Positions 1 to 61,524 of a stretch of 61,524 nucleotides of DNA are shown here, piece after piece. The stretch is from Halanaerobiales bacterium. GTDB taxonomy: Bacteria > Bacillota > Halanaerobiia > Halanaerobiales > M55B127. The notes beneath the pieces are model-generated. The model had not been told where the DNA came from. It saw nothing but the letters and a program-made list of their open reading frames with translations, and did not search any database. The translations under genes and the position numbers were made by a program. The stretch is taken from the NCBI GenBank assembly GCA_018334565.1, contig JAGXLU010000008.1, forward strand, positions 1 to 61,524. Reading direction: 5' to 3'. How positions within the stretch are numbered: position 1 is the stretch's first letter; each line of letters begins with the position of its first letter.

Positions 1-1
1 G

Positions 2-676
2 ATTAATAAATATGTCAGAGCTGACAGCGGTTTTGCCAAACCAGAACTTTATCAATGCTGTGAAAGGCGTAATTTACAATATGCAATACGATTAAAAGCC
101 AACAGCATTTTATATAAAAAGGCTAAACCACTATTAGAACAGTTAAAGGAAAATGTCATCAATTCAAATGATGGTTATGGAGTTGTATATGCTACTTTTT
201 CTTATCAAGCTGGCAGCTGGATGAAAGAACGTCGGGTAGTAGTTAAAATCGAGCAAAAACCAGAGAAGCTAATTCCTAATTATACATTTGTAGTAACTAA
301 TATCAATGCTAAAGCAAAAGCTGTAATTAAATTTTACTCCAAAAGAGGTACTATGGAAAATTTCATTAAAGAAAGCAAAAATGGTTTTGCCCTGGATAAA
401 TTATCAAGCACTGATTACTGGACTAATGCAAACAAATTACAGCATATAGTACTGGCTTACAATATTCATAATCTGATGTGTAGACTCTGTTTTCCAGAAG
501 AATATCAAAAAGATACTGTTCAAACCACCCGGATAAAGGTCATAAAAATTGCTGGAAGAAAAGTAAGGTCTGGAAGATATACTTATTTTAAGTTAAGCAG
601 TTACGCGATGTACAAAAAACTCTTTCTTAAAATACATCAAAACATCAAAATGATAGCTTACTCAAAAGCAGCATGA
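2..676 (+). mobile_element. IS1380-type transposase, C-terminal part (partial)
   Basis: An open frame runs into the window from its left edge with no start codon in view and ends at 676. It reads as the C-terminal part of a DDE transposase. It opens with a RADSGFA segment, typical of a catalytic Asp region in IS1380/IS4-like enzymes, and has an RGTMENFIKE segment where the catalytic Glu is expected. About 224 codons are visible, roughly half of a usual IS1380 transposase, so the rest lies outside the window. The first internal ATG is at 221, but homology extends upstream of it. I cannot place the right terminal repeat. Family assignment is by recalled motifs only. Confidence 0.75.
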
Positions 677-935
677 CTGTATTAAATTTATTAAAGTCAT
701 TTTAAAAAGATAACTTTCATTCACAGGATAACTGTCTCTATTTTTAGTGTATATCATTTCTTTTATTGTGTAAATATACCAGATAGTTAAAACATAGTGG
801 ATTTAGTCTTTAGATTCATTTTTTATGATATGGAAAGTTGATTTTAGTTAACAAAGTTCATATACTTCGTTTCTATGAATATTTCGGGATATAATTATGA
901 TTATAGATATTTTAAAAAATAATATGTGTATTATA

Positions 936-956
936 GGTTCTTCTCCATATCCGTTG
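936..956. repeat. left terminal inverted repeat of ISL3-like element
   Basis: A 21-bp sequence beginning GGTTCTTCTCC. Its reverse complement recurs at 2243-2263 with a single C/T difference. The pair fixes the ends of the element. Confidence 0.85.
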
Positions 957-964
957 GTACATTT

Positions 965-2153
965 TTAGATATTCCCAGGAAAAGCCTGTTTAATCTTTAA
1001 TGCGAAATACCTGTTATCATGGAAGCCATAAGCACTTCTTTTTATCTCTTTAATTTTGTTATTAGTTCCTTCTAATTTTGAAGTATGGATTGGATAAAGA
1101 ACATAGTTTAAAATGCCATATTGATGTCTTTTTAATTGATTTACAAATCTTATTACTGGTGTTAATTCGGTTTCTAAAATTTGATCATATAAATCATTTA
1201 ATGCATCTCTCATATCTAGTAAGTTATCGTTTTCCCATATATGTTTTAATTCATCTTTGAGAATAGATACTTTTGATAAATTTTCATTTAAATTTAGCAA
1301 TTTTTCAAGCTTTGGTTTCTCTTTATCTTTGAGATTTTTTTCGTTCTTTAACAACAACCATCTACTACCCTTAATTACTTTCTGCTTTTGTTCAGTAGAT
1401 GCTTTTTTGGTTTTTGATCTTCTTACTTGGTCAATAACTTTGCTAAATGGAATTTATCAAACACTATGAGAGCCTCTGGACACCATTTTCTGGATCCCAC
1501 ATATCCATAGCAATAGCTTTAATGTTGGCTCTATCGCTTTCTGGCATGCCTTTGAAAAATTTATCTAGAGTCTTAACTTTACGTTCTTTACCAACCCAGA
1601 GAACACGTCCTGTTTGAAAATCAAGGACTACAATCAAGTATTTATGATATTTACCGAAATAAATTTCATCAACAGTTAAAAAACCTGAATTTTCATATTC
1701 TGTTTCACCAAATTCTTTTTCTAGAAAATGTTTATCAATATTTTTTACTGTTTTCCAGTCAAGATTAAGATGATCAGCTACTTCTTTAACTGTCATCTTT
1801 TTGCACAGATCATAGATATATCTTGCCATTCAATATGTTACATGTGGACCTCCAAAATCAGTGACATTTAATTGTTCAATTCTAATACCACAATTAGGAC
1901 AATAAATCTTACGATAGTATAATGTAACTTGATGATTTGTATGTGCCAAATTTAAGTCTCTAAGTGACCTCTGGTGCCAGGAATGATTTCCTTTAGCTTT
2001 ACTCCCACATTCTGAACAAATAGGAGCAAATCTCAAATCAGGTTCCATTTCTGTATGAATAACTGTACCAAGTTCGGGTTCTCGTATTTGACCACAATTA
2101 CTAATTTTTACTCGACGAAAGGGGAATAAAGATGATATACTAAAATTAGACAT
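965..2153 (-). pseudogene. ISL3-family transposase, disrupted
   Basis: Three fragments on the minus strand together look like one ISL3 transposase. 2153-1830 has the N-terminal zinc-finger region (CxxC pairs, ending HVTY). 1829-1464 has the helix-turn-helix and the first DDE part (TVDEIYFGKYHKYLIVVLD). 1357-965 is the C-terminal part (HTSKLEGTNNKIKEIKRSAYGF). An in-frame TGA at 1830-1832 separates the first two. A short deletion near 1485 shifts out the segment before CPEALIVFDKFHL, and another one-base loss near 1437 shifts the frame again. With three lesions this is a pseudogene rather than a programmed frameshift. Confidence 0.85.
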
Positions 2154-2242
2154 AGGTGAAGACCTCCTCTTATATTTGTTATAGATAAATAAATATTAGA
2201 GGTCTTTAAGCTTATGTCCTTCTTTTTTTATTTAATTTTTAA

Positions 2243-2263
2243 CAACGGATATGAAGAAGAACC
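2243..2263. repeat. right terminal inverted repeat of ISL3-like element
   Basis: A 21-bp sequence ending GAAGAAGAACC, matching the left repeat at 936-956 in inverted orientation with one mismatch. Confidence 0.85.
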
Positions 2264-3135
2264 AAAAATGATAATAAAATAAAATATCTGGCTGGTAAAC
2301 TAGAGTTAATTAGAATAGGAGATTTTGATAATGTTGATATTGCTTTAATTACACATGTGGGATCAAACATAAGAAATGCTAGATGTGGTTTTGGTGGGGC
2401 TGCAAATGGATTTTTAACAAAAAGGGCATATTATGTGGGGAAAGCTGCCCATGTGGGAGACCCTCATAAGGGAAGAAATACTTTACAGGCTGCAAATATA
2501 GCTATTAATGCAATTAATGCCTGGCGGGAAACTTTTAAAGATGATTATCATATAAGGGTCCATCCTATATTGACTAAAGCAGGTTCACATGTAAATATAG
2601 TGCCTGATCAAGTTAAATTAGCGACTTATGTTAGAGGAAAAAAATTAGACTCTATTTTCGAAACTAACAAAAAGGTTAATCAGTCTCTTAAGGCCAGAGC
2701 AATGGCCATGGGCTGTAAAGTAATAATTGATGACACCCCAGGTTTTTTACCACAAAAAAGCAGTTCTGAATTGTTTGATGTTATCTATCAAAATGCCGAA
2801 TTAATAATTGATGATAAAAAATAGTTAATAATGGCCATTTTGCTGGTTCGGCTGATATGGGCGATCTTACAAACATAATGCCAGGAACAATTATAGAAGT
2901 TGGTGGAATGATGGGCTCACCCCATACTAAAGAATTTCATATAGTAGATACGGATGCTGCTTATATTAAACCTGCTAAATTATTAGCAATGATAGCTGTT
3001 GATTTACTTATAAATACTTCTCAAAGGGCGCAGAATATTATTGATTCGTATAACCTTGCTCTCAATAAAAGTGAATATATGAAATTAATGGACAGTTTTT
3101 TTAATAATAATCAATATGATTATTTTTCTTTATAG
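2264..3135 (+). pseudogene. M20-family amidohydrolase/peptidase, truncated and frameshifted
   Basis: The frame opens directly at the ISL3 right repeat with no start codon. It runs through 2824, then shifts by a base and continues from about 2830 to 3135. Segments such as GKAAHVGDPHKGRNTLQAA (the Gly-Lys-Ala-Ala-His dimerisation-domain signature of M20 amidohydrolases) and GSADMGDL, followed by PGTIIEVGG, are typical of aminobenzoyl-glutamate or amino-acid amidohydrolases. The N-terminal metal-binding half is missing and is not found on the other side of the insertion element. Loss of the N-terminus plus a frameshift means it is not functional. Confidence 0.8.
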
Positions 3136-3177
3136 GGTTTTAAAATAAATTATAAAATTACAAGGAGGAGTTCAAAA

Positions 3178-3882
3178 ATGAGTATTCATATTGGAGCAAA
3201 AAAAGGTGATATCGCTGATAAAATATTATTACCAGGGGATCCAATGAGAGCAAAGTTTATTGCTGAAAATTATCTCAAAAATGTAAAGTGTTATAACGAA
3301 GTTAGGGGAATGTATGGTTTTACAGGTACTTACAAGGGTAAAAGAATTTCTGCACAGGGAACTGGAATGGGAATGCCGTCAATATCTATTTATGTTAATG
3401 AATTAATTAGAGATTATGGTGTTAAAAAGCTGATAAGAGTTGGTTCTTGTGGTTCTTTTAATGAAGATATTAAGTTAAGAGATGTCATATTAGCCAAAGG
3501 AGCTTGTACTAATTCTAAGATCAACCAAGTTAGATTTGATGGTAATGATTTTGCACCTACTGCCAGTTTTGATCTTTTAAAAAAGGCATTTGAAACTGCC
3601 AAAGAAAAAGGTATAGATATAAAGGTAGGTAATATATTAAGTTCTGATACTTTTTATGGAGATGATCCTGAATCTTGGAAGAAATGGGAGCGATATGGAG
3701 TCTTAGCAGTTGAGATGGAAACAGCAGAGTTGTTCACACTGGCAGCAAAATATGGAGTAGATGCACTGACTTTATTAACTGTTAGTGATTCTATTGTATC
3801 AGGTGAAGAGACTACATCTAAGGAAAGAGAGACTACATTTACAACTATGATGGAAATAGCTTTAGAAACAGCTATAAAATAA
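3178..3882 (+). CDS. deoD: Purine-nucleoside phosphorylase (DeoD type)
   Basis: Catalyses phosphorolysis of purine (deoxy)ribonucleosides to base plus (deoxy)ribose-1-phosphate in the cytoplasmic purine salvage pathway. The 234 residues match the hexameric DeoD size. Recognisable signatures are [25 protein letters not shown] near the N-terminus (shown here in pieces: [21 protein letters not shown]), [15 protein letters not shown] and VEMETAEL (the purine/ribose-binding Glu region). A strong ribosome site (AAGGAGG) lies about 10 bases before the ATG. It stands alone between two pseudogenes, so it is the surviving intact gene of a decayed stretch. Confidence 0.95.
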
Positions 3883-3939
3883 TAGACAAACATATTCATG
3901 CAAGGCTAATTTTGTTTTTCTAATTGAGGATAATTAAAA

Positions 3940-4867
3940 TTCACGCATAGATTGTAGAGGAGTAGCAGCTGATTACATAGGACCAGCACCTATAGAAAAA
4001 AAAAGATGGTGCTTATATAGATATGTTTGGTTTGATAAGAAAAGAAGTCCAATATAAAGGCGGTGTATACCATGAATATGCTGAATATCCTTTAGCTGAG
4101 GCTGCGCAACACCCAATGAGATAAGAGAATGGGATGGGTGGCCTGATATAAGCCACTGGGATTTTTCTTCTTTAAGTGACAAAATTGATCGTATTAATAA
4201 AAAAACCAGATATCATATCAGATATCCATTTTTTGAATTGGGAGGTATATTTGAATTATCATGGGGCTTATATGGAATGGAAAACTTTCTTATCGATCTA
4301 ATTGATAAACCAGAATTACCTTGTGCAATTATGGACAAATATACTGAACTTTTTATTTCTATAGCTGATAAAGCATTAAAAAAAGCTTCAGATAAAATTG
4401 ATGTTGTTTATACATATGATGACATTGGCATGCAAAATAGCTCATTAATGTCTAGGGATATGTGGAAAAAATATATTTTGCCGAGACATAAGCGTTTAAA
4501 CAAAGTAATAAAGAAATATTCTGTTCCTATTATGTATCATAGTTGTGGAGCAGTATATGACATAATACCTGATCTAATTGAAGAGATGGGAATTAATATA
4601 TTAAACCCCCTCCAGCCGAGGGCAAAAGGTATGAATTTGGAAAAGATTAAAAATAATTTTGGTGATCAAATTGGTTTTCATGGAGGAATAGATTTACAAG
4701 AGACATTACCGTATGGAAGTAGAAAAGATGTCAGAAGGGAAGTTAGATCTAGATGTAAGGTTTTAGGTCAAGGGGGAGGGTATATATGTGCACCCGCTCA
4801 TCATATCCAGGCTGATACTCCAGTAGAAAATATTATAGAAATGTATACGACTGAAAGAAAAGTGTAG
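3940..4867 (+). pseudogene. Uroporphyrinogen decarboxylase-family (methyltransferase-like) gene, degraded
   Basis: From 4238 to 4867 a frame of 209 codons carries URO-D/MtaA-family features (YTYDDIGMQ, YHSCGAVYDIIPDLIE, GFHGGIDLQETLPYGS, YICAPAHHIQADTPVENI). Upstream, 3940-4235 keeps recognisable family sequence (GAYIDMFGLIRKEVQY, EWDGWPDISHWDFSSL) but in several frames separated by one-base shifts near 4000 and 4115. The N-terminal part and start codon are absent. Intact relatives are cobalamin-dependent methyltransferase-like proteins of this family, usually uncharacterised. The multiple lesions make this a pseudogene. Confidence 0.85.
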
Positions 4868-5678
4868 TCTATTTTATTTGAAATAATATTATATTAAACG
4901 GTTAAAAAAAATTTAAATTCAAAATTAAAACAAACATTCATAGCTCTTCAAAATATATTAGTGTCGTACTCTCCATATTTTGTTGGGCTATTATTTTTTT
5001 ATATCAACTGAAAAAAGTTGTAATGATTCTAGTATAAAATAATAAACTTATTTCAAATTCCTAGTAATGAAAAGTGTGTTTCTAAGTACAGCATAAATAA
5101 TATGTAAATTTTTAACAATGAATTCCTCAGTAACAATTGTTATTTATATATTACTTTTAGAAAACTACCGATGGCTTGTTTTTTAAGAAATAGGATGACT
5201 GCATAGATTTAAATGTAATTGTCAAATTAATTCATATTCTAACCTATCTATATTACTTTTAATATTAAAATGAAATGATTAAATAGGTAAATATATAATG
5301 GGATGCTATATAGAGTTCAAATAATAACCTAAGATAAATATAATATATCCTCAATAACATAGGCACACTGATTCTCCAACTCTTTTTATAACTTTTTTAA
5401 TAGGGATGGATTTTTTTGCTTTTATAGTTGTTTTATTTCAAAGCTTAATTTTTTGATGTATGCTTGTAAACTTTATAATATTGTTTACATTTTTTTCAGT
5501 GGTAAAGACAAATATGTATTAATTGAAATTAAGAAGGCATTGTATTATTTTAAAAAATATAATATAAAAAAAGGTAAATAAAGTAAACTAAATTATTAGA
5601 TTTGGATTATAATATTTACTTTTAAATAGTTTTATTTGATTAAATTAATATTTATCCTGTAAAAACAGAATATTTCTT
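4868..5678. other. Gene-free AT-rich stretch
   Basis: About 810 bases without a convincing reading frame on either strand, no tRNA-like fold and no strong hairpin with a T-tract. Base composition is even more AT-rich than the genes around it. It follows two pseudogenes and probably contains decayed sequence beyond recognition. I see no repeat array. Confidence 0.6.
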
Positions 5679-5731
5679 TTGACTACTACCCAGTTGTATG
5701 TTAATATTTATATAAGTTAACGTAAACTAAC
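5679..5731 (+). promoter_or_regulatory. Promoter and candidate TetR operator
   Basis: TTGACT at 5679-5684 and TAATAT at 5702-5707 are separated by 17 bases and form a good housekeeping-type promoter ahead of the TetR gene. Just downstream, at 5716-5731, is an inverted repeat GTTA-N8-TAAC covering the expected transcription start. Its placement suggests autorepression of the operon by the TetR protein. The operator assignment is an inference from position. Confidence 0.55.
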
Positions 5732-5753
5732 ATAAATAAATGGAGTGTTAATA

Positions 5754-6347
5754 ATGTCAACTAAAAGAAAAAGTACAGATGAGAGGAAAAAGGAAGCATT
5801 GGAAGTCGCTCAAAAAATAATCTATGAAGAAGGTTTTTATAAGCTTACTGTTAGAAACATAGCTGAAAAAATGGATATTTCTGAGGCTGCTTTATACCGA
5901 CATTTTAAAGATAAAGAAGACATTTTAGATAAATTAACAGATTTAGTATTTTATCAAGGATGTAAATTGAATACTGTTGATTATGATGATTCTTTGGATA
6001 TATTAAATAATTTTATAGATAAACAAATAGATTTATTTGAAAGCAAACCTTATTTATCTATAATAAGTTTTCAGGATGATATGTTTAGAGAATATCCTTC
6101 AATTAAAAGAAAATTTATTGAACATCAAGATAAGAGAGAAAAACAGCTAATAAATATAATGAAAAGTGGTATTCAAAATAATGTAATAGATGAAAATGTT
6201 AATCCTGATGCATTTGCCTCAATATTTATGGGTAGTATTAGAATTACTGTTTTAAAATGGAAGAACAAAAAATTTTCATATTCTTTAAAAGATAGCCTAA
6301 ATGAGATAAAAAGTGAATTATTCCAATATATAGAAGGTGATCAATAA
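5754..6347 (+). CDS. TetR/AcrR-family transcriptional regulator
   Basis: A DNA-binding repressor with an N-terminal TetR helix-turn-helix (about residues 10-55; VRNIAEKMDISEAALYRHFKDKEDIL is split by motif as IAEKMDISEAALYRHFKDKE). A helical ligand-binding domain follows, of normal family length (about 197 residues). I choose the ATG at 5754 because a GGAG ribosome site lies 8 bases upstream; an in-frame GTG at 5745 overlaps that site. The gene ends one base before the next ATG, so it is cotranscribed with the two membrane proteins that follow and probably controls them. The ligand is unknown. Confidence 0.9.
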   Translation: MSTKRKSTDERKKEALEVAQKIIYEEGFYKLTVRNIAEKMDISEAALYRHFKDKEDILDKLTDLVFYQGCKLNTVDYDDSLDILNNFIDKQIDLFESKPYLSIISFQDDMFREYPSIKRKFIEHQDKREKQLINIMKSGIQNNVIDENVNPDAFASIFMGSIRITVLKWKNKKFSYSLKDSLNEIKSELFQYIEGDQ

Positions 6348-6824
6348 ATGATAGCTCTAATTATTAACATTTCTGCTTTTTCTTTACTATTTTTTACATT
6401 TATTCAAGATAAACAAAAAGCACAAAGATCTTTAAAACAGGCTTTAGTTAAATTTGTAAATTTGCTACCAATGATGATATTAATAATAATTATGATTGGC
6501 TTGATACTGGGCTTTATACCTCCAGAAGTCATAAGAAATTATTTGGGTTCTGACAGTAATATAATAGAGATAATAGTTGCATCTTTATTTGGGGCTATTA
6601 CTATGATTCCCAGTTTGGTCGCACTTCCTCTAGCTGGTTCTTTAATCGAAGCTGGAGCATCATATACTCCTGTCGCTGCTTTTATAACAACTTTGACAAT
6701 GGTTGGGTTTGTTACTTTACCAATTGAATTAAAAGAATTGGGTAAAAAAATGACCATATTAAGAAATATATTTGCATTTTTATTTGCAATAATAATCTCA
6801 TTATTAATAGGGGTGTTGTTATAA
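6348..6824 (+). CDS. Half-size permease, first subunit (predicted-permease/ArsP-like family)
   Basis: A 158-residue membrane protein with about four or five hydrophobic segments. It has a central RNYLGSDSN segment followed by a Gly/Pro-rich loop (GAITMIPSLVALPLAG). A similar loop occurs in the next protein, so the two look like the two halves of a duplicated permease. The layout recalls the predicted permease family (PF03773-like), where both halves are normally fused; that family link is from memory. It starts directly after the TetR stop and its own stop overlaps the next ATG (TAATG), implying translational coupling. A paralogous pair lies at 37985-38988. The substrate is not evident. Confidence 0.7.
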   Translation: MIALIINISAFSLLFFTFIQDKQKAQRSLKQALVKFVNLLPMMILIIIMIGLILGFIPPEVIRNYLGSDSNIIEIIVASLFGAITMIPSLVALPLAGSLIEAGASYTPVAAFITTLTMVGFVTLPIELKELGKKMTILRNIFAFLFAIIISLLIGVLL

Positions 6825-7387
6825 TGGAAAAAAACAAAGTTAATCAATTGGATTTCAAGGATAAAATTAACAAGGGACTGCTGAATACAATTAAATATAT
6901 AATGATATTAACTATAATTATATTAAGTGTATGGTATTTCTTTCCCAATAAGACGAATTCAGCTTTAAATATTTCAAGCAAATATGGATTAGAGATGATC
7001 ACGATATTTCCGGCCGTACTGATTTTGATGGGGCTTGCAGATGTGTGGATTCCCAAGTCTCTTATTAATAAATATTTGGGTGATGAATCTGGTTTAAGAG
7101 GTATTATTATAGCAATGATTTTAGGCACCCTGCCCACAGGTCCCTTATATATTGCTTTCCCTATTGCTGCAGAATTATTAAGAAAAAAAGCAAAAATTAG
7201 TAATGTAATGATCTTTTTAGGAGTTTGGGCTTCCTTAAAAATACCACAAATCAGTGTTGAAATAAAATTTCTTGGTATAAAATTTGCAACTTTACGTTTT
7301 ATATTAACTTTAGCTGCTTTAGTTATTATTGGTAATTTAATAGAATTTATAATAACAAAAAAAGAGAAGAAGGAAGTTCTAAATTAA
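6824..7387 (+). CDS. Half-size permease, second subunit (predicted-permease/ArsP-like family)
   Basis: A 187-residue membrane protein. It has a charged N-terminus, a TM near residues 20-40, a VWIPKSLINKYLGDESG segment and a Gly/Pro loop (GTLPTGPLYIAFPIAA) that mirrors the loop in the preceding subunit. The C-terminus is Lys/Glu-rich. It overlaps the upstream stop by one base and is probably made in a fixed ratio with it to form a heterodimeric transporter. It is paralogous to the protein at 37985-38506. A GGGGTG-type ribosome site lies within the end of the upstream gene. The transported substrate is unknown. Confidence 0.7.
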   Translation: MEKNKVNQLDFKDKINKGLLNTIKYIMILTIIILSVWYFFPNKTNSALNISSKYGLEMITIFPAVLILMGLADVWIPKSLINKYLGDESGLRGIIIAMILGTLPTGPLYIAFPIAAELLRKKAKISNVMIFLGVWASLKIPQISVEIKFLGIKFATLRFILTLAALVIIGNLIEFIITKKEKKEVLN

Positions 7388-7451
7388 AAAAATGTTTTAA
7401 CTTAATAATGAAAAATATTAGAAAAAGATAATTTAATATTTTGATATTCTC

Positions 7452-7460
7452 TGATATAAT
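7452..7460 (+). promoter_or_regulatory. Extended -10 promoter element for the 7496 gene
   Basis: TGATATAAT is a TG-n-TATAAT extended -10 motif located 35 bases before the start codon. The -35 region (TTTAAT, 17 bases upstream) is weak, as is common with extended -10 promoters. Confidence 0.5.
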
Positions 7461-7495
7461 ACAGATAGATAGTAAAATTTATTGGGGGTGTAAAA

Positions 7496-8626
7496 ATGTA
7501 TTCTATTTTGGGGAAAGCGATTGTTGATCGTAACAAAGAAAAGATAAAAACAATATTGCACAAGTTAGAATATAAAGATATTAACTTTGTTAAATTTGTT
7601 GAAGAATTTGCACCACTTATGTTAATGGAAGCCAATTTATCTTTTGGCAACTTTCATATTATAAAGATGGCTTTATTTTTAAAAGAACTTTCTGTAGATG
7701 GGTATTTTTCAAAAGATACAGAAAAAAAATTAATTTTCATGCTGGCTCTCAATCTGACGGAGATTCATTATATTAATGTAAAAGCAGAAAGAATAGGCTA
7801 TAAATCTAACAAAGCAGATCAAAACACCCTAAAAAGAATGATTAATGAATTGGATAAGGGCAATGTACATAATGCATTTTGTTACAGTTTAGGATTATTA
7901 AAGTTTGAACCGGAAGTTTTGAAAAATAACTTACTACTTTTGGGTACAGAAGTTATCTCAAAATCTTTGGGACACAGTTTCAGTTGTTTTTATCCTGTTT
8001 TAAGAGACCTCTTAAATGAAAGTTCTATCCATGATACAACTGCTTTGTTTAGCTATATCATGTATTTATCCAGGTTTAATTATGATAAAGGTGTACATAT
8101 TCAGTCTGATAAGAGTAGTTTTAAAAATTTAGAAAATATAATTGAAATTAGTGCATCAGGAGAAGGCATTGTTAACCTCCACCACATGATAACCTTGACT
8201 CTTTTTCTTTTATGGGAGAAAGATGATGTAAATGGAGATTATATACCGCACCATAACTTTTTGGAATGGATTTCTGATAAAGAAGTAGATCAAAAACAAA
8301 AAGATATAATAAAAAATATGAAAACTGAGTTGAGTATACCTGAAAATTATGATGAATTTGAAGAGTTATTTAATATTAAAGATATCGAAAAATTTCTACC
8401 TCTTTATTTTAAATTATTAAAAGAGGATTATAAAACTGCTGTAGATTGGATATTTAAAATTTACACAAATTTTTATAGTCCTGAATGGGATCCTCATTAT
8501 TTTACTGCTTTATATTCTGCTTTAAAATTGTACCAACTGGATAATAGCGAAAGAAAAATACCGGCAAAGATGTCAATATATCAAGCATTACAGTATTTTT
8601 CTCAAAGAGTAGATTATGAAATATAA
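7496..8626 (+). CDS. Uncharacterised 376-residue helical protein
   Basis: I do not recognise this protein. It is 376 residues long, has no signal peptide or TM segment, and looks mostly helical. Its His-rich stretches (LGHSFSCFYPVLRDLL, the SSIHDTTALFSYIM region, NLHHMITLTLFLL, DYIPHHNF) are spaced as in some all-alpha metal-binding or oxidase-like folds. A good ribosome site (GGGGGTG) precedes the ATG. It is transcribed alone, with its own promoter upstream and a hairpin terminator right after the stop. Codon use is like its neighbours. No function is claimed; the His pattern is only suggestive. Confidence 0.75.
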   Translation: MYSILGKAIVDRNKEKIKTILHKLEYKDINFVKFVEEFAPLMLMEANLSFGNFHIIKMALFLKELSVDGYFSKDTEKKLIFMLALNLTEIHYINVKAERIGYKSNKADQNTLKRMINELDKGNVHNAFCYSLGLLKFEPEVLKNNLLLLGTEVISKSLGHSFSCFYPVLRDLLNESSIHDTTALFSYIMYLSRFNYDKGVHIQSDKSSFKNLENIIEISASGEGIVNLHHMITLTLFLLWEKDDVNGDYIPHHNFLEWISDKEVDQKQKDIIKNMKTELSIPENYDEFEELFNIKDIEKFLPLYFKLLKEDYKTAVDWIFKIYTNFYSPEWDPHYFTALYSALKLYQLDNSERKIPAKMSIYQALQYFSQRVDYEI

Positions 8627-8675
8627 AAAAGGTCCTACTCTTTATTCATAAACAAATAGAGAAGAACCTTTTTTA
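8624..8675. terminator. Hairpin terminator, probably bidirectional
   Basis: An imperfect stem starts GGTCCTACTCT and pairs with AGAGAAGAACC, with A-rich sequence on the left and TTTTTT on the right. It can terminate the 7496 gene on the plus strand and, with the reverse T-tract, htrA reading leftward. Confidence 0.7.
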
Positions 8676-8763
8676 TCTATCAATTCATTTTTTATTTATA
8701 TAATCTTTACCTTGACTGTAGAGGGAAAGTTATATTTGAGTGTAGTTTGAGTAAAGATTTTTA

Positions 8764-9903
8764 TTAAAAGTTTTCAGCTAAATTAGAAGGTCTTTTTTCA
8801 ATTTCAGCAAAAAATATCTTAGAATCACCATCTCTAATGATATTGATCATTATCTTATCACCGATTTGGTTGTTATTAATTATTTCAGCGACATCATCTA
8901 TTTTTTTAATAGGTTTCTTATTAATTTCCTTTATTATATCGTATTGTTTTAATTTGGCTTTTTCGGCAGGGCTATCTTTTATGATTTGATGAATGATTAC
9001 CCCATTTGTATTATCCAAATTAAAGTATTCTTTAGCTTCACTGGTTATCGGTCCATATATTATTCCTAACCATGGTCTTTTTATTTCACCTTTCGTTTTT
9101 AGATCATTGATATAACCTTTAACTTCATTAATAGGTATGGCAAAGCCTATTCCCTGTCCCGAACTACTTACAGCTGTATTTATTCCGATTACTTCACCTT
9201 CAATATTTAATAATGGGCCTCCACTATTTCCAGGATTTATTGCGGCATCAGTTTGGATTAGGTTATTATAAGTTCTAGTAGTACCACCATTTGTTGGTAT
9301 TTGTAGAGGGCGCTCTAAAGCACTAACTACTCCAGTTGTAACTGTATGGTTTAGACCGAAGGGATTACCAATAGCAATAGTCCAGTTGCCTGGTTTTAAT
9401 TTATCTGAATTGCCAAGTGGTATAGGGCTTAAGGTTTTATTAACATTCACTTTTAAAATTGCAAAATCTAGATTATAATCTGTCCATTTTACTTCAGCAG
9501 GAACAGTTTTATTAAATCCTTGTATATTTACATTTATTTCTATTGCATTATGCACTACATGTTCATTTGTTATAATATAACCATCTTCAGATACAATAAA
9601 ACCACTACCATATCCCTCTGTTACTCTAGACTTATCTTTGGGTAAAGTTTCGCCAAAGAAATATTCATAGAAATCTTCACTATAATAATATGGTATATTT
9701 CCATTGTTTACCTCAATTTTCGAAGTTACTTTCACAACTCCAGAATCTACATTGGATGCTATATCACTAAATATATTGGTGGGGGTAACTGATTTTTGCT
9801 CATTGTTACTTTGAGCTAAGATACCGGTTGAAAAAGTAGCTAATAATACTATTAACATCAATAAAATGAGAAAATTATTTGATATTGATTTTATTTTTTT
9901 CAT
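8764..9903 (-). CDS. htrA: HtrA/DegP-type serine protease
   Basis: An exported trypsin-like protease for misfolded envelope proteins. A signal peptide/anchor covers residues 1-30 (ends GILAQS). The protease domain follows with the catalytic triad visible as His115 (TNEHVV), Asp147 (LDFAIL) and Ser227 (NPGNSGGP). A single PDZ domain spans about 280-370 (GVIIHQIIKDSPAEKAKLKQ region). At 379 residues the length suits single-PDZ HtrA proteins. An AGGAGG site precedes the ATG. It is divergent from the peroxiredoxin gene and separated from it by about 240 bases. Whether the mature enzyme is periplasmic or membrane-anchored depends on signal cleavage. Confidence 0.93.
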   Translation of the reverse strand: MKKIKSISNNFLILLMLIVLLATFSTGILAQSNNEQKSVTPTNIFSDIASNVDSGVVKVTSKIEVNNGNIPYYYSEDFYEYFFGETLPKDKSRVTEGYGSGFIVSEDGYIITNEHVVHNAIEINVNIQGFNKTVPAEVKWTDYNLDFAILKVNVNKTLSPIPLGNSDKLKPGNWTIAIGNPFGLNHTVTTGVVSALERPLQIPTNGGTTRTYNNLIQTDAAINPGNSGGPLLNIEGEVIGINTAVSSSGQGIGFAIPINEVKGYINDLKTKGEIKRPWLGIIYGPITSEAKEYFNLDNTNGVIIHQIIKDSPAEKAKLKQYDIIKEINKKPIKKIDDVAEIINNNQIGDKIMINIIRDGDSKIFFAEIEKRPSNLAENF

Positions 9904-10082
9904 AAGTATTAACCTCCTAAAATTATTCAGCTTGTTATATTTTCTTGATTTTATATTATTATATAAATGTCAAAGAAATATGAAAATAATATATTAAATT
10001 ATGTGAAATTATTGGCCATAAAACTGTAAAACATATAATTTAAGATTTGTTATTATGCTATTTAAATAAAATACTTTTTATA

Positions 10083-10111
10083 TTGATAATTATTCCTGTT
10101 TATGCTATATT
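10083..10111 (+). promoter_or_regulatory. Promoter of the peroxiredoxin gene
   Basis: TTGATA (10083-10088) and TATATT (10106-10111) are separated by 17 bases and lie 35 bases upstream of the ATG, with AAGGAGGG as ribosome site in between. I did not find a clear PerR box. Confidence 0.55.
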
Positions 10112-10145
10112 TATTATAAGATATGAATTTAAGGAGGGTTAATAA

Positions 10146-10751
10146 ATGTTAAAAGTTGGCGAAAAGGCACCAGAATTTGAAGGAACAGCTTACCACAAAG
10201 GAAATTTTAAGAATGTAAAATTATCTGATTATGATGGAGAATGGAGAGTAGTATGTTTTTATCCAGGCGACTTTACTTTTGTATGACCAACTGAATTGTC
10301 GGCAGTTGCCGTCAAGTATGATGAGCTCAAAGATTTAGGAGCAGAAGTGATAGCAGTAAGTACCAACAGCCATTTTTCACATAAGATTTGGGATGAAGTA
10401 GAGCTATCTAAAATGGTTGAGGGTGGAATTCCTTATCCTATGGTAGCAGATACTTCGGGCAAGATCGGAAAGAAATATGGAGTATATGATGAAGAAGGTG
10501 GGGTTAATGTAAGAGGTAGATTTTTGATTGATCCTGATGGTGTACTACAAGCCATGGAAGTTCTTACACCACCTGTAGGTAGAAACGTATCAGAATTGAT
10601 GAGACAGTTACAAGCATTTCAACATGTCAGAAAGACCGGGGAGGCAACTCCTTCAGGCTGGAAACCTGGTAAGCCAACATTAAAACCAGGCAAGGATTTG
10701 GTTGGCAAGGTATGGAAAGAATGGCAGCCAAGTAATGCTTATGGTGAATAA
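10146..10751 (+). CDS. Selenocysteine-containing peroxiredoxin (AhpC/Prx family)
   Basis: Read from the ATG at 10146, with AAGGAGGG just upstream, the frame is uninterrupted except for one TGA at 10284-10286 (codon 47). The context is FYPGDFTFV-U-PTELSA, exactly where AhpC-type peroxiredoxins carry the peroxidatic Cys (FTFVCPTE). Reading TGA as selenocysteine gives a 201-residue protein with normal Prx sequence on both sides (SHFSHKIWDE, GVYDEEGGVNVRGRFLIDPDG). A SECIS-like hairpin follows the codon. The C-terminal part (ATPSGWKPGKPTLKPGKDLVG) aligns with the AhpC resolving-Cys region but has no Cys; the only Cys is Cys37. The enzyme would reduce H2O2 or organic peroxides. If the genome lacks sel genes this would be a nonsense pseudogene, which I consider less likely. 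Confidence 0.85.
10296..10315 (+). promoter_or_regulatory. Candidate bacterial SECIS element
   Basis: The mRNA can fold as UUG-U-CGGC-AGUU-GCCG-U-CAA: four G/C pairs, one U-U mismatch and three further pairs. The GU in the apical loop sits at 10305-10306. The loop begins 17 nucleotides after the UGA. Bacterial SECIS elements lie in the coding region just 3' of the UGA and need a short stem with a G or GU in the loop, so geometry and loop both fit. A competing hairpin (CAACTG/CAGTTG, 10288-10308) exists. Confidence 0.7.
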
Positions 10752-10765
10752 TAGATAAAATATGT

Positions 10766-10796
10766 AATAGGCTCTGTAAAAGGGGCCTATTTTTTA
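10766..10796 (+). terminator. Rho-independent terminator of the peroxiredoxin gene
   Basis: A nine-pair stem AATAGGCTC/GGGCCTATT with one G-U pair is followed by a run of T residues. It lies 14 bases after the peroxiredoxin stop, so the gene is monocistronic. Confidence 0.85.
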
Positions 10797-10871
10797 CTAA
10801 AATAGAAGGAATACGAGAATTATAAGAGAAATATGTTTATATAACATAAAGCTGTAGGGGGAAAAGAGTTT

Positions 10872-11486
10872 ATGGAAAGTGAAAATAATTATAGGGTCAC
10901 CACAACAGAACAGACAAATCTTTTGACCGATCCATTTGGTTTAACAGTACTCTCTGCATTAAGTCATAAAGAGTATTTATCAGCTGAAGTTATTGCAAAG
11001 AAATCGGGAGAAGAGCTGAAATTAATCAAAGAGTATTTAAAGTTTTTTGAACAGGAAGATATGATTTTATGCAAGGAGGAGGAAGTAACTAAAAAGTATG
11101 CAAAAAAAGCAGAGTATTATAGTTTTTCACCAGAACTACTGTCAATAATCCCTGAACAAATTCAGGATTATATAATTTTTGGATTGCTCCATGCAATGCA
11201 GGGAGATTATTATGATTTGATAAAACTTGCAAAAAAACACGAGGATTTAGACAGTGCTTTAAAAAAGGCTGGTTATCCAGAACCTGAAAAAAGTTTGAAT
11301 TTACTTATGGGTAAAATACATATTAAGGAAGAAGATATGGATGAAATGACAGACTATATTCGAGAATTATTTGATAAATATGATAGTGTACCTGAAGGTG
11401 AGAATGAAGAAGAATATCTAACTTTTGATCTCAATTTCTTTTTAAAGCCAACGATAGGTAAATTTAAAGAGAATATTGATGAATAG
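10872..11486 (+). CDS. Winged-helix-like protein, function unknown
   Basis: A 204-residue acidic cytoplasmic protein. Residues 15-75 look like an ArsR/HTH winged-helix domain (DPFGLTVLSALSHKEYLS, then AEVIAKKSGEELKLIKEYLKF), suggesting a DNA-binding regulator. The remainder is helical and rich in Glu/Asp, with no recognisable ligand site, and contains only one Cys (Cys62). A GGGGG-rich ribosome site precedes the ATG. It follows the peroxiredoxin terminator, so it is probably a separate transcript, though a functional link with oxidative stress is possible. I do not know the family. Confidence 0.7.
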   Translation: MESENNYRVTTTEQTNLLTDPFGLTVLSALSHKEYLSAEVIAKKSGEELKLIKEYLKFFEQEDMILCKEEEVTKKYAKKAEYYSFSPELLSIIPEQIQDYIIFGLLHAMQGDYYDLIKLAKKHEDLDSALKKAGYPEPEKSLNLLMGKIHIKEEDMDEMTDYIRELFDKYDSVPEGENEEEYLTFDLNFFLKPTIGKFKENIDE

Positions 11487-11725
11487 ATTAATAATTCAAT
11501 AATTAAATTAAAATATTTTTTTAAAATTATTATAATATTAACATGAAATTATTAATAGTATTTTTCATAGTTTTAAACTTTAATTGACATTGATAAATAT
11601 ACTTATATAGTTTTGAAATTATTCTATTTTTATTGAATTTAGCTTAAATATATAGGTGGGTTTTAATTGCCTAAAACCTTGACATTATAGGGAAAAGATG
11701 TTAACATATTAAACGTTGAATATAG

Positions 11726-11801
11726 GGGCCATTAGCTCAGTTGGTAGAGCACCTGACTTTTAATCAGGTTGTCGGAGGTTCGATTCCTCCATGGCTCACC
11801 A
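11726..11801 (+). tRNA. tRNA-Lys (UUU)
   Basis: A 76-nt cloverleaf with encoded CCA. The acceptor GGGCCAT pairs with ATGGCTC. The D arm is TAGCTCAGTTGGTAGAGCA, the anticodon stem is CCTGA/TCAGG with loop CTTTTAA (anticodon TTT, 11759-11761), and the T loop is GGTTCGATTCC. Confidence 0.97.
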
Positions 11802-11807
11802 TTATAG

Positions 11808-11884
11808 CGCGGGGTGGAGCAATCTGGTAGCTCGTCAGGCTCATAACCTGAAGGTTGTCGGTTCGAATCCGGCCCCCGCAACCA
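11808..11884 (+). tRNA. tRNA-fMet (CAU), initiator
   Basis: A 77-nt tRNA with encoded CCA and anticodon CAT at 11842-11844. It has the initiator hallmark, an unpaired C1 opposite A72 (5' CGCGGGG, 3' CCCCGCA), so it is the initiator rather than an elongator tRNA. Confidence 0.93.
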
Positions 11885-11904
11885 AAACTTTATATAATAG
11901 GAGA

Positions 11905-11980
11905 GGTGGGATAGCTCAGGCGGTAGAGCAGTGGACTGAAAATCCTCGTGTCGCCAGTTCGACTCTGGCTCCCACCACCA
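11905..11980 (+). tRNA. tRNA-Phe (GAA)
   Basis: A 76-nt cloverleaf with encoded CCA. The acceptor GGTGGGA pairs with TCCCACC, and the anticodon GAA is at 11938-11940. It ends only six bases from the convergent recombinase gene. Confidence 0.97.
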
Positions 11981-11985
11981 CTATT

Positions 11986-12918
11986 TTAAAAATCGGGAAG
12001 CTCATCAATTGCTTCCTTTTTTTGTTTTGTATCAGTATGTGTATAGATTTGAGTTGTAGATATGTTTTCATGACCTAATAGATCCTGCAATACCTTAATA
12101 TCCTTGGTTGAATGGTATAAAATAGTGGCAAAAGTATGTCTCAGTTTGTGGGGAGTAATTTTACTTGCATTCTTAATTTTTGCTTTTTTAGCATATTTTT
12201 TAACAAATAATTGAATAGATCTGGCAGAGATTCTGTTACCTCTCGTGGATAAGAAAAGCGCCTTTTTAGCATCTTTGCTATTGGGTTTAATCGTATTTCT
12301 TTCTGGCAAATAGTTTTTAATTGCATTTAAAATATCAGAATGCAGTGGTACATAACGTTCTTTGTTACCCTTACCATAAAATTTGATGGAGTGGTCTTCA
12401 TAATTTATATCTTCAAGGTTTAAATCTACTAATTCTGATACTCTTAATCCCGCATATAAAAACAACTTAACAATAGCTAGATCTCTTTTTTGGTTTAAAA
12501 GATTTGCCTTATTTATTGTTTCTATGTATTTTTGGGCTTCTTCTAATTTCATATAGATTGGTTCAGCAGTGGTCCTTGTTTTTGAAGATTCAATGGTTAA
12601 AGCAGGATTTTTATCTAAATATTCTCTTTTCACTAAAAATTTAAAAAATGAACGTATTGAATATAGTTTGCGGTTTCTGGTTACAGCACTATTATCAAAG
12701 CTCAAGACAATATCACTCAAAAATTCAGATATTTCATATTTTGATATTTCCTGGATTGAAAAATCTTCCTTAAAATCAAATTGAGCTATTAGATACTTGT
12801 AGAGTAATTTCAGATCATGATCATATTCTTTTATAGTCAATGGAGAATAAGCTCTTTCTATTTTCAAATATTTTTTAAAACTATTTACTGCTTTTAAAAA
12901 TTCTAGATTTCTATCCAT
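11986..12918 (-). CDS. Tyrosine recombinase (XerC/XerD-like)
   Basis: A site-specific recombinase of 310 residues, the size of Xer proteins. It has an N-terminal SAM-like core-binding domain (about 1-100; [19 protein letters not shown]) and a C-terminal catalytic domain. The catalytic motifs are LRVSEL (first Arg), HKLRHTFAT (His-x-x-Arg), [15 protein letters not shown] (His and nucleophile Tyr). I prefer the ATG at 12918 to the upstream TTG at 12936, which overlaps the GGAG ribosome site. It is convergent to the three-tRNA cluster. Integrases often sit beside tRNAs, but no island or attachment repeat is visible, so a chromosome-dimer-resolution role is at least as likely. Confidence 0.9.
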
Positions 12919-13052
12919 AATATTAATACACTCCAATAATCAGATTTATCTTCTATTATTAAATTCTATGTTTCAAACTCTATTCCTTCTTAACATCAGT
13001 TATATTTACTTTATATTTTTTTTATTATATAATATAAAAAAGAAGGAGGGGA

Positions 13053-14546
13053 GTGATTGCAATTTATACACCTAAAAAAATCAAGAATATTTTATACATA
13101 ATGAGTCCAATTTTTATTATAATGGGCATCGGATTTTTAATACCAATTTTATTTTGTATATTTTATAATGAAGCTCATATATATTATAAATCTTTTTATA
13201 TACCCTCACTTTTATCTTTTATTTTAGGAACAATATTTTATCTGTTTAAAGACGATGATTTTAATTTGGATTTAACCAACAGTATGTTAATAGTCGGCTT
13301 ATCTTGGATAGTTGTTTCACTTATTGGTGGATTACCCTTTATGATTGGTTTAAAGAAAAATTTTATAAATGCTTTTTTTGAATCTGTTAGTGGATTTACA
13401 ACAACCGGTATAACAGTATTTCAAAGCTTGGATACAATGCCCCATTCTATTTTGTTTTGGCGGAGTTTAATTCAATGGTTTGGCGGGCTTGGTATATTAA
13501 CATTCTTTTTATTTATTACATTTAGAAGTGAAAGCGATCTATGGCAGTTATTTACAGCTGAATCTCATAAAATTGATACTACACGACCGGTGCCTAATAT
13601 ATTCAGGTCGATAAAAATACTGTGGTTAATCTATGGTTTCTTTACCATTTTAGAGATTATCATACTTATTATTTTACAGCTTTCACCATTTGATGCATTA
13701 CTACATTCTTTAACAACTCTTTCCACAGGTGGGTTTTCTAATTATGATGTAAGTATAGCTCACTTTGCACAGACAGGACATCCCTATTATATTATCATAG
13801 AATATGTAATTATATTTTTTATGCTGGCTGGAGGCATAAATTTTTTGATTCATTTTAAGGTATTTAAGGGAAATGTTAAAGAATTATTTCATAATATTGA
13901 AATGAGATATTTCTGGGGCATTATCACTACTGTTTTAATTTTAATAATGACAGCTAAATTTTTTGATCATTCCCTGTATCTCAATAACTTTGAGGTAGTT
14001 TTGAGAAAGAGTTTATTTCAAATTGTTTCTATAATGACTACGACTGGATATGCAACTGAGGCATTAACTTCTTCTTTTTTCCCTGCACTGGCCCGTCAAT
14101 TATTTTTGTTTTTAATGTTAATAGGAGGTTGTGTGGGTTCTACATCCGGTGGGATTAAAGTTATTAGATTTGCTATTTTAAATAAACTATTTGGTAGAGA
14201 GATCAAGAAATTATATTTACCTAATAGGGCTATTATGCCTTTAAAGATAGAAAAGAAATTAATACCCAGGGATGAGATATATAAGATATCAGCTTTGTTT
14301 TTTATCTGGATAATTATGGTTTTATTAGGAGGATTAATTACAGCTTTATTCTCTGATCTTGACGCCCTGCAGTCTATATCTGGTATGTCTTCAGCGATGT
14401 CTAATATAGGGCCATTTTACTTTTCGGTAGAAAAGATGGCTTCTTTACCAATTATCGTTAAATTAAGTTATATTATAGGTATGCTGGCTGGAAGGTTGGA
14501 GATACTACCGATCTTTATAATTTTTACTAAAAAAGCTTGGCAATAG
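13053..14546 (+). CDS. trkH: Potassium uptake protein TrkH
   Basis: The K+-translocating membrane subunit of a Trk system, 497 residues, with repeated TM-pore-TM units. The selectivity-filter-type loops are visible as SGFTTTGITVF, TLSTGGFSNYD, TTTGYATE and the GSTSGGIKVIRF region. The start is unsure. The only canonical start that keeps the conserved N-terminus is GTG at 13053, just two bases after AGGAGG. An in-frame ATT at 13056 or 13062 would be better spaced. It is followed 12 bases later by trkA, forming a matched pair and heading a five-gene run to 17337. K+ uptake fits salt adaptation. Confidence 0.92.
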   Translation: MIAIYTPKKIKNILYIMSPIFIIMGIGFLIPILFCIFYNEAHIYYKSFYIPSLLSFILGTIFYLFKDDDFNLDLTNSMLIVGLSWIVVSLIGGLPFMIGLKKNFINAFFESVSGFTTTGITVFQSLDTMPHSILFWRSLIQWFGGLGILTFFLFITFRSESDLWQLFTAESHKIDTTRPVPNIFRSIKILWLIYGFFTILEIIILIILQLSPFDALLHSLTTLSTGGFSNYDVSIAHFAQTGHPYYIIIEYVIIFFMLAGGINFLIHFKVFKGNVKELFHNIEMRYFWGIITTVLILIMTAKFFDHSLYLNNFEVVLRKSLFQIVSIMTTTGYATEALTSSFFPALARQLFLFLMLIGGCVGSTSGGIKVIRFAILNKLFGREIKKLYLPNRAIMPLKIEKKLIPRDEIYKISALFFIWIIMVLLGGLITALFSDLDALQSISGMSSAMSNIGPFYFSVEKMASLPIIVKLSYIIGMLAGRLEILPIFIIFTKKAWQ

Positions 14547-14558
14547 GAGGTAGACAAA

Positions 14559-15233
14559 ATGTATATTATAATAGCAGGTGGAGGAGTGGTTGGAAGTTCA
14601 ATCACAAAAAAATTGATAAGGGACCATGATGTTGTTGTAATAGATGAGAAGCAGAGCGTTGCTGAAAAAGTTTATGCAAAATATGGGGCAGTTAGTGTGG
14701 TAGGAAATGCTACCAATATAGATGTATTAAAAGATGCAGGCATAAAAAAGGCTGAGGTAGCGATTGGTGTTATGGATACAGATTCAAATAATCTATCTTT
14801 TACCCTTCTGGCCAAAAATTTTGGTGTTAAAAAGATATTAGTCAGGATGAGAAATCCTGAGTATAAGAACGCTTACGAAATGGCGGGCGCTACAAATGTT
14901 GGTGCAGTAAATGAAATGTTAGTCGATAATTTTATAATAGACATAGAAGAACCGAGTATCAGAAAAGTAATATCGATTGGAGAAGGCAATGCAGAGGTAT
15001 CTATAGTCACTTTAAATGGAAATTTTGTTAGATCTGGTCATACGGTTTCTCAGATAGTAAATAGTGAAGGATTTCCTACAGACTGTGTAATTGCAGGTAT
15101 ATTTGATCAAGATTCACGCAAGTTGAGAATACCAAAAGGTGATACAAAAATATATAAAAATGACCAGATATTTTTGGTTGCAACCAGAGAAAATATGGAA
15201 AAAGCAGCTGATTTTCTCTTAAATAAAAAATAA
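14559..15233 (+). CDS. trkA: Trk system regulatory subunit TrkA (half-size)
   Basis: A cytoplasmic gating subunit with an N-terminal RCK (Rossmann) domain starting MYIIIAGGGVVGSS, where the Gly-x-Gly-x-x-Gly nucleotide site is clear, and acidic residues ending beta2 (VVVIDE). A C-terminal TrkA-C domain spans about 135-220. At 224 residues it is a single RCK unit, as in KtrA-type proteins, and must oligomerise. It binds NAD(H) or ATP and controls the TrkH pore encoded just upstream. An AGGAGG site precedes the ATG. A second, divergent copy is at 42014-42661. Confidence 0.93.
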   Translation: MYIIIAGGGVVGSSITKKLIRDHDVVVIDEKQSVAEKVYAKYGAVSVVGNATNIDVLKDAGIKKAEVAIGVMDTDSNNLSFTLLAKNFGVKKILVRMRNPEYKNAYEMAGATNVGAVNEMLVDNFIIDIEEPSIRKVISIGEGNAEVSIVTLNGNFVRSGHTVSQIVNSEGFPTDCVIAGIFDQDSRKLRIPKGDTKIYKNDQIFLVATRENMEKAADFLLNKK

Positions 15234-15247
15234 AGGTGGTGATTATT

Positions 15248-15595
15248 ATTTATCGTATTAACTCTTTTAAATTTGGACAAATTGAGATAAATGATAAAAT
15301 CTATCAAAATGATATTATAATATATCCGGATAAATTGGTTGATGACTGGTGGAGAGATGAAGGACATCGCCTTCATAAAAAAGATTTAGCTGATTTAGCT
15401 GATTATCAGCTTAATTTAGTCATCATTGGGACAGGAGCAAGTGGCAGAATGAAGGTGGATATAAAATTAAAGCAGTATTTTGATGAACATGGCATAGATT
15501 ATTATATTTCGACAACAAATAAAGCTGTAAAAAAGCATAATAAGCTGCTCTCCAGTGACAAAAAAGTATTAACAGCTTTGCATTTAACTTGTTAG
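15248..15595 (+). CDS. Mth938-like (DUF498) domain protein, probable AUU start
   Basis: A small cytoplasmic protein matching the Mth938-like family: a FKFGQIEINDKIYQNDIIIYP beginning (seen as FKFGQIEIND), then DDWWRDEGHRLHKKDL and VIIGTGASGRM. The function of the family is unknown. No ATG exists. The canonical alternatives are GTG at 15236 or 15239, but these lie inside the extended ribosome site (AAAGGTGGTGAT). Three in-frame ATT codons follow (15242, 15245, 15248), and the last is 8 bases from the site. I therefore set the start at 15248, provisionally. It sits between trkA and a nitrilase and is likely cotranscribed. Confidence 0.8.
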   Translation: MYRINSFKFGQIEINDKIYQNDIIIYPDKLVDDWWRDEGHRLHKKDLADLADYQLNLVIIGTGASGRMKVDIKLKQYFDEHGIDYYISTTNKAVKKHNKLLSSDKKVLTALHLTC

Positions 15596-15607
15596 GAGGG
15601 ATTTAAA

Positions 15608-16420
15608 ATGTATTTTAAAGTAACTATAATTCAAAGTGATATTATAATAGGTGATGAATCCAAAAACTTTAAAAAAATGAAGGAATTTTTATATCAAGCT
15701 AATCAGTGTAATTCTGATCTTGTAATTTTACCTGAAACTTGGTTGACGGGTTTTGCTAAAGAAATTTTTGATAATATTGATAAATTTGCCAAACAAGAAA
15801 ATAGTGAAATACTTCAGTATATAAAGAAATTTGCACTTGATAATGATTTACACATTATAGCAGGTACTATATTAGAAAGGGAAAGAGATGGTAATACATA
15901 TAACAACATGTACTACATAGATAACCAAGGAGTAATAGGGGCCAAATATAGTAAAATACACTTATATCGTAGAGAGGGAGAAAAAGAAGTAATAACACCC
16001 GGTCATCAGATAAGCACTTATCAAACTGAATTTGGCAAAAGTGGTCTTGGTATATGTTATGACATCAGATTTCCTGAATTAGCTAGACTTTATGCTTTGG
16101 CAGGAATTGACGTATTATATGTAACAGCAAATTTTGATGATCCTAAAAAAGATCAGTGGTTAAATCAACTCAGAGCAAGAGCCCTTGAGAATCAATTTTA
16201 TGTAATAGCATGTAATAGAAGTGGTAAAAATTATTTCGGAAACTCAGTAATAATTAGTCCAGAAGGAGAGATAGTTATGAATGCGGGTAGAAGAGAGGGC
16301 ATTTACAGTGGATTTGTAGATCTTTCTTTAATTAAAGCAGTTCGCATCGAGCACTCACTTTTAGATGATAGGAGAGAAGATGTTTATCAATTGAAGTATA
16401 AATTGGGGGATTTTAAATGA
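15608..16420 (+). CDS. Carbon-nitrogen hydrolase (nitrilase/omega-amidase superfamily)
   Basis: A cytoplasmic amidase-like enzyme of 270 residues with the complete Glu-Lys-Cys triad: Glu43 (LPETWLTGF), Lys116 (KIHLYRREGE) and Cys150 (GICYDIRFPE). The sequence resembles omega-amidase/Nit2-like members that hydrolyse alpha-keto acid amides, but the substrate cannot be fixed from sequence. An AGGAGG site precedes the ATG. The stop overlaps the next ATG by four bases (ATGA), so it is translationally coupled to the lipase-like gene. Confidence 0.92.
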   Translation: MYFKVTIIQSDIIIGDESKNFKKMKEFLYQANQCNSDLVILPETWLTGFAKEIFDNIDKFAKQENSEILQYIKKFALDNDLHIIAGTILERERDGNTYNNMYYIDNQGVIGAKYSKIHLYRREGEKEVITPGHQISTYQTEFGKSGLGICYDIRFPELARLYALAGIDVLYVTANFDDPKKDQWLNQLRARALENQFYVIACNRSGKNYFGNSVIISPEGEIVMNAGRREGIYSGFVDLSLIKAVRIEHSLLDDRREDVYQLKYKLGDFK

Positions 16421-17337
16421 AATATGAAAAAGAACAAATAGATTTTAACAATAAATTATTAGCCCTACACCGCTGGGTGCCTGATAAGAATGATAATAAA
16501 GGTATTATCCAGATCATCCATGGTATGGCAGAGCATGTGAGCAGATATGAAGAGATGGCTGATTATTTTACCGAGAAAGGTTATATAGTCTGTGGTATTG
16601 ATCATTTAGGTCATGGTGATACTGCCAATTTAAATAATAACAAATATGGTTATTTTGCTCAAATTAAAGGCTGGGCAAAGGTAGTAAACGCTAATAAGTA
16701 TATTTCAAATTATTTAAAAGACAAATATTCGGATATTCCCCTTATAGTTTTTGGTCACAGTATGGGTTCTATTATTGCAAGATATTATCTGATAGGAGAC
16801 AGGTTAACAGAGGGTATTATTATTTCAGGTGTGATGAATTATCAGCCTTTTGTGATGGATTTAGTCATACTTATGGCCAAGCTAGAAAAATTCTTAAAAG
16901 AAGATAAAAGCAAAAATGTCATTGATAATTACTTATTGGAAATGATGTATAATAGGAAGTTTAATAGAGATATTAAAAAAAGTTGGTTGAGTAGCAGCCA
17001 AGATGTTGTCCAAAAGTATAATAAAGATGAACGATGTGGTTTTGATATAAGTAATCAGATGTTTATAGATATGCTAGAGGGGTTAAAAACCATAGATAAA
17101 AAAGAAAAAAATAGAGAAATATCAAGAGATGCCCCCTTATTAATTATGAGTGGAAAAGATGACCCAGTTAGTAATTATGGTCAGGATGTAAAAAAAATGT
17201 TCAAGAAATATAAAAAAGGTAATTTAGTAGATGTTAAATATAAAATATATTCTGATGTTAGACATGAGATAATTAGGGATCAAAGAAATGAAGAAGTATA
17301 CTCTGATCTTGAAAAATGGATATCTGAACATCTTTAA
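16417..17337 (+). CDS. Alpha/beta hydrolase, monoacylglycerol lipase-like
   Basis: A 306-residue serine hydrolase of the PldB/monoglyceride-lipase type. It has an oxyanion region IIHGMAEHVSRYEEMA, an IDHLGHGDT segment, the nucleophile Ser115 in FGHSMGS, an acid in SGKDDPVSNYG and a His in DVRHEIIRD. No signal peptide is seen, so it is cytoplasmic. It is the last gene of the trkH run and converges on hflX with only three bases between the stop codons. Likely substrates are acylglycerols or lysophospholipids, by family analogy only. Confidence 0.9.
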   Translation: MKYEKEQIDFNNKLLALHRWVPDKNDNKGIIQIIHGMAEHVSRYEEMADYFTEKGYIVCGIDHLGHGDTANLNNNKYGYFAQIKGWAKVVNANKYISNYLKDKYSDIPLIVFGHSMGSIIARYYLIGDRLTEGIIISGVMNYQPFVMDLVILMAKLEKFLKEDKSKNVIDNYLLEMMYNRKFNRDIKKSWLSSSQDVVQKYNKDERCGFDISNQMFIDMLEGLKTIDKKEKNREISRDAPLLIMSGKDDPVSNYGQDVKKMFKKYKKGNLVDVKYKIYSDVRHEIIRDQRNEEVYSDLEKWISEHL

Positions 17338-17340
17338 GAG

Positions 17341-18603
17341 CTATTCTGAGAGTATATACTTATTTAGTTTATTTGCTAAGTTATCTGGTATATAGGCATC
17401 AATAAATATAAATTCGTTCTTATACTTTTCTTTTTCCACAATACCGCGATTATATAATTTTTCTATAATATTTGCCTGAGTATAAGGTATTTCTAATGAA
17501 TATCTGGACATAGATTCTTCAACAAAATTCGTTAATTTATTAATTAATATTTCTTGATTAATATTATGTTCTGCAGATATAAAAATAGCTTCTGGATGCT
17601 TAATCTCAAGATCTCTTTTCTTCTGTGAATTGATTAGATCTATTTTATTAAAAACTTTAAGGATTGGTTTATCCTGGATACCCAGTTCAATTAACTCACT
17701 TTCGATTACCTTTATCTTGCTTTCAATTTGTGAATCACTTGCATCTATAATGTGTACTAGTAGATCTGCCTGATTTATTTCTTCTAAAGTAGATCTAAAA
17801 GAAGCAATAAGTTGATGAGGCAGATTTTTGATAAACCCAACGGTGTCTGTAATAACAATATTTTTCCCGATGGGTAATTGATAACTCCTTGCCCTGGAGT
17901 CAAGAGTTGCAAAAAGTTTGTCTTCAACTAGTGAATCATCATCGGTTAAAAGATTAAGGATACTTGTCTTACCGGCATTTGTATATCCGATTAGTGAGAT
18001 TATTGGATCTTTTCTGCTTTTTCTCTGGATTTCACGGTTGTTTTTTATTTTTTTAAGTTTTTCTTTCAATCGATAAATTCTTTTTTCAATTCTACGGCGG
18101 TCAACCTCAAGTTTGGTTTCACCAGGCCCCCTGGTACCAATACCCCCTGCTAATCTAGAAAGTTCAGTTCCGCGACCAACCAATCTGGGCAAGAGATATT
18201 CAAGTTGTGCTAATTCCACCTGAATTTTACTTTCCTTACTTTGTGCATGGAGGGCAAAAATATCCATAATTAACTGATTACGATCTAATATTTTAGTATC
18301 TACCTTTTCTTCAATATTTTTAAGTTGAGCAGGTGAAAGTTGATTATCAAAGATAACCAGATTTATTTGATAGTTGTCAACTATGTCTTTAATATTTTCT
18401 AGATTACCCCGTCCAATATAGTAGGCTGGATTAATTTTGTTCATTCTGTAATTAAAGAATTTAATTGAATTTACACCAGAAGTATTGGCAAGACGTGCTA
18501 ATTCTTTTATAGATTCTTTATCACTACTGACCAGTAAGGCATTTTCTTTTTTATCTTTAACCTCGTAGAGTTCTTTTTCCTCTTTTTTAAAATTAATAAT
18601 AAT
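17341..18603 (-). CDS. hflX: GTPase HflX (probable AUU start)
   Basis: A ribosome-associated GTPase that rescues or splits stalled ribosomes. The central HflX region has VGRGTELSRLAGGIGTRGPGE in two pieces (LVGRGTELSRL, IGTRGPGETKLE). The G domain has GYTNAGKTS (G1), DTVGFIKNLP (G3), NKIDL (G4) and SAEH (G5). The first ATG (18444) would begin at NKINPAYYIGRG and cut off the normal N-terminus. Upstream in frame, conserved HflX sequence continues (ELYEVKDKKENALLVSS, KELARLANTSGVNS) back to four ATT codons directly after AAAAGAGGTGA. There is no ATG, GTG or TTG, and an in-frame TGA overlaps the ribosome site. An ATT start gives about 420 residues, the usual size. ATT at 18606, 18603, 18600 and 18597 are the options; I chose 18603. 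Confidence 0.9.
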   Translation of the reverse strand: MIINFKKEEKELYEVKDKKENALLVSSDKESIKELARLANTSGVNSIKFFNYRMNKINPAYYIGRGNLENIKDIVDNYQINLVIFDNQLSPAQLKNIEEKVDTKILDRNQLIMDIFALHAQSKESKIQVELAQLEYLLPRLVGRGTELSRLAGGIGTRGPGETKLEVDRRRIEKRIYRLKEKLKKIKNNREIQRKSRKDPIISLIGYTNAGKTSILNLLTDDDSLVEDKLFATLDSRARSYQLPIGKNIVITDTVGFIKNLPHQLIASFRSTLEEINQADLLVHIIDASDSQIESKIKVIESELIELGIQDKPILKVFNKIDLINSQKKRDLEIKHPEAIFISAEHNINQEILINKLTNFVEESMSRYSLEIPYTQANIIEKLYNRGIVEKEKYKNEFIFIDAYIPDNLANKLNKYILSE

Positions 18604-18606
18604 AAT

Positions 18607-18617
18607 TCACCTCTTTT
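18607..18617 (-). promoter_or_regulatory. Ribosome binding site that fixes the hflX start
   Basis: AAAAGAGGTGA matches the extended complement of the 16S 3' end (AAAGGAGGTGA). It lies immediately before four consecutive in-frame ATT codons. The TGA at its end is in the hflX frame, so translation cannot begin upstream of it. Confidence 0.8.
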
Positions 18618-18780
18618 ATAATCTATATTTATATTATATCAGATATTATAGATGAGATAAATGATAATTTAAGGAGGAATAACTTTATTAGATATAGAAT
18701 TAATAATATATAAGCAAAAGTCCTTAAATTTGATATTTATATTTATTAAAGGGCAATAAGAAGAAGGAGAATGATTTCTT

Positions 18781-20016
18781 ATGAAATACGGGTTAATCCT
18801 AGAAGGTGGAGGAGCAAAGGGTTCATATCAAATCGGTGTAGTAAAAGCCTTAAGGGAACATGATATTGAAATATCGGGAGTTGCTGGTACTTCTATTGGT
18901 GCACTAAATGGTGCTATGATAGTGCAGGATGATTTGGATAAAGCATATGATCTTTGGTACAATATAACTCCACAGGATATATTTAATATTAAAAATGATG
19001 CCTTAGAAAAAATAAAGAGATTAGATTTTGATAAAGATGATTTTAGCTACTTTTGGAATAGGGCAAAAAATATACTTGATAACAAGGGATTAGATATTAC
19101 TTTAATAGAAGATTTGGTAAAAGAAAATGTGAATGAAAAAAAGTTAAGAGAATCTAAAAAAGACTTTGGATTAGTAACAATATCATTAACTGATATGAAA
19201 CCAATAAAAATATATATAGAAGAAATTCCCGTGGGGGAGTTAACTGATTATTTATTGGCCAGTTCTAACTTGCCAACCTTTAAGCAGGAAAAAAGAAATG
19301 GAAAATATTTTCTGGATGGAGGTTTCTATGATAATCTACCTATAGACATGTTGGTTAATAAAGGTTATGAAAATATATTTGTCATAAGAACTCACAGTTT
19401 GGGGATTACCCGCGCCATCAAGAATGAAGAAAATTTGAATATAATATATATTGAGCCAAAGGTTGATTTGGGTAATGTTTTAGATTTTGAGAATGAATTA
19501 GCCCGCCGTAATCTTAAAATAGGTTATCTAGATGGACATAAGGCTTTAGATGATAAAATAAGGGGATATGATTATTATCTACAGGTAAACAGGGATGAAG
19601 ATTATTTTTTAAAACTTTTAATGAATATGCCTAAAAATAGTATTGAAAGGATTGCAAAGGCTTTGGGCTATGAAAATATTAATCATAGAAGGGCTCTCTT
19701 TGAGGTTATTATTCCTAGAATTGCCGGATTTTTAGATATAGATGATGAGCATGACTATATAGATATCATTATTGCAGTCAGTGAAGTTATCGCTAAAAAG
19801 ATAGGACTAGAAAAATTAAAAATCTATGATTTTTCCGAATTTATACAAGAAATATCTGAAAAATATCGACCAGCTGAGGTATCTATTTCAAAACTTCCTA
19901 AGTTTATTAAAAAAAGCGAACTACTTTCAAAGACTGTAAAAGACAAAATTATTAACCTGGTAATTATGGAATTGTTTGATAATGTAATTAATAGAAATGA
20001 GGATATTGAAACATGA
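18781..20016 (+). CDS. Patatin-like phospholipase
   Basis: A cytoplasmic or membrane-peripheral lipid acyl hydrolase. The patatin domain covers about residues 1-190, with the oxyanion loop EGGGAKGSYQIG, nucleophile Ser38 in GTSIG and catalytic Asp179 in FLDGGFYDN. The C-terminal 200 residues are helical and not part of the core domain. The total of 411 residues is long for the family. GAAGGAGAA precedes the ATG. Its last codons overlap the hslO start (ATGA type), so it heads the 18.8-23.8 kb operon. The substrate is unknown. Confidence 0.92.
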   Translation: MKYGLILEGGGAKGSYQIGVVKALREHDIEISGVAGTSIGALNGAMIVQDDLDKAYDLWYNITPQDIFNIKNDALEKIKRLDFDKDDFSYFWNRAKNILDNKGLDITLIEDLVKENVNEKKLRESKKDFGLVTISLTDMKPIKIYIEEIPVGELTDYLLASSNLPTFKQEKRNGKYFLDGGFYDNLPIDMLVNKGYENIFVIRTHSLGITRAIKNEENLNIIYIEPKVDLGNVLDFENELARRNLKIGYLDGHKALDDKIRGYDYYLQVNRDEDYFLKLLMNMPKNSIERIAKALGYENINHRRALFEVIIPRIAGFLDIDDEHDYIDIIIAVSEVIAKKIGLEKLKIYDFSEFIQEISEKYRPAEVSISKLPKFIKKSELLSKTVKDKIINLVIMELFDNVINRNEDIET

Positions 20017-20885
20017 GTGACTATTTAATTCGAGTTCTTACCAAAAATAAACAGATCAGGGGGCTGGCTATTAGGTCAACCAAACTTGTAAAAAAGGCTC
20101 AACAGCTTCATAATGCTACTCCTGTTGCTACAGCTGCCCTGGGTAGAACTTTATCTGCTGCAGCTATGATGAGTATAATGGAAAAATATGGAAAGATAGG
20201 AATTAAAATAATTGGAAATGGTCCTATAAAAAGAATAATTACAGAGGCAGATACCAATGGACATGTTCGAGGATATGTCGGCAATCCGAGAATTGATCTG
20301 ATGATCAATGAACAAAGCAAGTTGGATGTAAAAAAAGCAGTAGGTAAAGGACATCTATATATAAGGAAAATAATGGGTCTAAAAGAAAATTATGAAAGCA
20401 AAATAGAACTCATAAGTGGTGAAATCGGAGAAGACCTGACATATTATTACACTCAGTCTGAGCAGATACCGTCTGCAGTTGGTCTAGGGGTTTTGATTGA
20501 TACAGATCTTTCTGTAAGGTCTGCTGGTGGCTTTATATTACAATTATTACCTGAAACCTCAGATGAAATAATCACAAAATTAGAGAAAAATTTAAAAAAT
20601 GTTAGGTCTGTTAGTCGATTGATTGAAGGGGGTAAGACCCCAGAGCAGTTATTAGATATAGTTTTAAAGGACTTTTCTTATAATATTACCTCAAAAAAAG
20701 AAGTTAAGTATAAGTGTAATTGTAATAAAGAAAAGAGTCTAGAAATAATTGACACATTAAGTACTGAAGAAATAAAACAACTACTAAAGGAAGAGGGCTG
20801 TGTTGAAATTACTTGTCATTACTGTAATACAAAATATTGTTATGACAAAATGTATTTGCAAGAAAATTTAGAAAGGGAGTGGTGA
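20013..20885 (+). CDS. hslO: Redox-regulated chaperone Hsp33
   Basis: A cytoplasmic holdase activated by oxidation. It has an N-terminal Hsp33 core (AAALGRTLSAAAMMS) and IKRIITEADTNGHVRGYVGNP in two recognisable parts. The C-terminal redox switch has Cys-x-Cys (KCNCNKEK) and Cys-x-x-Cys (CHYCNTKYC), which bind zinc when reduced. At 290 residues the length is normal. The start overlaps the patatin stop and its stop overlaps the beginning of the next frame. Its place beside oxygen-defence genes in the wider window fits an anaerobe facing oxidative stress. Confidence 0.95.
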   Translation: MSDYLIRVLTKNKQIRGLAIRSTKLVKKAQQLHNATPVATAALGRTLSAAAMMSIMEKYGKIGIKIIGNGPIKRIITEADTNGHVRGYVGNPRIDLMINEQSKLDVKKAVGKGHLYIRKIMGLKENYESKIELISGEIGEDLTYYYTQSEQIPSAVGLGVLIDTDLSVRSAGGFILQLLPETSDEIITKLEKNLKNVRSVSRLIEGGKTPEQLLDIVLKDFSYNITSKKEVKYKCNCNKEKSLEIIDTLSTEEIKQLLKEEGCVEITCHYCNTKYCYDKMYLQENLEREW

Positions 20886-21982
20886 TTATCTCAAAAATAC
20901 TTGAAAGTAAATTTTTTAAAGTTTGTTTGGCTATAATATTAATTTTAGTTATTATTATTTTGGTTAAACAGGTCACATTTTTTATCAAGACCTTTAGAAT
21001 TATCACTTCATTATTTATTATACCAATGCTTTTAGGGGGATTTGTTTATTACTTAATTAGGCCTATGGTAGATTTCCTTACAAAGTACGTCAAATACAGG
21101 CAGGTAGCAATGTTGATCAGTTTTATTTTTTTAATCGGCTTGGTTGTCTTTGTAATATATTTCGGTGGAAATATAATAACTGAACAATCCAGAAATCTTG
21201 TCAAGCAATTTACCAACTACTATTATTCAGACCTACAATTACCAGAAGAAGATAACTTCTTTTTTGAAGTTGGCACACAAATTATGGAGTATTTGGAAAG
21301 ATTTAATATACAGGAGAGGTTTTCGAGCTTTTTAGAAAATTTATTAGAAATTATAAAAAATAACATTTTCGGTATATTCACAACTTTAACAAATATTGGG
21401 ACTGTAATTATATTAATACCCTTTGTTGTATATTATCTTCTTAAAGATGACCATAAAATAAAGGAATCATTTTTATTATACTGCCCTACAAATAAAAAAG
21501 ATGATATAGATAGGCTCTTAACCAAGATTGATATAACTTTATCTAAATACATCAGAGGGCAGGTCTTAATTGCTTTTATATTGGGTGTTTTAACTTATAT
21601 TGGTTTTATAATTATTGGTTTGTCTAATGCTTTAATTCTGTCTGTCATTGTTATGGTTACTTCATTAATACCGTTTTTAGGCCCTATTTTGGGGATCTTA
21701 CCGGCAGTATTTATTGGTATGTCACAAAGTTTGCTGATGGTGATCAAAATCATCTTGGTTTTACTTATAGTTCAGCAGATAGAGGGCAATATAATTCAAC
21801 CTAATGTCCAGGGTTCCAGGTTAAAAATTCATCCTCTGGTAGTAATATTTATGGTATTGATATTTATAACTCTATTTGGCTTTATAGGGGCATTATATGC
21901 TGTACCAACTTATGCAGTAGCTAAAGTTATTTTGTCAGAATACTATGGGAAAATAAATATCGAGTACTGTAAAGATGAATAG
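20879..21982 (+). CDS. AI-2E/PerM-family permease
   Basis: A polytopic membrane protein of about 365 residues with the family layout. Two or three N-terminal TMs are followed by a soluble loop (about 110-150), then TMs including the conserved IRGQVLIAFILGVLTYIG and VTSLIPFLGPILGILPA (split as SLIPFLGPILG). QIEGNIIQPNVQGS follows. Family members export AI-2-like signals or act as Na+/H+ antiporters, so the substrate is open. GTG at 20879 or 20882 lies inside the ribosome site (GGGAGTGGTGAT). An ATT at 20885 is a possible alternative start. It overlaps hslO and the next gene. Confidence 0.88.
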   Translation: MVIISKILESKFFKVCLAIILILVIIILVKQVTFFIKTFRIITSLFIIPMLLGGFVYYLIRPMVDFLTKYVKYRQVAMLISFIFLIGLVVFVIYFGGNIITEQSRNLVKQFTNYYYSDLQLPEEDNFFFEVGTQIMEYLERFNIQERFSSFLENLLEIIKNNIFGIFTTLTNIGTVIILIPFVVYYLLKDDHKIKESFLLYCPTNKKDDIDRLLTKIDITLSKYIRGQVLIAFILGVLTYIGFIIIGLSNALILSVIVMVTSLIPFLGPILGILPAVFIGMSQSLLMVIKIILVLLIVQQIEGNIIQPNVQGSRLKIHPLVVIFMVLIFITLFGFIGALYAVPTYAVAKVILSEYYGKINIEYCKDE

Positions 21983-23795
21983 GCGTGATATGTGGATATT
22001 GTTGATAATTTTAATATTACTTTTAGTCCTTTATATTTGCCCAGTATTTTATGATTATAAAGGAGAAGAAGAGATCACTATTTTTGTGATTGATACCTTT
22101 TATGAAGGAATTTTAAGCCATGGAGACATAGTTACTTCTATAATAGAAAGCAAGGCACCTCAATTTAATATAAACCGCTTGAATGTTAAAGAAAAAAATG
22201 TTTATGGATTGGTTAAGTACTATGAGGCATTGGATTATATATATAACTATAAATTAAGAAATTATGAAGAAAAAATCATTGTAAATATTAGTTTAGGTTT
22301 TTATGAGGCAGATGAAAAACACAAAGTGTTAATTAAAAATCTGACTGATTTGGGAGTAGGTATTGTAGCTGCAGCTGGTAATGATGATAGTCCTATCTCT
22401 TTTTACCCGGCTGCTTATCAAGATGAAGTTATTGCTGTAGCCAGTATTGTAGGTAAGAAAAAAACTGATTATTCTAATTATGGTGAATATATAGATATTT
22501 GTGCTGAAGGCAATTTCTTTACTACTATTGGACTTTCACAGATATTTAGTTACAGAGCCAGTGGAACTTCTTTTGCGGCTCCTCGTGTGAGTTCTTTTTT
22601 AGCAAAAATTATAGCAGCTGAGCAAGAAATTAACTTTACTGAAGCAAAAGAGAAATTACAAAGCCTCAGTGTGGATTTAGATGATCCGCTTTATGAAAAG
22701 GGTTTATTAGGTGAAGGCAAAATAAGTAACTGGAATTTTATGGTAAAATATGATAAAACTAAACTTTTTTATAATTACATATTACCAGTTATTATATTTC
22801 TACTCATCTTTTATCTCTTAATAAAAAGGATGGGTCTAATTGCTGTTCCTTATTTGTTTTTAATATTAATTATAATAGGTCCCCTTTTAGTGTTATTTAG
22901 AGACTACATTACAGCAGTGTTTTCAGAAAAGCTATATACCTTATTTAGCTTAAAACTAATTATCCTTTTTATTGTTTCTTTTTACATCACAAAGGTAATT
23001 ACTTCCTTTGAAAAGTACTATCTTTTCATATTATACTTGATATTTTATATTATTGGAGTAATTGTATTGAGTTTGGTTGGTTTTGCAAATATCTATATAT
23101 ATATTATTTTAAATGTAAAATTAGTTATATTATTTTATTTATCAGAAAACTATATTTACTATAGAAAGAAAAATTCAAAATCGATTGGTGATTTAGATAG
23201 CGGTTCACTTAAGGTTGTTCGGGCAGTTAAAGGAAATATTATAAAAAAACTTAAGTTAAATGAAAAAACCTTATATGAATTGCTCAAACTTTTTAAGGAG
23301 ACCAGTAAAAAAGAAGTTAAAAAGGCAATATATGAGATTTTAGTGGTGAACTTAGATAAAATACCGATTTATTATTTAATGAAAAATGCTCGACATAGTT
23401 CAGTAATAAAATTCATTTTAAATAGAATAAAAGAAGATAATCAAAAAATAACAGTTAGACAATTATTTAAGTTAATAGATTATAATGAAGAATACATGGA
23501 AGATATATTTCAAAATTATGAGTTCAAGGAAATTTTTGAAACGTTAAAAAAAGAATTTCATCAAAAAAATATTGAATTAGATACATTAATTAAGATTGTA
23601 AATTATTATGATGATGGCTCAAGTGTAGAATTTCTTTTAACAATTTATGATAAATACAGTAACTGTTGGAAAAGGTATTTAATTGCGAGTTCGATTTTGA
23701 AACTAAGTTCAAGAGAAAAAAGGCAAGATTATATTAAGAGGTTTCGCAAAGACAAATGTGGTCTAGTTCAGCAGGAAGCAGAATATTACATTTAA
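21975..23795 (+). CDS. Membrane-anchored subtilisin-like (S8) protease with C-terminal helical repeat region
   Basis: A 606-residue protein with unusual order. Residues 7-25 form an N-terminal TM. About 33-235 is a compact peptidase S8 domain with Asp40 (FVIDTFYEG), His49 (SHGDIVTS), oxyanion Asn136 (AAAGND) and Ser199 (ASGTSFAAP), so the full triad is present. There follow five or six TM segments at about 267-392, then a hydrophilic helical region at about 400-606 that looks like HEAT/ARM-type repeats (ELLKLFKETSKKEVKKAIYEIL). The ATG overlaps the upstream permease gene. The protease domain should face outside and the repeats inside, pointing to transmembrane signalling or regulated proteolysis. 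The closest family is uncertain. Confidence 0.85.
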   Translation: MNRRDMWILLIILILLLVLYICPVFYDYKGEEEITIFVIDTFYEGILSHGDIVTSIIESKAPQFNINRLNVKEKNVYGLVKYYEALDYIYNYKLRNYEEKIIVNISLGFYEADEKHKVLIKNLTDLGVGIVAAAGNDDSPISFYPAAYQDEVIAVASIVGKKKTDYSNYGEYIDICAEGNFFTTIGLSQIFSYRASGTSFAAPRVSSFLAKIIAAEQEINFTEAKEKLQSLSVDLDDPLYEKGLLGEGKISNWNFMVKYDKTKLFYNYILPVIIFLLIFYLLIKRMGLIAVPYLFLILIIIGPLLVLFRDYITAVFSEKLYTLFSLKLIILFIVSFYITKVITSFEKYYLFILYLIFYIIGVIVLSLVGFANIYIYIILNVKLVILFYLSENYIYYRKKNSKSIGDLDSGSLKVVRAVKGNIIKKLKLNEKTLYELLKLFKETSKKEVKKAIYEILVVNLDKIPIYYLMKNARHSSVIKFILNRIKEDNQKITVRQLFKLIDYNEEYMEDIFQNYEFKEIFETLKKEFHQKNIELDTLIKIVNYYDDGSSVEFLLTIYDKYSNCWKRYLIASSILKLSSREKRQDYIKRFRKDKCGLVQQEAEYYI

Positions 23796-23813
23796 AAAAG
23801 GAGGTTTATAAAA

Positions 23814-24320
23814 TTGGTTGATATTATAAAAGAGAGAAGAAGTATAAGGACTTATCAGGATAAAGATGTTTCAAAAGAAGATATAAAATCTTTACTTAAG
23901 GCAGCAATGTTAGCACCATCAGCTGGGAATGAACAGCCCTGGCATTTTGTTATTATCGATGAAGAAAGTATAATAAATGAAATTCCTAATATTCATCCCT
24001 ATTCTAAGATGATTACTCAGGTCAAAAAAGCTATTTTAGTCTGTGCTGATTTAAACCATACCAAATATGAAGGCTTTTGGATACAAGATTGTGCTGCAGC
24101 CACTGAAAATATACTGCTAAAGGCAGTTGATCTTGGTTTAGCTACTGTATGGCTGGGTATTTATCCAGATGAAAATAGAGTTGCTAAGTTTAAAAACTTA
24201 TTTAATCTACCAGCAGATATAATACCTTTTTCTTTAATTCCAGTTGGATATCCTGCTGATAAGAAAAAGACACCTAACAGATTTAAAGAAAATAGAATAC
24301 ATAGAAATAAATGGAAATAA
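23814..24320 (+). CDS. Nitroreductase-family flavoprotein
   Basis: A small FMN-dependent oxidoreductase of 168 residues. It has the RRSIRTYQDKDVSKEDI start typical of the family (RRSIRxY), the flavin-binding APSAGNEQPWHFV and IQDCAAATENILLKAVDLGL (shown as DCAAATENILL) with a WLGIYP segment. The start is TTG at 23814, with AAGGAGG nine bases upstream. It uses NAD(P)H to reduce an unidentified substrate. It forms a pair with the flavin reductase-like gene 22 bases downstream. Confidence 0.92.
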   Translation: MVDIIKERRSIRTYQDKDVSKEDIKSLLKAAMLAPSAGNEQPWHFVIIDEESIINEIPNIHPYSKMITQVKKAILVCADLNHTKYEGFWIQDCAAATENILLKAVDLGLATVWLGIYPDENRVAKFKNLFNLPADIIPFSLIPVGYPADKKKTPNRFKENRIHRNKWK

Positions 24321-24342
24321 AAGCAAAGAGGAGAGGTAATAT

Positions 24343-24849
24343 ATGGAATCTATAGAGTTTAATGATTATCAAAAAGAGATCATGGATGTGATAGGCAAAG
24401 GGGCTTTTTTAACAGTTAAAGACCAAAATGAATTAAATACTATGACCATTGGTTGGGGGAATGTTGGGGTTATTTGGGGTTGTCCAATCTTTACAGTTTT
24501 GGTTAGACATTCCCGCCATACTCACAAAATAATAGAAAATACCGATCAATTCACAGTTTCAGTTCCGATTCATGGACAGTTAAAGAGGGAACTAGATTAT
24601 TGTGGTACACATTCAGGCCGAGATGTAGATAAGTTTTCAGAACTTGGCCTAGAGTTAATAGAAGAAAAACAACTTGATACACCTTTTATTAAGGGAACGG
24701 ATATTCATTATGAATGTAAAATAGTCTATAAACAGAATATGAATTCAGAGCTATTATATGATGAGAAAATTAGAGAGAAATATTATCCGCAAGATGATTA
24801 CCATACAATCTATTATGGTAAGATCATCAACACATATCAAGAAAAATAA
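24343..24849 (+). CDS. Flavin reductase-like (flavoredoxin-type) protein
   Basis: A 168-residue FMN-binding split-barrel protein of the flavin reductase-like family. Recognisable parts are NTMTIGWGNVGVIWGCPIF (as TIGWGNVGVIWG), VRHSRHTHKII, FTVSVP and CGTHSGRDVDKF. These resemble clostridial flavoredoxin-like proteins. A GAGGAGAGG site precedes the ATG. It is the last gene before a terminator and is likely cotranscribed with the nitroreductase. Its electron partner is not evident. Confidence 0.9.
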   Translation: MESIEFNDYQKEIMDVIGKGAFLTVKDQNELNTMTIGWGNVGVIWGCPIFTVLVRHSRHTHKIIENTDQFTVSVPIHGQLKRELDYCGTHSGRDVDKFSELGLELIEEKQLDTPFIKGTDIHYECKIVYKQNMNSELLYDEKIREKYYPQDDYHTIYYGKIINTYQEK

Positions 24850-24889
24850 AAATGGTAAAAATTAACAATTTTTATTAATATATAATAAT

Positions 24890-24913
24890 AAAAAAAAGAC
24901 CCAAATAGGTCTT
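24890..24913 (-). terminator. Terminator for degV (minus strand)
   Basis: AAGACC/GGTCTT, a perfect six-pair stem with a six-base loop, is followed on the minus strand by a run of T residues. It is placed beyond the end of degV. Confidence 0.75.
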
Positions 24914-24922
24914 AAAAATTGT

Positions 24923-24972
24923 GCTGTAAATATATTTTAGAAATTTTTAAAAATATTTTACAGCGTTTTTTT
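24923..24972 (+). terminator. Terminator after the flavin reductase gene
   Basis: A GCTGTAAA/TTTACAGC stem with an AT-rich upper part is followed by GTTTTTTT on the plus strand. Confidence 0.75.
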
Positions 24973-25014
24973 AATTGTAAAAGTTAAAATAAATGAGTTA
25001 TTATATATATTTGA

Positions 25015-25845
25015 TTAAAAACTGATTAATAGTGCATTACGGTCGGCATAAGTAGCAATAGTTGGACCAATTTCAGTAATTATAATATCCTTAAAATCAT
25101 ATTTTTTTTCAACTTCTTCTTTAAAATTTAAAGCTTTTTGATAACAATCATAATGGGCTATCCCCAGGTATTTATTTTCTAAATCTTTTCCGTGTTTTTC
25201 AATATATTTTAAAAGCATTTGAGAGGCTTTTTTAGAACCTCTAATTCTTTCATATAATTTAATAGCTCCGTTTTTATCTTTTCCCATCAATAACTTAATA
25301 TTTAAAAATTTAACCAACTTACCAACAATTTTATTGAGTCGTCCGCTATTAATTAGGTTATCCATATGTTCTAGGATAAAAAAAGTATTTAAATCTTCGA
25401 TATAAGCGTCTAACTCGTTTATAAGTGTACCATTATCCATACTTTTTTCTTTAAGCTCGATTAATTTTAATATAATTAAGCCTTCACCAACAGAAGCATT
25501 CAGGGTATCGAAAACATGTATAAAACCATTATCTAATTTTTCAAGAAAGATGTTTTTAGCTAAGACAGCATTATTGTAACTACTGCTTAAAGCTGAAGAT
25601 ATTGCGAATATAAAATTTTCATGATCTTTTTTAAAATGTTTTAAAAAATCCCCCGGGGAAGGAGCAGCTGTTTTTGGACTATAATTAATTGATTTTAATT
25701 TTTCATAAAATTCTTCCGGAGAAATATCAATTCGATCTTGGACGACTAAATTTTTAAATTTTATTGTGATGGGAGCAATATTTAATTTATCCAAATATTT
25801 TTTGGGAAGGTCACAAGAACTATCTACGATTATATTTAATTTCAT
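25015..25845 (-). CDS. DegV-family fatty-acid-binding protein
   Basis: A 276-residue cytoplasmic protein with the DegV opening (IIVDSSCDLPKKYLD), PSPGDFLKHF, the ISSALSSSYNNA ligand region and a LINSGRLNKIVGKL segment. DegV/FakB proteins bind fatty acids and can present them to the FakA kinase; no fakA is in view. An AGGAGG site precedes the ATG. It is monocistronic, with a terminator downstream. Confidence 0.92.
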   Translation of the reverse strand: MKLNIIVDSSCDLPKKYLDKLNIAPITIKFKNLVVQDRIDISPEEFYEKLKSINYSPKTAAPSPGDFLKHFKKDHENFIFAISSALSSSYNNAVLAKNIFLEKLDNGFIHVFDTLNASVGEGLIILKLIELKEKSMDNGTLINELDAYIEDLNTFFILEHMDNLINSGRLNKIVGKLVKFLNIKLLMGKDKNGAIKLYERIRGSKKASQMLLKYIEKHGKDLENKYLGIAHYDCYQKALNFKEEVEKKYDFKDIIITEIGPTIATYADRNALLISF

Positions 25846-26189
25846 CTAAAAACCTCCTAAGTAAAAAGTGAAAAAAATTACTCTTAACTTAGATTATAAA
25901 CTATTAATAGAGGTTTTTAAAGTATTTAGCAAAAAAACTACAAAAAAAGGCTATTATTTCGTAAAATATACATTTTACGAAATAAATAAAAAATAATTTT
26001 GCACTTTTTATACTTATAAACCTATTCTTTTATCTTTAAATCATATAACTACAAATAGAAAAAACATTTTATTAGATCATATATTTATTCACAATTAATT
26101 CATTGTATATTAAAAAAATTGCTTGTATATTCAAAAATCTCTAGTTAAATCCCTTATATTTTCAATCATTTCTCTTAACGAACATATAT
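25846..26189. other. Intergenic stretch with one strong inverted repeat
   Basis: 344 bases between degV (leftward) and the yneA-like gene (leftward). I see no reading frame. It contains the perfect hairpin at 25954-25985 and otherwise AT-rich sequence, presumably the degV promoter and the yneA 3' region. Confidence 0.6.
25954..25985. repeat. Perfect 14-bp inverted repeat (hairpin)
   Basis: The two arms TTATTTCGTAAAAT and ATTTTACGAAATAA are separated by four bases (ATAC). There is no T-tract right after it on either strand, so it may be an operator or RNA stem rather than a classic terminator. Confidence 0.7.
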
Positions 26190-26513
26190 TTATACTTCTC
26201 TTTCGATTGGAACCCTAATAATCTGGCCGGGTTTTATATTTGCGTCTTTTAGATTATTGATTTGTTTAATCTTGTAAACATATTTTCTTATATCATTTTG
26301 TGTACCGAACTCACTTTCGGCTATATTCCATAGTGTTTGTCCTTTTTGTATCTCAATTTCTTTATATAAAAATATTTTTTGGGTGTCTGCTGTCAGTGAC
26401 CAGATACTAATAATGGTTAAAATAGTTAACAAAATAACTGATATAACAATGATAAAGCGAGGTATTAAATGAATTTCCTTCTTTTTGGTTAATTTGACAT
26501 TACCTTTATACAT
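26190..26513 (-). CDS. LysM membrane protein, YneA-like SOS cell-division suppressor
   Basis: A 107-residue protein with a basic N-terminus, one TM (about 18-40) and a C-terminal LysM domain (IQKGQTLWNIAESEFG to PGQIIRVPIE). Size, topology and divergent position next to lexA match Bacillus YneA, which delays cell division during the SOS response. A consensus promoter with LexA-like boxes lies in the shared upstream region. An identical topology could also serve a general wall-binding role, but the context favours the SOS role. Confidence 0.8.
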   Translation of the reverse strand: MYKGNVKLTKKKEIHLIPRFIIVISVILLTILTIISIWSLTADTQKIFLYKEIEIQKGQTLWNIAESEFGTQNDIRKYVYKIKQINNLKDANIKPGQIIRVPIEREV

Positions 26514-26525
26514 TTTTATCCCTCC

Positions 26526-26634
26526 CGAACAAATGTACTATAATAATATTATAACAAAACAAATGTTTACTGTCAAATAATAAAATAATCTATTAGAACG
26601 ATTGTTTGCTTTACTTAGATTTTTATGTTATAAT
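26526..26634. promoter_or_regulatory. Divergent lexA/yneA promoters with LexA (SOS) boxes
   Basis: On the minus strand, TTGACA (26571-26576) and TATAAT (26548-26553) are spaced 17 bases and drive the yneA-like gene. On the plus strand, TTGCTT (26606-26611) and TATAAT (26629-26634), also 17 apart, drive lexA. Three sequences resemble the Firmicute SOS box GAAC-N4-GTTC: GAACAAATGTAC (26527-26538), AAACAAATGTTT (26557-26568, in the yneA spacer) and GAACGATTGTTT (26596-26607, overlapping the lexA -35). The arrangement predicts LexA repression of both genes. Confidence 0.8.
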
Positions 26635-26709
26635 TTAAACAGTTAATGGTTAATTAGTACATAACATTTATTTTTTAATAAATATATTTCATATTTTGGA
26701 GGGAAGTAT

Positions 26710-27354
26710 ATGGCAGATTTGAATAAGTTAAGCAAGAGGCAAGAAGAAATTTATCTTTTTATTATTAATGAAATAAATAACAAGGGTTATCCTCCCTCTG
26801 TAAGAGAAATAGGCAAAGCTGTAGGTTTAAAGTCACCAGCTTCAGTACATAACCATTTAAAAACATTGGAAAAATTAGAATATATAAGGAGAGATCCATC
26901 TAAGCCAAGAGCTATAGAAATTTTGGATAAGCATAAAGATGAAAAAGAATTCAAAGAACAATTTGAAAAAGAAATGATATATATTCCCATTGTAGGAAGG
27001 GTAACAGCCGGTATACCTGTTTTAGCAGAAGAGAACATTGAGGATTATTTTCCGGTTCCGACCAGTTTTATAAAAACAAAGGGGAAACAACTATTTATGC
27101 TGGAAATAGATGGTGAGAGCATGAAAAATGCAGGTATCAATGACGGAGATTATGTTATTGCACAGCAGCAGAGAACCGCCAATAATGGTGAAATAGTAAT
27201 AGCCCTAATTGATAATAGGGCTACAGTTAAAAGATTTTATAAGAGAAACGATTATATAGAGTTGAAACCTGAGAATCCAAATTATGATTCCATATTAGTG
27301 AAAAATCTAAAACTAATGGGCAAGGTTGTAGGATTATTCCGTAATTTTGATTAA
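26710..27354 (+). CDS. lexA: SOS repressor LexA
   Basis: Represses DNA-damage genes and self-cleaves when stimulated by RecA. It has an N-terminal winged helix (residues 1-65; PPSVREIGKAVGLKSPASVHNHL in parts), a cleavage site Ala100-Gly101 (VTAGIPV), nucleophile Ser137 (DGESMKN) and general-base Lys174 (ATVKRFY). The 214 residues are normal. GGAGGG precedes the ATG. It has an SOS box on its own promoter. The gene converges on the uracil-DNA glycosylase with seven bases between. Confidence 0.97.
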   Translation: MADLNKLSKRQEEIYLFIINEINNKGYPPSVREIGKAVGLKSPASVHNHLKTLEKLEYIRRDPSKPRAIEILDKHKDEKEFKEQFEKEMIYIPIVGRVTAGIPVLAEENIEDYFPVPTSFIKTKGKQLFMLEIDGESMKNAGINDGDYVIAQQQRTANNGEIVIALIDNRATVKRFYKRNDYIELKPENPNYDSILVKNLKLMGKVVGLFRNFD

Positions 27355-27361
27355 GAGAAGT

Positions 27362-27982
27362 TTAAACATCATAGAGCTCTTCTATTCGCTCCATTGATTT
27401 TTTGATTTTCATAAAGTCTTCCCAGACAGGTTTTTTCATCCTGGCGTTTCTAAGCAGATAGGCGGGATGGAAAGTTGGTAAGAAAAATATTTCTCCTTTA
27501 TTAAACCAGCTACCCCTGTCTCTGGTAATTTTTTTATCAGAGCCAACTAAATATTTTAAAGCTACAGATCCTAAAGGTACTATGACTTTAGGATTTATGT
27601 ATTTTATTTCAGTTTTCAAAATGGATGAACAGGCATCCATTTCTTGTTGGGATGGATTCCTATTATCAGGCGGCCTGCATTTTACGATATTTGTAATATA
27701 AATATCTCTTCTTCTAATTTTTACAGAGTCTAATATTTTATCTAGCAATCTTCCCGCCTTCCCTATAAAAGGTTTACCTTTTTGGTCTTCATTATAGCCA
27801 GGACCTTCTCCTATAAACATTATTTTATGATCTAATGAACCTTCCCCCATAACTACCTGTTTACATGTGCTGCGTAGTTTACAACGATTACAAGATAAGA
27901 CTTTTTCTTTAAATTTTGTAAAATCATCTAGAGGGTAGTTAAAGAGACTATCATTGATATTACCATTCATATCAAAAATCAT
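27362..27982 (-). CDS. Uracil-DNA glycosylase, family 4 (Fe-S)
   Basis: Removes uracil from DNA in base-excision repair. It has N-terminal iron-sulfur cysteines (CNRCKLRSTC), the active-site motif GEGPGYNEDQKGKPFIG (family 4 form GEGPGxxED), NIVKCRPPDNRNP with a further Cys, and HPAYLLRN near the C-terminus. I place the start at the ATG at 27982, eight bases after GGAG; an upstream ATG at 27997 overlaps that site. It is the last gene of the minus-strand repair/tRNA-modification run. Confidence 0.92.
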   Translation of the reverse strand: MIFDMNGNINDSLFNYPLDDFTKFKEKVLSCNRCKLRSTCKQVVMGEGSLDHKIMFIGEGPGYNEDQKGKPFIGKAGRLLDKILDSVKIRRRDIYITNIVKCRPPDNRNPSQQEMDACSSILKTEIKYINPKVIVPLGSVALKYLVGSDKKITRDRGSWFNKGEIFFLPTFHPAYLLRNARMKKPVWEDFMKIKKSMERIEELYDV

Positions 27983-27997
27983 TGTATTATCTCCCAT

Positions 27998-28618
27998 CTA
28001 ATTATTATTGATGAATACTGTTCCGAGAGTACCAGTTTGGGAAAACTCTTTAAATGCCTTTATCATATTACCTTGTTCATAATGAATAATACCTAAAATA
28101 AGGTGAGAAAATTTATTATTTTTACTTTCTATGGCTCTATTCGCTTCTATTAAGGCATAATTATAGTTTTTAAGCTCTAAATGAACTGCGGCTAAAAAAT
28201 TACGTATATTATAGTTTTCAGGGGTTAAATTTAGGATTTTTTCGAAGTATTTTGCAGCAAAGTGGTAGTCTTCTGTAATTACACCATAAAATGCAGCATA
28301 ATTTAAAAATAATATTTCATCAGGTATTTTAGGTTGTGCCTTTAAATAAGGTTCCAATATATTGATGAATTCATCTATATCAAAATTATCTCCAAAATCA
28401 TCTATCATTTTATAGAAGCTTTTTATTTCTCCCAAATTTACCATAGCTATTGCTAAATTATAATTAGCCATAATATTATTTGGATTTTTTGTTACTATTT
28501 GATTATTCTCATCCTTCATTTCCTTCCAATCAGGCACTTCTACCGCCTGGGATAAAGAAGCTGTTGCAAGTAATATTAAAATAATTATATATATAATTTT
28601 ATTACTTTTTTTAAAAAT
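27998..28618 (-). CDS. Exported TPR-repeat protein, probable AUU start
   Basis: A protein of about 207 residues with a hydrophobic signal segment (KIIYIIILILLATASLSQA) and helical pairs in the C-terminal half that look like TPR units (DYHFAAKYFEKILNLTPEN, YNYALIEANRAIESKNN). No catalytic feature is seen; it is likely a protein-interaction factor outside the membrane. The TTG at 28627 directly touches GAGG with no spacing. An in-frame ATT at 28618 is nine bases away and gives a typical signal peptide starting (M)FKKSNKI. It lies between dapL and udg in the same run. Confidence 0.8.
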   Translation of the reverse strand: MFKKSNKIIYIIILILLATASLSQAVEVPDWKEMKDENNQIVTKNPNNIMANYNLAIAMVNLGEIKSFYKMIDDFGDNFDIDEFINILEPYLKAQPKIPDEILFLNYAAFYGVITEDYHFAAKYFEKILNLTPENYNIRNFLAAVHLELKNYNYALIEANRAIESKNNKFSHLILGIIHYEQGNMIKAFKEFSQTGTLGTVFINNN

Positions 28619-28635
28619 TTTAATCAACCTCGTTT

Positions 28636-29808
28636 TTAAGTATTGTAAATAAAATTGCTTTCTTCAATTCTATTTATTGCCTCTTTAATCCTATTAGACT
28701 TAACTGTTAGAGCAATTCTTAGATAACTTTCGCCATATTCTCCCCAGCCAATTCCAGGTGTAAAGAACACGCCGGTTTTCTTAAACAACTTTTTAGAAAA
28801 CTCAGATGATGTTGTATTTTCTGGAACCTCCACCCATAAATAGAAGGTGGCTTTATTGGTCTTTATATTCCAGCCTAATTCTGCTAAACCATCTACAATC
28901 AAATCTCTTCTTTTTTTATATAGTTTTCTCATTTCTATAATACTTTTCTTAGAATTAGATAATGCCTCTATTCCAGCATATTGGATTGCTTCAAATATTC
29001 CAGAATCAATATTTGTTTTTAAGCGGCCTAATGCTTCTACTACATCCTTATTACCACAGGCCCATCCTATTCTCCATCCTGTCATATTAAAGGGTTTTGA
29101 TAAAGAATTAAATTCTACTGCTACATCTTTTGCCCCTTCTACTTTTAGGATACTATGTGGGACATGTTTGTCTAAATAGATATCGGTATAGGCTGCATCA
29201 TGGGCAACTATAATATTATATTTTTTTGCAAAAGCAATAACCTCTTTAAAAAAATCGAGACTGGCTACAGCGCCGGTTGGATTGTTGGGGTAGTTTAAAA
29301 AGAATATTTTTGCCTTTTCAGCAGATTCTACTGCAATATTTGCAAGATCAGGTAAAAATCCATTCTCATTTTTAAGAGGAACCATAATAGTATTGCCATT
29401 TGCAAGAAGTATACTTGTCTTATAGACAGGGTATCCTGGATCTGGAATTAATGCACAATCACCAGGGTTGATATAACATAACGGTAAATGAGCTATACCT
29501 TCTTTTGAGCCTATTAATGAGACTACTTCTGTATTTGGATCTAGATTTACATCGAATCTATCTTTATAATAATTACTTACGGCTTTCCTATATTCAACTA
29601 GTCCTTCATAGGAAGGATAACTGTGTGTTGTCGGATCCTGGACAGCTTCTCTCATTTTGTTGACAATATTTTTTGGAGTTGGTTGATCTGGATCACCAAT
29701 CCCAAAGTTTATTACATCCATTCCTTCTGATTTTGCATTATTGATCATCTTATCTATTTCAGCAAACAAATAAGGTGGCAAATTTTTTATACGATTTGAA
29801 TTTTCCAT
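28636..29808 (-). CDS. dapL: LL-diaminopimelate aminotransferase
   Basis: A PLP-dependent fold-type I aminotransferase that makes LL-diaminopimelate from tetrahydrodipicolinate in lysine and peptidoglycan synthesis. It has an N-terminal signature (NLPPYLFAEIDK, FGIGDPDQPTP), a LNYPNNPTGAVA segment, the PLP Lys in SLSKPFNMTGWRIGW and a C-terminal Arg in SYLRIALT. The 390 residues are typical. The function is supported by the adjacent dapF, which takes the product LL-DAP. AGGAGG precedes the ATG. Confidence 0.92.
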   Translation of the reverse strand: MENSNRIKNLPPYLFAEIDKMINNAKSEGMDVINFGIGDPDQPTPKNIVNKMREAVQDPTTHSYPSYEGLVEYRKAVSNYYKDRFDVNLDPNTEVVSLIGSKEGIAHLPLCYINPGDCALIPDPGYPVYKTSILLANGNTIMVPLKNENGFLPDLANIAVESAEKAKIFFLNYPNNPTGAVASLDFFKEVIAFAKKYNIIVAHDAAYTDIYLDKHVPHSILKVEGAKDVAVEFNSLSKPFNMTGWRIGWACGNKDVVEALGRLKTNIDSGIFEAIQYAGIEALSNSKKSIIEMRKLYKKRRDLIVDGLAELGWNIKTNKATFYLWVEVPENTTSSEFSKKLFKKTGVFFTPGIGWGEYGESYLRIALTVKSNRIKEAINRIEESNFIYNT

Positions 29809-29810
29809 AA

Positions 29811-30683
29811 TTAAATTCCTCCTGTTTTTATCTCACCCTTATATACAAAGGTTGAAGGTCCTGTCATCATCATTTCACCATGATCATTTTTATATATTTG
29901 AAGGGGGCCTCCTGGTAAATTTAATCTAAGATCATTATTTGCTCTATTTTGATCTAAACTAACTGCAGCAACTGCACAAGCCCCTGTACCACAGGCTAAA
30001 GTTGCTCCTGCTCCTCGTTCCCAAACAATGACATCCAATTCATTTTTATCAACAATTTTAACAAATTCCACATTGATTGCCTGTAAAAATAGTGGGTGTT
30101 CTTCTATCAAGGGACCAACATTATCTAAATCAATATTATTGAGGTCATCTACGAATATCACCACATGGGGGTTACCCATAGAAACTCCGTTTAATAAATA
30201 TTTTTTTTCAGCTATTTTTAGGGGATAATCGGACAATTTATCTATCTTACTTTTTAATAAATTTTTGTTAATAGCCAGTTTATTTAATGAAAAGTGAGCC
30301 TGCCCCATATTAACCTTGACAATGCTTTGCTCCTTATTATATTTCAGTATTTCCGGCTTGATTAAACCGGCCAATGTTTCAATGACAAGCTTATTTTTGT
30401 CTGTTAAGTTATTTAATTTTAAATAATGGGCAAGACAGCGAATTCCATTGCCGCACATCTCAGCTTCACTGCCGTCTGGGTTAAATATCCTCATTTTAAA
30501 GTCAGCTTCTTTTTGCTGGGCTTTTAAAATAAAGATTATTCCATCAGCACCAACACCAAAATGTCTATCACACAACATTTTAATTAGCTCTTGATCATTA
30601 TTGTAAATATTTTTCTGAACAAGGCCATTAATCATTATAAAGTCATTACCCAGGCCATGCATCTTTAAAAATTGTAATTTCAT
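29811..30683 (-). CDS. dapF: Diaminopimelate epimerase
   Basis: Converts LL- to meso-diaminopimelate in the lysine/peptidoglycan pathway. It has MHGLGNDF at the N-terminus, the two catalytic Cys regions AEMCGNGIRC and ACGTGACA, and a GNPHVVIFV segment. The 290 residues are a normal length. The start overlaps the hfq stop (TAATG), and dapL follows at once, so the two dap genes form a coupled pair after hfq. Confidence 0.96.
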   Translation of the reverse strand: MKLQFLKMHGLGNDFIMINGLVQKNIYNNDQELIKMLCDRHFGVGADGIIFILKAQQKEADFKMRIFNPDGSEAEMCGNGIRCLAHYLKLNNLTDKNKLVIETLAGLIKPEILKYNKEQSIVKVNMGQAHFSLNKLAINKNLLKSKIDKLSDYPLKIAEKKYLLNGVSMGNPHVVIFVDDLNNIDLDNVGPLIEEHPLFLQAINVEFVKIVDKNELDVIVWERGAGATLACGTGACAVAAVSLDQNRANNDLRLNLPGGPLQIYKNDHGEMMMTGPSTFVYKGEIKTGGI

Positions 30684-30928
30684 TAGTTTTTATCCTTATT
30701 ATTTTTAAATATTACATCTTTGATATTTTTCTTTGTTTCTATCGTAGAAACAGCATGTTTGTAGATAACCTTTAGGTCATTTTCTACCTCAAGTAGAATT
30801 GTAAAATCATCAAAACCAATCACCTGACCACTTAGTTGAACTCCATTCATTAAGTATATTTTTACAATAATACTATTTTTTCTGATATGATTAAGGACTG
30901 TATCCTGAATGTTAAATTTGTTTTTCAT
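30683..30928 (-). CDS. hfq: RNA chaperone Hfq
   Basis: An 81-residue hexameric Sm-like RNA-binding protein. It has Sm1 (KIYLMNGVQLSGQVIGFDDF) and Sm2 (KVIYKHAVSTI) motifs, the latter being the Hfq Y-K-H signature. AGGAGG precedes the ATG. It lies directly after miaA, the usual order in bacteria, and is coupled to dapF. Confidence 0.97.
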   Translation of the reverse strand: MKNKFNIQDTVLNHIRKNSIIVKIYLMNGVQLSGQVIGFDDFTILLEVENDLKVIYKHAVSTIETKKNIKDVIFKNNKDKN

Positions 30929-30945
30929 GATTTTCCTCCTTTTAG

Positions 30946-31890
30946 TTAAATATTTTTTTGCAGATAATAGTTAACTTTTTCAAATAATTTATCATTTGTT
31001 AGTTTTGAAAGACTATACCATTTTATATTTTCATCCCTTTTAAAAAAACTCAATTGTCTTTTGGCATATCTGCGGGTATTCCTTTTTATGAGTCGGATGG
31101 CTTCATTTAAATCATATTGACCTTCAAAATAATTAAATAGTTCTTTATATCCAATGGCCTGACGGGCGGTTGATTTTTTATCAAGATCATACTTATTATA
31201 AATATATTTTGCTTCTTTAATTAGCCCCTTTTCAATCATCAAATCTACTCTTTTATTTATTTTATCATATAATTGCTCACGATTTCTAGTAAGGCCAATT
31301 TTAATAGATCTATATCTGGGGGGAATCTTTTTTTGTTTATCTTTATAATACGTTTTAGTATGGCCGGTTAATTTATATATTTCAATACCCCTAATTACTC
31401 TCCTTAGATCATTTGGATGTAGTTTATCGGCTAATTTTGAATCTATTTTTTTTAATTTATCGTGTATGTATTTATTGCCTTTCTCTTCAGCTTTCTGTCT
31501 CAGTTTACGCCTTAATACTTCATCCGGCTCCATTTTTGGCAAAGTAAATCCTTTTAATACAGCATTGATATAAAGGCCTGTACCTCCTACTAAAAGGGGG
31601 AGTTTATTTCTTTTAAAGATACCCTCTATTATAGGGTCTACGTCCTTTTGATAATCAGCAACTGAATAGTTTTGATCTGCTTCGATTATATCGATCTGAT
31701 GGTGTTTAACCCTATTCATTATCTCTTTACTTGCTTTAGCTGTCCCAACATCCATTTCCTTATAGATTTGCATGGAGTCAGCAGAAATGATTTCAGCCCT
31801 ATATTTTTCAGCAATATTTAAGGAGAGTTCAGTTTTTCCGGCAGCAGTAGGACCTAAAATTGCCAAGATTTTATCAAATTCATGGGTCAT
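30946..31890 (-). CDS. miaA: tRNA dimethylallyltransferase MiaA
   Basis: Adds the dimethylallyl group to A37 of tRNAs reading UNN codons, the substrate for MiaB in the same run. It has a P-loop GPTAAGKTELS, a SADSMQIYKEMDVGTAK substrate region, VGGTGLYI and the ARQAIGYKEL segment. The length is 314 residues. The gene starts one base after the mutL stop. A strong ribosome site (AAGGAGA) sits inside the end of mutL. Confidence 0.96.
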   Translation of the reverse strand: MTHEFDKILAILGPTAAGKTELSLNIAEKYRAEIISADSMQIYKEMDVGTAKASKEIMNRVKHHQIDIIEADQNYSVADYQKDVDPIIEGIFKRNKLPLLVGGTGLYINAVLKGFTLPKMEPDEVLRRKLRQKAEEKGNKYIHDKLKKIDSKLADKLHPNDLRRVIRGIEIYKLTGHTKTYYKDKQKKIPPRYRSIKIGLTRNREQLYDKINKRVDLMIEKGLIKEAKYIYNKYDLDKKSTARQAIGYKELFNYFEGQYDLNEAIRLIKRNTRRYAKRQLSFFKRDENIKWYSLSKLTNDKLFEKVNYYLQKNI

Positions 31891-33692
31891 TATCTACCTA
31901 TCTCCTTTTTAATTTCATCTTTAGATAAAATTAGCAAAATCGGCCTACCATGAGGGCAGCGATCATAATTATCAAGTTTAAATAGGTTATTAACTATATA
32001 AGTTATCTGGTCATTGTTTAATTGATTACCTGCTTTAACAGCGGCCCTGCAAGCCATATACTTTAAGCTTTCCTCTATCAATTTTGCTTTATTTATATTT
32101 TTATTTTTAGTGATTATTTCATCTATGATACCTTTAATTATATTTTTTTGATTTTCATCCTTAAGATACACAGGTATTTCATTAACAATAATGCTCTTTG
32201 TCCCAAATTGTTCATAATATATACCGAGGTCTACAAACACAGATTGATATTTCATTAATATATCCATTTCAGTATTACTGAGCTCAATGTTAATTGGTGT
32301 CAGTAGTGATTGAGTATCAATATTTTGATTATCATTAATTTTATCTAAGAGCTTATTATATATTATTTTTTCATGAGCATTATGCTGGTCTACTAGATAG
32401 AGTCCTTCCGCTGATTCGAGCATAATATAGGTATTATAGAGCTGACCGAATATCTTAGTAATTTTTAAGTCAAATTCTAAGTCTAAATCTATTTCATCAC
32501 GTTTGTTTTCGTAGTTTTTAATAACAGTTCTTGGTTTCTGATCTCGGTAACTACCCGATTTTGTTTCCTTAAATAACTGTTCTTTTTTATATTCTTCCTT
32601 ATTATCTTGTTTATTTTCTTGTTTTTTTAAAGATCCGTATTTTGATTTATTGTTATTAATATCAGATTTTGTTCCATTAAATCTAATTTTTTTTACCGTA
32701 TTAATAGAATTCAATTTTGTTTTAATTGCTGTTTTTAAGACATCCATAATTGTATTATAACGGCTGAATTTAACCCTTCTTTTTGTCGGATGTACATTCA
32801 CATCAACTAGAATAGGATTTAACTTAATAAAAATAAAAGCGACTGGATTTTTATTTTTATCTATATAGCCCTTAAAGCCGTTTTCCAGTGCTTTAGCCAG
32901 TAAATTACTTTCTACAGAACGCCCATTTGCATAAAAATATTGATGAATACGAGAAGAACGGTTATAAGAGGGGTGAGCGATATATCCCTGTATTTTTACA
33001 AACTGTTCTTCATGTTCTATATAGAGTAGATTATCGGTCATTTCCTTACCGAAGACACTAAATATCGTATCTTTTACCTTACCGTTACCAGGGGTGTCTA
33101 GAAGTTTTTTTCCATCATGACTGAATTTAAAGTTAATACTAGGAAAAGATATAACTTCTTTATTCAAGATATTACTTATATGACGGAATTCAGTCCTGGT
33201 TGTCTTCATATATTTATAACGGGCTGGGGTATTAAAAAAGATATCAGTAACCGTTATATCAGTTCCAATAGGGGCACCTATTGTGGTGTTTTCTTTTACT
33301 TCTCCTCCTTCAATAATTAGCTTTTTAGCTTTGACTTCATCCTGATGGCGGCTGATTACTTTAACTTTTGATATAGAGGATATTGAAGCCAGTGCTTCTC
33401 CTCTGAAACCAAGGGAGTTTAGAGAAAAAAGATCATCGGCGTTCTTGATTTTACTCGTTGTATAGCGCGCAAAAGCTAATTTAATCTGATCTGGTTTTAT
33501 GCCTTTACCGTTGTCTATGATTTGTATCTTTTCTTTACCTCCATCTTTAATTCTTAAAGTTATATGATCACTGTCTGCATCAATGGAGTTTTCTATCAAT
33601 TCTTTGACCACAGAAGCCGGTCTTTCTATGACTTCTCCAGCCGAGATTTGATTGGCAACCGTTTCAGATAGTTGAATAATATCATTCATCAT
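31890..33692 (-). CDS. mutL: DNA mismatch repair protein MutL
   Basis: Mismatch-repair mediator (GHKL ATPase, 600 residues). It has the N-terminal ATP site ELIENSIDAD, DNGKGI, TTSKI and GFRGEAL. The C-terminal dimerisation/endonuclease domain contains DQHNAHEKI and ACRAAVKAG, the latter plus GRPILL fitting the metal-site motifs of endonuclease-active MutL; a CPHGRP segment is present. It overlaps mutS by one base (TAATG). Confidence 0.96.
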   Translation of the reverse strand: MMNDIIQLSETVANQISAGEVIERPASVVKELIENSIDADSDHITLRIKDGGKEKIQIIDNGKGIKPDQIKLAFARYTTSKIKNADDLFSLNSLGFRGEALASISSISKVKVISRHQDEVKAKKLIIEGGEVKENTTIGAPIGTDITVTDIFFNTPARYKYMKTTRTEFRHISNILNKEVISFPSINFKFSHDGKKLLDTPGNGKVKDTIFSVFGKEMTDNLLYIEHEEQFVKIQGYIAHPSYNRSSRIHQYFYANGRSVESNLLAKALENGFKGYIDKNKNPVAFIFIKLNPILVDVNVHPTKRRVKFSRYNTIMDVLKTAIKTKLNSINTVKKIRFNGTKSDINNNKSKYGSLKKQENKQDNKEEYKKEQLFKETKSGSYRDQKPRTVIKNYENKRDEIDLDLEFDLKITKIFGQLYNTYIMLESAEGLYLVDQHNAHEKIIYNKLLDKINDNQNIDTQSLLTPINIELSNTEMDILMKYQSVFVDLGIYYEQFGTKSIIVNEIPVYLKDENQKNIIKGIIDEIITKNKNINKAKLIEESLKYMACRAAVKAGNQLNNDQITYIVNNLFKLDNYDRCPHGRPILLILSKDEIKKEIGR

Positions 33693-36289
33693 TAATCTTC
33701 CTCATTTATATCTTTTTTTATATCGTATAAAAAGTTCATGGCTTCCATCGGGGAAGCTTTTAAGATATCAAAATCTTTGATCTTTTTTTCTAGTTTACCG
33801 TCTGTTTTAAATAGCTCCAACTGTCGGAGTTCTTTTTTATCTGGATTTATATTATTTGGCTTACTTTGGTTTTCTTGATTTTCTAATTTTTTTAAAAGGT
33901 ATTCAGCATTTATGATTATTTCCTGAGGAATACCGGCTAATCTTGCCACCTCTATTCCATAACTTTGATCTGCCTGGCCCGGTATTATCTTATATAAAAA
34001 GTGAACTCCCTTTTCATCTTCCTCTACGAGTACATTGTAATTTTTTATGCCCTTATACTGATTTTCTAGATCCGTCAATTCATGGTAGTGAGTGGCAAAT
34101 AAGGTACGGGCCCCTATTTTATCAGGATCATTAATATATTCTGTAACAGCCCAGGCAATGCTTAAACCATCATAAGTCGAGGTGCCCCGGCCCACTTCAT
34201 CTAAGATGATCAAACTGTTTTTGGTAGCATTATTGACGATATTTGATACTTCATTCATTTCAACCATAAATGTACTCTGTCCTGTTGTCAGATCATCACT
34301 GGCCCCAACTCTGGTAAAGATCCTATCTACAAGGCCTATAGAGGCCCTTTTGGCGGGTATAAAACTACCTATTTGGGCAAGTAATATGATAAGGGCGACC
34401 TGCCTCATATAGGTTGATTTGCCGGACATATTAGGTCCAGTAATAATTAAAAAACGTTTGTCTTGATTGTCCAGAAAACAATCATTAGGTACAAATCGAT
34501 TTGAGACCATATTTTCCACAACAGGGTGTCGTCCATTTTTAATATCTATTTTTTTGGAATTATTGATCTCGGGTTTGCAGTAATTATTTTCAATAGCAAC
34601 GATACCTAAAGAAAGTATCACATCTATTTTGCTGATAATAGTTGCAGTTTCTTTGATTCTTTTAATGTTTTTAGAGATTTCATTTCTAAGTTCTACAAAT
34701 AACTGATATTCTAGATCATTTATCTTCTCTTCAGCCCCTAAAATCTTAGCTTCTTTTTCTTTTAGTTCAGGTGTAATATATCGTTCACTATTGGATAAGG
34801 TCTGTTTCCTCTCATAATTATCAGGAACCTTATCTAAATTAGGATTGGTCACCTCAATATAGTAGCCAAATATTTTATTAAAACCTACCTTAAGAGAAGA
34901 AATATCTGTTCTTTTTTTTTCCTCTTTTTGAAGATTTGTTATCCAATTTTTTCCTTCATCCCTCAAGGTTCTTAACTCATCTAATTCTTCATTGTAATCT
35001 TTTTTAATCAAATTACCTTCTCTGATCGTTACCGGTGGTTCTTTGACAATGGATTGATCAATTAACTTAAATAGATCGTTTAATGTATCGAAGTTTTGAT
35101 ACAGAATATTGATATAATCAGCTTCAAATTCCTTTATACATTTCTTAATATCAGGCAGTTTTTTTAGCGAAGTTCTTAAAAAAGCTAAATCTCTAGCATT
35201 GGCACTTTCATATGTTACTTTGCTGAGGATTCTCTCCAGGTCATATATTTCTTCTAAGTTTTCTTTAATCTCCTGCATTTTTAAATAGTTATCGCTTAAT
35301 TCATCAACTGCATTCAACCTGGCGTTAATTTTATCCTTTTCAATTAATGGCTGATTAATCCAACGTTTAATCAAACGGGACCCCATTGCAGTAGTTGTCT
35401 TATCAATTACACTTAAGAGACTGCCTTCTATTTTGTTTTCTCTAATTGTTGAGGTCAATTCCAGATTTCTTCTAGTTGCATAGTCTAAAACCATGTAATC
35501 ATCTATGTTATATCTTTTTAATTTATTGATATGAAAGATGGTTCTTTTTTGAGTATTCTTTAAAAAATCCATAATCTGTCCAGCTGCAATTATACCTGCT
35601 TTATAGTCTTCACAACCAAAGCCGGAAAGAGATTGAGTATTGAAGTGATCAATAAGGGTTTGATAGGCTTTTTTATAGTTCATCTTTTCCTTTTCTTTGC
35701 TTACGAACTTTAGCTTCCTTTTTAGATAAGAGAATTTTTCTGTTTTTTTAATTTCTTTATCAAGCAATACTTCACTAGGTTTAATTCGATCTATTTCATC
35801 CCATATTTTATCTTTTTTTTCTGCATCTATTTCTGTAATGAAAAAATCACCTGTTGAAATATCAACATAGGATATTCCCATCTTCTCTTCAAATTGGAAA
35901 GCTGAGGTCAAAAAGTTATTTTCAGATGCATCGAGAATCTCATTTTCAATAATTGTGCCAGGTGTGATTACTCTAATAACATCTCTTTTGACAAGTCCAT
36001 TTGCCTGGCTGGGATCTTCCAGCTGTTCACAAATAGCTACACTATAATCCTTATCGATTAATTCTGCAATATATGATTCTGCTGAATGAGCTGGAACACC
36101 TGCCATTGGAGTGCTCTCTCCTCCCCCTTTATTACGGGAAGTAAGGGCAATATCCAGTGTTCTAGCAGCCAATTTAGCATCTTCTTCAAACATTTCATAA
36201 AAGTCCCCCATCCTAAAAAACAGAATGGAATTGGGATAGTTTTCTTTTACCTTATGATACTGCTGCATCATCGGGGTCAATTTGGACAA
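33692..36289 (-). CDS. mutS: DNA mismatch repair protein MutS
   Basis: Recognises mismatches. The 865 residues have the N-terminal mismatch-binding motif FFRMGDFYEMFEEDA (Phe-x-Glu type at FYEMF), connector, lever and clamp domains. The C-terminal ABC-type ATPase has the P-loop GPNMSGKSTYMRQ, DEVGRGTSTYDG and FATHYHELT. The start is TTG at 36289 after GAGGTGG. It is the second gene of the minus-strand run, about 97 bases after miaB. Confidence 0.97.
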   Translation of the reverse strand: MSKLTPMMQQYHKVKENYPNSILFFRMGDFYEMFEEDAKLAARTLDIALTSRNKGGGESTPMAGVPAHSAESYIAELIDKDYSVAICEQLEDPSQANGLVKRDVIRVITPGTIIENEILDASENNFLTSAFQFEEKMGISYVDISTGDFFITEIDAEKKDKIWDEIDRIKPSEVLLDKEIKKTEKFSYLKRKLKFVSKEKEKMNYKKAYQTLIDHFNTQSLSGFGCEDYKAGIIAAGQIMDFLKNTQKRTIFHINKLKRYNIDDYMVLDYATRRNLELTSTIRENKIEGSLLSVIDKTTTAMGSRLIKRWINQPLIEKDKINARLNAVDELSDNYLKMQEIKENLEEIYDLERILSKVTYESANARDLAFLRTSLKKLPDIKKCIKEFEADYINILYQNFDTLNDLFKLIDQSIVKEPPVTIREGNLIKKDYNEELDELRTLRDEGKNWITNLQKEEKKRTDISSLKVGFNKIFGYYIEVTNPNLDKVPDNYERKQTLSNSERYITPELKEKEAKILGAEEKINDLEYQLFVELRNEISKNIKRIKETATIISKIDVILSLGIVAIENNYCKPEINNSKKIDIKNGRHPVVENMVSNRFVPNDCFLDNQDKRFLIITGPNMSGKSTYMRQVALIILLAQIGSFIPAKRASIGLVDRIFTRVGASDDLTTGQSTFMVEMNEVSNIVNNATKNSLIILDEVGRGTSTYDGLSIAWAVTEYINDPDKIGARTLFATHYHELTDLENQYKGIKNYNVLVEEDEKGVHFLYKIIPGQADQSYGIEVARLAGIPQEIIINAEYLLKKLENQENQSKPNNINPDKKELRQLELFKTDGKLEKKIKDFDILKASPMEAMNFLYDIKKDINEED

Positions 36290-36385
36290 AATACCACCTC
36301 ATCAATTTACAATAAATATTTATCCTAATAACTATTATAGCACAAGTAATTTATCTAATAAAGAAAACCTAAAACATTAGCTTTT

Positions 36386-37717
36386 TTAGGTCTGTATTAT
36401 TTTTCCATAAAGGGTCCAGCTCTGTACCTTATCTATTTTTACTTTTATTATTTTGCCGATTATCCCTTCTTTTTTGGGAAAGATAACTAATTTATTGGTT
36501 CTAGAACGGCCCATAAAGGTTTCTGGATTGGTTTTGCTTTCACCCTCCACAAGTACTTTTAAAGTTTTATTTAACAATTTTTTATTCTTTTTTAAACTGA
36601 TCTTGTTTTGTACTTTCATTAACTGTTGTAACCTTTTATCTTTAATTTCTTCTGGTATCTGATTATCTTTCTTTGCAGCCGGTGTGCCGCTTCGTTTCGA
36701 ATATTTAAAGGTAAAGGCCATATCGAACATAACTTCTTTTACTAAATCAAGAGTTTCAGCAAAATCTTGATTACTTTCACCGGGAAATCCAACAATAATA
36801 TCAGTTGTAATTGAATTATGTGGAACGTATTTATTAATTAGATTGATTGTTTTTAGGTAGTCTTCTTTAGAATATCCCCTGTTCATCATGTTAAGCACCT
36901 TATTACTGCCCGATTGAATTGGCAGATGGAAATGTTCGCATATTTTTACGCTTTCTGCAATAATTTTTATTGTTGACAGATCAAAATCACGGGGATGTGA
37001 TGTCATATAACGGATTCGATTCAGGCCTTTTATCTGATCAAGCTCTTTCAGTAAGTCAGCAAAACCATAGTTTTGGTTAAGATCATGTGCGTATGAATTT
37101 ACATTTTGTCCTAGAAGTGTTATTTCGACTACACCATCAGCTACGAGATTTTTTACTTCAGTAATGATTTCTTTTTTAAGTCTGCTTCTTTCCCGACCTC
37201 GCACATAAGGTACTATGCAGTAGGAACAGTAATTGTCACAGCCCTGCATGATAGTGACCCAAGCCTTAAATTTACTTTGACGTACTGAAGGGAGATCAGG
37301 AATTATTCCTTTTTCTTGATCCCAGACCGTGATTAATCTCTGATCATTATTTTTTAATTGAGTGAGTAGTTCAGGTAGTTTATGCAGATTATGGGTTCCA
37401 ATTACCAGATCAACCTGGGGAAATTTCTTTTTAATTTTATCTACAGGTTCTGAGACCTGCATCATACAACCCCCGACTGCAATAACTAAATCTGGATTTT
37501 TTCGTTTTAATCGTTTTAAGGATCCAATTTTTCCGTATACCTTCAATTCCGCATTTTCTCTGACAGTACAGGTGTTTAAAAATATAAAATCAGCTTTTTT
37601 TAATTCTGTGGTTGGTTTATAACCTATTTCTTCTAACATGCCAGCTACCTTCTCTGAATCATGTTCATTCATTTGACATCCGTATGTTATAATAAAATAA
37701 TATTTATTTTTATCCAT
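36386..37717 (-). CDS. miaB: tRNA-2-methylthio-N6-dimethylallyladenosine synthase MiaB
   Basis: A radical-SAM methylthiotransferase acting on tRNA after MiaA. It has an N-terminal MTTase domain with cluster cysteines (TYGCQMNEHDSE, NTCTVRENA, GGCMMQ), the radical-SAM CxxxCxxC in GCDNYCSYCIVPYVRGRERSR (motif CDNYCSYC) and a C-terminal TRAM domain. The 443 residues are standard. GAGGAG precedes the ATG. An extended -10 promoter lies upstream, so it heads the miaB-mutS-mutL-miaA-hfq-dap run. Confidence 0.96.
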   Translation of the reverse strand: MDKNKYYFIITYGCQMNEHDSEKVAGMLEEIGYKPTTELKKADFIFLNTCTVRENAELKVYGKIGSLKRLKRKNPDLVIAVGGCMMQVSEPVDKIKKKFPQVDLVIGTHNLHKLPELLTQLKNNDQRLITVWDQEKGIIPDLPSVRQSKFKAWVTIMQGCDNYCSYCIVPYVRGRERSRLKKEIITEVKNLVADGVVEITLLGQNVNSYAHDLNQNYGFADLLKELDQIKGLNRIRYMTSHPRDFDLSTIKIIAESVKICEHFHLPIQSGSNKVLNMMNRGYSKEDYLKTINLINKYVPHNSITTDIIVGFPGESNQDFAETLDLVKEVMFDMAFTFKYSKRSGTPAAKKDNQIPEEIKDKRLQQLMKVQNKISLKKNKKLLNKTLKVLVEGESKTNPETFMGRSRTNKLVIFPKKEGIIGKIIKVKIDKVQSWTLYGKIIQT

Positions 37718-37762
37718 TAAAAATTCTCCTCTTTTCCAACAATACTATCTGATACAGTGAAT

Positions 37763-37770
37763 ATTATAAC
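37763..37770 (-). promoter_or_regulatory. Extended -10 promoter of the miaB operon
   Basis: On the minus strand the sequence reads TGTTATAAT, a TG-n-TATAAT motif about 46 bases upstream of miaB, with only a weak -35. Confidence 0.45.
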
Positions 37771-37984
37771 ACAGGCAAAGTTGTTTTTAAATCTTATTTG
37801 AAAAGTTTAGTATTATACTAAGGATTTATTAGTTCAAAGTAACAATAACCATATTCATATAATTATACATTAATTTTTTAGAAAATTTAGGTTAATATTT
37901 TTTTTAAAAAAACAATTCTTTATATATGATTAAATACTTTTGAGAAAAACGATTTTTATTTATCATCAAATTACTTTATAATTT

Positions 37985-38506
37985 TTAAAGTTCATCATCT
38001 TTTAGTTGGTAATCAGGACCGATTAGTTTATCAAGCCAAATTGAAGTTATAATAATAAGGGGTAAGGAAGTAAATAATCTGATCATAGTGAACTTAATAC
38101 CCAGAAATGATGCTTCAAAGAGAGTCATAGGGATTCTGACCAGAGCAGCAGCACCTATGTATGTAAAAATAATACTATATCTGGCTCCCTTATGAAAAAG
38201 AGAGTAGGCAACGGGGAAAGCTACATATGTTCCTCCTACTGTTGTGCTAGCTAGAATTATGGCCCAGATAAATCCCTTCATACCTGAATTTTGTCCGAAA
38301 TGTTTTTCAACTGTTTCTCTTTTAACCCAAACTTCAAATAGTCCGATTAAAATAAAAGCAGCTGGAAGTATTTTGACCATACTTACCGCAAATTGTATAA
38401 AGTTATCCCGAATTGCAAGGCCGGGATTATAACTTATTAAAGTAGATATGAATATAAAAAATGTGAATAAAGAAAAGATTAAGATGTTTTGTATTTTTAA
38501 TTTCAT
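37985..38506 (-). CDS. Half-size permease, second subunit (paralogue of 6824-7387)
   Basis: A 173-residue membrane protein with about five hydrophobic segments. It has a FEVWVKRETVEKHFGQNSG segment and a Gly loop (ASTTVGGTYVAFPVAYSL) matching the corresponding parts of the 6824-7387 protein (LADVWIPKSLINKYLGDESG and GTLPTGPLYIAFPIAAEL). Its ATG overlaps the stop of the partner gene (TAATG). No regulator is adjacent, unlike the first copy. The substrate is unknown; the family link to PF03773-type predicted permeases is from memory. Confidence 0.7.
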   Translation of the reverse strand: MKLKIQNILIFSLFTFFIFISTLISYNPGLAIRDNFIQFAVSMVKILPAAFILIGLFEVWVKRETVEKHFGQNSGMKGFIWAIILASTTVGGTYVAFPVAYSLFHKGARYSIIFTYIGAAALVRIPMTLFEASFLGIKFTMIRLFTSLPLIIITSIWLDKLIGPDYQLKDDEL

Positions 38507-38988
38507 TAAAACACTTCCCCGAAAGATAAACCAATAACGAGAGTCACTATTATAGCAATTGCAAAGCTAATTAGATTTCTTAAAATTGTTAATCTGTGAC
38601 CTAAATATTTTTTTTCAACTGGATATGTTAAAATACCAATCATCATTAATGTGGTTGAAAAGCCGGCAATATTCATATAACTTACACCTTTATCCACGAG
38701 AATTCCAGCAAGAGGAAATGCTATAAAACCTGGCATCATAGTGATTGAACCAAATGAAAGACTGGCAAATAGTCCATATAAATCAGAATTTTGGCCTAAG
38801 TATTTAACGATCATTTGATCAGGCACAAAATAAAGCATAAATGAAACTAATATGAGCATTTTAAGAAAAGCTGGTAGTATATTTAGTAATTTTTTTAAAG
38901 CGATTTTTATAGCCTGTTTGGTTTTGCTAAAGTCAAAAACTATCGAAATGATTAAGGATAAGGTGGTTATTATGTAAATTAAATACAT
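38506..38988 (-). CDS. Half-size permease, first subunit (paralogue of 6348-6824)
   Basis: A 160-residue membrane protein similar throughout to the 6348-6824 protein: VKYLGQNSDLYGLFASLSFGSITMMPGFIAFPLAG (compare YLGSDSN and GAITMIPSLVALPLAG), and a shared end pattern LTILRNLISF. It is the first gene of a two-gene operon and is translationally coupled to the second subunit. AAAGGAGA precedes the ATG. It probably forms a heterodimer with its neighbour. Confidence 0.7.
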   Translation of the reverse strand: MYLIYIITTLSLIISIVFDFSKTKQAIKIALKKLLNILPAFLKMLILVSFMLYFVPDQMIVKYLGQNSDLYGLFASLSFGSITMMPGFIAFPLAGILVDKGVSYMNIAGFSTTLMMIGILTYPVEKKYLGHRLTILRNLISFAIAIIVTLVIGLSFGEVF

Positions 38989-39141
38989 TTATTTTTTTCT
39001 CCTTTGGATCAGATGAGCTAAAAGATCATTTTATTTATTTTAAAAAAGATACATTAAAATTAACTCATAGATATAATTAAGTTAAAACTTGCTTAAATAT
39101 TTATTAATTCCAATTATATCATCATCATCAATTATTTCAAT

Positions 39142-39177
39142 AAAAAACCTTCTGACATGTTTTAAATTATCAGAAGG
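39142..39177 (-). terminator. Terminator of the P-type ATPase gene
   Basis: An eight-pair stem CCTTCTGA/TCAGAAGG is followed by TTTTTT on the minus strand, 24 bases past the ATPase stop. Confidence 0.85.
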
Positions 39178-39200
39178 TTGATCTATTATATATTTAAAAT

Positions 39201-41891
39201 TTATTTCTTATTTTTACTTAATTTATTTTTAAAGTAGTAGAAGATCTGAATAACTAATAAAGGACCAAGAGAACCAATTAAGACTATATACCACATATTT
39301 ATTGTTAACTTTGTTGTATGGATTATATTTTGCAGAAAAGGTAGATATACAGCTATGAGCTGTAATATGGTTGTAATAGCAATTGCTCCCCAGAGGTATT
39401 TATTAACAAGGAGGCTTTTATCAAAGCCCAGACCGTTTTTCCTTCTTACATTAAATACATGAAAAAGTTGTACGAAGGCTAGGGTCATAAAACCAATAGT
39501 TCTGCTTTCTGTTAGATTAAAGTGGTTTAATGCATACATGTAGGTTATAAGGGGTCCCATCGTAAGTATCATACCCTGTATCCCGATTTTTATTTTAAAC
39601 TTATTGCTAAGAATGGCTCGATCAGGATCACGTGGTTTTTTATCCATCACATTGTCTTCCGGCTGTTCCCAGGCCATAACCAGAGCCGGGAAAACATCTG
39701 TTACTAAATTTAACCAGAGGATCTGTAAGGCCAATAAGGGTGTTGGCAACTGCAGTAATATACCGATGAAAATAAATAAGATTTCACTTAAGTTACAGGA
39801 GAAAAGATAATGAATAAATTTTTGGATATTATCGAAAATTACTCTACCCTGTTTAATGGCTATAACAATCGTTTTAAAGCTGTCATCTAAAAGGACCATA
39901 TTTGATGCCTCACGAGCTACAGCTGTACCTCTTTGACCCATTGAAACACCTATATCAGCTTTTTTAAGGGCTGGTGCATCATTAACCCCATCACCGGTCA
40001 TTGCTGTGACTTCATTATTTTCGTTAAGGGCATCAATAATATCCAGCTTATCTTGAGGTGCAACCCGGGCAAAGATGGAATGTGTCCTTATTTTATCCTT
40101 GAGTTGTTTAAGGCTAAATTGATTGAGCTCTGTTCCCGTTATTGGTTTTTGGGCATGATCACCTATACCTACTTTTTTACCTATAGCATGGGCTGTATCA
40201 CTTTGATCTCCTGTGATCATAATTGTCCTGACTCCTGCCTTTTGGGCGGTTTTTATCGAGTCTTTTACATCAGGACGAGGAGGATCCATGAGCCCGGTAA
40301 ACCCGAGAAGTATTAGATTATTTTTGATGTCATCTCTAATATCTTCTTTATCTTTTTCCTTATATGCTACAGCCAGAATTCTCAGGCCTTTTTGCCCCAT
40401 TTTATGATTTATTTTGTCGAACTTATCTATATGATCCTGTTCTAAATTGACTATTTCTTTCCCTATTTTAACCTTACTGCACATATTTAAAACCACATCT
40501 GGTGCACCCTTAAGATAAATATGTTGAGAGTTATTTTTTATTTGATAGGAAGTGGCCATAAATTTTTTTTCTGAGGTAAATGGTATTTCATCAGTTCTTG
40601 TGTAATCACCATTTTCTAACTCTTCTTTAGAAATATTGCCTTTTTTAGCAGCAGAAATCAAGGCCCCTTCAGTAGGATCACCTACTACCTCCCAGAGATC
40701 TTCTTTTTTATTGAGTACAGCATTGCTGCTTAAAGCAGCTGCTTTAAGAAAAAAGGCTAGAGCAGAATCATTTTTAATATCTATCTTTTTATTATTTTCT
40801 TTAAAATTTCCGATAGGGCGATAGCCAGTTCCTGTCACTGCAATATTTCTTTCATAGAGATAAATTTGTTTAACCGTCATCTGGTTTTCAGTTAATGTGC
40901 CGGTTTTATCGGTACATATAACTGTAGTTGAACCCAGGGTTTCGACTGCAGGCAAACTCTTTACAAGGGCATTATGTTCAGCCATCTTACTCATTCCAAT
41001 GGCAAGGGTTATGGTGGCAACTGCCGGTAAACCTTCTGGAACAGCAGCAATTGCTAAGGCAATACCGGTCTTTAGCATTTCAATTATATCTCGGCCTGTA
41101 ATTATTCCAAGCATTGATACTATTCCTGCTAAGATAAGTGTGATCACAATCAGGGATTTCCCCAATTCATCCAGTTTTTCTTCTAAAGGGGTCTTCTCAT
41201 CTTCTGTTTCACTCAAGAGGTCACTTATCTTACCCATCTCAGTTTCTTCTCCGGTCTGTGTTATAACAGCCACACCATTTCCACGTGTTACCGCTGTTCC
41301 CATATAAATCATATTCTTTCGGTCGGCTAAAGGCAGCTCTTCTTCAACTTTTTCTGTAAACTTATTAACTGCGTCTGATTCACCTGTTAGAGTAGATTCA
41401 TCTACAGCCAGATTGTCTGCTTCAACTAATCTTCCATCAGCGGTTATTCTGTCTCCTTCTTCAATGATCAAAATATCTCCCGGGATAATGTCTGCAGCCT
41501 CGATTTTTTTGACCTGTCCTTCCCTTAAAACCTTGGCATGTGTGGTAACCATTCTCTTTAATTCTTCTACTGATTTTTCTGCCCTATATTCTGTAATAAA
41601 GCCGAAGAGGGCATTTATAATGATGACTGCAAAAATAGCAATAGCTTCTACTATATCACCGATAAAAAAAGAAATACTTGAGGCTATAATTAAAAGGACA
41701 ACTATGATATTTTTAAACTGGGTTAATAAAATGTCCCAGATCGAAATAGTAGATTTTTGTTTGAGAACATTTGGACCGTACTGTTTTAATCTCTTTTTTA
41801 CTTCTTTTTGAGCCAAACCTGTTTTTCGATCAACCTGCATGTTTTCTAATATTCTTTCATAGCTGAATTTGTGTGCATTTTTAAGCTCCAT
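39201..41891 (-). CDS. Cation-transporting P-type ATPase (P2A, Ca2+-type)
   Basis: An ATP-driven cation pump of 896 residues. It has the N-terminal cation-ATPase domain, actuator TGES, TM4 PEGLPA with the ion-binding Glu, phosphorylation site DKTGTLTENQM, nucleotide-binding KGAPD, hinge TGDGVNDAPALKKADIG (motif GDGVNDAP), and TM6 NLVTDVFPAL with the Asn and Asp typical of Ca2+ sites. TM5 NLSEI keeps Asn and Glu as in SERCA-like pumps. It is monocistronic. It probably exports Ca2+ (or Mn2+). Confidence 0.92.
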   Translation of the reverse strand: MELKNAHKFSYERILENMQVDRKTGLAQKEVKKRLKQYGPNVLKQKSTISIWDILLTQFKNIIVVLLIIASSISFFIGDIVEAIAIFAVIIINALFGFITEYRAEKSVEELKRMVTTHAKVLREGQVKKIEAADIIPGDILIIEEGDRITADGRLVEADNLAVDESTLTGESDAVNKFTEKVEEELPLADRKNMIYMGTAVTRGNGVAVITQTGEETEMGKISDLLSETEDEKTPLEEKLDELGKSLIVITLILAGIVSMLGIITGRDIIEMLKTGIALAIAAVPEGLPAVATITLAIGMSKMAEHNALVKSLPAVETLGSTTVICTDKTGTLTENQMTVKQIYLYERNIAVTGTGYRPIGNFKENNKKIDIKNDSALAFFLKAAALSSNAVLNKKEDLWEVVGDPTEGALISAAKKGNISKEELENGDYTRTDEIPFTSEKKFMATSYQIKNNSQHIYLKGAPDVVLNMCSKVKIGKEIVNLEQDHIDKFDKINHKMGQKGLRILAVAYKEKDKEDIRDDIKNNLILLGFTGLMDPPRPDVKDSIKTAQKAGVRTIMITGDQSDTAHAIGKKVGIGDHAQKPITGTELNQFSLKQLKDKIRTHSIFARVAPQDKLDIIDALNENNEVTAMTGDGVNDAPALKKADIGVSMGQRGTAVAREASNMVLLDDSFKTIVIAIKQGRVIFDNIQKFIHYLFSCNLSEILFIFIGILLQLPTPLLALQILWLNLVTDVFPALVMAWEQPEDNVMDKKPRDPDRAILSNKFKIKIGIQGMILTMGPLITYMYALNHFNLTESRTIGFMTLAFVQLFHVFNVRRKNGLGFDKSLLVNKYLWGAIAITTILQLIAVYLPFLQNIIHTTKLTINMWYIVLIGSLGPLLVIQIFYYFKNKLSKNKK

Positions 41892-42013
41892 ATATATAAC
41901 CTCTTTTTTAAAATAATTATTTAAATTTTAAAAATAAGCAAGTATATATCAAAAATTAATTTGAGCAATTAACTTTTTTGAAAAATTTAATAATATGCTT
42001 TAAATCTTATAAA

Positions 42014-42661
42014 TTAAAAATCTCTTACTTTATCTAAATTTTCATTTTTTCCCATTACTATCAGAGTATCATCTTCCAGTATTTTATCACTTGCTCCGGG
42101 TGTCATATTTAGGTGCTGACCCCTTTTTATGGCCATTACATTGACATCAAAACGACTTCTGAATTCAAGTTCACCTAAAGACTTACCAATCATATTTTGA
42201 GATGCTAGAATTTCTACTACACTGTAATCAGGTGCGAATTCAAGATAATCCAATACATTAGAAGATATTAGGTTATGAGCGATTCTCTCACCCATATCCC
42301 TTTCAGGATAAACTACCCGATCAGCACCTACCTTGGTTAAAACCTTACCGTGTAAAGCGTCTTGAGCTTTTACTATGACATAAGGTACACCCAACTCTTT
42401 TAAGATTAAAGTACTTAAGATATTGGCATGTATATTATCTCCAATACTTACAATAGCAACATCGAAGTTACGCACTCCCAGTGTTTTAAGGGCTTCTTCA
42501 TCGGTTGCATCTGCTTCAACTGCATGGGTGACGTCATTTGAAATGTCCTGTATTATTTGGTGGTTTAAGTCAATCGCTAAAACATCATGACCATTATCTG
42601 TTAATGTTTTTGCAACACTGGAACCAAATCTACCCAGCCCTATAACTATAAACTGCTTCAT
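42014..42661 (-). CDS. ktrA: K+ channel gating subunit KtrA/TrkA (second copy)
   Basis: A single RCK protein of 215 residues. It has a Rossmann opening FIVIGLGRFGSSVAKTL with the Gly-x-Gly-x-x-Gly motif, beta2 acidic end VLAIDLN, and a C-terminal TrkA-C domain (about 135-215). It pairs with the TrkH-like gene immediately upstream, giving a Ktr-type system separate from trkHA at 13-15 kb. AGGAGG precedes the ATG. Confidence 0.92.
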   Translation of the reverse strand: MKQFIVIGLGRFGSSVAKTLTDNGHDVLAIDLNHQIIQDISNDVTHAVEADATDEEALKTLGVRNFDVAIVSIGDNIHANILSTLILKELGVPYVIVKAQDALHGKVLTKVGADRVVYPERDMGERIAHNLISSNVLDYLEFAPDYSVVEILASQNMIGKSLGELEFRSRFDVNVMAIKRGQHLNMTPGASDKILEDDTLIVMGKNENLDKVRDF

Positions 42662-42691
42662 CCTTTTTACCTCCTATTTGAACAATTCAAA

Positions 42692-44035
42692 CTATCCTAC
42701 CATAACATCTTCACTTGGGTAATGATAAATTCCCTTTCTCTCTCTTTCTGCAAAGGCAACCGCAAATGTTAAGGGGCCAACCCGACCTGCAAACATAGTA
42801 AAAGTAATTAGAACACGACCTATTTTAGAAAGAGTTGGAGTAACTCCTGTTGAAAGGCCGACGGTGCCAAAGGCAGAAACGGTTTCAAAAAGTATATCTA
42901 TAAAATTATTCTGCTCTGTTATTGTTAAAGTAATTGTTACCATAATAACCAAAAAAGCAGAGATCATTGTTATAGCAAGTGCTTTAAAGATAATTTCTTT
43001 TTCTAATTGTCTGTTAAAAATTTCAACATCTTTTTTACCGATTATTAAATTCCATAAAGTAGCAGCCATAATACCAAAAGTTGTTGTTTTGATTCCTCCA
43101 CCTGTAGAACCCGGTGAAGCACCTAAGAACATGAGAATTATAATAAAAAATAAGGTTGAACTCCGTAAAGAACCGGTTGGAACTGTATTAAATCCAGCCG
43201 TACGCGGGGTTACTGAAAGAAAAAGGGATGATAATATTTTATCACCAAATTTTAGACTCCCCATCGTTTCTGGATTTGTGTATTCAAATCCAAAAATAAC
43301 AACCATACCAAAAATGATTAGAAATCCGGATATCAAAAAAACAATTTTAGTCTGTAAACTGAGATGTTTAAACTTTTTGAAATTAAAAATTTCTATAATA
43401 ACACCAAAACCTATTCCCCCGAGAATAATTAAAATCATAACAACGAAGTTTATAGTAATATCACCTGTAAAACTTTCTAAAGAATTACCAAATAGGTCAA
43501 ATCCGGCATTATTAAAAGCTGAAATAGCATGAAAAATGGCCAGATAAAAAGCACGAAGAGCATTATAATTTCTAAGTAGTCTTATAAACATTATTAATGC
43601 CCCAACACCTTCTAAAAGCAGGGTGAATCCAATTACATATCTAATCAATCTGACCAAACCTGATATTTTAAATTGGTTTAAATCTTCCTGAATTATTAAT
43701 CTTTCCTTTAGGGTAATCTTTTTTCCGATTACAAATGCAACCATGGTTGACATAGTCATTATGCCCAAACCACCTATTTGAATTAAAACCATGATAACAA
43801 GCTGTCCAAAGGTTGTGAAGGCGGCAGCTGTATTAACTACAATAAGCCCTGTAACACAGGTAGCTGAAGTGGCTGTAAATAAGGCATTTAAAAAGCTTAA
43901 ACTACCTGGATTTGTTGTGGCGTTGGGCAGCATAAGCAGCAGGGTGCCGGTCACTATGATAATAAAATAACCAGTTACAAGTATTTGAGATGTAGACATA
44001 TCTGCTAAGTTTAACTCCATTATTTTCTTAAACAA
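42692..44035 (-). CDS. ktrB: K+ uptake channel KtrB (TrkH family)
   Basis: A K+/Na+-type membrane translocator of about 447 residues, shorter than the TrkH at 13 kb, as usual for KtrB. Pore loops are visible: TSATCVTGLIVV, NAGFDLFGN, TPRTAGFNTVP and SAFGTVGLSTG. An upstream ATG at 44065 exists, but TTG at 44035 lies nine bases after AAGGAG and gives the usual short N-terminus (M)FKKIMELN. It is followed by ktrA with a 30-base gap. It likely provides a K+ route under a different regime from trkHA. Confidence 0.9.
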   Translation of the reverse strand: MFKKIMELNLADMSTSQILVTGYFIIIVTGTLLLMLPNATTNPGSLSFLNALFTATSATCVTGLIVVNTAAAFTTFGQLVIMVLIQIGGLGIMTMSTMVAFVIGKKITLKERLIIQEDLNQFKISGLVRLIRYVIGFTLLLEGVGALIMFIRLLRNYNALRAFYLAIFHAISAFNNAGFDLFGNSLESFTGDITINFVVMILIILGGIGFGVIIEIFNFKKFKHLSLQTKIVFLISGFLIIFGMVVIFGFEYTNPETMGSLKFGDKILSSLFLSVTPRTAGFNTVPTGSLRSSTLFFIIILMFLGASPGSTGGGIKTTTFGIMAATLWNLIIGKKDVEIFNRQLEKEIIFKALAITMISAFLVIMVTITLTITEQNNFIDILFETVSAFGTVGLSTGVTPTLSKIGRVLITFTMFAGRVGPLTFAVAFAERERKGIYHYPSEDVMVG

Positions 44036-44105
44036 AGTCAACAGCTCCTTATAAAGAACAATCATCTTATCAGTCTTAGTTTATTATATTATATTTTAAT
44101 AAAAA

Positions 44106-44130
44106 AGTAAAAACCGGGTAGATCCCGGTT
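44106..44130 (-). terminator. Terminator of the rubredoxin gene
   Basis: AACCGGG/CCCGGTT is a seven-pair stem with a five-base loop, followed on the minus strand by TTT-AC-TTTTTT. It separates rubredoxin from ktrB. Confidence 0.85.
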
Positions 44131-44152
44131 TGATTACTTTTATTAATAAATT

Positions 44153-44314
44153 TTATTCATATGGTTCGAACATGTCTTTGCCGACACCACAGTCTGGACA
44201 GGTCCAATCTTCGGGCAAATCTGCAAAAGAAGTACCAGGTTCAATACCTGCATCGGGATCTCCTTTATCAGGATCATAAATATACATACATACTGTGCAT
44301 TGATATTTTTGCAT
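44153..44314 (-). CDS. Rubredoxin
   Basis: A 53-residue electron carrier encoded by a short frame. It begins [15 protein letters not shown] and ends [15 protein letters not shown], giving the two CxxC iron ligands (Cys6/Cys9, Cys39/Cys42) and the aromatic and GxxF residues of the family. GGGGAG precedes the ATG and a clear terminator follows. In anaerobes rubredoxin passes electrons to peroxide- and superoxide-reducing enzymes or to oxygen reductases; the partner here is not determined, but a peroxiredoxin is in the same window. Confidence 0.96.
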
Positions 44315-44388
44315 TCAGCTCTCCCCTTCCATATTTTATTAATATAATTATAACATATAAAAATTCCTTGTCAATAATTGTAAAATAT

Positions 44389-45636
44389 TTACAATTTTCT
44401 TTTAAACAATGTAGGTGAATAAATACTTTGCACTCCTAATAAATTAAGTATGATATAGGGAATGAATGAGATTAATATTAAGGGTATAATTAAATTAGGT
44501 AGATAAAATAATTCTAATATCAAGATAACTCCGGTTATGGGTGCTTTGATTAAGCCCCCAAAAATTCCAGCAATTCCAAAGAGTGCTAAAAGAAGTGGGT
44601 TAATAGCGTAAACAGGTAGATAAATTAATCCGATATTGCCTACAAGCAGACCGGAAAGTAGGCCGATTAAAATCATAGGTGCAAAAAGCCCTCCTGAACC
44701 GCCGGATCCAATAGAAAAGCCGGTGGCTAAAATTTTTAATAGTAATATTAGAAAAAGCAGATTAATACCACCTTTCAACTGATCTAAACCAGAGATTATA
44801 GTACTGCTAGTTCCCATGATTTGAATATAATAATAGCCAATATATCCAACAAGAAGACCTCCAATCACGGGTTTTAAATATAATGGAATCTCAATCGAGC
44901 AGAATAAATTTTCGTTAAAAAGCAGTATGTTAATAAACAACCAGCCGATAAATGAGATAAAAAATGCAAATAGTAATATAAACATGTATTGATTGAAGTT
45001 AATAGCTTTCATTTTGATGTCGCTCTGAAAAAGATAGATATACTTGGGGTTTATTAAGTTCATAATCCAGAATCCGGAAAAAGCAGCTATAGAAGTATAA
45101 AATAAGTTTTTGGGTGACCAATCTTTATGTATTACCTCTAAAGAGAATATTATACCTGCTATCGGTGCCTGAAAAACAGCGGCAAAACTAGCGGCAGCTC
45201 CACTCCCGATTAAGATTTGATAATCCAACAAATTAAACTTAAGGTATCTTCCAATCAAATCTGTAATACCGGTTGTTAACTCTATGATTGGTCCCACCAA
45301 ACCAACCGAACCACCTGTTATAATTGTAAGGGTGGTTGCTAACACCTCTGAATTGAGATCTCTTTTAGTCAAACCGGTTTTTTCTGATTCTATAGTTGCA
45401 AGTAAAAGTGGTACTCCATGACCTTTAGCACTGAGATTACCGTATTTAAGTATGAGACCAACTAATAAACCGCCCAGTCCGGGTATTAAAATTATGAGAG
45501 GACTGTTTGAAAAATAAGTTATGACATAGATAGAGATATTGTCAATTATGAAGATAAAAAGATATGTAATAAGGGTTGCAGGTATGCCGAGAAGCAAAAC
45601 TATGATAAACATATAAAAGTGAAATTTTTTTCCCAT
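44389..45636 (-). CDS. ClC-family chloride channel/transporter
   Basis: A 415-residue polytopic protein with ClC motifs: KGHGVP (GSGIP-type site), GGSVGLVGPIIE (the GREGP-type site), GSGGSGGLFAPMI (GxFxP) and GLIKAPITGVILILE. The gating Glu of GREGP is replaced by Val114, as in channel-type ClC-K proteins. No C-terminal CBS or TrkA domain is present. GAGGAG precedes the ATG. It may act as an anion channel rather than an H+ exchanger. It sits in the ion-transport block with KtrAB. Confidence 0.9.
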   Translation of the reverse strand: MGKKFHFYMFIIVLLLGIPATLITYLFIFIIDNISIYVITYFSNSPLIILIPGLGGLLVGLILKYGNLSAKGHGVPLLLATIESEKTGLTKRDLNSEVLATTLTIITGGSVGLVGPIIELTTGITDLIGRYLKFNLLDYQILIGSGAAASFAAVFQAPIAGIIFSLEVIHKDWSPKNLFYTSIAAFSGFWIMNLINPKYIYLFQSDIKMKAINFNQYMFILLFAFFISFIGWLFINILLFNENLFCSIEIPLYLKPVIGGLLVGYIGYYYIQIMGTSSTIISGLDQLKGGINLLFLILLLKILATGFSIGSGGSGGLFAPMILIGLLSGLLVGNIGLIYLPVYAINPLLLALFGIAGIFGGLIKAPITGVILILELFYLPNLIIPLILISFIPYIILNLLGVQSIYSPTLFKRKL

Positions 45637-45757
45637 AATTACTCCTCAATTCCAACTTATATTTTAGATAACTTAAAAAGATAATTATTGCAAATTATGA
45701 TTAACTATTGTATATATTCAATAAAAATAGGAACTGACCTTTTGAGTTGAAAAATAA

Positions 45758-46999
45758 TTATCCGCGCATATCGGGCAGGCCTAATGCATAATAAAGACTA
45801 ACAATTGCAAAAGTTAATGCCAAAATAAACATGGGCATGTAGCCCCAAAAAATTACCATTATACCACCGACAAAAGGAGCTAAGGATGCGGGAATTTTAA
45901 CTACATTAATTAATCCTGCATATAGACTGCGATCTTTGCTATCAACAGCATCTATCATGTAATTAAAAAATATCGGCCAACCATTAACATAAAGACCCAA
46001 GATAAAATAGAGTAATGAATATAGTATTATGATATGGTTATCAAAGAACAATCCTGTTATTATAGCTATAAGGGGGGCTAAGGTAGTTGATATTGCATAG
46101 ATCAACATAGATTTGTGATGTCCGAACTTATCACCTATCAATCCATAAATAAGTCCGCCCAAAATCTTTCCTGCTGTCTGCACAATAATAAATATACCAA
46201 CTGTACTATCAGCTATATTAAAGGTAGTTTTGGCATAGACTATATAAAAAGGTAAGCTGATAGAACTCAACATACTAAAACCTAAAACTATCATTGATTT
46301 AGAAAAAGCAGAATTATTTCTAAAATAAAAGGCTATATTTTTAAGCAAATTTTTCATATTCTCTTTTTCTTTAACCTGACTAGGTTTTTCTTTTAAACCA
46401 AAAAATACTAATATAGATAAAGTATAGATTACTGCACTGATTGTGATGATAATACCATAATTAGTTGGGAAAGCCAGGTTTTCTAGGGATAATATGTACT
46501 TAATTATAAAGCCAGCAAAGATAGATATAAAACCTGAAATGATTTGTCTTATCGAAAAGAATTTACCCCTTTGATGGGGATTAATAGATTTACCTACCAC
46601 ATCTATCCAGGCGGTAGATAACGCTCCATCACCTGACCAGAACAAAAGCTGAATAAATATGATAAATAAACCTACCATCACTACATTATCATTTTGAAAA
46701 AATATTAGATAAAGCCCTAAAAGCCAGATGGGAGAGCGAGATAAAAAGCTGTATTTGATTAAAAAAGGTTTTTTGTATTTAATTGACCGGTTCCAGTTGC
46801 CGGCCAGAAGGGAAAATATGCCGGATCCCAAATACTTAACCATAGATAACAGACCAACTAAAAAGGAAGAACCGGTTAATCTTTCTATAAGCAAAGGTAA
46901 AATTGTTGTGGGGTCAAAAAAAACAAAGCCTACATCAAAGAGGATCCCTTCAATAATAAGGTATATATAATTTTTTTTATAAAAATTTTCATCATGCAT
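45758..46999 (-). CDS. Major facilitator superfamily transporter
   Basis: A 413-residue protein with about 12 TM segments. The MFS features are GSGIFSLLAGNWNRS in loop 2-3 and GGLIYGLIGDKFGHHKSML in the second half (motif A-like GDKFGHHK). The substrate is not identifiable. AAGGAG precedes the ATG and the strong hairpin at 47025-47057 lies just upstream of it. It is probably a multidrug or sugar-type exporter by general family similarity only. Confidence 0.87.
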   Translation of the reverse strand: MHDENFYKKNYIYLIIEGILFDVGFVFFDPTTILPLLIERLTGSSFLVGLLSMVKYLGSGIFSLLAGNWNRSIKYKKPFLIKYSFLSRSPIWLLGLYLIFFQNDNVVMVGLFIIFIQLLFWSGDGALSTAWIDVVGKSINPHQRGKFFSIRQIISGFISIFAGFIIKYILSLENLAFPTNYGIIITISAVIYTLSILVFFGLKEKPSQVKEKENMKNLLKNIAFYFRNNSAFSKSMIVLGFSMLSSISLPFYIVYAKTTFNIADSTVGIFIIVQTAGKILGGLIYGLIGDKFGHHKSMLIYAISTTLAPLIAIITGLFFDNHIIILYSLLYFILGLYVNGWPIFFNYMIDAVDSKDRSLYAGLINVVKIPASLAPFVGGIMVIFWGYMPMFILALTFAIVSLYYALGLPDMRG

Positions 47000-47024
47000 A
47001 AACTTACTCCTTTAACAAGGAAAG

Positions 47025-47057
47025 CAGGCAGTATTATTTGGAGGGTAATACTGCCTG
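47025..47057 (-). terminator. Strong hairpin, terminator or attenuator ahead of the MFS gene
   Basis: A perfect 12-pair stem (CAGGCAGTATTA/TAATACTGCCTG) with a nine-base loop. On the minus strand it is followed only by CTTTCCTTGTT, a weak T-tract. It may end the 47276 transcript or attenuate the MFS gene, whose ribosome site follows it. Confidence 0.6.
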
Positions 47058-47275
47058 ATTATTAAATTTAATAATATTGTGGTGAATCTGCTTTTTTGTA
47101 AAACCAATTTTGGTTGTTCCAATCTAATTGGCATATTTAACAGAATTAACTTAACTGATTGTGAAAATTATAAATTAATATTTTCTATTACCATAAATTA
47201 CTGTATTTAATTATTATCTTAACTAATTATTATCGATCTATTTTACTTGGCAATACTGCAAAACTAATTTATAAC

Positions 47276-47617
47276 TTATTTTTTTAATTCTTTTGGTTTT
47301 CTAAAGATTATAAATAATAATCCTATAAAAGTTGGTAAAAATGATATAAGTAAAAAAGAGTATAAATTTCGATAGGTATTAAAAAATAATGTGAAAGCTA
47401 CTGCTATTAAAATATATGATAAACCACAGTAAAAGGGTTTTTTCCAAAAAATAGCCAGGACGGCTATTAAGATATAAGTGGGAATTAGGTGAATTAAAAA
47501 ACCAACTACTTCCAGATACCAGGGATCTTCTGTTCCGAATGAATCTAGTGCAAAGATAAAAATAAATATAATAAACAGGATGGTTAATATACGTGGAATC
47601 CAGAGATATTTTTTCAT
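47276..47617 (-). CDS. Small hypothetical membrane protein
   Basis: A 113-residue protein with four hydrophobic segments and basic ends, beginning MKKYLWIPRILTILFII and ending IIFRKPKELKK. I do not recognise the family; small DUF-type membrane proteins of this layout are common in Firmicutes. GAGGGG precedes the ATG. It has its own promoter-like TATAAT upstream at about 47652 and a hairpin downstream. No function is claimed. Confidence 0.75.
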   Translation of the reverse strand: MKKYLWIPRILTILFIIFIFIFALDSFGTEDPWYLEVVGFLIHLIPTYILIAVLAIFWKKPFYCGLSYILIAVAFTLFFNTYRNLYSFLLISFLPTFIGLLFIIFRKPKELKK

Positions 47618-47766
47618 TTTAAATACCCCTCTTTCTTTTTATACTGATTATATTATACAACTATTTTATGAATAAATAAAATAGATGTGTATAAAAAAAC
47701 TATTAAAAAATTATAATTTTTATTTAAATAAAACTTTTTACAGAATGTAATAAATATTATTAGCTG

Positions 47767-47789
47767 AAAAACCCACAATTTCTTGTGGG
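47767..47789 (-). terminator. Terminator of the topoisomerase B-subunit gene
   Basis: CCCACAA/TTGTGGG is a seven-pair stem with a four-base loop, followed by TTTTT on the minus strand, 12 bases past the stop. Confidence 0.85.
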
Positions 47790-47800
47790 AATATCTTTTT

Positions 47801-49708
47801 TTATATATCAATTTCAGTAGCTAGATCAGCGTTTTTGAATATGAATATTTTTCTTAACTTAGAATTTGAGCCCATTAATTTAGTAAAGACATCATCTGCT
47901 TCTATTTCATCATTTATTTCAACTTTTTGCAGTTTTCTACTTTTAGGTGACATAGTTGTATCCCAGAGTTGATCAGCATTCATTTCTCCTAACCCCTTAT
48001 ACCTTTGAATACTGAAGTTACCAGACCCATATTTTTTTCGATAGTCTTTTAAATTTTGTTCATTATAAATGTACTGACTATTTTTGCGGTAAGTAACTTT
48101 GTATAAAGGAGGTCTGGCTAGATAGATATGTCCTTTTTCAATCAAATCCTGCATATAGCGATAAAAAAGGGTCAAGATTAAAGTTGAAATATGGGCCCCA
48201 TCTATATCTGCATCAGTCATTATTATGATTTTTTCATATCTCAGATTTTTAAGGCTGAAATCTTCTCCAACTCCGGTACCTAAAGCTGTAATGATAGAAG
48301 CTATCTCAGTATTATTTAAAATCTTATCAAGACGGGCTCTCTCTACATTAAGAATTTTACCCTTAAGGGGCAAAATAGCTTGGTTATGGCGGTTTCTAGC
48401 CTGTTTAGCTGAACCACCTGCAGAATCACCTTCAACAATGAATATTTCGCTTCCCTCGGCTTTTTTACTAGCACAGTCGGCCAATTTACCTGGCAAGGAA
48501 CTTGAGGAAAGTACTGATTTTCTTTTGGTTAGTTCTCTGGCTTTTTTAGACGCCTGACGCGCACGTACTGATTTTAAACCCTTATTAACTATTGACTTGG
48601 CCATTTCGGGATTTGTATCAAGATAAAGGCTCAAATAATCATAGGTACTTTTTTCAACTATACTTCTAAGTTCACTGTTCCCAAGTTTTGATTTAGTTTG
48701 TCCTTCAAATTGAGGATTGGGTAATTTTACATTTATGACAGCAGTTAGTCCTTCTCTGACATCGTGTCCATTTAGTCCATTAACATTTTTGGGCAAAAGA
48801 TTGTTCTTTTTAGCAAAATTATTAACAGACTTAGTCAAGGCTGATTTAAAGCCAGTTAAATGGTATCCTCCATCTACAGTATTTATGTTATTCGCATAGG
48901 AAAATATTCTTTCGGAATAACCCATATTATATTGGATGGCAAATTCCAGTTCGTATTCTTTGATGTTCTCTTCATGATAGACGATTTCTTTATGAAGTAG
49001 ATCTCTATTTTGATTCAAATAATTTATAAAAGCTCTTATTCCTCCATCATATTGATAACTTTCTTTTTTACCATTTCTTTGATCTTTTAAAGTAATTGTA
49101 AGGTCTTTGTTTAAATATGCCGATTGTTTAAATCTATGTGCCATAGTTTCAAATTTAAAATTAATTGTATCAAATATTTCTCTATCCGGTTTAAAAGTAA
49201 TAATTGTACCGGTTTTGTTTGTCTTACCTTCTTTTTTTAGATCATTAATAGGTAGTCCTCTTTTATAGGTCTGTTTGTATTTATATCCTTCCCAGTGTGT
49301 TTCTATTATTAGTTTCTCAGAAAGGGCATTTACAACAGATACACCCACTCCATGTAAGCCACCCGCAACCTTATAACTTTTATTATTAAATTTACCGCCC
49401 GAATGAAGGGTGGTTAATACAATCTCTGCTGCAGGTCGCCCGGTTTCTTTATGCAGATCAGCCGGGATGCCTCTCCCCCAGTCTTCTACACTGATTTTAT
49501 TATCCTTTTGAACAGTAACCTTTATTTCTTTACCAAATCCAGCTAAAAATTCGTCGATACTATTATCAACTACTTCCCATACCAAATGGTGCAAACCTTT
49601 TATGCCGGTAGAACCAATATACATACCGGGGCGTTTTCTAACGGCTTCCAAACCCTCCAGTACTTCAATTTTATCTGCATTATATCTATTATTGTTAAAT
49701 AAATCCAC
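47801..49708 (-). CDS. parE: Type IIA topoisomerase B subunit (ParE/GyrB; probably topoisomerase IV ParE)
   Basis: The ATPase subunit, 635 residues. It has a GHKL ATP site (VWEVVDNSIDE, GRGIP, GGLHGVG), a TOPRIM with EGDSAGGSAKQ and DADIDGAHI, and the C-terminal SPKSRKLQKV end. The sequence between TOPRIM motifs (LPLKGKILNVERARLDKIL) is GyrB-like, so the name depends on its partner, the divergent A subunit, which lacks a gyrase box. A second gyrase pair is expected near dnaA. The start is GTG at 49708 after AAGGGG. Confidence 0.85.
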   Translation of the reverse strand: MDLFNNNRYNADKIEVLEGLEAVRKRPGMYIGSTGIKGLHHLVWEVVDNSIDEFLAGFGKEIKVTVQKDNKISVEDWGRGIPADLHKETGRPAAEIVLTTLHSGGKFNNKSYKVAGGLHGVGVSVVNALSEKLIIETHWEGYKYKQTYKRGLPINDLKKEGKTNKTGTIITFKPDREIFDTINFKFETMAHRFKQSAYLNKDLTITLKDQRNGKKESYQYDGGIRAFINYLNQNRDLLHKEIVYHEENIKEYELEFAIQYNMGYSERIFSYANNINTVDGGYHLTGFKSALTKSVNNFAKKNNLLPKNVNGLNGHDVREGLTAVINVKLPNPQFEGQTKSKLGNSELRSIVEKSTYDYLSLYLDTNPEMAKSIVNKGLKSVRARQASKKARELTKRKSVLSSSSLPGKLADCASKKAEGSEIFIVEGDSAGGSAKQARNRHNQAILPLKGKILNVERARLDKILNNTEIASIITALGTGVGEDFSLKNLRYEKIIIMTDADIDGAHISTLILTLFYRYMQDLIEKGHIYLARPPLYKVTYRKNSQYIYNEQNLKDYRKKYGSGNFSIQRYKGLGEMNADQLWDTTMSPKSRKLQKVEINDEIEADDVFTKLMGSNSKLRKIFIFKNADLATEIDI

Positions 49709-49779
49709 TTGTTAATCCACCCCTTATCATTTTAACAATTATTATTATAACAAAGAGTTTGTCTATTTACCACCAATTC

Positions 49780-49807
49780 TTGCAATAATGTTGTTACATG
49801 GTATAAT
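49780..49807 (+). promoter_or_regulatory. Promoter of the topoisomerase A-subunit gene
   Basis: TTGCAA (49780-49785) and TATAAT (49802-49807) lie 16 bases apart, 92 bases before the ATG. The oppositely transcribed B-subunit gene shares this 190-base intergenic region, so both could respond to local supercoiling. Confidence 0.6.
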
Positions 49808-49899
49808 ATTCATTAGAAAAGTATTAATAAATCAACTGTTTGGAGTAATGTTTTCAACCCTAAACAGTCTTATTATTTATTATTGGAAAGGGGTATTCC

Positions 49900-52287
49900 A
49901 TGACTGAAAGAATTTCCTCAATTGCAATTGAAGAAAAGATGAAGGAAGCCTATTTAAATTATTCTTTGAGTGTTATCGTTTCGAGAGCTCTACCAGATGT
50001 TAGAGATGGACTTAAACCTGTTCACAGAAGAATTTTATATGCAGCACAAGATTTAGGGCTTACATATGACACAGACCATAAAAAATCAGCCAGAATTGTA
50101 GGTGAAGTTTTGGGTAAATATCATCCCCATGGTGATCAGGCTGTTTATAATGCCATGGTCAGGATGGCTCAGGATTTTAATCAAAGATATACTTTAATAG
50201 ATGGTCACGGTAACTTTGGTTCAATCGATGGAGATTCACCTGCCGCCATGAGATATACAGAAGCAAAACTGACCGAATTGGCAGAATTTGTTTTAAAAGA
50301 TTTACAGAAAGAAACCGTAAGCTTCAGTGATAATTTTGACGGTAATTTGAAAGAACCGGATGTCATGCCTTCTCGCCTACCCAATTTATTAATAAATGGC
50401 TCCAGTGGTATTGCAGTTGGGATGAGTACTGATATCCCTCCTCACAATCTTAATGAAGTTGCTGATGCGCTAATAGCATTAATTAATGATTCCCAAATAA
50501 GTATGGATGAAATTATTGATCATTATATTACAGGACCTGATTTTCCCACCGGTGGTACTATTGTAGGCAGTCAAGCTATCAAAGAAGCCTATAAAAATGG
50601 CAAGGGCAAAATCAATGTTAGAGGAAAGTCAAAAATAGAAAAGATCGGTAGGCATAAACAGCTTGTTATAACAGAAATCCCGTATCAGGTTAATAAATCT
50701 AAGTTGATTGAAGAGATTGCTAAATATATAAATAAAGGAAAGTTAGATGAGATAAAAGATTTAAGAGATGAAACAGATAAGGAAGGTCTACGGATAGTTA
50801 TTGAATTAAAACAGGGAGCAGATGTAGATTTGATACTTAATAGATTATATAAATATACCCATTTACAAAACAGCTATCGGATCAATCTTTTGGCATTAAT
50901 AGATAATAAGCCGGAAGTTATGGATCTTTTAAAAATACTGAAGTATTTCATTAGGTTCCGTAGACAGGTTGTTACTAAAAGATCTAAATATGAATTAGAA
51001 AAGCTGCAATCTAGGCTCCATCTTTTGAAGGGATTAATGAAGGCTGTAGATAAATTGGATTTGGTAATATCTATTATTAGAAATTCACAGTCTTCAGATC
51101 AAGCCCGGAAAAAATTAATAATTAAATTAAATATTACAGAAAAACAAGCCAAAGCTATTTTAGATATGAAGCTTAAGAGATTGGTTGGAATAGAAATTGA
51201 AAAACTCTCTGTTGAATTAACTAATTTAAAAAATGAGATCAAGGATTTAGAGAAGATTCTGCACAGCAAAAATAAAATGGATGAGGTAATAATTGAAGAA
51301 ATTGAAGAGGTAAAAAATAAGTTTGGAGATCTGCGCCGAACAAATATCAGTTCTGATGAAAGCAAGGCCGTAATCACCAAAGAGGATTTGATTAAAGAAA
51401 AGGAAGCTGTTATTTCCTATTCGCTTCGCCAAAATATTAAAAGGAACTCAGATAAAAGTAATATGAGATCATCTAAAAATGATTATATTATTGAATTAAT
51501 GAAGGGCAGTTCCTATGACAAATTACTTTTCTTTACAGCAAATGGGAAGGTTTATACCCTTTCAATCCATGATATAGAGGAACACCATGGTTTATCAACT
51601 GGCGAGCCTCTCAGTAAGTATCTTAAAATACCAATGGATGAAACAGTGGTCAAGATCCTCTGTCTTAATGCAGAATTAAAAGATGAGTATATCCTTATGC
51701 TGACTGAGCAGGGTAAAGTAAAAAAAAGTTCGGGTCAGGAGTATGATTCTAATTATAGATCGATTAAGGCTATTAAGTTAGCTGAGGGTGATCAGGTTGT
51801 CAATGTGATTAAAAGCAAGGGGGGCGATGATCTTATTATTGGAACTGATAATGGCAGGACAATCAGGTTTACAGAGGAATCAATCAGTGTTACGGGACGT
51901 TATACAATGGGGAGTTCTGGAATTAAACTGGATGATAATAAAGCAATATTTATGGATAAGGTTAATAATTATGACTGTGTGGTATCAATATCAGTTGATG
52001 GTAAAGCTAATAAGATTAATCTTGCTAACTTTCAAAAACAAAACAGGAATGGCAAGGGTCGCAACACATCCAAATCAGGTGACTATAAGATGCACTCCAT
52101 GTTATCTGCAAAGAGTTTAGATAAAATTTTGGTTGTAACTGAAAAAAACAAGTTAGTTGAAATAGAGGTAAATGATATTTCCTTAACACAAATGCCTGGC
52201 TATATGTATAAATTAAAAGGAATTGACAAATCTGATGATATTAAAAGTGTTTATAAATTACCCAAACTTCATACAAAAGAAACTTAA
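49900..52287 (+). CDS. parC: Type IIA topoisomerase A subunit (ParC/GyrA; probably topoisomerase IV ParC)
   Basis: The DNA-cleaving subunit, 795 residues. It has a winged-helix domain with catalytic Tyr119 ([10 protein letters not shown]), an Ile wedge and coiled-coil arms (about 365-480), and a C-terminal beta-pinwheel (about 500-785). The region where gyrase has the QRRGGKG box reads [13 protein letters not shown], so the box that wraps DNA for supercoiling is absent. This argues for a decatenating topoisomerase IV. In the quinolone region (GDQAVYNAM) the usual Ser and Asp/Glu positions are Gln80 and Asn84. AAAGGGG precedes the ATG. Confidence 0.85.
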
Positions 52288-52405
52288 TTTAAAGTAATTA
52301 GGGAAAGGTATTTTTATAAAGGATATTTTTATATTTCTAATCACAAATGTAAAAAAATAACTGATTAATAATATTAAATCAGATATTCATATTTGAATTA
52401 AAAAG

Positions 52406-52436
52406 GCATGTAGATCAAAATTTAAGATCTACATGC
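52406..52436. terminator. Bidirectional terminator between topoisomerase and SleB-type genes
   Basis: An 11-pair perfect stem (GCATGTAGATC/GATCTACATGC) with TTTCTT on the right and an A-rich run on the left. It lies between convergent genes and can serve both. Confidence 0.85.
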
Positions 52437-52457
52437 TTTCTTAAAATATTGTTATAT

Positions 52458-53075
52458 TTATTTAGCAAAAACATGGTTGCCTATTATAACAGTAACTTCA
52501 TATTTATTGAAGGCATCAGGGTCTTGAGATTTGTCTGGGTTGAAGAAAAACAGAGCCCCCTGGGAAGGATCTTCCCCATCTACTGCTCTCTGAGCAGCTC
52601 GATATGCTGTTTGATTGGGCATATTATTAATTTGTCCATTGTCTATACATTTAAATTGATTATATTGATATAAGACTTCTTTTATAGTATTGGGAAAATT
52701 ATTACTTTTCATTCTATTAACTATGACTGCTCCGACTGCAATCTGTCCTTGAAGGGATTCGCCTCTTGCTTCAGCATAGATAGCCCGCGCAAGAAGGTCA
52801 ATATTAATAGAATCCACCCTGATTTCAATCTTCTCTTGGTTATTTAACTCTGTTTGATCAATTTTTATTTCATCGGAGTAATCATTATCAACTGATTCAA
52901 ACAAGAGGTATAAAATAAAGGCAGCAGCCAATCCGGTTACAATATCCCTTGTCTCAATTTCTCTTGCCTGAGCCGTGGGAGATAAAACCGGATTACTGAA
53001 TAAAACAGAATTAATCATTACTATTAATATTATTATTAATATAATTGAAGTGATCCTTATTACTCTTGTCTTCAT
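52458..53075 (-). CDS. Cell wall hydrolase, SleB/CwlJ family
   Basis: A 205-residue exported peptidoglycan hydrolase. It has an N-terminal hydrophobic signal/anchor (about 5-25). The C-terminal Hydrolase_2 domain has LLARAIYAEARGESLQGQIAVGAVIVNRM (catalytic Glu in YAEARGE), YNQFKCI and GALFFFNP. The family includes spore-cortex lytic enzymes but also vegetative wall enzymes. Here it is the last gene of the exbB-exbD-tonB-SLH operon, so an envelope-remodelling role is more likely than germination. The ATG follows the SLH gene stop by one base. Confidence 0.9.
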   Translation of the reverse strand: MKTRVIRITSIILIIILIVMINSVLFSNPVLSPTAQAREIETRDIVTGLAAAFILYLLFESVDNDYSDEIKIDQTELNNQEKIEIRVDSINIDLLARAIYAEARGESLQGQIAVGAVIVNRMKSNNFPNTIKEVLYQYNQFKCIDNGQINNMPNQTAYRAAQRAVDGEDPSQGALFFFNPDKSQDPDAFNKYEVTVIIGNHVFAK

Positions 53076-53076
53076 A

Positions 53077-53922
53077 TTAGCTTCCCAGCAGGAATATTAA
53101 TAGTACTGCAGCACCTACATATAAGGCAGCATTACTTGCTTCAATTGGACTTTCTCCGCTTTCTTCTGCAGCTTGTTCAGCTTCCTCTTCACTCGTTAAT
53201 TCTGCCAGCTGGTCATTATTGTTATTTACTCTATTTTCTAATTTTTGCAGATTACTTTCTAAGGTACTGACTTTATATTCTAATTCTGAATTTCTATCTT
53301 TTAATTTTTGAATATCTGTAGATTGTAATTCTGTTTTAAGATCTGTTATCATCTTATCTTTTTTTGCAAGTTCTTGATTGGTAGACTCTAAATCTTCCTC
53401 TAAAGTTATAACTCTATTTGTTAATGTATCTACTTTTGTATTAAGTTCTTTCATGACAATAATTTCATCAATAATTTCATTAACCTCTATTTGTACTTCG
53501 TTCATTCTTTGATTAATTTTGCCAATTGCTTCATCCTGAACTACATTTTTCTTTTGTGCCTTGTCAAGGTTAGTAGAAAATATATTTTGTTTATTTGCTA
53601 TATCAACCAATTCGTCCCTAAATTCAAGAGATAGCTCTCGTAAGGTGTCTACATCATCATCACTCATTTCAGTATCACCAGCTGCAGTATCGCGCAGCAT
53701 TCTTGCAATAATTTCAGCTAGTTCATACCTATTGACTTTATTAGCTCCTTTAAAAGTGTCATCTTCATAGAGTGAAAAATAACCTTTTTCTACCAGTAGT
53801 TTAACACTATCGTAAGCCCAATGACTTTCTGGAACATCTTTAATTTCAACTCCTAAAGCTGTATAAGAAAACAGCATTACAAAGATCAAAGTTAAAATTA
53901 ATAAATTACTAATTTTCTTCAT
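53077..53922 (-). CDS. SLH-domain/coiled-coil/C-terminal TM envelope protein
   Basis: 281 residues in order: signal peptide (about 1-24, ALGVE end), one S-layer homology domain (about 25-80: DVPESHWAYDSVKLLVEKGYF region, NRYELAEIIARML), a long heptad-rich coiled coil (about 95-240), an acidic Glu-rich linker and a C-terminal hydrophobic anchor (AALYVGAAVLLIFLLGS). SLH domains bind pyruvylated wall polymers. A rod with a far-end membrane anchor resembles Thermotoga Omp-alpha, which spans from peptidoglycan to the outer membrane. This supports a diderm envelope. The start follows AGGAGG. Confidence 0.9.
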   Translation of the reverse strand: MKKISNLLILTLIFVMLFSYTALGVEIKDVPESHWAYDSVKLLVEKGYFSLYEDDTFKGANKVNRYELAEIIARMLRDTAAGDTEMSDDDVDTLRELSLEFRDELVDIANKQNIFSTNLDKAQKKNVVQDEAIGKINQRMNEVQIEVNEIIDEIIVMKELNTKVDTLTNRVITLEEDLESTNQELAKKDKMITDLKTELQSTDIQKLKDRNSELEYKVSTLESNLQKLENRVNNNNDQLAELTSEEEAEQAAEESGESPIEASNAALYVGAAVLLIFLLGS

Positions 53923-53940
53923 CTTGATTATATTCCTCCT

Positions 53941-55905
53941 TTAATTTTCAAAGTTAATTTCAACTTCATTATTTTGTTCATCAAATGCTTTAATACTTTC
54001 AATTTTTAAGTTAAGCTCCCCTTCTTGTTTTTGACTAAATTGAATAGTGCCGACAATACCAGAATTTGCATAGTCAGGTAAAAATTCATCAAAAGTTACT
54101 CTTCCCTTTGAAATTGCAGGATCTTCCCAGAGGATTATTTTATCATTTTGTACAAACATATCTCCCGGGAATATATAGTTAATATTATAGGCGGAGGAGT
54201 TATAGCTTAAGGCCATTGATATATTATTAATTGAGAGAAGATTAGCACCAACTATATTATAGCTTTGAAAACTATCTTCATACTTCACCTTATCTAGATA
54301 TATAAATGGTTTTAATTCTGGAATATCAAGATTGTCTCTAGTACTTTTTCTATAATTATTCAAACCGGAAATTTCAATGGAATAAGGCATATTTCCCGTA
54401 ACATTCAGCACTTTAACAGACCAATTTATTTCTAATTCTTCTCCGCTTTCAATATAACCTAAATATTTTCGGCTAGCTTCTTTATCAGCAAAGTTTAAAC
54501 CTGGTGGCAGAGCTAATTCTGTTTTGGCATCAAATAAAGTAGAGCCTCCCACATTGGATAATTTAACATTTAAATCAAATGGATTTGGAGTAATTTTACC
54601 TTTTTCTTTTGTTAAAGTTTTATTTAAGTTAATTTCAGCTTGTATCATGGGTGGACCCACAAACTGGATACTTCTTTGTACCTGGTTTGAATCAGTATTG
54701 TCTGCTGATACTTTAACAGAGTAAGTCATATTGCCAGGAATTTCTTCTGCAGATTTTCTAACCTGCCAGATAACCTGGGTAGTTTCTCTAGATTGTAAAT
54801 TTCCAATTTCTTTTATTTCGTCTCCTCCATCAAAACTATTTGGTAGATTAATCTCTGCCATTACATTTTTAGCTGTTATATCAGATGTGTTTTCAATATA
54901 TGCGACTACCGGGAAGTATTGATTATTTTGATCATAAGTAAATTCAGAGGGCGATGTAATCCCTAATGCTAACAAGCCAGGTACTACCTCTATACCGCCC
55001 AAACCGTAATTGGTAACATATGTTACTTCCTCATCAGGTCCTATAGTTATGGGTTCCCAGACCATAGCAACAGCACTATCGATTTCGTATTCTCCCTTTC
55101 GAACAAATTCTTCACCTGGATTGAAGTCAAAATTCCATTGACCATCAGCCAGACTACCCCAATCTGCAAAATATACCTCATCTGGTTCTGTTACTCCAGG
55201 GCCTTTAAAGGTACCCTGGGAAGTTACGGTTGGATTGCTGATACTGTCAAATGCTTGCCAGAAAATAGGTAACTCTTCTTTTAGAAATAAACTATCAGTT
55301 GTAATTGCTTGATCGGCTAATCTAAATGGGGCCCCATCATTTTTGCCTAGCATCGTATCAAGCATTATTCTCAAACCGACTTCTTTTATTTGTTCACTAT
55401 TATTTGTTAAGCGATATTTAATCTGGGCAGTATCATTTAAACCGGTTGTATTACTTTTTACAATAGATAAAATTTGTTCAACTTTAATATTTTCTATGAG
55501 TGTACTAGTATATATTTGATTATTTTTAATTACAGGTCCTTCTGTAACCTCCCCATAATTAGCATCTTGACCGGCTCTTCTCTTGGTAGAACCACCAAAA
55601 ACGTAATTAGTATTATTTATCTGCAAAGTAGTATAAGAGGTCCATGGTTTAGGTCTGCCATAAACCAGAGGCTTACTCTTATCACTGGTTTTCATAGGCG
55701 CTCCTCCTGTTGTTTCAATAGCGAAGCGGCCCTTAGCATTATTATCTTGATTGGTGAAAATTACTATATATTTATTACCCAATCTTAGATTATTATTTTC
55801 ATCAACCTCTGTAAAAAGATCAGATTGTGCTGAAATTACAGCGTTAATAAACAAAAATGAGCTAAGTAAAATTATAATGAATATTAAAACCTGTCTTTTT
55901 TTCAA
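53941..55905 (-). CDS. Large exported beta-sandwich protein, cohesin-like C-terminal domain
   Basis: 654 residues with a signal peptide (about 1-26, VISAQS). The N-terminal region (about 30-310) is a beta-rich module I cannot name, containing MVWEPITIGPDEEVTYVTNYGLGG in pieces (WEPITIGPDEE, TNYGLGG). Next come two CARDB-like repeats (about 320-420 and 430-530) with EIGNLQSRETTQVIWQV and YIESGEELEINWSV. The C-terminal 110 residues resemble cohesin-like carbohydrate-surface modules (SMALSYNSSAYN, GTIQFSQK). The start is TTG after GGAGG. Located between tonB and the SLH gene, it is presumably a periplasmic or surface protein. No enzyme motif is seen. Confidence 0.8.
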   Translation of the reverse strand: MKKRQVLIFIIILLSSFLFINAVISAQSDLFTEVDENNNLRLGNKYIVIFTNQDNNAKGRFAIETTGGAPMKTSDKSKPLVYGRPKPWTSYTTLQINNTNYVFGGSTKRRAGQDANYGEVTEGPVIKNNQIYTSTLIENIKVEQILSIVKSNTTGLNDTAQIKYRLTNNSEQIKEVGLRIMLDTMLGKNDGAPFRLADQAITTDSLFLKEELPIFWQAFDSISNPTVTSQGTFKGPGVTEPDEVYFADWGSLADGQWNFDFNPGEEFVRKGEYEIDSAVAMVWEPITIGPDEEVTYVTNYGLGGIEVVPGLLALGITSPSEFTYDQNNQYFPVVAYIENTSDITAKNVMAEINLPNSFDGGDEIKEIGNLQSRETTQVIWQVRKSAEEIPGNMTYSVKVSADNTDSNQVQRSIQFVGPPMIQAEINLNKTLTKEKGKITPNPFDLNVKLSNVGGSTLFDAKTELALPPGLNFADKEASRKYLGYIESGEELEINWSVKVLNVTGNMPYSIEISGLNNYRKSTRDNLDIPELKPFIYLDKVKYEDSFQSYNIVGANLLSINNISMALSYNSSAYNINYIFPGDMFVQNDKIILWEDPAISKGRVTFDEFLPDYANSGIVGTIQFSQKQEGELNLKIESIKAFDEQNNEVEINFEN

Positions 55906-55927
55906 TTATGAAACCTCCCATGCTGAG

Positions 55928-56755
55928 TTAGAGAAAGTTAACTTTACCTATTTCAATATTAACATTCGGGTTTCCATTTTCATCTATATTAAAAACCACA
56001 GTTACTTCAAGTTGATATCTTTGTTTGTAGCTTTTAAATTCCCATCCTTTTTCTAGAGTTAGTTTAGCGTTTCTATCCATACTATCTATATTACTTGAAT
56101 TAGTAATAACTATATTTTCTAGTTTGCCATCCTGATTAATCTTAAGATTTAAGCTTACTTTTCCACTTTGGGCCTCACTAACCAGGTACTTTGGATAAAC
56201 TGGTTTGGGTGATAATCCAATAAGCTCACCTGCAGTAGGTGGTGGTGGAGGTGCTGGTTCAGGTTCAGGTTCAGGCTCAGGTTCAGGCTCAGGTTTTTCA
56301 TTAATGGTTTCTTCTTTTTTAACTTCAATTTCGGTGTCACTTTCTTCACTTGTTATTATATTTTGATCCTGTTGAGTTTCTGTTTGCTGAACTTCTTCTG
56401 TAGATTCGTTTTCCTGAGCAATTTCTATATTTTCATCACTAGTTTCTTCTTTCGGTTCAGGCTCAGGTTCAGGTTCAGGCTCAGGTTCCGGTTCGGGTTC
56501 GGGTTCAGGCTCAGGTTCCGGTTCTTTTATGGGCTCCGGTTCGACTTTAGGCTCCGGTTCTTCTTTTGGTTCTTGAATTTGTTTGTTTTGTGTTTGAAAT
56601 TCAACATATTGAACATATCCAAAATTATCACCAGCAGCTTCTTCATTACTAAAGCCCTGTAAATAGCCAAGAGGGAAAAAATAGAATAATATCAAATGTA
56701 GTATTAATGATAATGTTATATATAAGAATAATCTACTTTTGTCATTATTATTCAT
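55928..56755 (-). CDS. tonB: Energy transducer TonB
   Basis: A 275-residue protein with TonB layout: an N-terminal TM (about 9-30), a periplasm-spanning rigid Glu-Pro region with two PEPEPEP blocks, and a C-terminal TonB domain (about 180-270; KPVYPKYLVSEAQSGKVSLNL containing the YP motif). It couples the proton motive force harvested by ExbB/ExbD to outer-membrane receptors. A TonB here implies an outer membrane. No TonB-dependent receptor is encoded in the window. GGTGGTG precedes the ATG. Confidence 0.94.
   Translation of the reverse strand: MNNNDKSRLFLYITLSLILHLILFYFFPLGYLQGFSNEEAAGDNFGYVQYVEFQTQNKQIQEPKEEPEPKVEPEPIKEPEPEPEPEPEPEPEPEPEPEPEPKEETSDENIEIAQENESTEEVQQTETQQDQNIITSEESDTEIEVKKEETINEKPEPEPEPEPEPEPAPPPPPTAGELIGLSPKPVYPKYLVSEAQSGKVSLNLKINQDGKLENIVITNSSNIDSMDRNAKLTLEKGWEFKSYKQRYQLEVTVVFNIDENGNPNVNIEIGKVNFL
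56236..56294 (-). repeat. Glu-Pro repeat, second block of TonB
   Basis: Repeats of a six-base unit (read GGTTCA or GGCTCA on the plus strand) encode alternating Pro-Glu before a polyproline run. This is a low-complexity, slippage-prone stretch. Confidence 0.9.
56453..56526 (-). repeat. Glu-Pro repeat, main block of TonB
   Basis: About 12 six-base units encoding Pro-Glu pairs, giving a stiff rod. Unit copies vary synonymously (GGTTCA, GGCTCA, GGTTCC, GGTTCG), so the repeat is old and stable rather than freshly expanded. Confidence 0.9.
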
Positions 56756-56766
56756 GTTAACACCAC

Positions 56767-57171
56767 CTAACCATCCTTCTTTTCTGCTGCTAAGGCAAGA
56801 TTGAATATCCCTACTTGTCTTACACTGTCCATAACTGTAACGATTGAACTGTATTCTGTCTGATTATCTGCATTAATGACTACAACTAAGTTATTATTGG
56901 ACTGATATTGTTCTTTAGCCATTTGACTAATCTTGGCTATGGGTAAATTATCTCCCTGATAAAAATATCTTCCGTCTTTATCTATGTTAATAACAAAATT
57001 CTCCTGTTTTTGTTCGGTTACTGTAACTGCTTTGGGCAGTTTCATTTCCATTCCATATGGATTTGTACGAAAAGAGGTAAAAAGCATGAAAAATACCAAC
57101 AAGAAAAAGATTACATCGATCATAGGTATAATATTAATGGATGTCTTCTTTTTATGTGTAGGTTTGAACAT
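56767..57171 (-). CDS. exbD: ExbD/TolR-family proton channel subunit
   Basis: A 134-residue inner-membrane protein with one N-terminal TM. The motif INIIPMIDVIFFLLVFFM carries the essential proton-carrying Asp (IDVIF), and the C-terminal domain is periplasmic. The ATG at 57171 lies eight bases after GGAG (GGAGTGAAGATA then ATG). It overlaps the end of exbB by 20 bases, so they are coupled. It supplies energy to TonB. Confidence 0.94.
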   Translation of the reverse strand: MFKPTHKKKTSINIIPMIDVIFFLLVFFMLFTSFRTNPYGMEMKLPKAVTVTEQKQENFVINIDKDGRYFYQGDNLPIAKISQMAKEQYQSNNNLVVVINADNQTEYSSIVTVMDSVRQVGIFNLALAAEKKDG

Positions 57172-57796
57172 TATCTTCACTCCTGTCTGTAATAACATCC
57201 ATTATATCAATCATGCTCAGATTCATCTCATGAGATTTGTCCTCAACTTTATTGACATAATAGGAATAAAAGATTGCAGTTGGTATGGCAATTATTAAGC
57301 CGAGAGCTGTGCTTATTAAGGCTGCAGCAATCCCAGAACTTATTTGAGCAGCATTTGCCGCCCCTGCAGCAGTTCCAAGTATATTAAAACTACTTATAAT
57401 ACCGATTACAGTTCCCAACAGACCTAATAAAGGAGAAATCATAGCGACCACATCTAATACAGGCAAATGTTTTTCCATTTTTTGAATTTCATCTTCTCCA
57501 ACCACCTGTAAGACTTCCCTAATTCTTTCAGGGTTTTCTTCATAATGTGAGAGGGCAGTAGATAAGAGCTTGGCACTGGCTCCTCTTTCTCCCTTCAGTT
57601 CGTTTAATGCACCTAATATATCATCATTTTCAACTTTTAATTCAATTCTTTTTAATAGTCTTAAACTATTATCTTTTCTTCTGAAAAAGAATACTGCTTT
57701 TTCAATAATAACAGCTAGACTGAAAATAGAACAGATTATGAGTGGGATAGCCATTGGGCCCCCAAGTGAAATAAAATTATAAATTTGATTATACAT
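57152..57796 (-). CDS. exbB: ExbB/TolQ/MotA-family proton channel subunit
   Basis: A 214-residue inner-membrane protein with three TMs. The conserved GLLGTVIGIISSFNILG and SSGIAAALISTALGLIIAIPT (each shown in part: LLGLLGTVIG, SGIAAALIST) are the ExbB/TolQ signature. It begins the six-gene operon and forms the motor complex with ExbD. AGGAG precedes the ATG. Confidence 0.95.
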   Translation of the reverse strand: MYNQIYNFISLGGPMAIPLIICSIFSLAVIIEKAVFFFRRKDNSLRLLKRIELKVENDDILGALNELKGERGASAKLLSTALSHYEENPERIREVLQVVGEDEIQKMEKHLPVLDVVAMISPLLGLLGTVIGIISSFNILGTAAGAANAAQISSGIAAALISTALGLIIAIPTAIFYSYYVNKVEDKSHEMNLSMIDIMDVITDRSEDNVQTYT

Positions 57797-58472
57797 TAAT
57801 TGACACTCCTCGTTCTATAATTATTTGAGTTCATTAATATTATCATTAATCCTAATTAAAATAATTCTATGTTGAAACAATAATTCCTTCTTAAATGGCT
57901 TACCATTTAAAACGTTTACACATATATTAATTGTCAGATAAGACCTGTAATTATGACGAAAGACAGCTATAAATCGTTGTTTTCATAATCTAAAATAAAA
58001 ATATTATAACCACAGATTAAACAGGCAACTTTTTTGTGAAAATTTTAATAGTATTTAATATATTTGAAATGTATTATAACATAATGCGTACTCTATTTTT
58101 TAAAAAACATTTATAGAATATAGATATACAAGAAAATGAATATATGACTTAAAGACTTTTTTGTTTAGTGAAAATTAATTGAATAATATTTAACAGCAAA
58201 TATCTATTTATGCTATATTAAAAATATTCTAAATACTAACCCTATAGGGTTTTAACTGTCAATATTTAAAAGTATTTTCCCTCCTTCATAAAATTTTATA
58301 AAAATATCTAAATATTTTTTTATTTTTTGAGCTGTTATTTTACAATTCTTTTACTTATCTTATCATTTATATAGGTTTTTTTCTATATATTTTTTAAAAA
58401 TTTCATAAAATCATAATCAAATATTTTTTAATATTATAATAAACAGCCATTAATGAAATAATAATATAAAAG
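57797..58472. other. Long non-coding region upstream of the exbB operon
   Basis: 676 AT-rich bases between the exbB start and the spoVS terminator, both minus-strand. I found no reading frame. The region should hold the exbB promoter. An inverted-type AT sequence TCATTAATATTATCATTAAT (57831-57850) loosely resembles a Fur box, but the match is weak. A 14-bp palindrome AACCCTATAGGGTT lies at 58238-58251. The length is unusual for this tightly packed chromosome. Confidence 0.55.
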
Positions 58473-58502
58473 AACCTGTTTGTCTGATCAGACAAACAGG
58501 TT
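58473..58502 (-). terminator. Terminator of spoVS
   Basis: A perfect 30-base inverted repeat (13-pair arms starting AACCTGTTTGTCT around GATC), followed by CTTTTATATT on the minus strand. It lies 12 bases past the spoVS stop. Confidence 0.8.
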
Positions 58503-58514
58503 ATTTAAAATTTT

Positions 58515-58775
58515 TTATCTAGGTTCAATTATTAATTTAATGGCGGTTCGCTCATCTCCATCTATTTCAATGTCTGTGAAAGCAGGAATACAAATCAAAT
58601 CAATCCCACTGGGAGCTACATATCCTCTGGCAATTGCAACAGCTTTAACACCTTGGTTTAAGGCACCAGCTCCTATTGCTTGCATTTCTGCACTACCCTG
58701 TTCCCTTAAAACTCCGGCTAATGCTCCAGCCACTGAATTAGGATCAGAATTTGCTGAAACTTTTAATATATCCAC
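58515..58775 (-). CDS. spoVS: Stage V sporulation protein S
   Basis: An 86-residue Alba-like protein with the almost invariant SpoVS sequence (LKVSANSDPNSVAGALAG, IQ-type AIGAGALNQGVKAVAIARGY in parts, ICIPAFTDIEIDGDERTAIK). It is required for progression of sporulation in Bacillus and is widespread in spore-forming and related bacteria. The start is GTG at 58775. It follows rny-ymdB, the common Firmicute order. It suggests a spore-forming ancestry. Confidence 0.97.
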   Translation of the reverse strand: MDILKVSANSDPNSVAGALAGVLREQGSAEMQAIGAGALNQGVKAVAIARGYVAPSGIDLICIPAFTDIEIDGDERTAIKLIIEPR

Positions 58776-58868
58776 TTCTACAATACCCCCTATTGTTATT
58801 TTATTGTATTTATATTATTCTCAAAAAATAAAAAAATTCCTGCAAAGAAATAAAAATATTTTGGGAGC

Positions 58869-59642
58869 TTAATCCTTTACAATAAAGGAGTTTATTGAGG
58901 TTGTATTACCTTGATTATTTAGCTCAACATAAACGCCTGATAATTGGACCTGACCTGTAGCAACTTCAAGTCTTTTTGGCATCTTAGTTTTTAATCTATA
59001 TATAACCTTATCTTTTTTCATGCCCAGTACAGAATCGACCGCACCTGAGAAACCAAGGTCAGTGATATAACCTGTTCCATAGTTTAATATTTGTGTGTCA
59101 TTAGTCTGAACATGGGTGTGAGTGCCGACCAATAGAGATAATTTTTGATCATACATTACAGCAAATGCTTTTTTTTCACCGGTTGCTTCTCCGTGAAAAT
59201 CTACAATTATATAATCGGCTTTTTCTTTTATTTTTTCATAAACATGGTCAAAGGCTTCTACAGGTGAATTATTATTACCCATAAAAACCTGGCCAATTAA
59301 ATTGATAACAGCAATATTTTTTTCCTTGACTTTATATATATTATATCCTCTTCCAGGCACAACATTGTTAAAATTTAAGGGTCTGATCAATCTATCTTCT
59401 CTATCAATAAATTCATATATTTCTCTGTTGCCCCAGGTGTGATTACCCATTGTCATACAGTTTATACCATAACTATATAGTTCATCAGCAGTTTTTTTGG
59501 TTAAGCCAAAACCACCAGCTGCATTTTCTCCATTGGCTAAAATAAAATCTATATTATGTTTTCTTATTACTTCATCTAAAAGTTTACGGACAGCTCGACG
59601 ACCTGCCCTTCCAACTATGTCTCCAATATATATTATATTCAT
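58869..59642 (-). CDS. ymdB: YmdB-type metallophosphoesterase
   Basis: A 257-residue calcineurin-like phosphoesterase of the YmdB family (2',3'-cyclic nucleotide phosphodiesterase in Bacillus, affecting biofilm and stress choices). Metal ligands are visible as IGDIVGRAG, NGENAAGGFGLT, GNHTWGN, DFHGEATGEK and GTHTHVQTND. It sits between rny and spoVS, a conserved order. The ATG lacks a clear ribosome site. Confidence 0.95.
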   Translation of the reverse strand: MNIIYIGDIVGRAGRRAVRKLLDEVIRKHNIDFILANGENAAGGFGLTKKTADELYSYGINCMTMGNHTWGNREIYEFIDREDRLIRPLNFNNVVPGRGYNIYKVKEKNIAVINLIGQVFMGNNNSPVEAFDHVYEKIKEKADYIIVDFHGEATGEKKAFAVMYDQKLSLLVGTHTHVQTNDTQILNYGTGYITDLGFSGAVDSVLGMKKDKVIYRLKTKMPKRLEVATGQVQLSGVYVELNNQGNTTSINSFIVKD

Positions 59643-59734
59643 AAAAATAACGCAAAAATCCTTTTAATTAATGAAGGAAAATTGCGGTGGTTCACCTGCC
59701 TTTCTATTTATAATAATCATAGTTGATTTTAAAA

Positions 59735-59756
59735 AAGGCCCTTTTAAAAGGGCCTT
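59735..59756 (-). terminator. Terminator of rny
   Basis: A perfect inverted repeat with arms AAGGCCCTTTT/AAAAGGGCCTT, followed by TTTT on the minus strand, just past the rny stop. Confidence 0.85.
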
Positions 59757-59767
59757 AATTTTCATAT

Positions 59768-61303
59768 TTATTTTGCATACTCAATTTGTCTAGTTTCTCT
59801 AATAACAACAACTTTTATCTGTCCCGGATAATTAAGGTTATTCTCTATTTCTTTTTTGATATCTCTCGAAAGTTTGCTGGCCTTTGTATCGTTAATTTTA
59901 TCTGATTGAACGATTACTCTAATTTCACGACCAGCTTGTATTGCATAAGCATTATCGACACCGTTAAATGAGTTACCAATATCTTCTAACTCTTCTAATC
60001 TTTTAATATATGCTTCCAATGTTTCTTTTCTAGCTCCTGGTCTGGCAGCTGATATAGCATCTGCGGCAGCTACTAAAACTGCTTCTACAGTTCGAAAATC
60101 AACATCACCATGGTGTGCTTCAATTGCATGTATGACACCTTCTGATTCTCCAAATTTACGGGCTAAATCAACACCAATATCAATATGAGGTCCTTCTACC
60201 TCCTGGTCAATGGCTTTCCCAATATCATGAAGTAGTCCACCTCTTTTAGCCAATGTGGAGTCTGTTCCAAGTTCATCAGCCATTACTCCAGCTAAAAATG
60301 AAACTTCCAGAGAGTGCTGTAAAACATTTTGTCCATAACTTGTTCTAAATTTTAAACGTCCTAAATATTTTACAAGCTGAGGATCAAGTCCATGTACTCC
60401 AGAATCAAATGTGGCCTGTTCACCCACTTCTTTAATTTGGTTATCAAGTTCTTCTTTGGCTTTCTCGACCATTTCTTCAATTCTAGCAGGATGAATTCTG
60501 CCATCAATGATTAGTTTTTTTAGTGCAATTCTTGCTACTTCTCTTTTGATCGGATCATAACCAGAAATTACAACAGCTTCCGGTGTATCATCGATGATGA
60601 GATCAATACCTGTCAAACTCTCTAAGGCCCTAATGTTTCTACCTTCTCTTCCAATGATCCTACCCTTCATTTCATCATTGGGTAAGTCAACAACGGTAAC
60701 AGTGGTTTCAGAAACATAATCCCCGGCACATCTTTGGATGGCTGAAGAAATAATTTCACGGGCTTTTTTATTTGATTCTTCTTTAGCTTCTCTTTCTTTT
60801 TCTTTAATCATTTTAGCATATTCATGATCGAGTTCATCTTCCATTTTGGATAATAGATATTCTTTTGCCTCACTGTGTGATAAATTGGAAATCATTTCTA
60901 GTTTTTTAATTTCTTTTTCTTTTATTTCTTGAATTTCTTCTTGTTCTTTTTCAACTTCATTGAGTTGTTTTTTTAGTTTGGTTTCTTTTTTATCTAAAGA
61001 TTCACTTTTTTTATCAAGTGTTTCTTCTCTATGCATTAAACGGTCTTCCAGACGCTGAAGTTCATTTCTTCTTTTTTGGCTTTCACGGTTGGCATCTTCT
61101 CTAATTTTTTGGGCCTTTTCTTTAGCTTCAAGAGTAATTTCCCTAATTTTAGATTCTGCTTCCCGTTCTGCTTCTTCCAAAATCTTATGCGATTCTTCTT
61201 CAGCAGACTGAATCCGGGCTTCCGCAATAAACTTTCTAATAAAGTAACCAATAATTAATCCCGGGACAAGGGATATGATTACTATAAAAAGTGTATTATA
61301 AAT
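59768..61303 (-). CDS. rny: Ribonuclease Y (probable AUU start)
   Basis: A membrane-anchored endoribonuclease that initiates mRNA decay. It has an N-terminal TM ([20 protein letters not shown] region), a long charged coiled coil (about 25-200), a KH domain ([22 protein letters not shown], motif GREGRNI), an HD domain with HDIGKA and the C-terminal EIRVIV. About 511 residues. The only canonical in-frame start, GTG at 61312, is part of the AGGAGGTG ribosome site itself. ATT at 61303 is eight bases from that site and gives the usual short N-terminus, so I use it. Confidence 0.95.
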
Positions 61304-61311
61304 TATTTTCA

Positions 61312-61317
61312 CCTCCT
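61312..61317 (-). promoter_or_regulatory. Ribosome binding site that decides the rny start
   Basis: AGGAGG, continuing as TGAAAATA-ATT. The exbD site reads GGAGTGAAGATA-ATG with the same spacing, so by alignment ATT occupies the start position in rny. Confidence 0.7.
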
Positions 61318-61398
61318 ATTATATTTTAAAAACGTATTTAGTTATTAAATGCATCATTTTTATTTTATCTTTTTTTTTGCTATGTGTCAAGAAAGTTA

Positions 61399-61426
61399 AA
61401 ACCTGTATACTTCAATATACAGGTTT
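61399..61426 (-). terminator. Terminator between recA and rny
   Basis: An 11-pair stem (AAACCTGTATA/TATACAGGTTT) with a six-base loop. On the minus strand it follows the end of the upstream gene, with only a short T run after it. Confidence 0.75.
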
Positions 61427-61454
61427 AAAAAATATTTTTTTAAAAAACTTATAT

Positions 61455-61524
61455 TTAGTTTTCTTCTTTGTCTTCTTTATCTTCCTCATTTATGTTTTTT
61501 TCTTCAAGTAAGCCGGTTTTTAGT
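61455..61524 (-). CDS. recA: C-terminal tail of a gene entering from the right, probably recA
   Basis: The last 22 codons of a minus-strand gene: LKTGLLEEKNI, followed by an acidic Glu/Asp/Lys run and a TAA at 61455-61457. RecA proteins end in a variable acidic tail, and recA commonly lies just upstream of rny in Firmicutes. The identification rests on position and acidity only; nothing of the RecA core is in the window. Confidence 0.45.
   Translation of the reverse strand, partial: LKTGLLEEKNINEEDKEDKEEN

Follow-up and report, generated by a model that had tools for sequence, protein, structure and literature searches.

A probable selenocysteine-dependent PrxU peroxiredoxin in a member of the Halanaerobiales

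Introduction

Does a TGA codon that interrupts a peroxiredoxin gene at its catalytic position mark a broken gene, or is it read as selenocysteine (Sec)? The question arises at a locus of a Halanaerobiales bacterium, for which a draft genome of 2.16 Mb (97% complete) is available. The locus lies in the window, i.e., the whole stretch of 61,524 nucleotides analyzed, which corresponds to contig C55 of this genome. Ordinary annotation would cut the gene at its catalytic residue, and this reading is corrected here. Peroxiredoxins with Sec are well represented in published lists of selenoprotein families. PrxU was first reported by Soehling et al. (2001, Biol Chem 382:979, PMID 11501765), an article cited in PMC13188914, PMC9312934, and PMC8533274.

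Results

Reading frame and genomic context of prxU

The frame termed prxU is intact apart from a single TGA, and the coordinates of both (Table 1) are exactly those claimed in the initial annotation. The latter had also placed this codon at the peroxidatic Cys of an FTFV-x-PTE motif; the motif was found, and in alignments with solved Prx1/AhpC structures codon 47 matches the catalytic Cys. Close homologues of the prxU product with solved structures include Prx1-4 and AhpC. As had been foreseen, standard ORF calling gives only positions 10296 to 10751, a remainder of 151 codons. The number of consensus matches of the kind represented by the candidate promoter is little above chance expectation, whereas the terminator downstream suggests that the prxU transcript comprises a single gene.

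Table 1. Positions of prxU, its signals, and other features in the window
Feature	Position	Strand	Basis or remark
prxU	10146..10751	+	AhpC/Prx1-type peroxiredoxin, 201 aa, Sec predicted at residue 47; open frame when TGA = Sec
In-frame UGA, putative Sec47 (peroxidatic residue)	10284..10286	+	Codon 47; motif P40-x3-T44-x2-U47
Bacterial SECIS hairpin UUG-U-CGGC-[AGUU]-GCCG-U-CAA	10296..10315	+	Covariation, RNAalifold, synonymous shuffle
Shine-Dalgarno AAGGAGGG and spacer ahead of prxU ATG	10131..10145	+	Direct sequence reading
Candidate promoter TTGATA-17-TATATT, TG before -10	10083..10111	+	Consensus match only
Intrinsic terminator AATAGGCTC-GGGGCCTATT and T run	10766..10791	+	1 found vs 0.4 expected
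Protein of ~205 aa adjoining prxU	10872-11486		
ISL3-family transposase frame, one TGA	1464-2153	minus	No SECIS-like hairpin; synonymous-shuffle control
DDE group 1 transposase, C-terminal remnant	221-685		Near left edge; PF13701 positions 289-432

The protein of ~205 aa that adjoins prxU has a counterpart in a congener (L031, 3701-4333), which is also located beside prxU. Its N-terminus appears winged-helix-like by eye, and the protein gave no Pfam or NCBIfam match. A scan of the window for further selenoproteins returned only the TGA-broken ISL3-family transposase, which is an ordinary broken IS copy and a useful internal negative control.

Family assignment

The prxU product scored 355.1 bits with the NCBIfam equivalog model for PrxU (NF040737; curated cut-off of 270 bits, whole-protein score) and 203 with the AhpC model TIGR03137, under the cut-off of 272. 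Its Pfam domains are AhpC-TSA and 1-cysPrx_C, and the closest named records, which share 88% protein identity, belong to the Halanaerobiales. In the phylogenetic tree, the PrxU sequences, including the founding member of the family, formed a clade (support 100/96) apart from four Cys-containing AhpC relatives, a topology to be read with caution given the long outgroup branches.

Conservation of the UGA codon

Homologues were collected by a stop-reading profile search, a protein scan of named genomes, and from a plasmid collection. Codon 47 was TGA in all 63 PrxU loci retrieved, which represent 56 distinct sequences from at least six phyla (Bacillota, Chloroflexota, Zixiibacteriota, Electryoneota, Calditrichota, and Acidobacteriota). 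The initial annotation had anticipated an interchange of Cys and Sec at this codon among orthologues, and this was not borne out: the 56 sequences uniformly carry the Sec codon, and no PrxU with Cys in place of Sec turned up among them when such versions were sought, with Cys occurring only in the outlying AhpC relatives. Judged from these sequences, Sec looks fixed in the PrxU clade, a mildly new observation; family-wide fixation rests on this set, which is mostly from Bacillota. The TGA is also found in two congeners of the host that were assembled independently. Together with its presence in all PrxU homologues, this excludes a sequencing or assembly error and a fresh nonsense mutation, and a TGT or TGC at codon 47 in the host strain is very unlikely.

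The SECIS hairpin downstream of the UGA

The claim that a SECIS-like hairpin follows the UGA at the right distance was confirmed by synonymous shuffling and, strongly, by covariation among orthologues. The apical loop, with a conserved G, is located 17 nt downstream of the UGA. Nearly all PrxU sequences share this distance, a four-base AGUU/GGUC loop, and eight closing pairs; G22 of the hairpin alignment is invariant, and the hairpin of the host contains an internal U-U mismatch.

In an ungapped alignment of 38 sequences, which was compared with 500 shuffles, 85% of the cells were paired and 51 cells showed double changes (19.3 expected from shuffling), and the covariation score was 0.387, as compared to 0.135 in the shuffles. 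None of the 500 shuffles reached the observed cell count or score. The number of pairs with double changes in this alignment showed no excess over the shuffles, so that the alignment supports the hairpin through its covariation score and its cell counts. When the partners were slid by 1 to 3 columns, the signal was gone, except for the paired cells at -3 (72%) and a small count of double-change pairs. RNAalifold, run unaided, returned the covarying stem core in register (columns 14-18 with 27-31) and did not predict the inner loop-closing pairs.

Dinucleotide-shuffle folding of 50 nt gave no hairpin signal (z = -0.72), and this approach was replaced by the synonymous-codon shuffle and covariation. 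For the 45 nt after the UGA, the synonymous-codon shuffle resulted in a z of -2.46, with 16 of 1,000 recodings being as stable. The same procedure gave no hairpin signal for three Cys AhpC genes (z = +0.66, +0.47, and -0.94) or for the TGA-broken transposase of the window (z = -0.43).

Selenocysteine machinery

A selenoprotein requires the corresponding host machinery, and absence of selB and tRNA-Sec had been named as a finding that would refute one here. A search of the genome retrieved both, with 380 bits for selB (cut-off 242) and 66.5 bits for tRNA-Sec (gathering score 47), as well as selA (578 bits, cut-off 268) and selD (388 bits, cut-off 125), and the selenoprotein reading stands. These genes are located on contig C57 in the order yedF-like gene, selD, cysteine-desulfurase-like gene, selA, selB, tRNA-Sec. 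The selD gene (L009, 1752-2792) itself contains an in-frame TGA at residue 16 (MSEKIRLTQYSKTSGUAAK), with a strong hairpin behind it (z = -3.5); annotation would start this gene late.

Among 38 genomes of the order, selA or tRNA-Sec was detected in 14 of the 15 that encode PrxU and in 11 of the 23 that do not (Fisher p = 0.005, kinship not corrected for). In the remaining PrxU-positive genome (G030), the congener of which (G029) has both, neither was found, probably because this draft is incomplete.

The host genome encodes a second peroxiredoxin, a PrxQ/BCP-like protein of 149 aa (L023, 1432-1881, minus strand; ~46.4-46.8 kb of contig C84), in which an in-frame TGA occupies the catalytic position (DNTPGUKKEA). 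By its sequence, this gene is likely to encode a further selenoprotein.

Active site and loss of the resolving cysteine

The active-site residues P40 and R123 are invariant in PrxU, and T44 is present in 55 of 56 sequences. At the position of the resolving Cys, 52 of 56 have Thr, Ala, Met, or Leu. The host protein has Thr168 there, with GEATPSGW in place of the GEVCPAGW (C-terminal VCP motif) of typical 2-Cys AhpC. The resolving Cys is kept in only four sequences, from Calditrichota, Zixiibacteriota, Electryoneota, and an unplaced bacterium, which form a clade at the base of the PrxU tree.

Beside Sec47, the host protein has a single Cys, Cys37. It was set aside as a substitute resolving residue: six PrxU paralogues lack it, and it also occurs in the AhpC of Sulfurovum and Peribacillus (two of the four Cys relatives), which keep their own resolving Cys. 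Five of these six paralogues are entirely free of Cys.

One family of the order (f5) carries two PrxU copies, which are in tandem in G029 (L058 with L068, contig C7); further loci of this family are L066 and L069-L072. The five cysteine-free sequences (L070, for example) are copies of the second lineage, and Sec must act alone there.

Discussion

The gene almost certainly codes for PrxU, a member of the AhpC/Prx1 subfamily of peroxiredoxins that depends on Sec, in which SelB would insert Sec47 by way of the hairpin and for which a 1-Sec cycle is most likely. SelB and Sec-tRNA(Sec) would recognize the hairpin just past the UGA, leading to the insertion of Sec at residue 47. The Sec47 selenolate, set up by P40, T44, and R123, would then reduce peroxide and be converted to a selenenic acid. 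Because Thr168 replaces the resolving Cys, the direct reductant of oxidized Sec47 would most likely be an external thiol or a thioredoxin-like protein, and such a 1-Sec cycle is the simplest reading.

Three other explanations were weighed. The locus might be a pseudogene, an ordinary Cys peroxiredoxin with a nonsense TGA or an assembly error, and the window does hold one such case in the transposase frame with its single TGA. The prxU TGA, however, falls exactly on the catalytic codon, is kept in both congeneric assemblies and every distinct homologue, and, unlike that of the transposase, precedes a hairpin in which compensatory changes occur, in a genome that has the Sec machinery. Its conservation across orthologues already refutes the pseudogene reading, the probability of which we consider negligible. 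Decoding of the UGA as Cys or Trp, by a suppressor tRNA or code reassignment, is chemically compatible with the sequence data. But other parts of the window use TGA as a normal stop, with 4 of 49 long ORFs ending in it, so a genome-wide reassignment is not the case, and in view of the complete Sec machinery and the SECIS, such decoding is extremely improbable.

It is just as improbable that the 151-codon downstream frame is translated alone, with a start at TTG 10296, into a functional protein of reduced length. The gene caller does list this frame, but its product would have neither the first beta strands nor the peroxidatic residue, and homology continues through the UGA on both sides. Furthermore, no Shine-Dalgarno sequence is apparent by eye before the TTG, in contrast to the strong one upstream of ATG 10146.

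The gathered set points to a PrxU family in which Sec is fixed and the resolving Cys can be dispensed with, and the Cys-free paralogues allow a direct test of this. In the 2001 work on PrxU, the founding enzyme with residue 47 mutated to Cys was reportedly inactive in thiol-peroxidase assays. A stronger proposal, which we judge to be evenly balanced between right and wrong, is that Sec is obligatory in PrxU, that no Cys reversion has survived, and that the cycle is a true 1-Sec cycle, with Sec as the sole redox residue in the Cys-free second lineage of f5. If true, these paralogues would be natural one-residue test cases for the non-exchangeability of Sec and Cys.

On its sequence, the prxU gene described here is a sound new example of PrxU, a family known since 2001, and the Halanaerobiales, salt-loving anaerobes, are thereby predicted to join the carriers of selenium-based peroxide defense. 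The PrxQ/BCP-like protein of the same genome resembles PrxU in its AhpC-TSA superfamily and catalytic in-frame TGA but belongs to another Prx subfamily, scoring only 39 bits on the PrxU model. Typical 2-Cys AhpC/Prx proteins have the fold family and the active-site motif FYPxDFTFV(C/U)PTE in common with PrxU; position 47 is Cys in these proteins, with the resolving Cys close to residue 168, and the prxU product differs in both. Plasmid-encoded Cys relatives share about 45-50% identity with it. The founding PrxU of Peptoclostridium (Eubacterium) acidaminophilum, the gene of which sits on a megaplasmid and is annotated as prxU in RefSeq, is 64% identical over 201 aa. Both proteins have Sec (predicted here) at residue 47 and are without resolving Cys, and both SECIS-like hairpins have an AGUU loop. 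They differ in their hosts, P. acidaminophilum as opposed to a member of the Halanaerobiales, in the residue at the resolving position (Ala in the founding protein, Thr here), and in that following Sec (Ala and Pro, respectively).

Follow-up and report, generated by a model that had tools for sequence, protein, structure and literature searches.

The hflX gene of this Halanaerobiales bacterium raises the question of where translation begins when a ribosome-binding site is followed by none of the canonical start codons. AUU starts are discriminated against by IF3, and output from them is reduced. The textbook gene with such a start is infC, and an autoregulatory loop has been shown for infC of Escherichia coli. 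Stalled 70S ribosomes are the substrate of HflX, which splits them; IF3 is an anti-association factor acting on free 30S subunits (PMC9067457).

The DNA analyzed here (the window, 61,524 nucleotides) carries hflX on the minus strand in an open frame at 17341-18606, with its stop codon at 17343-17341. Upstream, the frame is closed by a TGA (18609-18607) that is itself part of the ribosome site, AAAAGAGGTGA. This TGA is followed by ATT ATT ATT ATT AAT TTT AAA AAA GAG GAA AAA GAA CTC TAC, and the earliest in-frame ATG, GTG or TTG is an ATG (18444) located 54 codons downstream. A preliminary description of the locus had reported four ATT codons and no canonical start between the TGA and this ATG, and the sequence agrees. 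It had also argued that a start at ATG 18444 would cost conserved residues of the HflX N-domain. This holds, because the match to that domain (PF13167; 18516-18253, model positions 2-89, E 1.8e-29, 103.3 bits) already begins at 18516, and the ATG would remove part of it. The product matches TIGR03156 (GTP_HflX) with 430.8 bits against a cut-off of 216.75; a full HflX N-domain and a GTPase domain are thus both present, which places it among the HflX GTPases. An AUU start at 18600 would yield a full-domain protein of 419 residues, in line with the normal length of about 420 that had been proposed. The predicted Shine-Dalgarno (SD) helix has an energy of -14.4 kcal/mol here and in the genus (simple stacking). 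Folding of the start region revealed no structure (z 0.38), and a scan for promoters gave no hit on the strand of hflX and no more hits than in shuffled sequences.

Table 1. Positions of the hflX and rny features within the window
Feature	Position	Strand	Remark
hflX coding region from the likeliest AUU start	17341..18600	-	419 aa
Likeliest hflX start, ATT	18598..18600	-	Third ATT of the run, 9 nt after GAGG
Alternative hflX start ATTs	18603-18601; 18597-18595	-	6 nt and 12 nt, respectively
hflX Shine-Dalgarno site, AAAAGAGGTGA	18607..18617	-	Contains the TGA that closes the frame
First canonical in-frame hflX ATG	18442..18444	-	Within the conserved N-domain; not conserved in the genus; rejected as start
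rny coding region from its ATT start	59768..61303	-	Predicted start at 61303-61301

Five genomes of the genus were available, including the sister genome G003 (95% identity) and three at 76-79%, and hflX lacks a canonical start in all of them. The codons that follow the SD site read ATT ATT ATT ATT, CTT ATT ATT ATA, or AGT AAG ATT ATA. The third codon is the sole position with ATT in all five genomes and, because it is the only ATT of the run that they share, it is the likeliest start. G001, G002 and G004 have no counterpart of ATG 18444; in these genomes the first in-frame canonical codon comes at index 113, 113 and 37, respectively. Between the hflX start and the ATG, pN/pS was 0.03-0.35 in ten genus pairs, and on this comparison the codons ahead of ATG 18444 are under amino-acid selection, as expected if they are translated. 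The preliminary description had proposed a comparison of hflX upstream regions in relatives, and had named a sequencing error that removed a canonical start as a finding that would overturn its reading. ATT proved to be conserved in the genus and in most genera of the class, and such an error is excluded by the occurrence of the same feature in five genomes. AUU, most likely that at 18600-18598 and preceded by a good SD site, is therefore well supported by comparison as the predicted start codon of hflX; no other reading accounts at once for the ribosome site, the selection on N-terminal codons and the pattern in relatives.

For the class survey, we searched for hflX in 59 genomes and then compared the start regions. 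SD sites were placed by complementarity alone, without start-codon information, and the in-frame codon nearest the normal spacing was read. Divergent hflX copies with 36-41% identity (G013, G022, G025, G053, G054, G057 and G058) were set aside as a different form; these have ATG starts, mostly at 5-6 nt. Among the 47 loci of the main form, the SD-anchored codon was ATT in 32, ATA in one and canonical in one, and ATT, ATC or ATA occupied neighboring positions in 0-10 of the 47. Enrichment of these three codons at the start distance was strong when the phylogenetically related loci were treated as unrelated (Fisher p about 1e-22). ATT is common in these AT-rich genomes; it accounts for 53% of Ile codons in these hflX genes, versus 32/33 at the start. 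At a few loci the automatic reading is wrong, and two genera with ATG (G039, G042) are one codon off. By genus, as tallied from the listings for 23 genera, the start was ATT in 15, ATA in one, TTG in two, ATG in two, and TTG or ATA in one, with no call for two.

Variation around the start points in the same direction. In family f8, the codon preceding the hflX ATT varies (TTG, TTG, TTT, TTA, ATA) and the ATT is constant. In family f3, the SD site at the ATT has about -9 to -16.6 kcal/mol and is, without exception, stronger than that of an internal ATG lying 12-13 codons downstream. Candidate starts inside the SD site, i.e., an in-frame ATG in some f5 genomes and a TTG in two f8 genomes, were rejected as they are not conserved, whereas the ATT is. 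The features of a gene with a conserved AUU-type start are thus found in hflX: no canonical codon at the SD-defined start, a near-cognate codon at SD spacing in relatives, and a strong or extended SD site. Conservation of the putative AUU start of hflX spans the order Halanaerobiales and reaches outside it. Some members of the class use TTG or ATG (G014, G039, G042 and family f10), so AUU is, as judged from these genomes, not indispensable for hflX in the class.

In a sample of the phylum, the hflX start was canonical in most genomes. Near-cognate candidates elsewhere in the phylum were ATT in G146, ATA in G180, ATC in G139 and in G173 (read by eye), ATT or ATA in G060, and CTG in G083, and none of these six genes has a canonical codon among its first 18. 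Neighbor searches around G139 and G132 covered three genomes each. A separate observation concerns family f44 (L198, L221), in which long-form hflX may start at a conserved ATC that follows the SD by 8 nt; GTG and ATG codons lie only within the SD itself.

The window contains a second case, rny, which encodes RNase Y. Its open frame (59768-61315, minus strand) has a start region, TAGGAGGTGAAAATA-ATT, with a very strong ribosome site. Across the order, ATT lies exactly 8 nt after the SD in all 30 rny loci compared, and in other Bacillota ATT, ATC or ATA occurs at 7-9 nt in about 22 of 27 loci (manual count). An in-frame GTG within the SD site was excluded as a start, as a TAA separates it from the ATT in G015. 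In Bacillus subtilis, rny has an AUG start (PMC10303841). On these comparisons, rny is arguably a stronger candidate for an AUU start than hflX, and hflX and rny both belong to a small group of genes with a predicted conserved AUU start.

Among the control genes, infC, as known elsewhere, started with ATC or ATT in all 30 class loci, and with ATC/ATT in this genus; obg was canonical in 29/30, and era began with ATG or GTG in all 30 (one ATG was rejected by the script for a weak SD). Of 254 ORFs classified in a sample of about 350 kb from this genome, 234 (92%) had a canonical start with an SD, and AUU is therefore no general replacement start.

Several further loci deserve mention. In this genome, obg (G000:C93, L240) has ATT where the sister G003 has ATG, with an in-frame GTG three codons upstream. 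A trkH-type potassium transporter gene (13038-14546, plus strand) has ATT with an adjoining GTG; trkH has ATT or ATC in all five genus genomes, with no canonical start at the SD in the other four, and mostly TTG or ATG elsewhere in the class. At 15227-15595 (+), 20846-21982 (+), 27998-28663 (-) and L264 6128-6952 (-), the best-spaced codon after the SD looks like ATT/ATC, and GTG/TTG occur only inside the SD. The initiator tRNA-Met gene (11808-11884, plus strand) shows C1xA72 and A11:U24, with A29:U41 where the anticodon stem normally has the first of its three conserved GC pairs. This AU/GC/GC stem is present in G000 and in the sister G002 (L346), and A29:U41 may bear on start fidelity.

What would such a start do? 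AUU pairs imperfectly with fMet-tRNA, and IF3 would be expected to discriminate against the hflX start. HflX, a ribosome-splitting rescue GTPase, would then be held low, at about a tenth of the output of an AUG start by analogy with AUU/AUA starts of Staphylococcus aureus. On this simplest reading, a shortage of IF3 compared with 30S subunits, or less stringent checking of start codons, would raise its output, together with that of IF3 and RNase Y, whose genes here begin with AUC/AUU and AUU, respectively. The most probable role of the hflX AUU is low, IF3-sensitive initiation, and sensing of IF3 by this start is plausible given the AUC/AUU starts of infC in these genomes. We consider the full reading, an AUU start together with low, IF3-sensitive initiation of HflX, to be probable. 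A broader proposal, in which a conserved Bacillota AUU-start regulon (infC, rny, hflX and lineage-specific genes) lets IF3 availability co-control initiation fidelity, mRNA decay and ribosome rescue, is put forward only tentatively.

The main rival holds that the hflX AUU merely sets a constant low expression and that IF3 is not a signal. In S. aureus, expression from AUU/AUA starts reaches about 10% of that from AUG, and cvfC1-AUU acts without medium dependence (PMC13009471); moreover, relatives with TTG or ATG hflX starts exist. However, weak SD sites or GTG/TTG would suffice for a constant brake, yet the codons retained in infC, rny and hflX are ones that IF3 discriminates against, and they come with strong SDs; we regard this account as rather unlikely, though a serious competitor. 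A generally relaxed start selection in the lineage, e.g., via A29:U41 of the initiator tRNA, would allow AUU starts to arise and persist by drift. The obg difference from G003, the trkH starts throughout the genus and the AU/GC/GC stem in G000 and G002 are consistent with it, but ATT is kept in hflX and rny across many families while era and obg remain canonical, and the 92% of sampled ORFs with canonical starts also argue against it; we find it improbable.

Translation from ATG 18444, with the upstream codons untranslated, has in its favor that this is the first canonical start. Yet G001, G002 and G004 lack the ATG, its use would remove part of the HflX N-domain, pN/pS stays below 0.36 in the upstream codons, and in family f3 the SD of the internal ATG is always weaker than that of the ATT, which together make this reading very hard to maintain. 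Loss of a canonical start through sequencing or assembly error is the least credible explanation: no support for it was found beyond an assembly of 94 contigs, and independent genomes, five in the genus and many in other families, share the feature.

An AUU start of hflX would have practical consequences, as gene finders restricted to ATG, GTG and TTG will predict a shortened HflX, or a wrong start for RNase Y, in these organisms. That AUU is conserved in several families offers a testable case in which the factor that splits ribosomes and the principal nuclease of mRNA decay would be wired to start-codon scrutiny like infC. If true, this would extend a control loop so far described chiefly for IF3. 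The data suggest an unusual, tunable AUU start common to a few genes of translation and RNA decay.

A literature search, conducted mostly outside subscription journals, found no description of an AUU start in hflX or of its link to IF3-sensitive initiation, and titles and abstract openings of papers on RNase Y, AUU and start codons made no mention of an AUU start for rny. Neither hflX nor rny is among the genes with known non-canonical starts in the literature found (infC, pcnB, cvfC1, ccpN, citZ, and lepA in two species). An AUU start of lepA, like that of hflX, is needed for the full length of a ribosomal GTPase; it is known from Bacillus licheniformis and Borrelia burgdorferi, and, unlike hflX, these are isolated genomes in which the start was inferred from length, with no conservation shown (PMC1780047). 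In E. coli pcnB, which encodes poly(A) polymerase, the AUU start is cited as limiting expression (Binns and Masters 2002, cited in PMC13009471). Such AUU-limited expression of an RNA-decay gene, as rny is here, resembles our proposal, although gene and lineage differ. The S. aureus genes cvfC1 (AUU), ccpN (AUA), citZ (AUA) and infC (AUA) share with hflX and rny conserved non-canonical starts, extended SD sites and membership in Bacillota; hflX and rny are not part of that set, and the evidence is experimental there and comparative here (PMC13009471). Finally, HflX is not IF3, so any effect at hflX would, unlike that at E. coli infC, be a putative cross-regulation. The likeness to E. coli infC lies in a conserved near-cognate AUN start with a good SD in a translation-factor gene, and infC of this class also begins with ATC/ATT.

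Follow-up and report, generated by a model that had tools for sequence, protein, structure and literature searches.

A conserved exbB-exbD-tonB operon with two partner genes in outer-membrane-bearing Firmicutes, a possible functional counterpart of Tol-Pal

Tol-Pal has been reported from Gracilicutes only (PMC12204202). In E. coli its genes are arranged as tolQ-tolR-tolA-tolB-pal and encode, in that order, a proton motor pair, a transmembrane (TM)-anchored transducer with a long arm (TolA), a soluble exported protein (TolB, which combines a TolB_N domain and a six-bladed propeller and binds TolA through a disordered N-terminal tail) and a wall-binding tether (Pal, an outer-membrane lipoprotein with an OmpA-type wall-binding domain). 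Double-membraned bacteria with Tol-Pal rely on it to stabilise the outer membrane and to draw it in at division. The Ton system has a homologous motor and transducer (ExbB, ExbD and TonB) and serves a TonB-dependent receptor. In Bacteroidetes, a group without tol-pal loci, PorE was proposed as an alternative outer-membrane tether (PMC12204202). Diderm Firmicutes have been reported to lack pal, tolB and, except for Negativicutes, Ton systems (PMC12204202, PMC8871954), and a 2009 paper on H. orenii described exbB-exbD-tonB with the receptor missing (PMC2626281). No mention of the two conserved partner genes described below, or of a spread across diderm Firmicutes, was found in the literature searched.

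The window analyzed here is a stretch of 61,524 nucleotides from a Halanaerobiales bacterium (genome G000, 97 % complete). On its minus strand, from 52458 to 57796, six genes run head to tail: exbB, exbD, tonB, BSP, an SLH/coiled-coil rod gene and a cell-wall hydrolase gene. The features are as follows:

58473..58502, minus strand: intrinsic terminator 3' of spoVS, between spoVS and exbB (13-bp stem and T tail, z = -6.9)
57152..57796, minus strand: exbB/tolQ-type proton channel subunit (214 aa; TolQ position)
56767..57198, minus strand: exbD/tolR-type subunit (143 aa)
55928..56755, minus strand: TonB/TolA-type force transducer (275 aa)
53941..55905, minus strand: BSP, predicted exported protein (654 aa; TolB position)
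53077..53922, minus strand: SLH-coiled-coil rod (281 aa; Pal position)
52458..53075, minus strand: Hydrolase_2 protein with SleB/CwlJ-type catalytic domain (205 aa; accessory, Halanaerobiia only)
about 52400..52436, minus strand: intrinsic terminator 3' of the hydrolase gene (11-bp stem, 9-nt loop and T run, z = -7.9)

The overlap of exbB and exbD is 17-47 bp and is set by the choice of exbD start, an alternative internal start being possible at about 57168 (MFKPTHKKK). The other gaps are 11 bp (exbD-tonB), 22 bp (tonB-BSP), 18 bp (BSP-SLH) and 1 bp (SLH-hydrolase), and strong intrinsic terminators bound the six-gene unit on both sides. The preliminary description of this DNA had listed six closely spaced or overlapping ORFs in this orientation, and all of them were found.

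When 109 loci from Halanaerobiia, Limnochordia-type and other diderm Bacillota were compared, the order, strand and tight spacing of the first five genes were kept wherever the contig was long enough, while the flanking genes varied. The median gaps from exbB to the rod gene were -20, 15, 14 and 13 bp. Scattering of the genes in relatives, which the preliminary description had set against its own operon reading, was not seen. The genes exbB-exbD-tonB-BSP-rod are a deeply conserved core.

The hydrolase gene, at first counted as an operon member, is a Halanaerobiia add-on beside this core. It was rejected as part of a universal core because it was found only in Halanaerobiia loci, and it is better described as a lineage-specific neighbour; in several families ndk sits between the SLH gene and the hydrolase gene. 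The product has an N-terminal hydrophobic segment and a Hydrolase_2 domain (PF07486, 1.4e-32), in line with the SleB-type hydrolase first proposed, but it missed the cut-off of the SleB equivalog TIGR02869 (136 vs 236.5 bits). Upstream of the operon lies spoVS, often with spmA/spmB. These neighbours would fit a module in which the motor controls peptidoglycan cleavage by the SleB-type hydrolase, at growth sites or in sporulation, as the hydrolase is immediately downstream in Halanaerobiia and spoVS would hint at sporulation. We consider such a module very improbable, as outside Halanaerobiia the hydrolase and spoVS are not adjacent and yet the five-gene core stays, spoVS is cut off by a terminator, and the distribution of the core tracks Omp85. 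A sporulation role drawn from the spoVS neighbour was likewise rejected, because the flanks vary around a constant core and the terminator separates spoVS from it.

Full-length BSP was present in 44 of 199 genomes, belonging to 23 families. Omp85/BamA was found in all 44; five further genomes had Omp85 without BSP and 150 had neither one (Fisher 6e-39, without correction for phylogeny). The operon follows the outer membrane almost perfectly and is near-universal and single-copy in the diderm Firmicutes sampled, although the module falls short of full universality there, five Omp85-positive genomes having no BSP.

In profile searches, ExbB was assigned to the MotA_ExbB family (PF01618, 2e-32) and ExbD to PF02472 (3.5e-31). 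The best NCBIfam models were tolQ for ExbB (110 bits, vs 73 bits for exbB) and tolR for ExbD (79 bits), all below cut-off. These scores were dropped as evidence for a TolQ-like motor because the receptor-linked ExbB proteins of the same genomes also peak on tolQ. In the phylogenetic tree, the operon ExbB/ExbD copies formed one clade (support 96/85) separate from the receptor-linked ExbBD. The tree does not place the operon motor nearer to TolQ or to ExbB, because the two E. coli proteins cluster together on long branches. The third protein has an N-terminal TM helix with an SxxxH motif (SLILH), a Pro-Glu linker and a C-terminal TonB domain (residues 183-256, about 56209-55988; PF03544 6.3e-12 and TIGR01352 36.2 bits, both above cut-off); the C-terminal domain fits TonB_C rather than a TolA-specific model. 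SxxxH is part of SHLS, the motor-binding motif (PMC12204202), and was found at the N-terminus in 91 of 100 homologues.

The ExbB, ExbD and TonB of a Ton system are thus present. The TonB-dependent receptor is not: no plug domain was found in the window genome, so the absence of a receptor first noted for the operon holds for the whole genome (97 % complete). Plug domains were also missing in 36 of 61 relatives (among them G009, G039 and G044, whose genomes are single contigs) and in 10 of 12 Limnochordia-type genomes. The operon copy is the sole ExbD of the window genome, and the receptor-less genomes, again including these three, have exactly one ExbD, the operon copy. In receptor-bearing genomes there is usually an extra ExbBD adjoining the receptors. 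Ton-type import with a non-classical outer-membrane partner (e.g. a porin), in which BSP would capture a periplasmic sugar or glycan and the SLH rod would merely align the machine on the wall, would agree with the TonB-type domain of the transducer and with the mutarotase-like supersandwich of BSP, which recalls carbohydrate-active folds. The H. orenii genome paper had itself proposed either another function or receptors too divergent for detection (PMC2626281). However, the core persists in receptor-less genomes, spans 23 families and follows possession of an outer membrane, not a particular nutrient niche. Where these lineages do have true receptor loci, the loci come with their own TonB-ExbB-ExbD, mostly in another order and in another clade, and lack the two extra conserved genes. 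The block itself is without an outer-membrane channel gene. Import is thus an unlikely explanation.

In the case of BSP, the single sequence gave no match above cut-off in Pfam, NCBIfam, PHROGs or PDB, and its domains were resolved only through an alignment and a structure model (AF2, pLDDT 89.6). The name "beta-sandwich protein" used at first proved too plain. A signal peptide is followed by a GalM-like supersandwich (residues 29-306, about 55821-54988), two NEW3/CARDB Ig domains (about 310-530) and a C-terminal cohesin domain (532-654, about 54312-53944). Integrins, complement and other multi-Ig proteins dominated the whole-protein Foldseek ranking at a TM of about 0.2, and this ranking was set aside. 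When the modelled supersandwich was compared with GalM, 213 residues were aligned (Z 17.1, 2.7 Å, 10 % identity). The two proteins have this fold in common; function does not follow from it. The catalytic residues of GalM are histidines and a glutamate, and no invariant or near-invariant histidine was found in the BSP alignment (A2), so that the GalM catalytic set is lacking. About 54 of the 68 invariant BSP residues fall within the supersandwich, and this N-terminal domain was also seen inside large proteins of Omp85-less genomes. The cohesin domain was recognized by structure (Z 14.4) and by profile against a PDB cohesin (2e-13). Among 23 relatives, NEW3 was matched in 22 and Pfam cohesin in 17.

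Supersandwich and cohesin domains together might suggest a surface-assembly machine, with the motor driving export or attachment of glycans or glycoproteins at the outer membrane and BSP as the carrier (a sugar-binding supersandwich and a cohesin hook). Proton motors of the same superfamily also power secretion and gliding in Flavobacterium (PMC8986121). We give this explanation a low probability. G000 has no dockerins, the classical cohesin partners, and among its 61 relatives only 4 have them; the cohesin was for the same reason rejected as a sign of a cellulosome. No conserved glycosyltransferase or exporter lies beside the core. The rod is one of just two SLH proteins in G000, and therefore no SLH-type S-layer is evident there.

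The rod consists of a signal peptide, one SLH repeat (1.2e-08, 53716-53844), a coiled coil and a hydrophobic C-terminal helix (about 53133-53080), the last being present in 96 of 105 homologues. This is also the layout of Omp-alpha (OmpA1) of Thermotoga maritima, a spacer between wall and outer membrane, which has SLH, a long coiled coil and about 20 hydrophobic C-terminal residues (PMC3387000). In Thermotoga, Omp-alpha (TM0477) has the porin OmpB (TM0476) as its neighbour, whereas the rod gene is tied to a motor operon, and T. maritima is missing from the ExbD-positive control genomes. As in OmpM and other SLH-porin tethers, the N-terminal SLH runs into a por_somb-type region (NCBIfam por_somb, residues 26-110, 36.8 bits, below cut-off), but those proteins end in a beta-barrel and the rod has the terminal helix in its place. 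The helix could instead anchor in the inner membrane, helical outer-membrane anchors being unusual. Homologues vary in length between about 220 and 907 aa; if fully extended, the longest rods would outreach an ordinary periplasm.

Compared with Tol-Pal, the core has the same succession of roles, tight gene spacing and a tie to the outer membrane. A motor pair and a TM-anchored transducer are encoded by adjacent genes, and neither motor protein reaches the curated equivalog cut-off of TolQ or TolR. The fourth and fifth genes encode unrelated proteins: BSP has no propeller and no conserved TolA-binding tail, and the rod has SLH instead of an OmpA-type domain, with the lipobox missing from most copies. 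PorE, a CpoB-TolB-Pal-type fusion lipoprotein, is also built from folds unrelated to those of the module. TolB_N was found in none of the 199 genomes (the positive controls E. coli, Caulobacter and Bacteroides matched), none of the OmpA-domain proteins of G000 (203-331 aa) is Pal-like, and those of H. orenii comprise MotB alone and no Pal. The window genome is thus without TolB and without Pal-like OmpA-domain matches. The interpretation given in the preliminary description is borne out in part, by the single conserved unit, the Omp85 link, the missing receptor and TolB, and the tol-like order, but not as regards the hydrolase and the plain beta-sandwich; the comparison with Tol-Pal is firmer than it had allowed because the gene order equals that of E. 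coli. As the core order is constant in nearly all outer-membrane-bearing Firmicutes sampled, the core probably stands in for Tol-Pal. We therefore favour, with a little better than even confidence, a pmf-driven trans-envelope force-transduction module that would be the functional counterpart of Tol-Pal in these bacteria. Weighing against it are the TonB_C-type domain of the transducer, the missing propeller and tail of BSP, the helix of the rod with its possible seat in the inner membrane, the spread of rod lengths, the five Omp85-positive genomes without BSP, and the occurrence of the N-terminal BSP domain in Omp85-less genomes. Gene content, order, domains, conservation, the Omp85 link, the absence of receptor and TolB, and the distinct motor clade were observed.

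From these we infer the following scheme, which covers export and localisation, how the proteins touch one another, how energy reaches the tether, and a role in division. Proton flow through ExbB/ExbD would move TonB, whose long Pro-Glu arm would cross the periplasm so that its C-terminal domain engages soluble BSP. BSP would then act on the SLH rod. The SLH domain of the rod would grip peptidoglycan, and the likeliest place for the C-terminal helix to be embedded is the outer membrane, on the pattern of Omp-alpha. Loading and unloading of the SLH tether by the motor would make the outer membrane track the wall, above all at division; mobilisation-and-capture of Pal (PMC7066135) serves as the model for this step. 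In Halanaerobiia, the operon also takes in a wall hydrolase.

A wider proposal, to which we give slightly less than even weight, is that this is a second, independently built machine for energised tethering and constriction of the outer membrane, with a Ton-derived motor, an SLH rod for Pal and a supersandwich-cohesin protein for TolB. It would be ancestral to diderm Firmicutes except (probably) Negativicutes and would have been lost with the outer membrane in monoderm lineages. The operon bears on how diderm Firmicutes keep hold of and constrict their outer membrane, for which it names five candidate genes. It is also relevant to the keeping or losing of outer membranes in the diderm-to-monoderm transition, and touches the question of whether energised tethering evolved more than once.

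The preliminary description had claimed a six-gene envelope operon, and all six genes were found at 52458-57796 on the minus strand. exbB, exbD and tonB gave Pfam family matches above the cut-off, and the single 654-aa sequence of the fourth protein (hereafter BSP), predicted to be exported, matched no family above it. The fifth gene encodes one SLH repeat and then a coiled coil (the SLH rod), and the sixth a Hydrolase_2 domain (SleB/CwlJ-type). The block is framed by two intrinsic terminators, each with a fold about 7-8 standard deviations more stable than that of shuffled sequence:

58502-58473, intrinsic terminator 3' of spoVS, framing the block upstream
57797-58472, ~670-base leader separating exbB from the spoVS terminator
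53941-55905, minus strand, BSP
53077-53922, minus strand, SLH rod
52458-53075, minus strand, hydrolase
about 52436-52406, intrinsic terminator 3' of the hydrolase, framing the block downstream

Neither an Rfam family nor an obvious ORF was found in the leader; it has promoter-like sites, but these are common in such AT-rich DNA. Elsewhere in the window, ORFs resembling transposase fragments lie near the contig start (221-1829), and two similar pairs of small multi-TM proteins (6348-7387, 158+187 aa; 37985-38988, 160+173 aa) resemble split nucleoside-gate permeases, all by reading of the sequence.

Of 61 relatives, 58 have exactly one BSP copy. When 40 loci, almost all of them belonging to Halanaerobiia families, were compared, the order exbB-exbD-tonB-BSP-SLH rod was constant wherever the contig was long enough. 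The hydrolase usually comes next, and after it, in loci from the window's taxonomic order, a convergent gyrA. In some families ndk sits between these five genes and the hydrolase, and the genes upstream differ: they may be spmA/spmB, encode a PHP-domain protein or a PrsA-like foldase, or belong to a two-component system. These assignments come from reading the sequences. A scan of 84,980 species genomes gave 219 relatives, of which the best 80 were all Bacillota or unclassified bacterium records, including Limnochordia-named MAGs and Peptococcaceae bacterium 1109. The order was again constant, where the contig was long enough, in 49 loci from the scan and 20 from a phylum-wide sample. The flanks of these loci were quite different, and their GC ranged from 0.37 to 0.69. 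In a few loci the protein at the TonB position was missed by the TonB profile or interrupted. Median gaps were -20, 15, 14 and 13 bases over 109 loci, some of which are the same genomes reached via different collections. From this comparison of order and flanks, the core is five genes and the hydrolase is a Halanaerobiia addition. No description of the five-gene module was found in the open-access literature.

Some loci showed further variants. A second, shorter SLH gene lies upstream of exbB in L149, L174, L177 and L181 (about 190-245 aa in three). A PrsA/SurA-like peptidyl-prolyl isomerase is directly 5' of exbB in L032, L036, L046 and L050 from sister-order families (identified from sequence in the first three, from position and length only in L050), as if a periplasmic foldase had joined the operon. 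In L063, tonB is apparently in two frames (8408-9558), through frameshift, decay or assembly error.

An even phylum sample of 199 genomes with completeness of 90% or more had full-length BSP (E < 1e-190) in 44 genomes from 23 families, and Omp85/BamA, the marker of an outer membrane, in all 44. Omp85 was found in 49 genomes; the five without BSP came from two families (f38 and f66), and the other 150 had neither (Fisher 6e-39, shared ancestry not corrected for). An earlier sample of 119 genomes, which overlaps with this one and is not independent, gave Omp85 in 27 of 27 BSP genomes and two Omp85-only genomes. The BamA neighbourhood in f38 holds tamB, a sigma factor, bamA and skp-like genes, and by gene content f38 looks like Negativicutes. 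Nine genomes that lack Omp85 have partial BSP-like domains as parts of other proteins, most of them larger. The N-terminal supersandwich and Ig region of BSP was seen inside large open frames, possible surface-protein relatives:

G345:C1:395157, G322:C1:360322, G348:C74:2178 and G198:C29:103654, open frames of ~1,250-2,250 aa, genomes lacking Omp85

exbB-exbD-tonB without a receptor was already reported for Halothermothrix orenii in 2009, its function left open (PMC2626281). The window genome yielded no receptor plug domain, and neither did 36 of the 61 genomes searched (among them the single-contig H. orenii, G039 and G044) or 10 of 12 Limnochordia-type genomes. Near-complete Halanaerobiia without a receptor have exactly one ExbD, that of the operon; most receptor-bearing genomes have a further ExbD. 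Receptor loci carry their own tonB, exbB and exbD, often as receptor-tonB-exbB-exbD, and in a joined ExbB and ExbD tree 45 operon copies formed one clade (96/85) apart from nine receptor-linked copies. Membership in a Ton system was rejected, as the receptor is missing. Receptor loci of the classical kind, complete with a tonB-exbB-exbD set, do occur in Halanaerobiia (L196-L204), whereas in a 2025 survey Negativicutes were the only diderm Firmicutes with detected Ton systems (PMC12204202). In L204 the receptor-linked exbB is in two frames (4506-5125; frameshift, decay or assembly error).

In the AlphaFold2 model of BSP (mean pLDDT 89.6), residues 29-306 are predicted to adopt a galactose-mutarotase-like supersandwich fold (Z 17.1) and residues 532-654 a cohesin fold (Z 14.4), the latter confirmed by profile search (2e-13); NEW3/CARDB Ig domains were matched between them in relatives. 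The invariant residues are mostly within the supersandwich, which is unlikely to be a mutarotase because it has no conserved histidine. A cellulosome role for the cohesin was rejected, because almost no relatives have dockerins. The SLH rod has one SLH repeat and a coiled coil that differs greatly in length between copies (the full proteins span about 220-907 aa), and 96 of 105 copies end in a hydrophobic C-terminus, a layout common to it and the Thermotoga SLH-coiled-coil protein Omp-alpha (PMC3387000). The only other SLH protein in the window genome is an 814-aa frame sharing a contig with bamA.

No TolB_N was found in any of the 199 genomes; the positive controls (E. coli, Caulobacter and Bacteroides) were detected. 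The OmpA-domain proteins of the window genome did not appear Pal-like, and the H. orenii match was MotB only. Membership in Tol-Pal was rejected, as TolB and Pal are both missing; the survey places Tol-Pal in Gracilicutes only (PMC12204202), and another study describes atypical diderms without pal and tolB (PMC8871954). Three OmpA-domain proteins of the window genome are related:

G000:C8:4538, C43:17952 and C59:3524 (L205-L207), 203-331 aa, C-terminal OmpA and shared N-terminal region, signal-like hydrophobic start in two

The E. coli order is tolQ-tolR-tolA-tolB-pal. The operon has those five roles in identical order. Its motor and transducer are homologous to those of Tol-Pal, but its fourth and fifth proteins are unrelated to TolB and Pal. 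In Tol-Pal, the motor drives mobilisation and capture of Pal, a lipoprotein that binds the wall (PMC7066135), and the survey anticipates that more outer-membrane-stabilising systems will be found (PMC12204202). The data show the anatomy and conservation of the operon and what it correlates with at the genome level; we infer the export, localisation, contacts, coupling and function of the operon proteins. By analogy, the best-supported reading, which we consider on balance somewhat probable, is that the operon works like Tol-Pal: it would do to the SLH tether what Tol-Pal does to Pal, by motor-driven mobilisation and capture.
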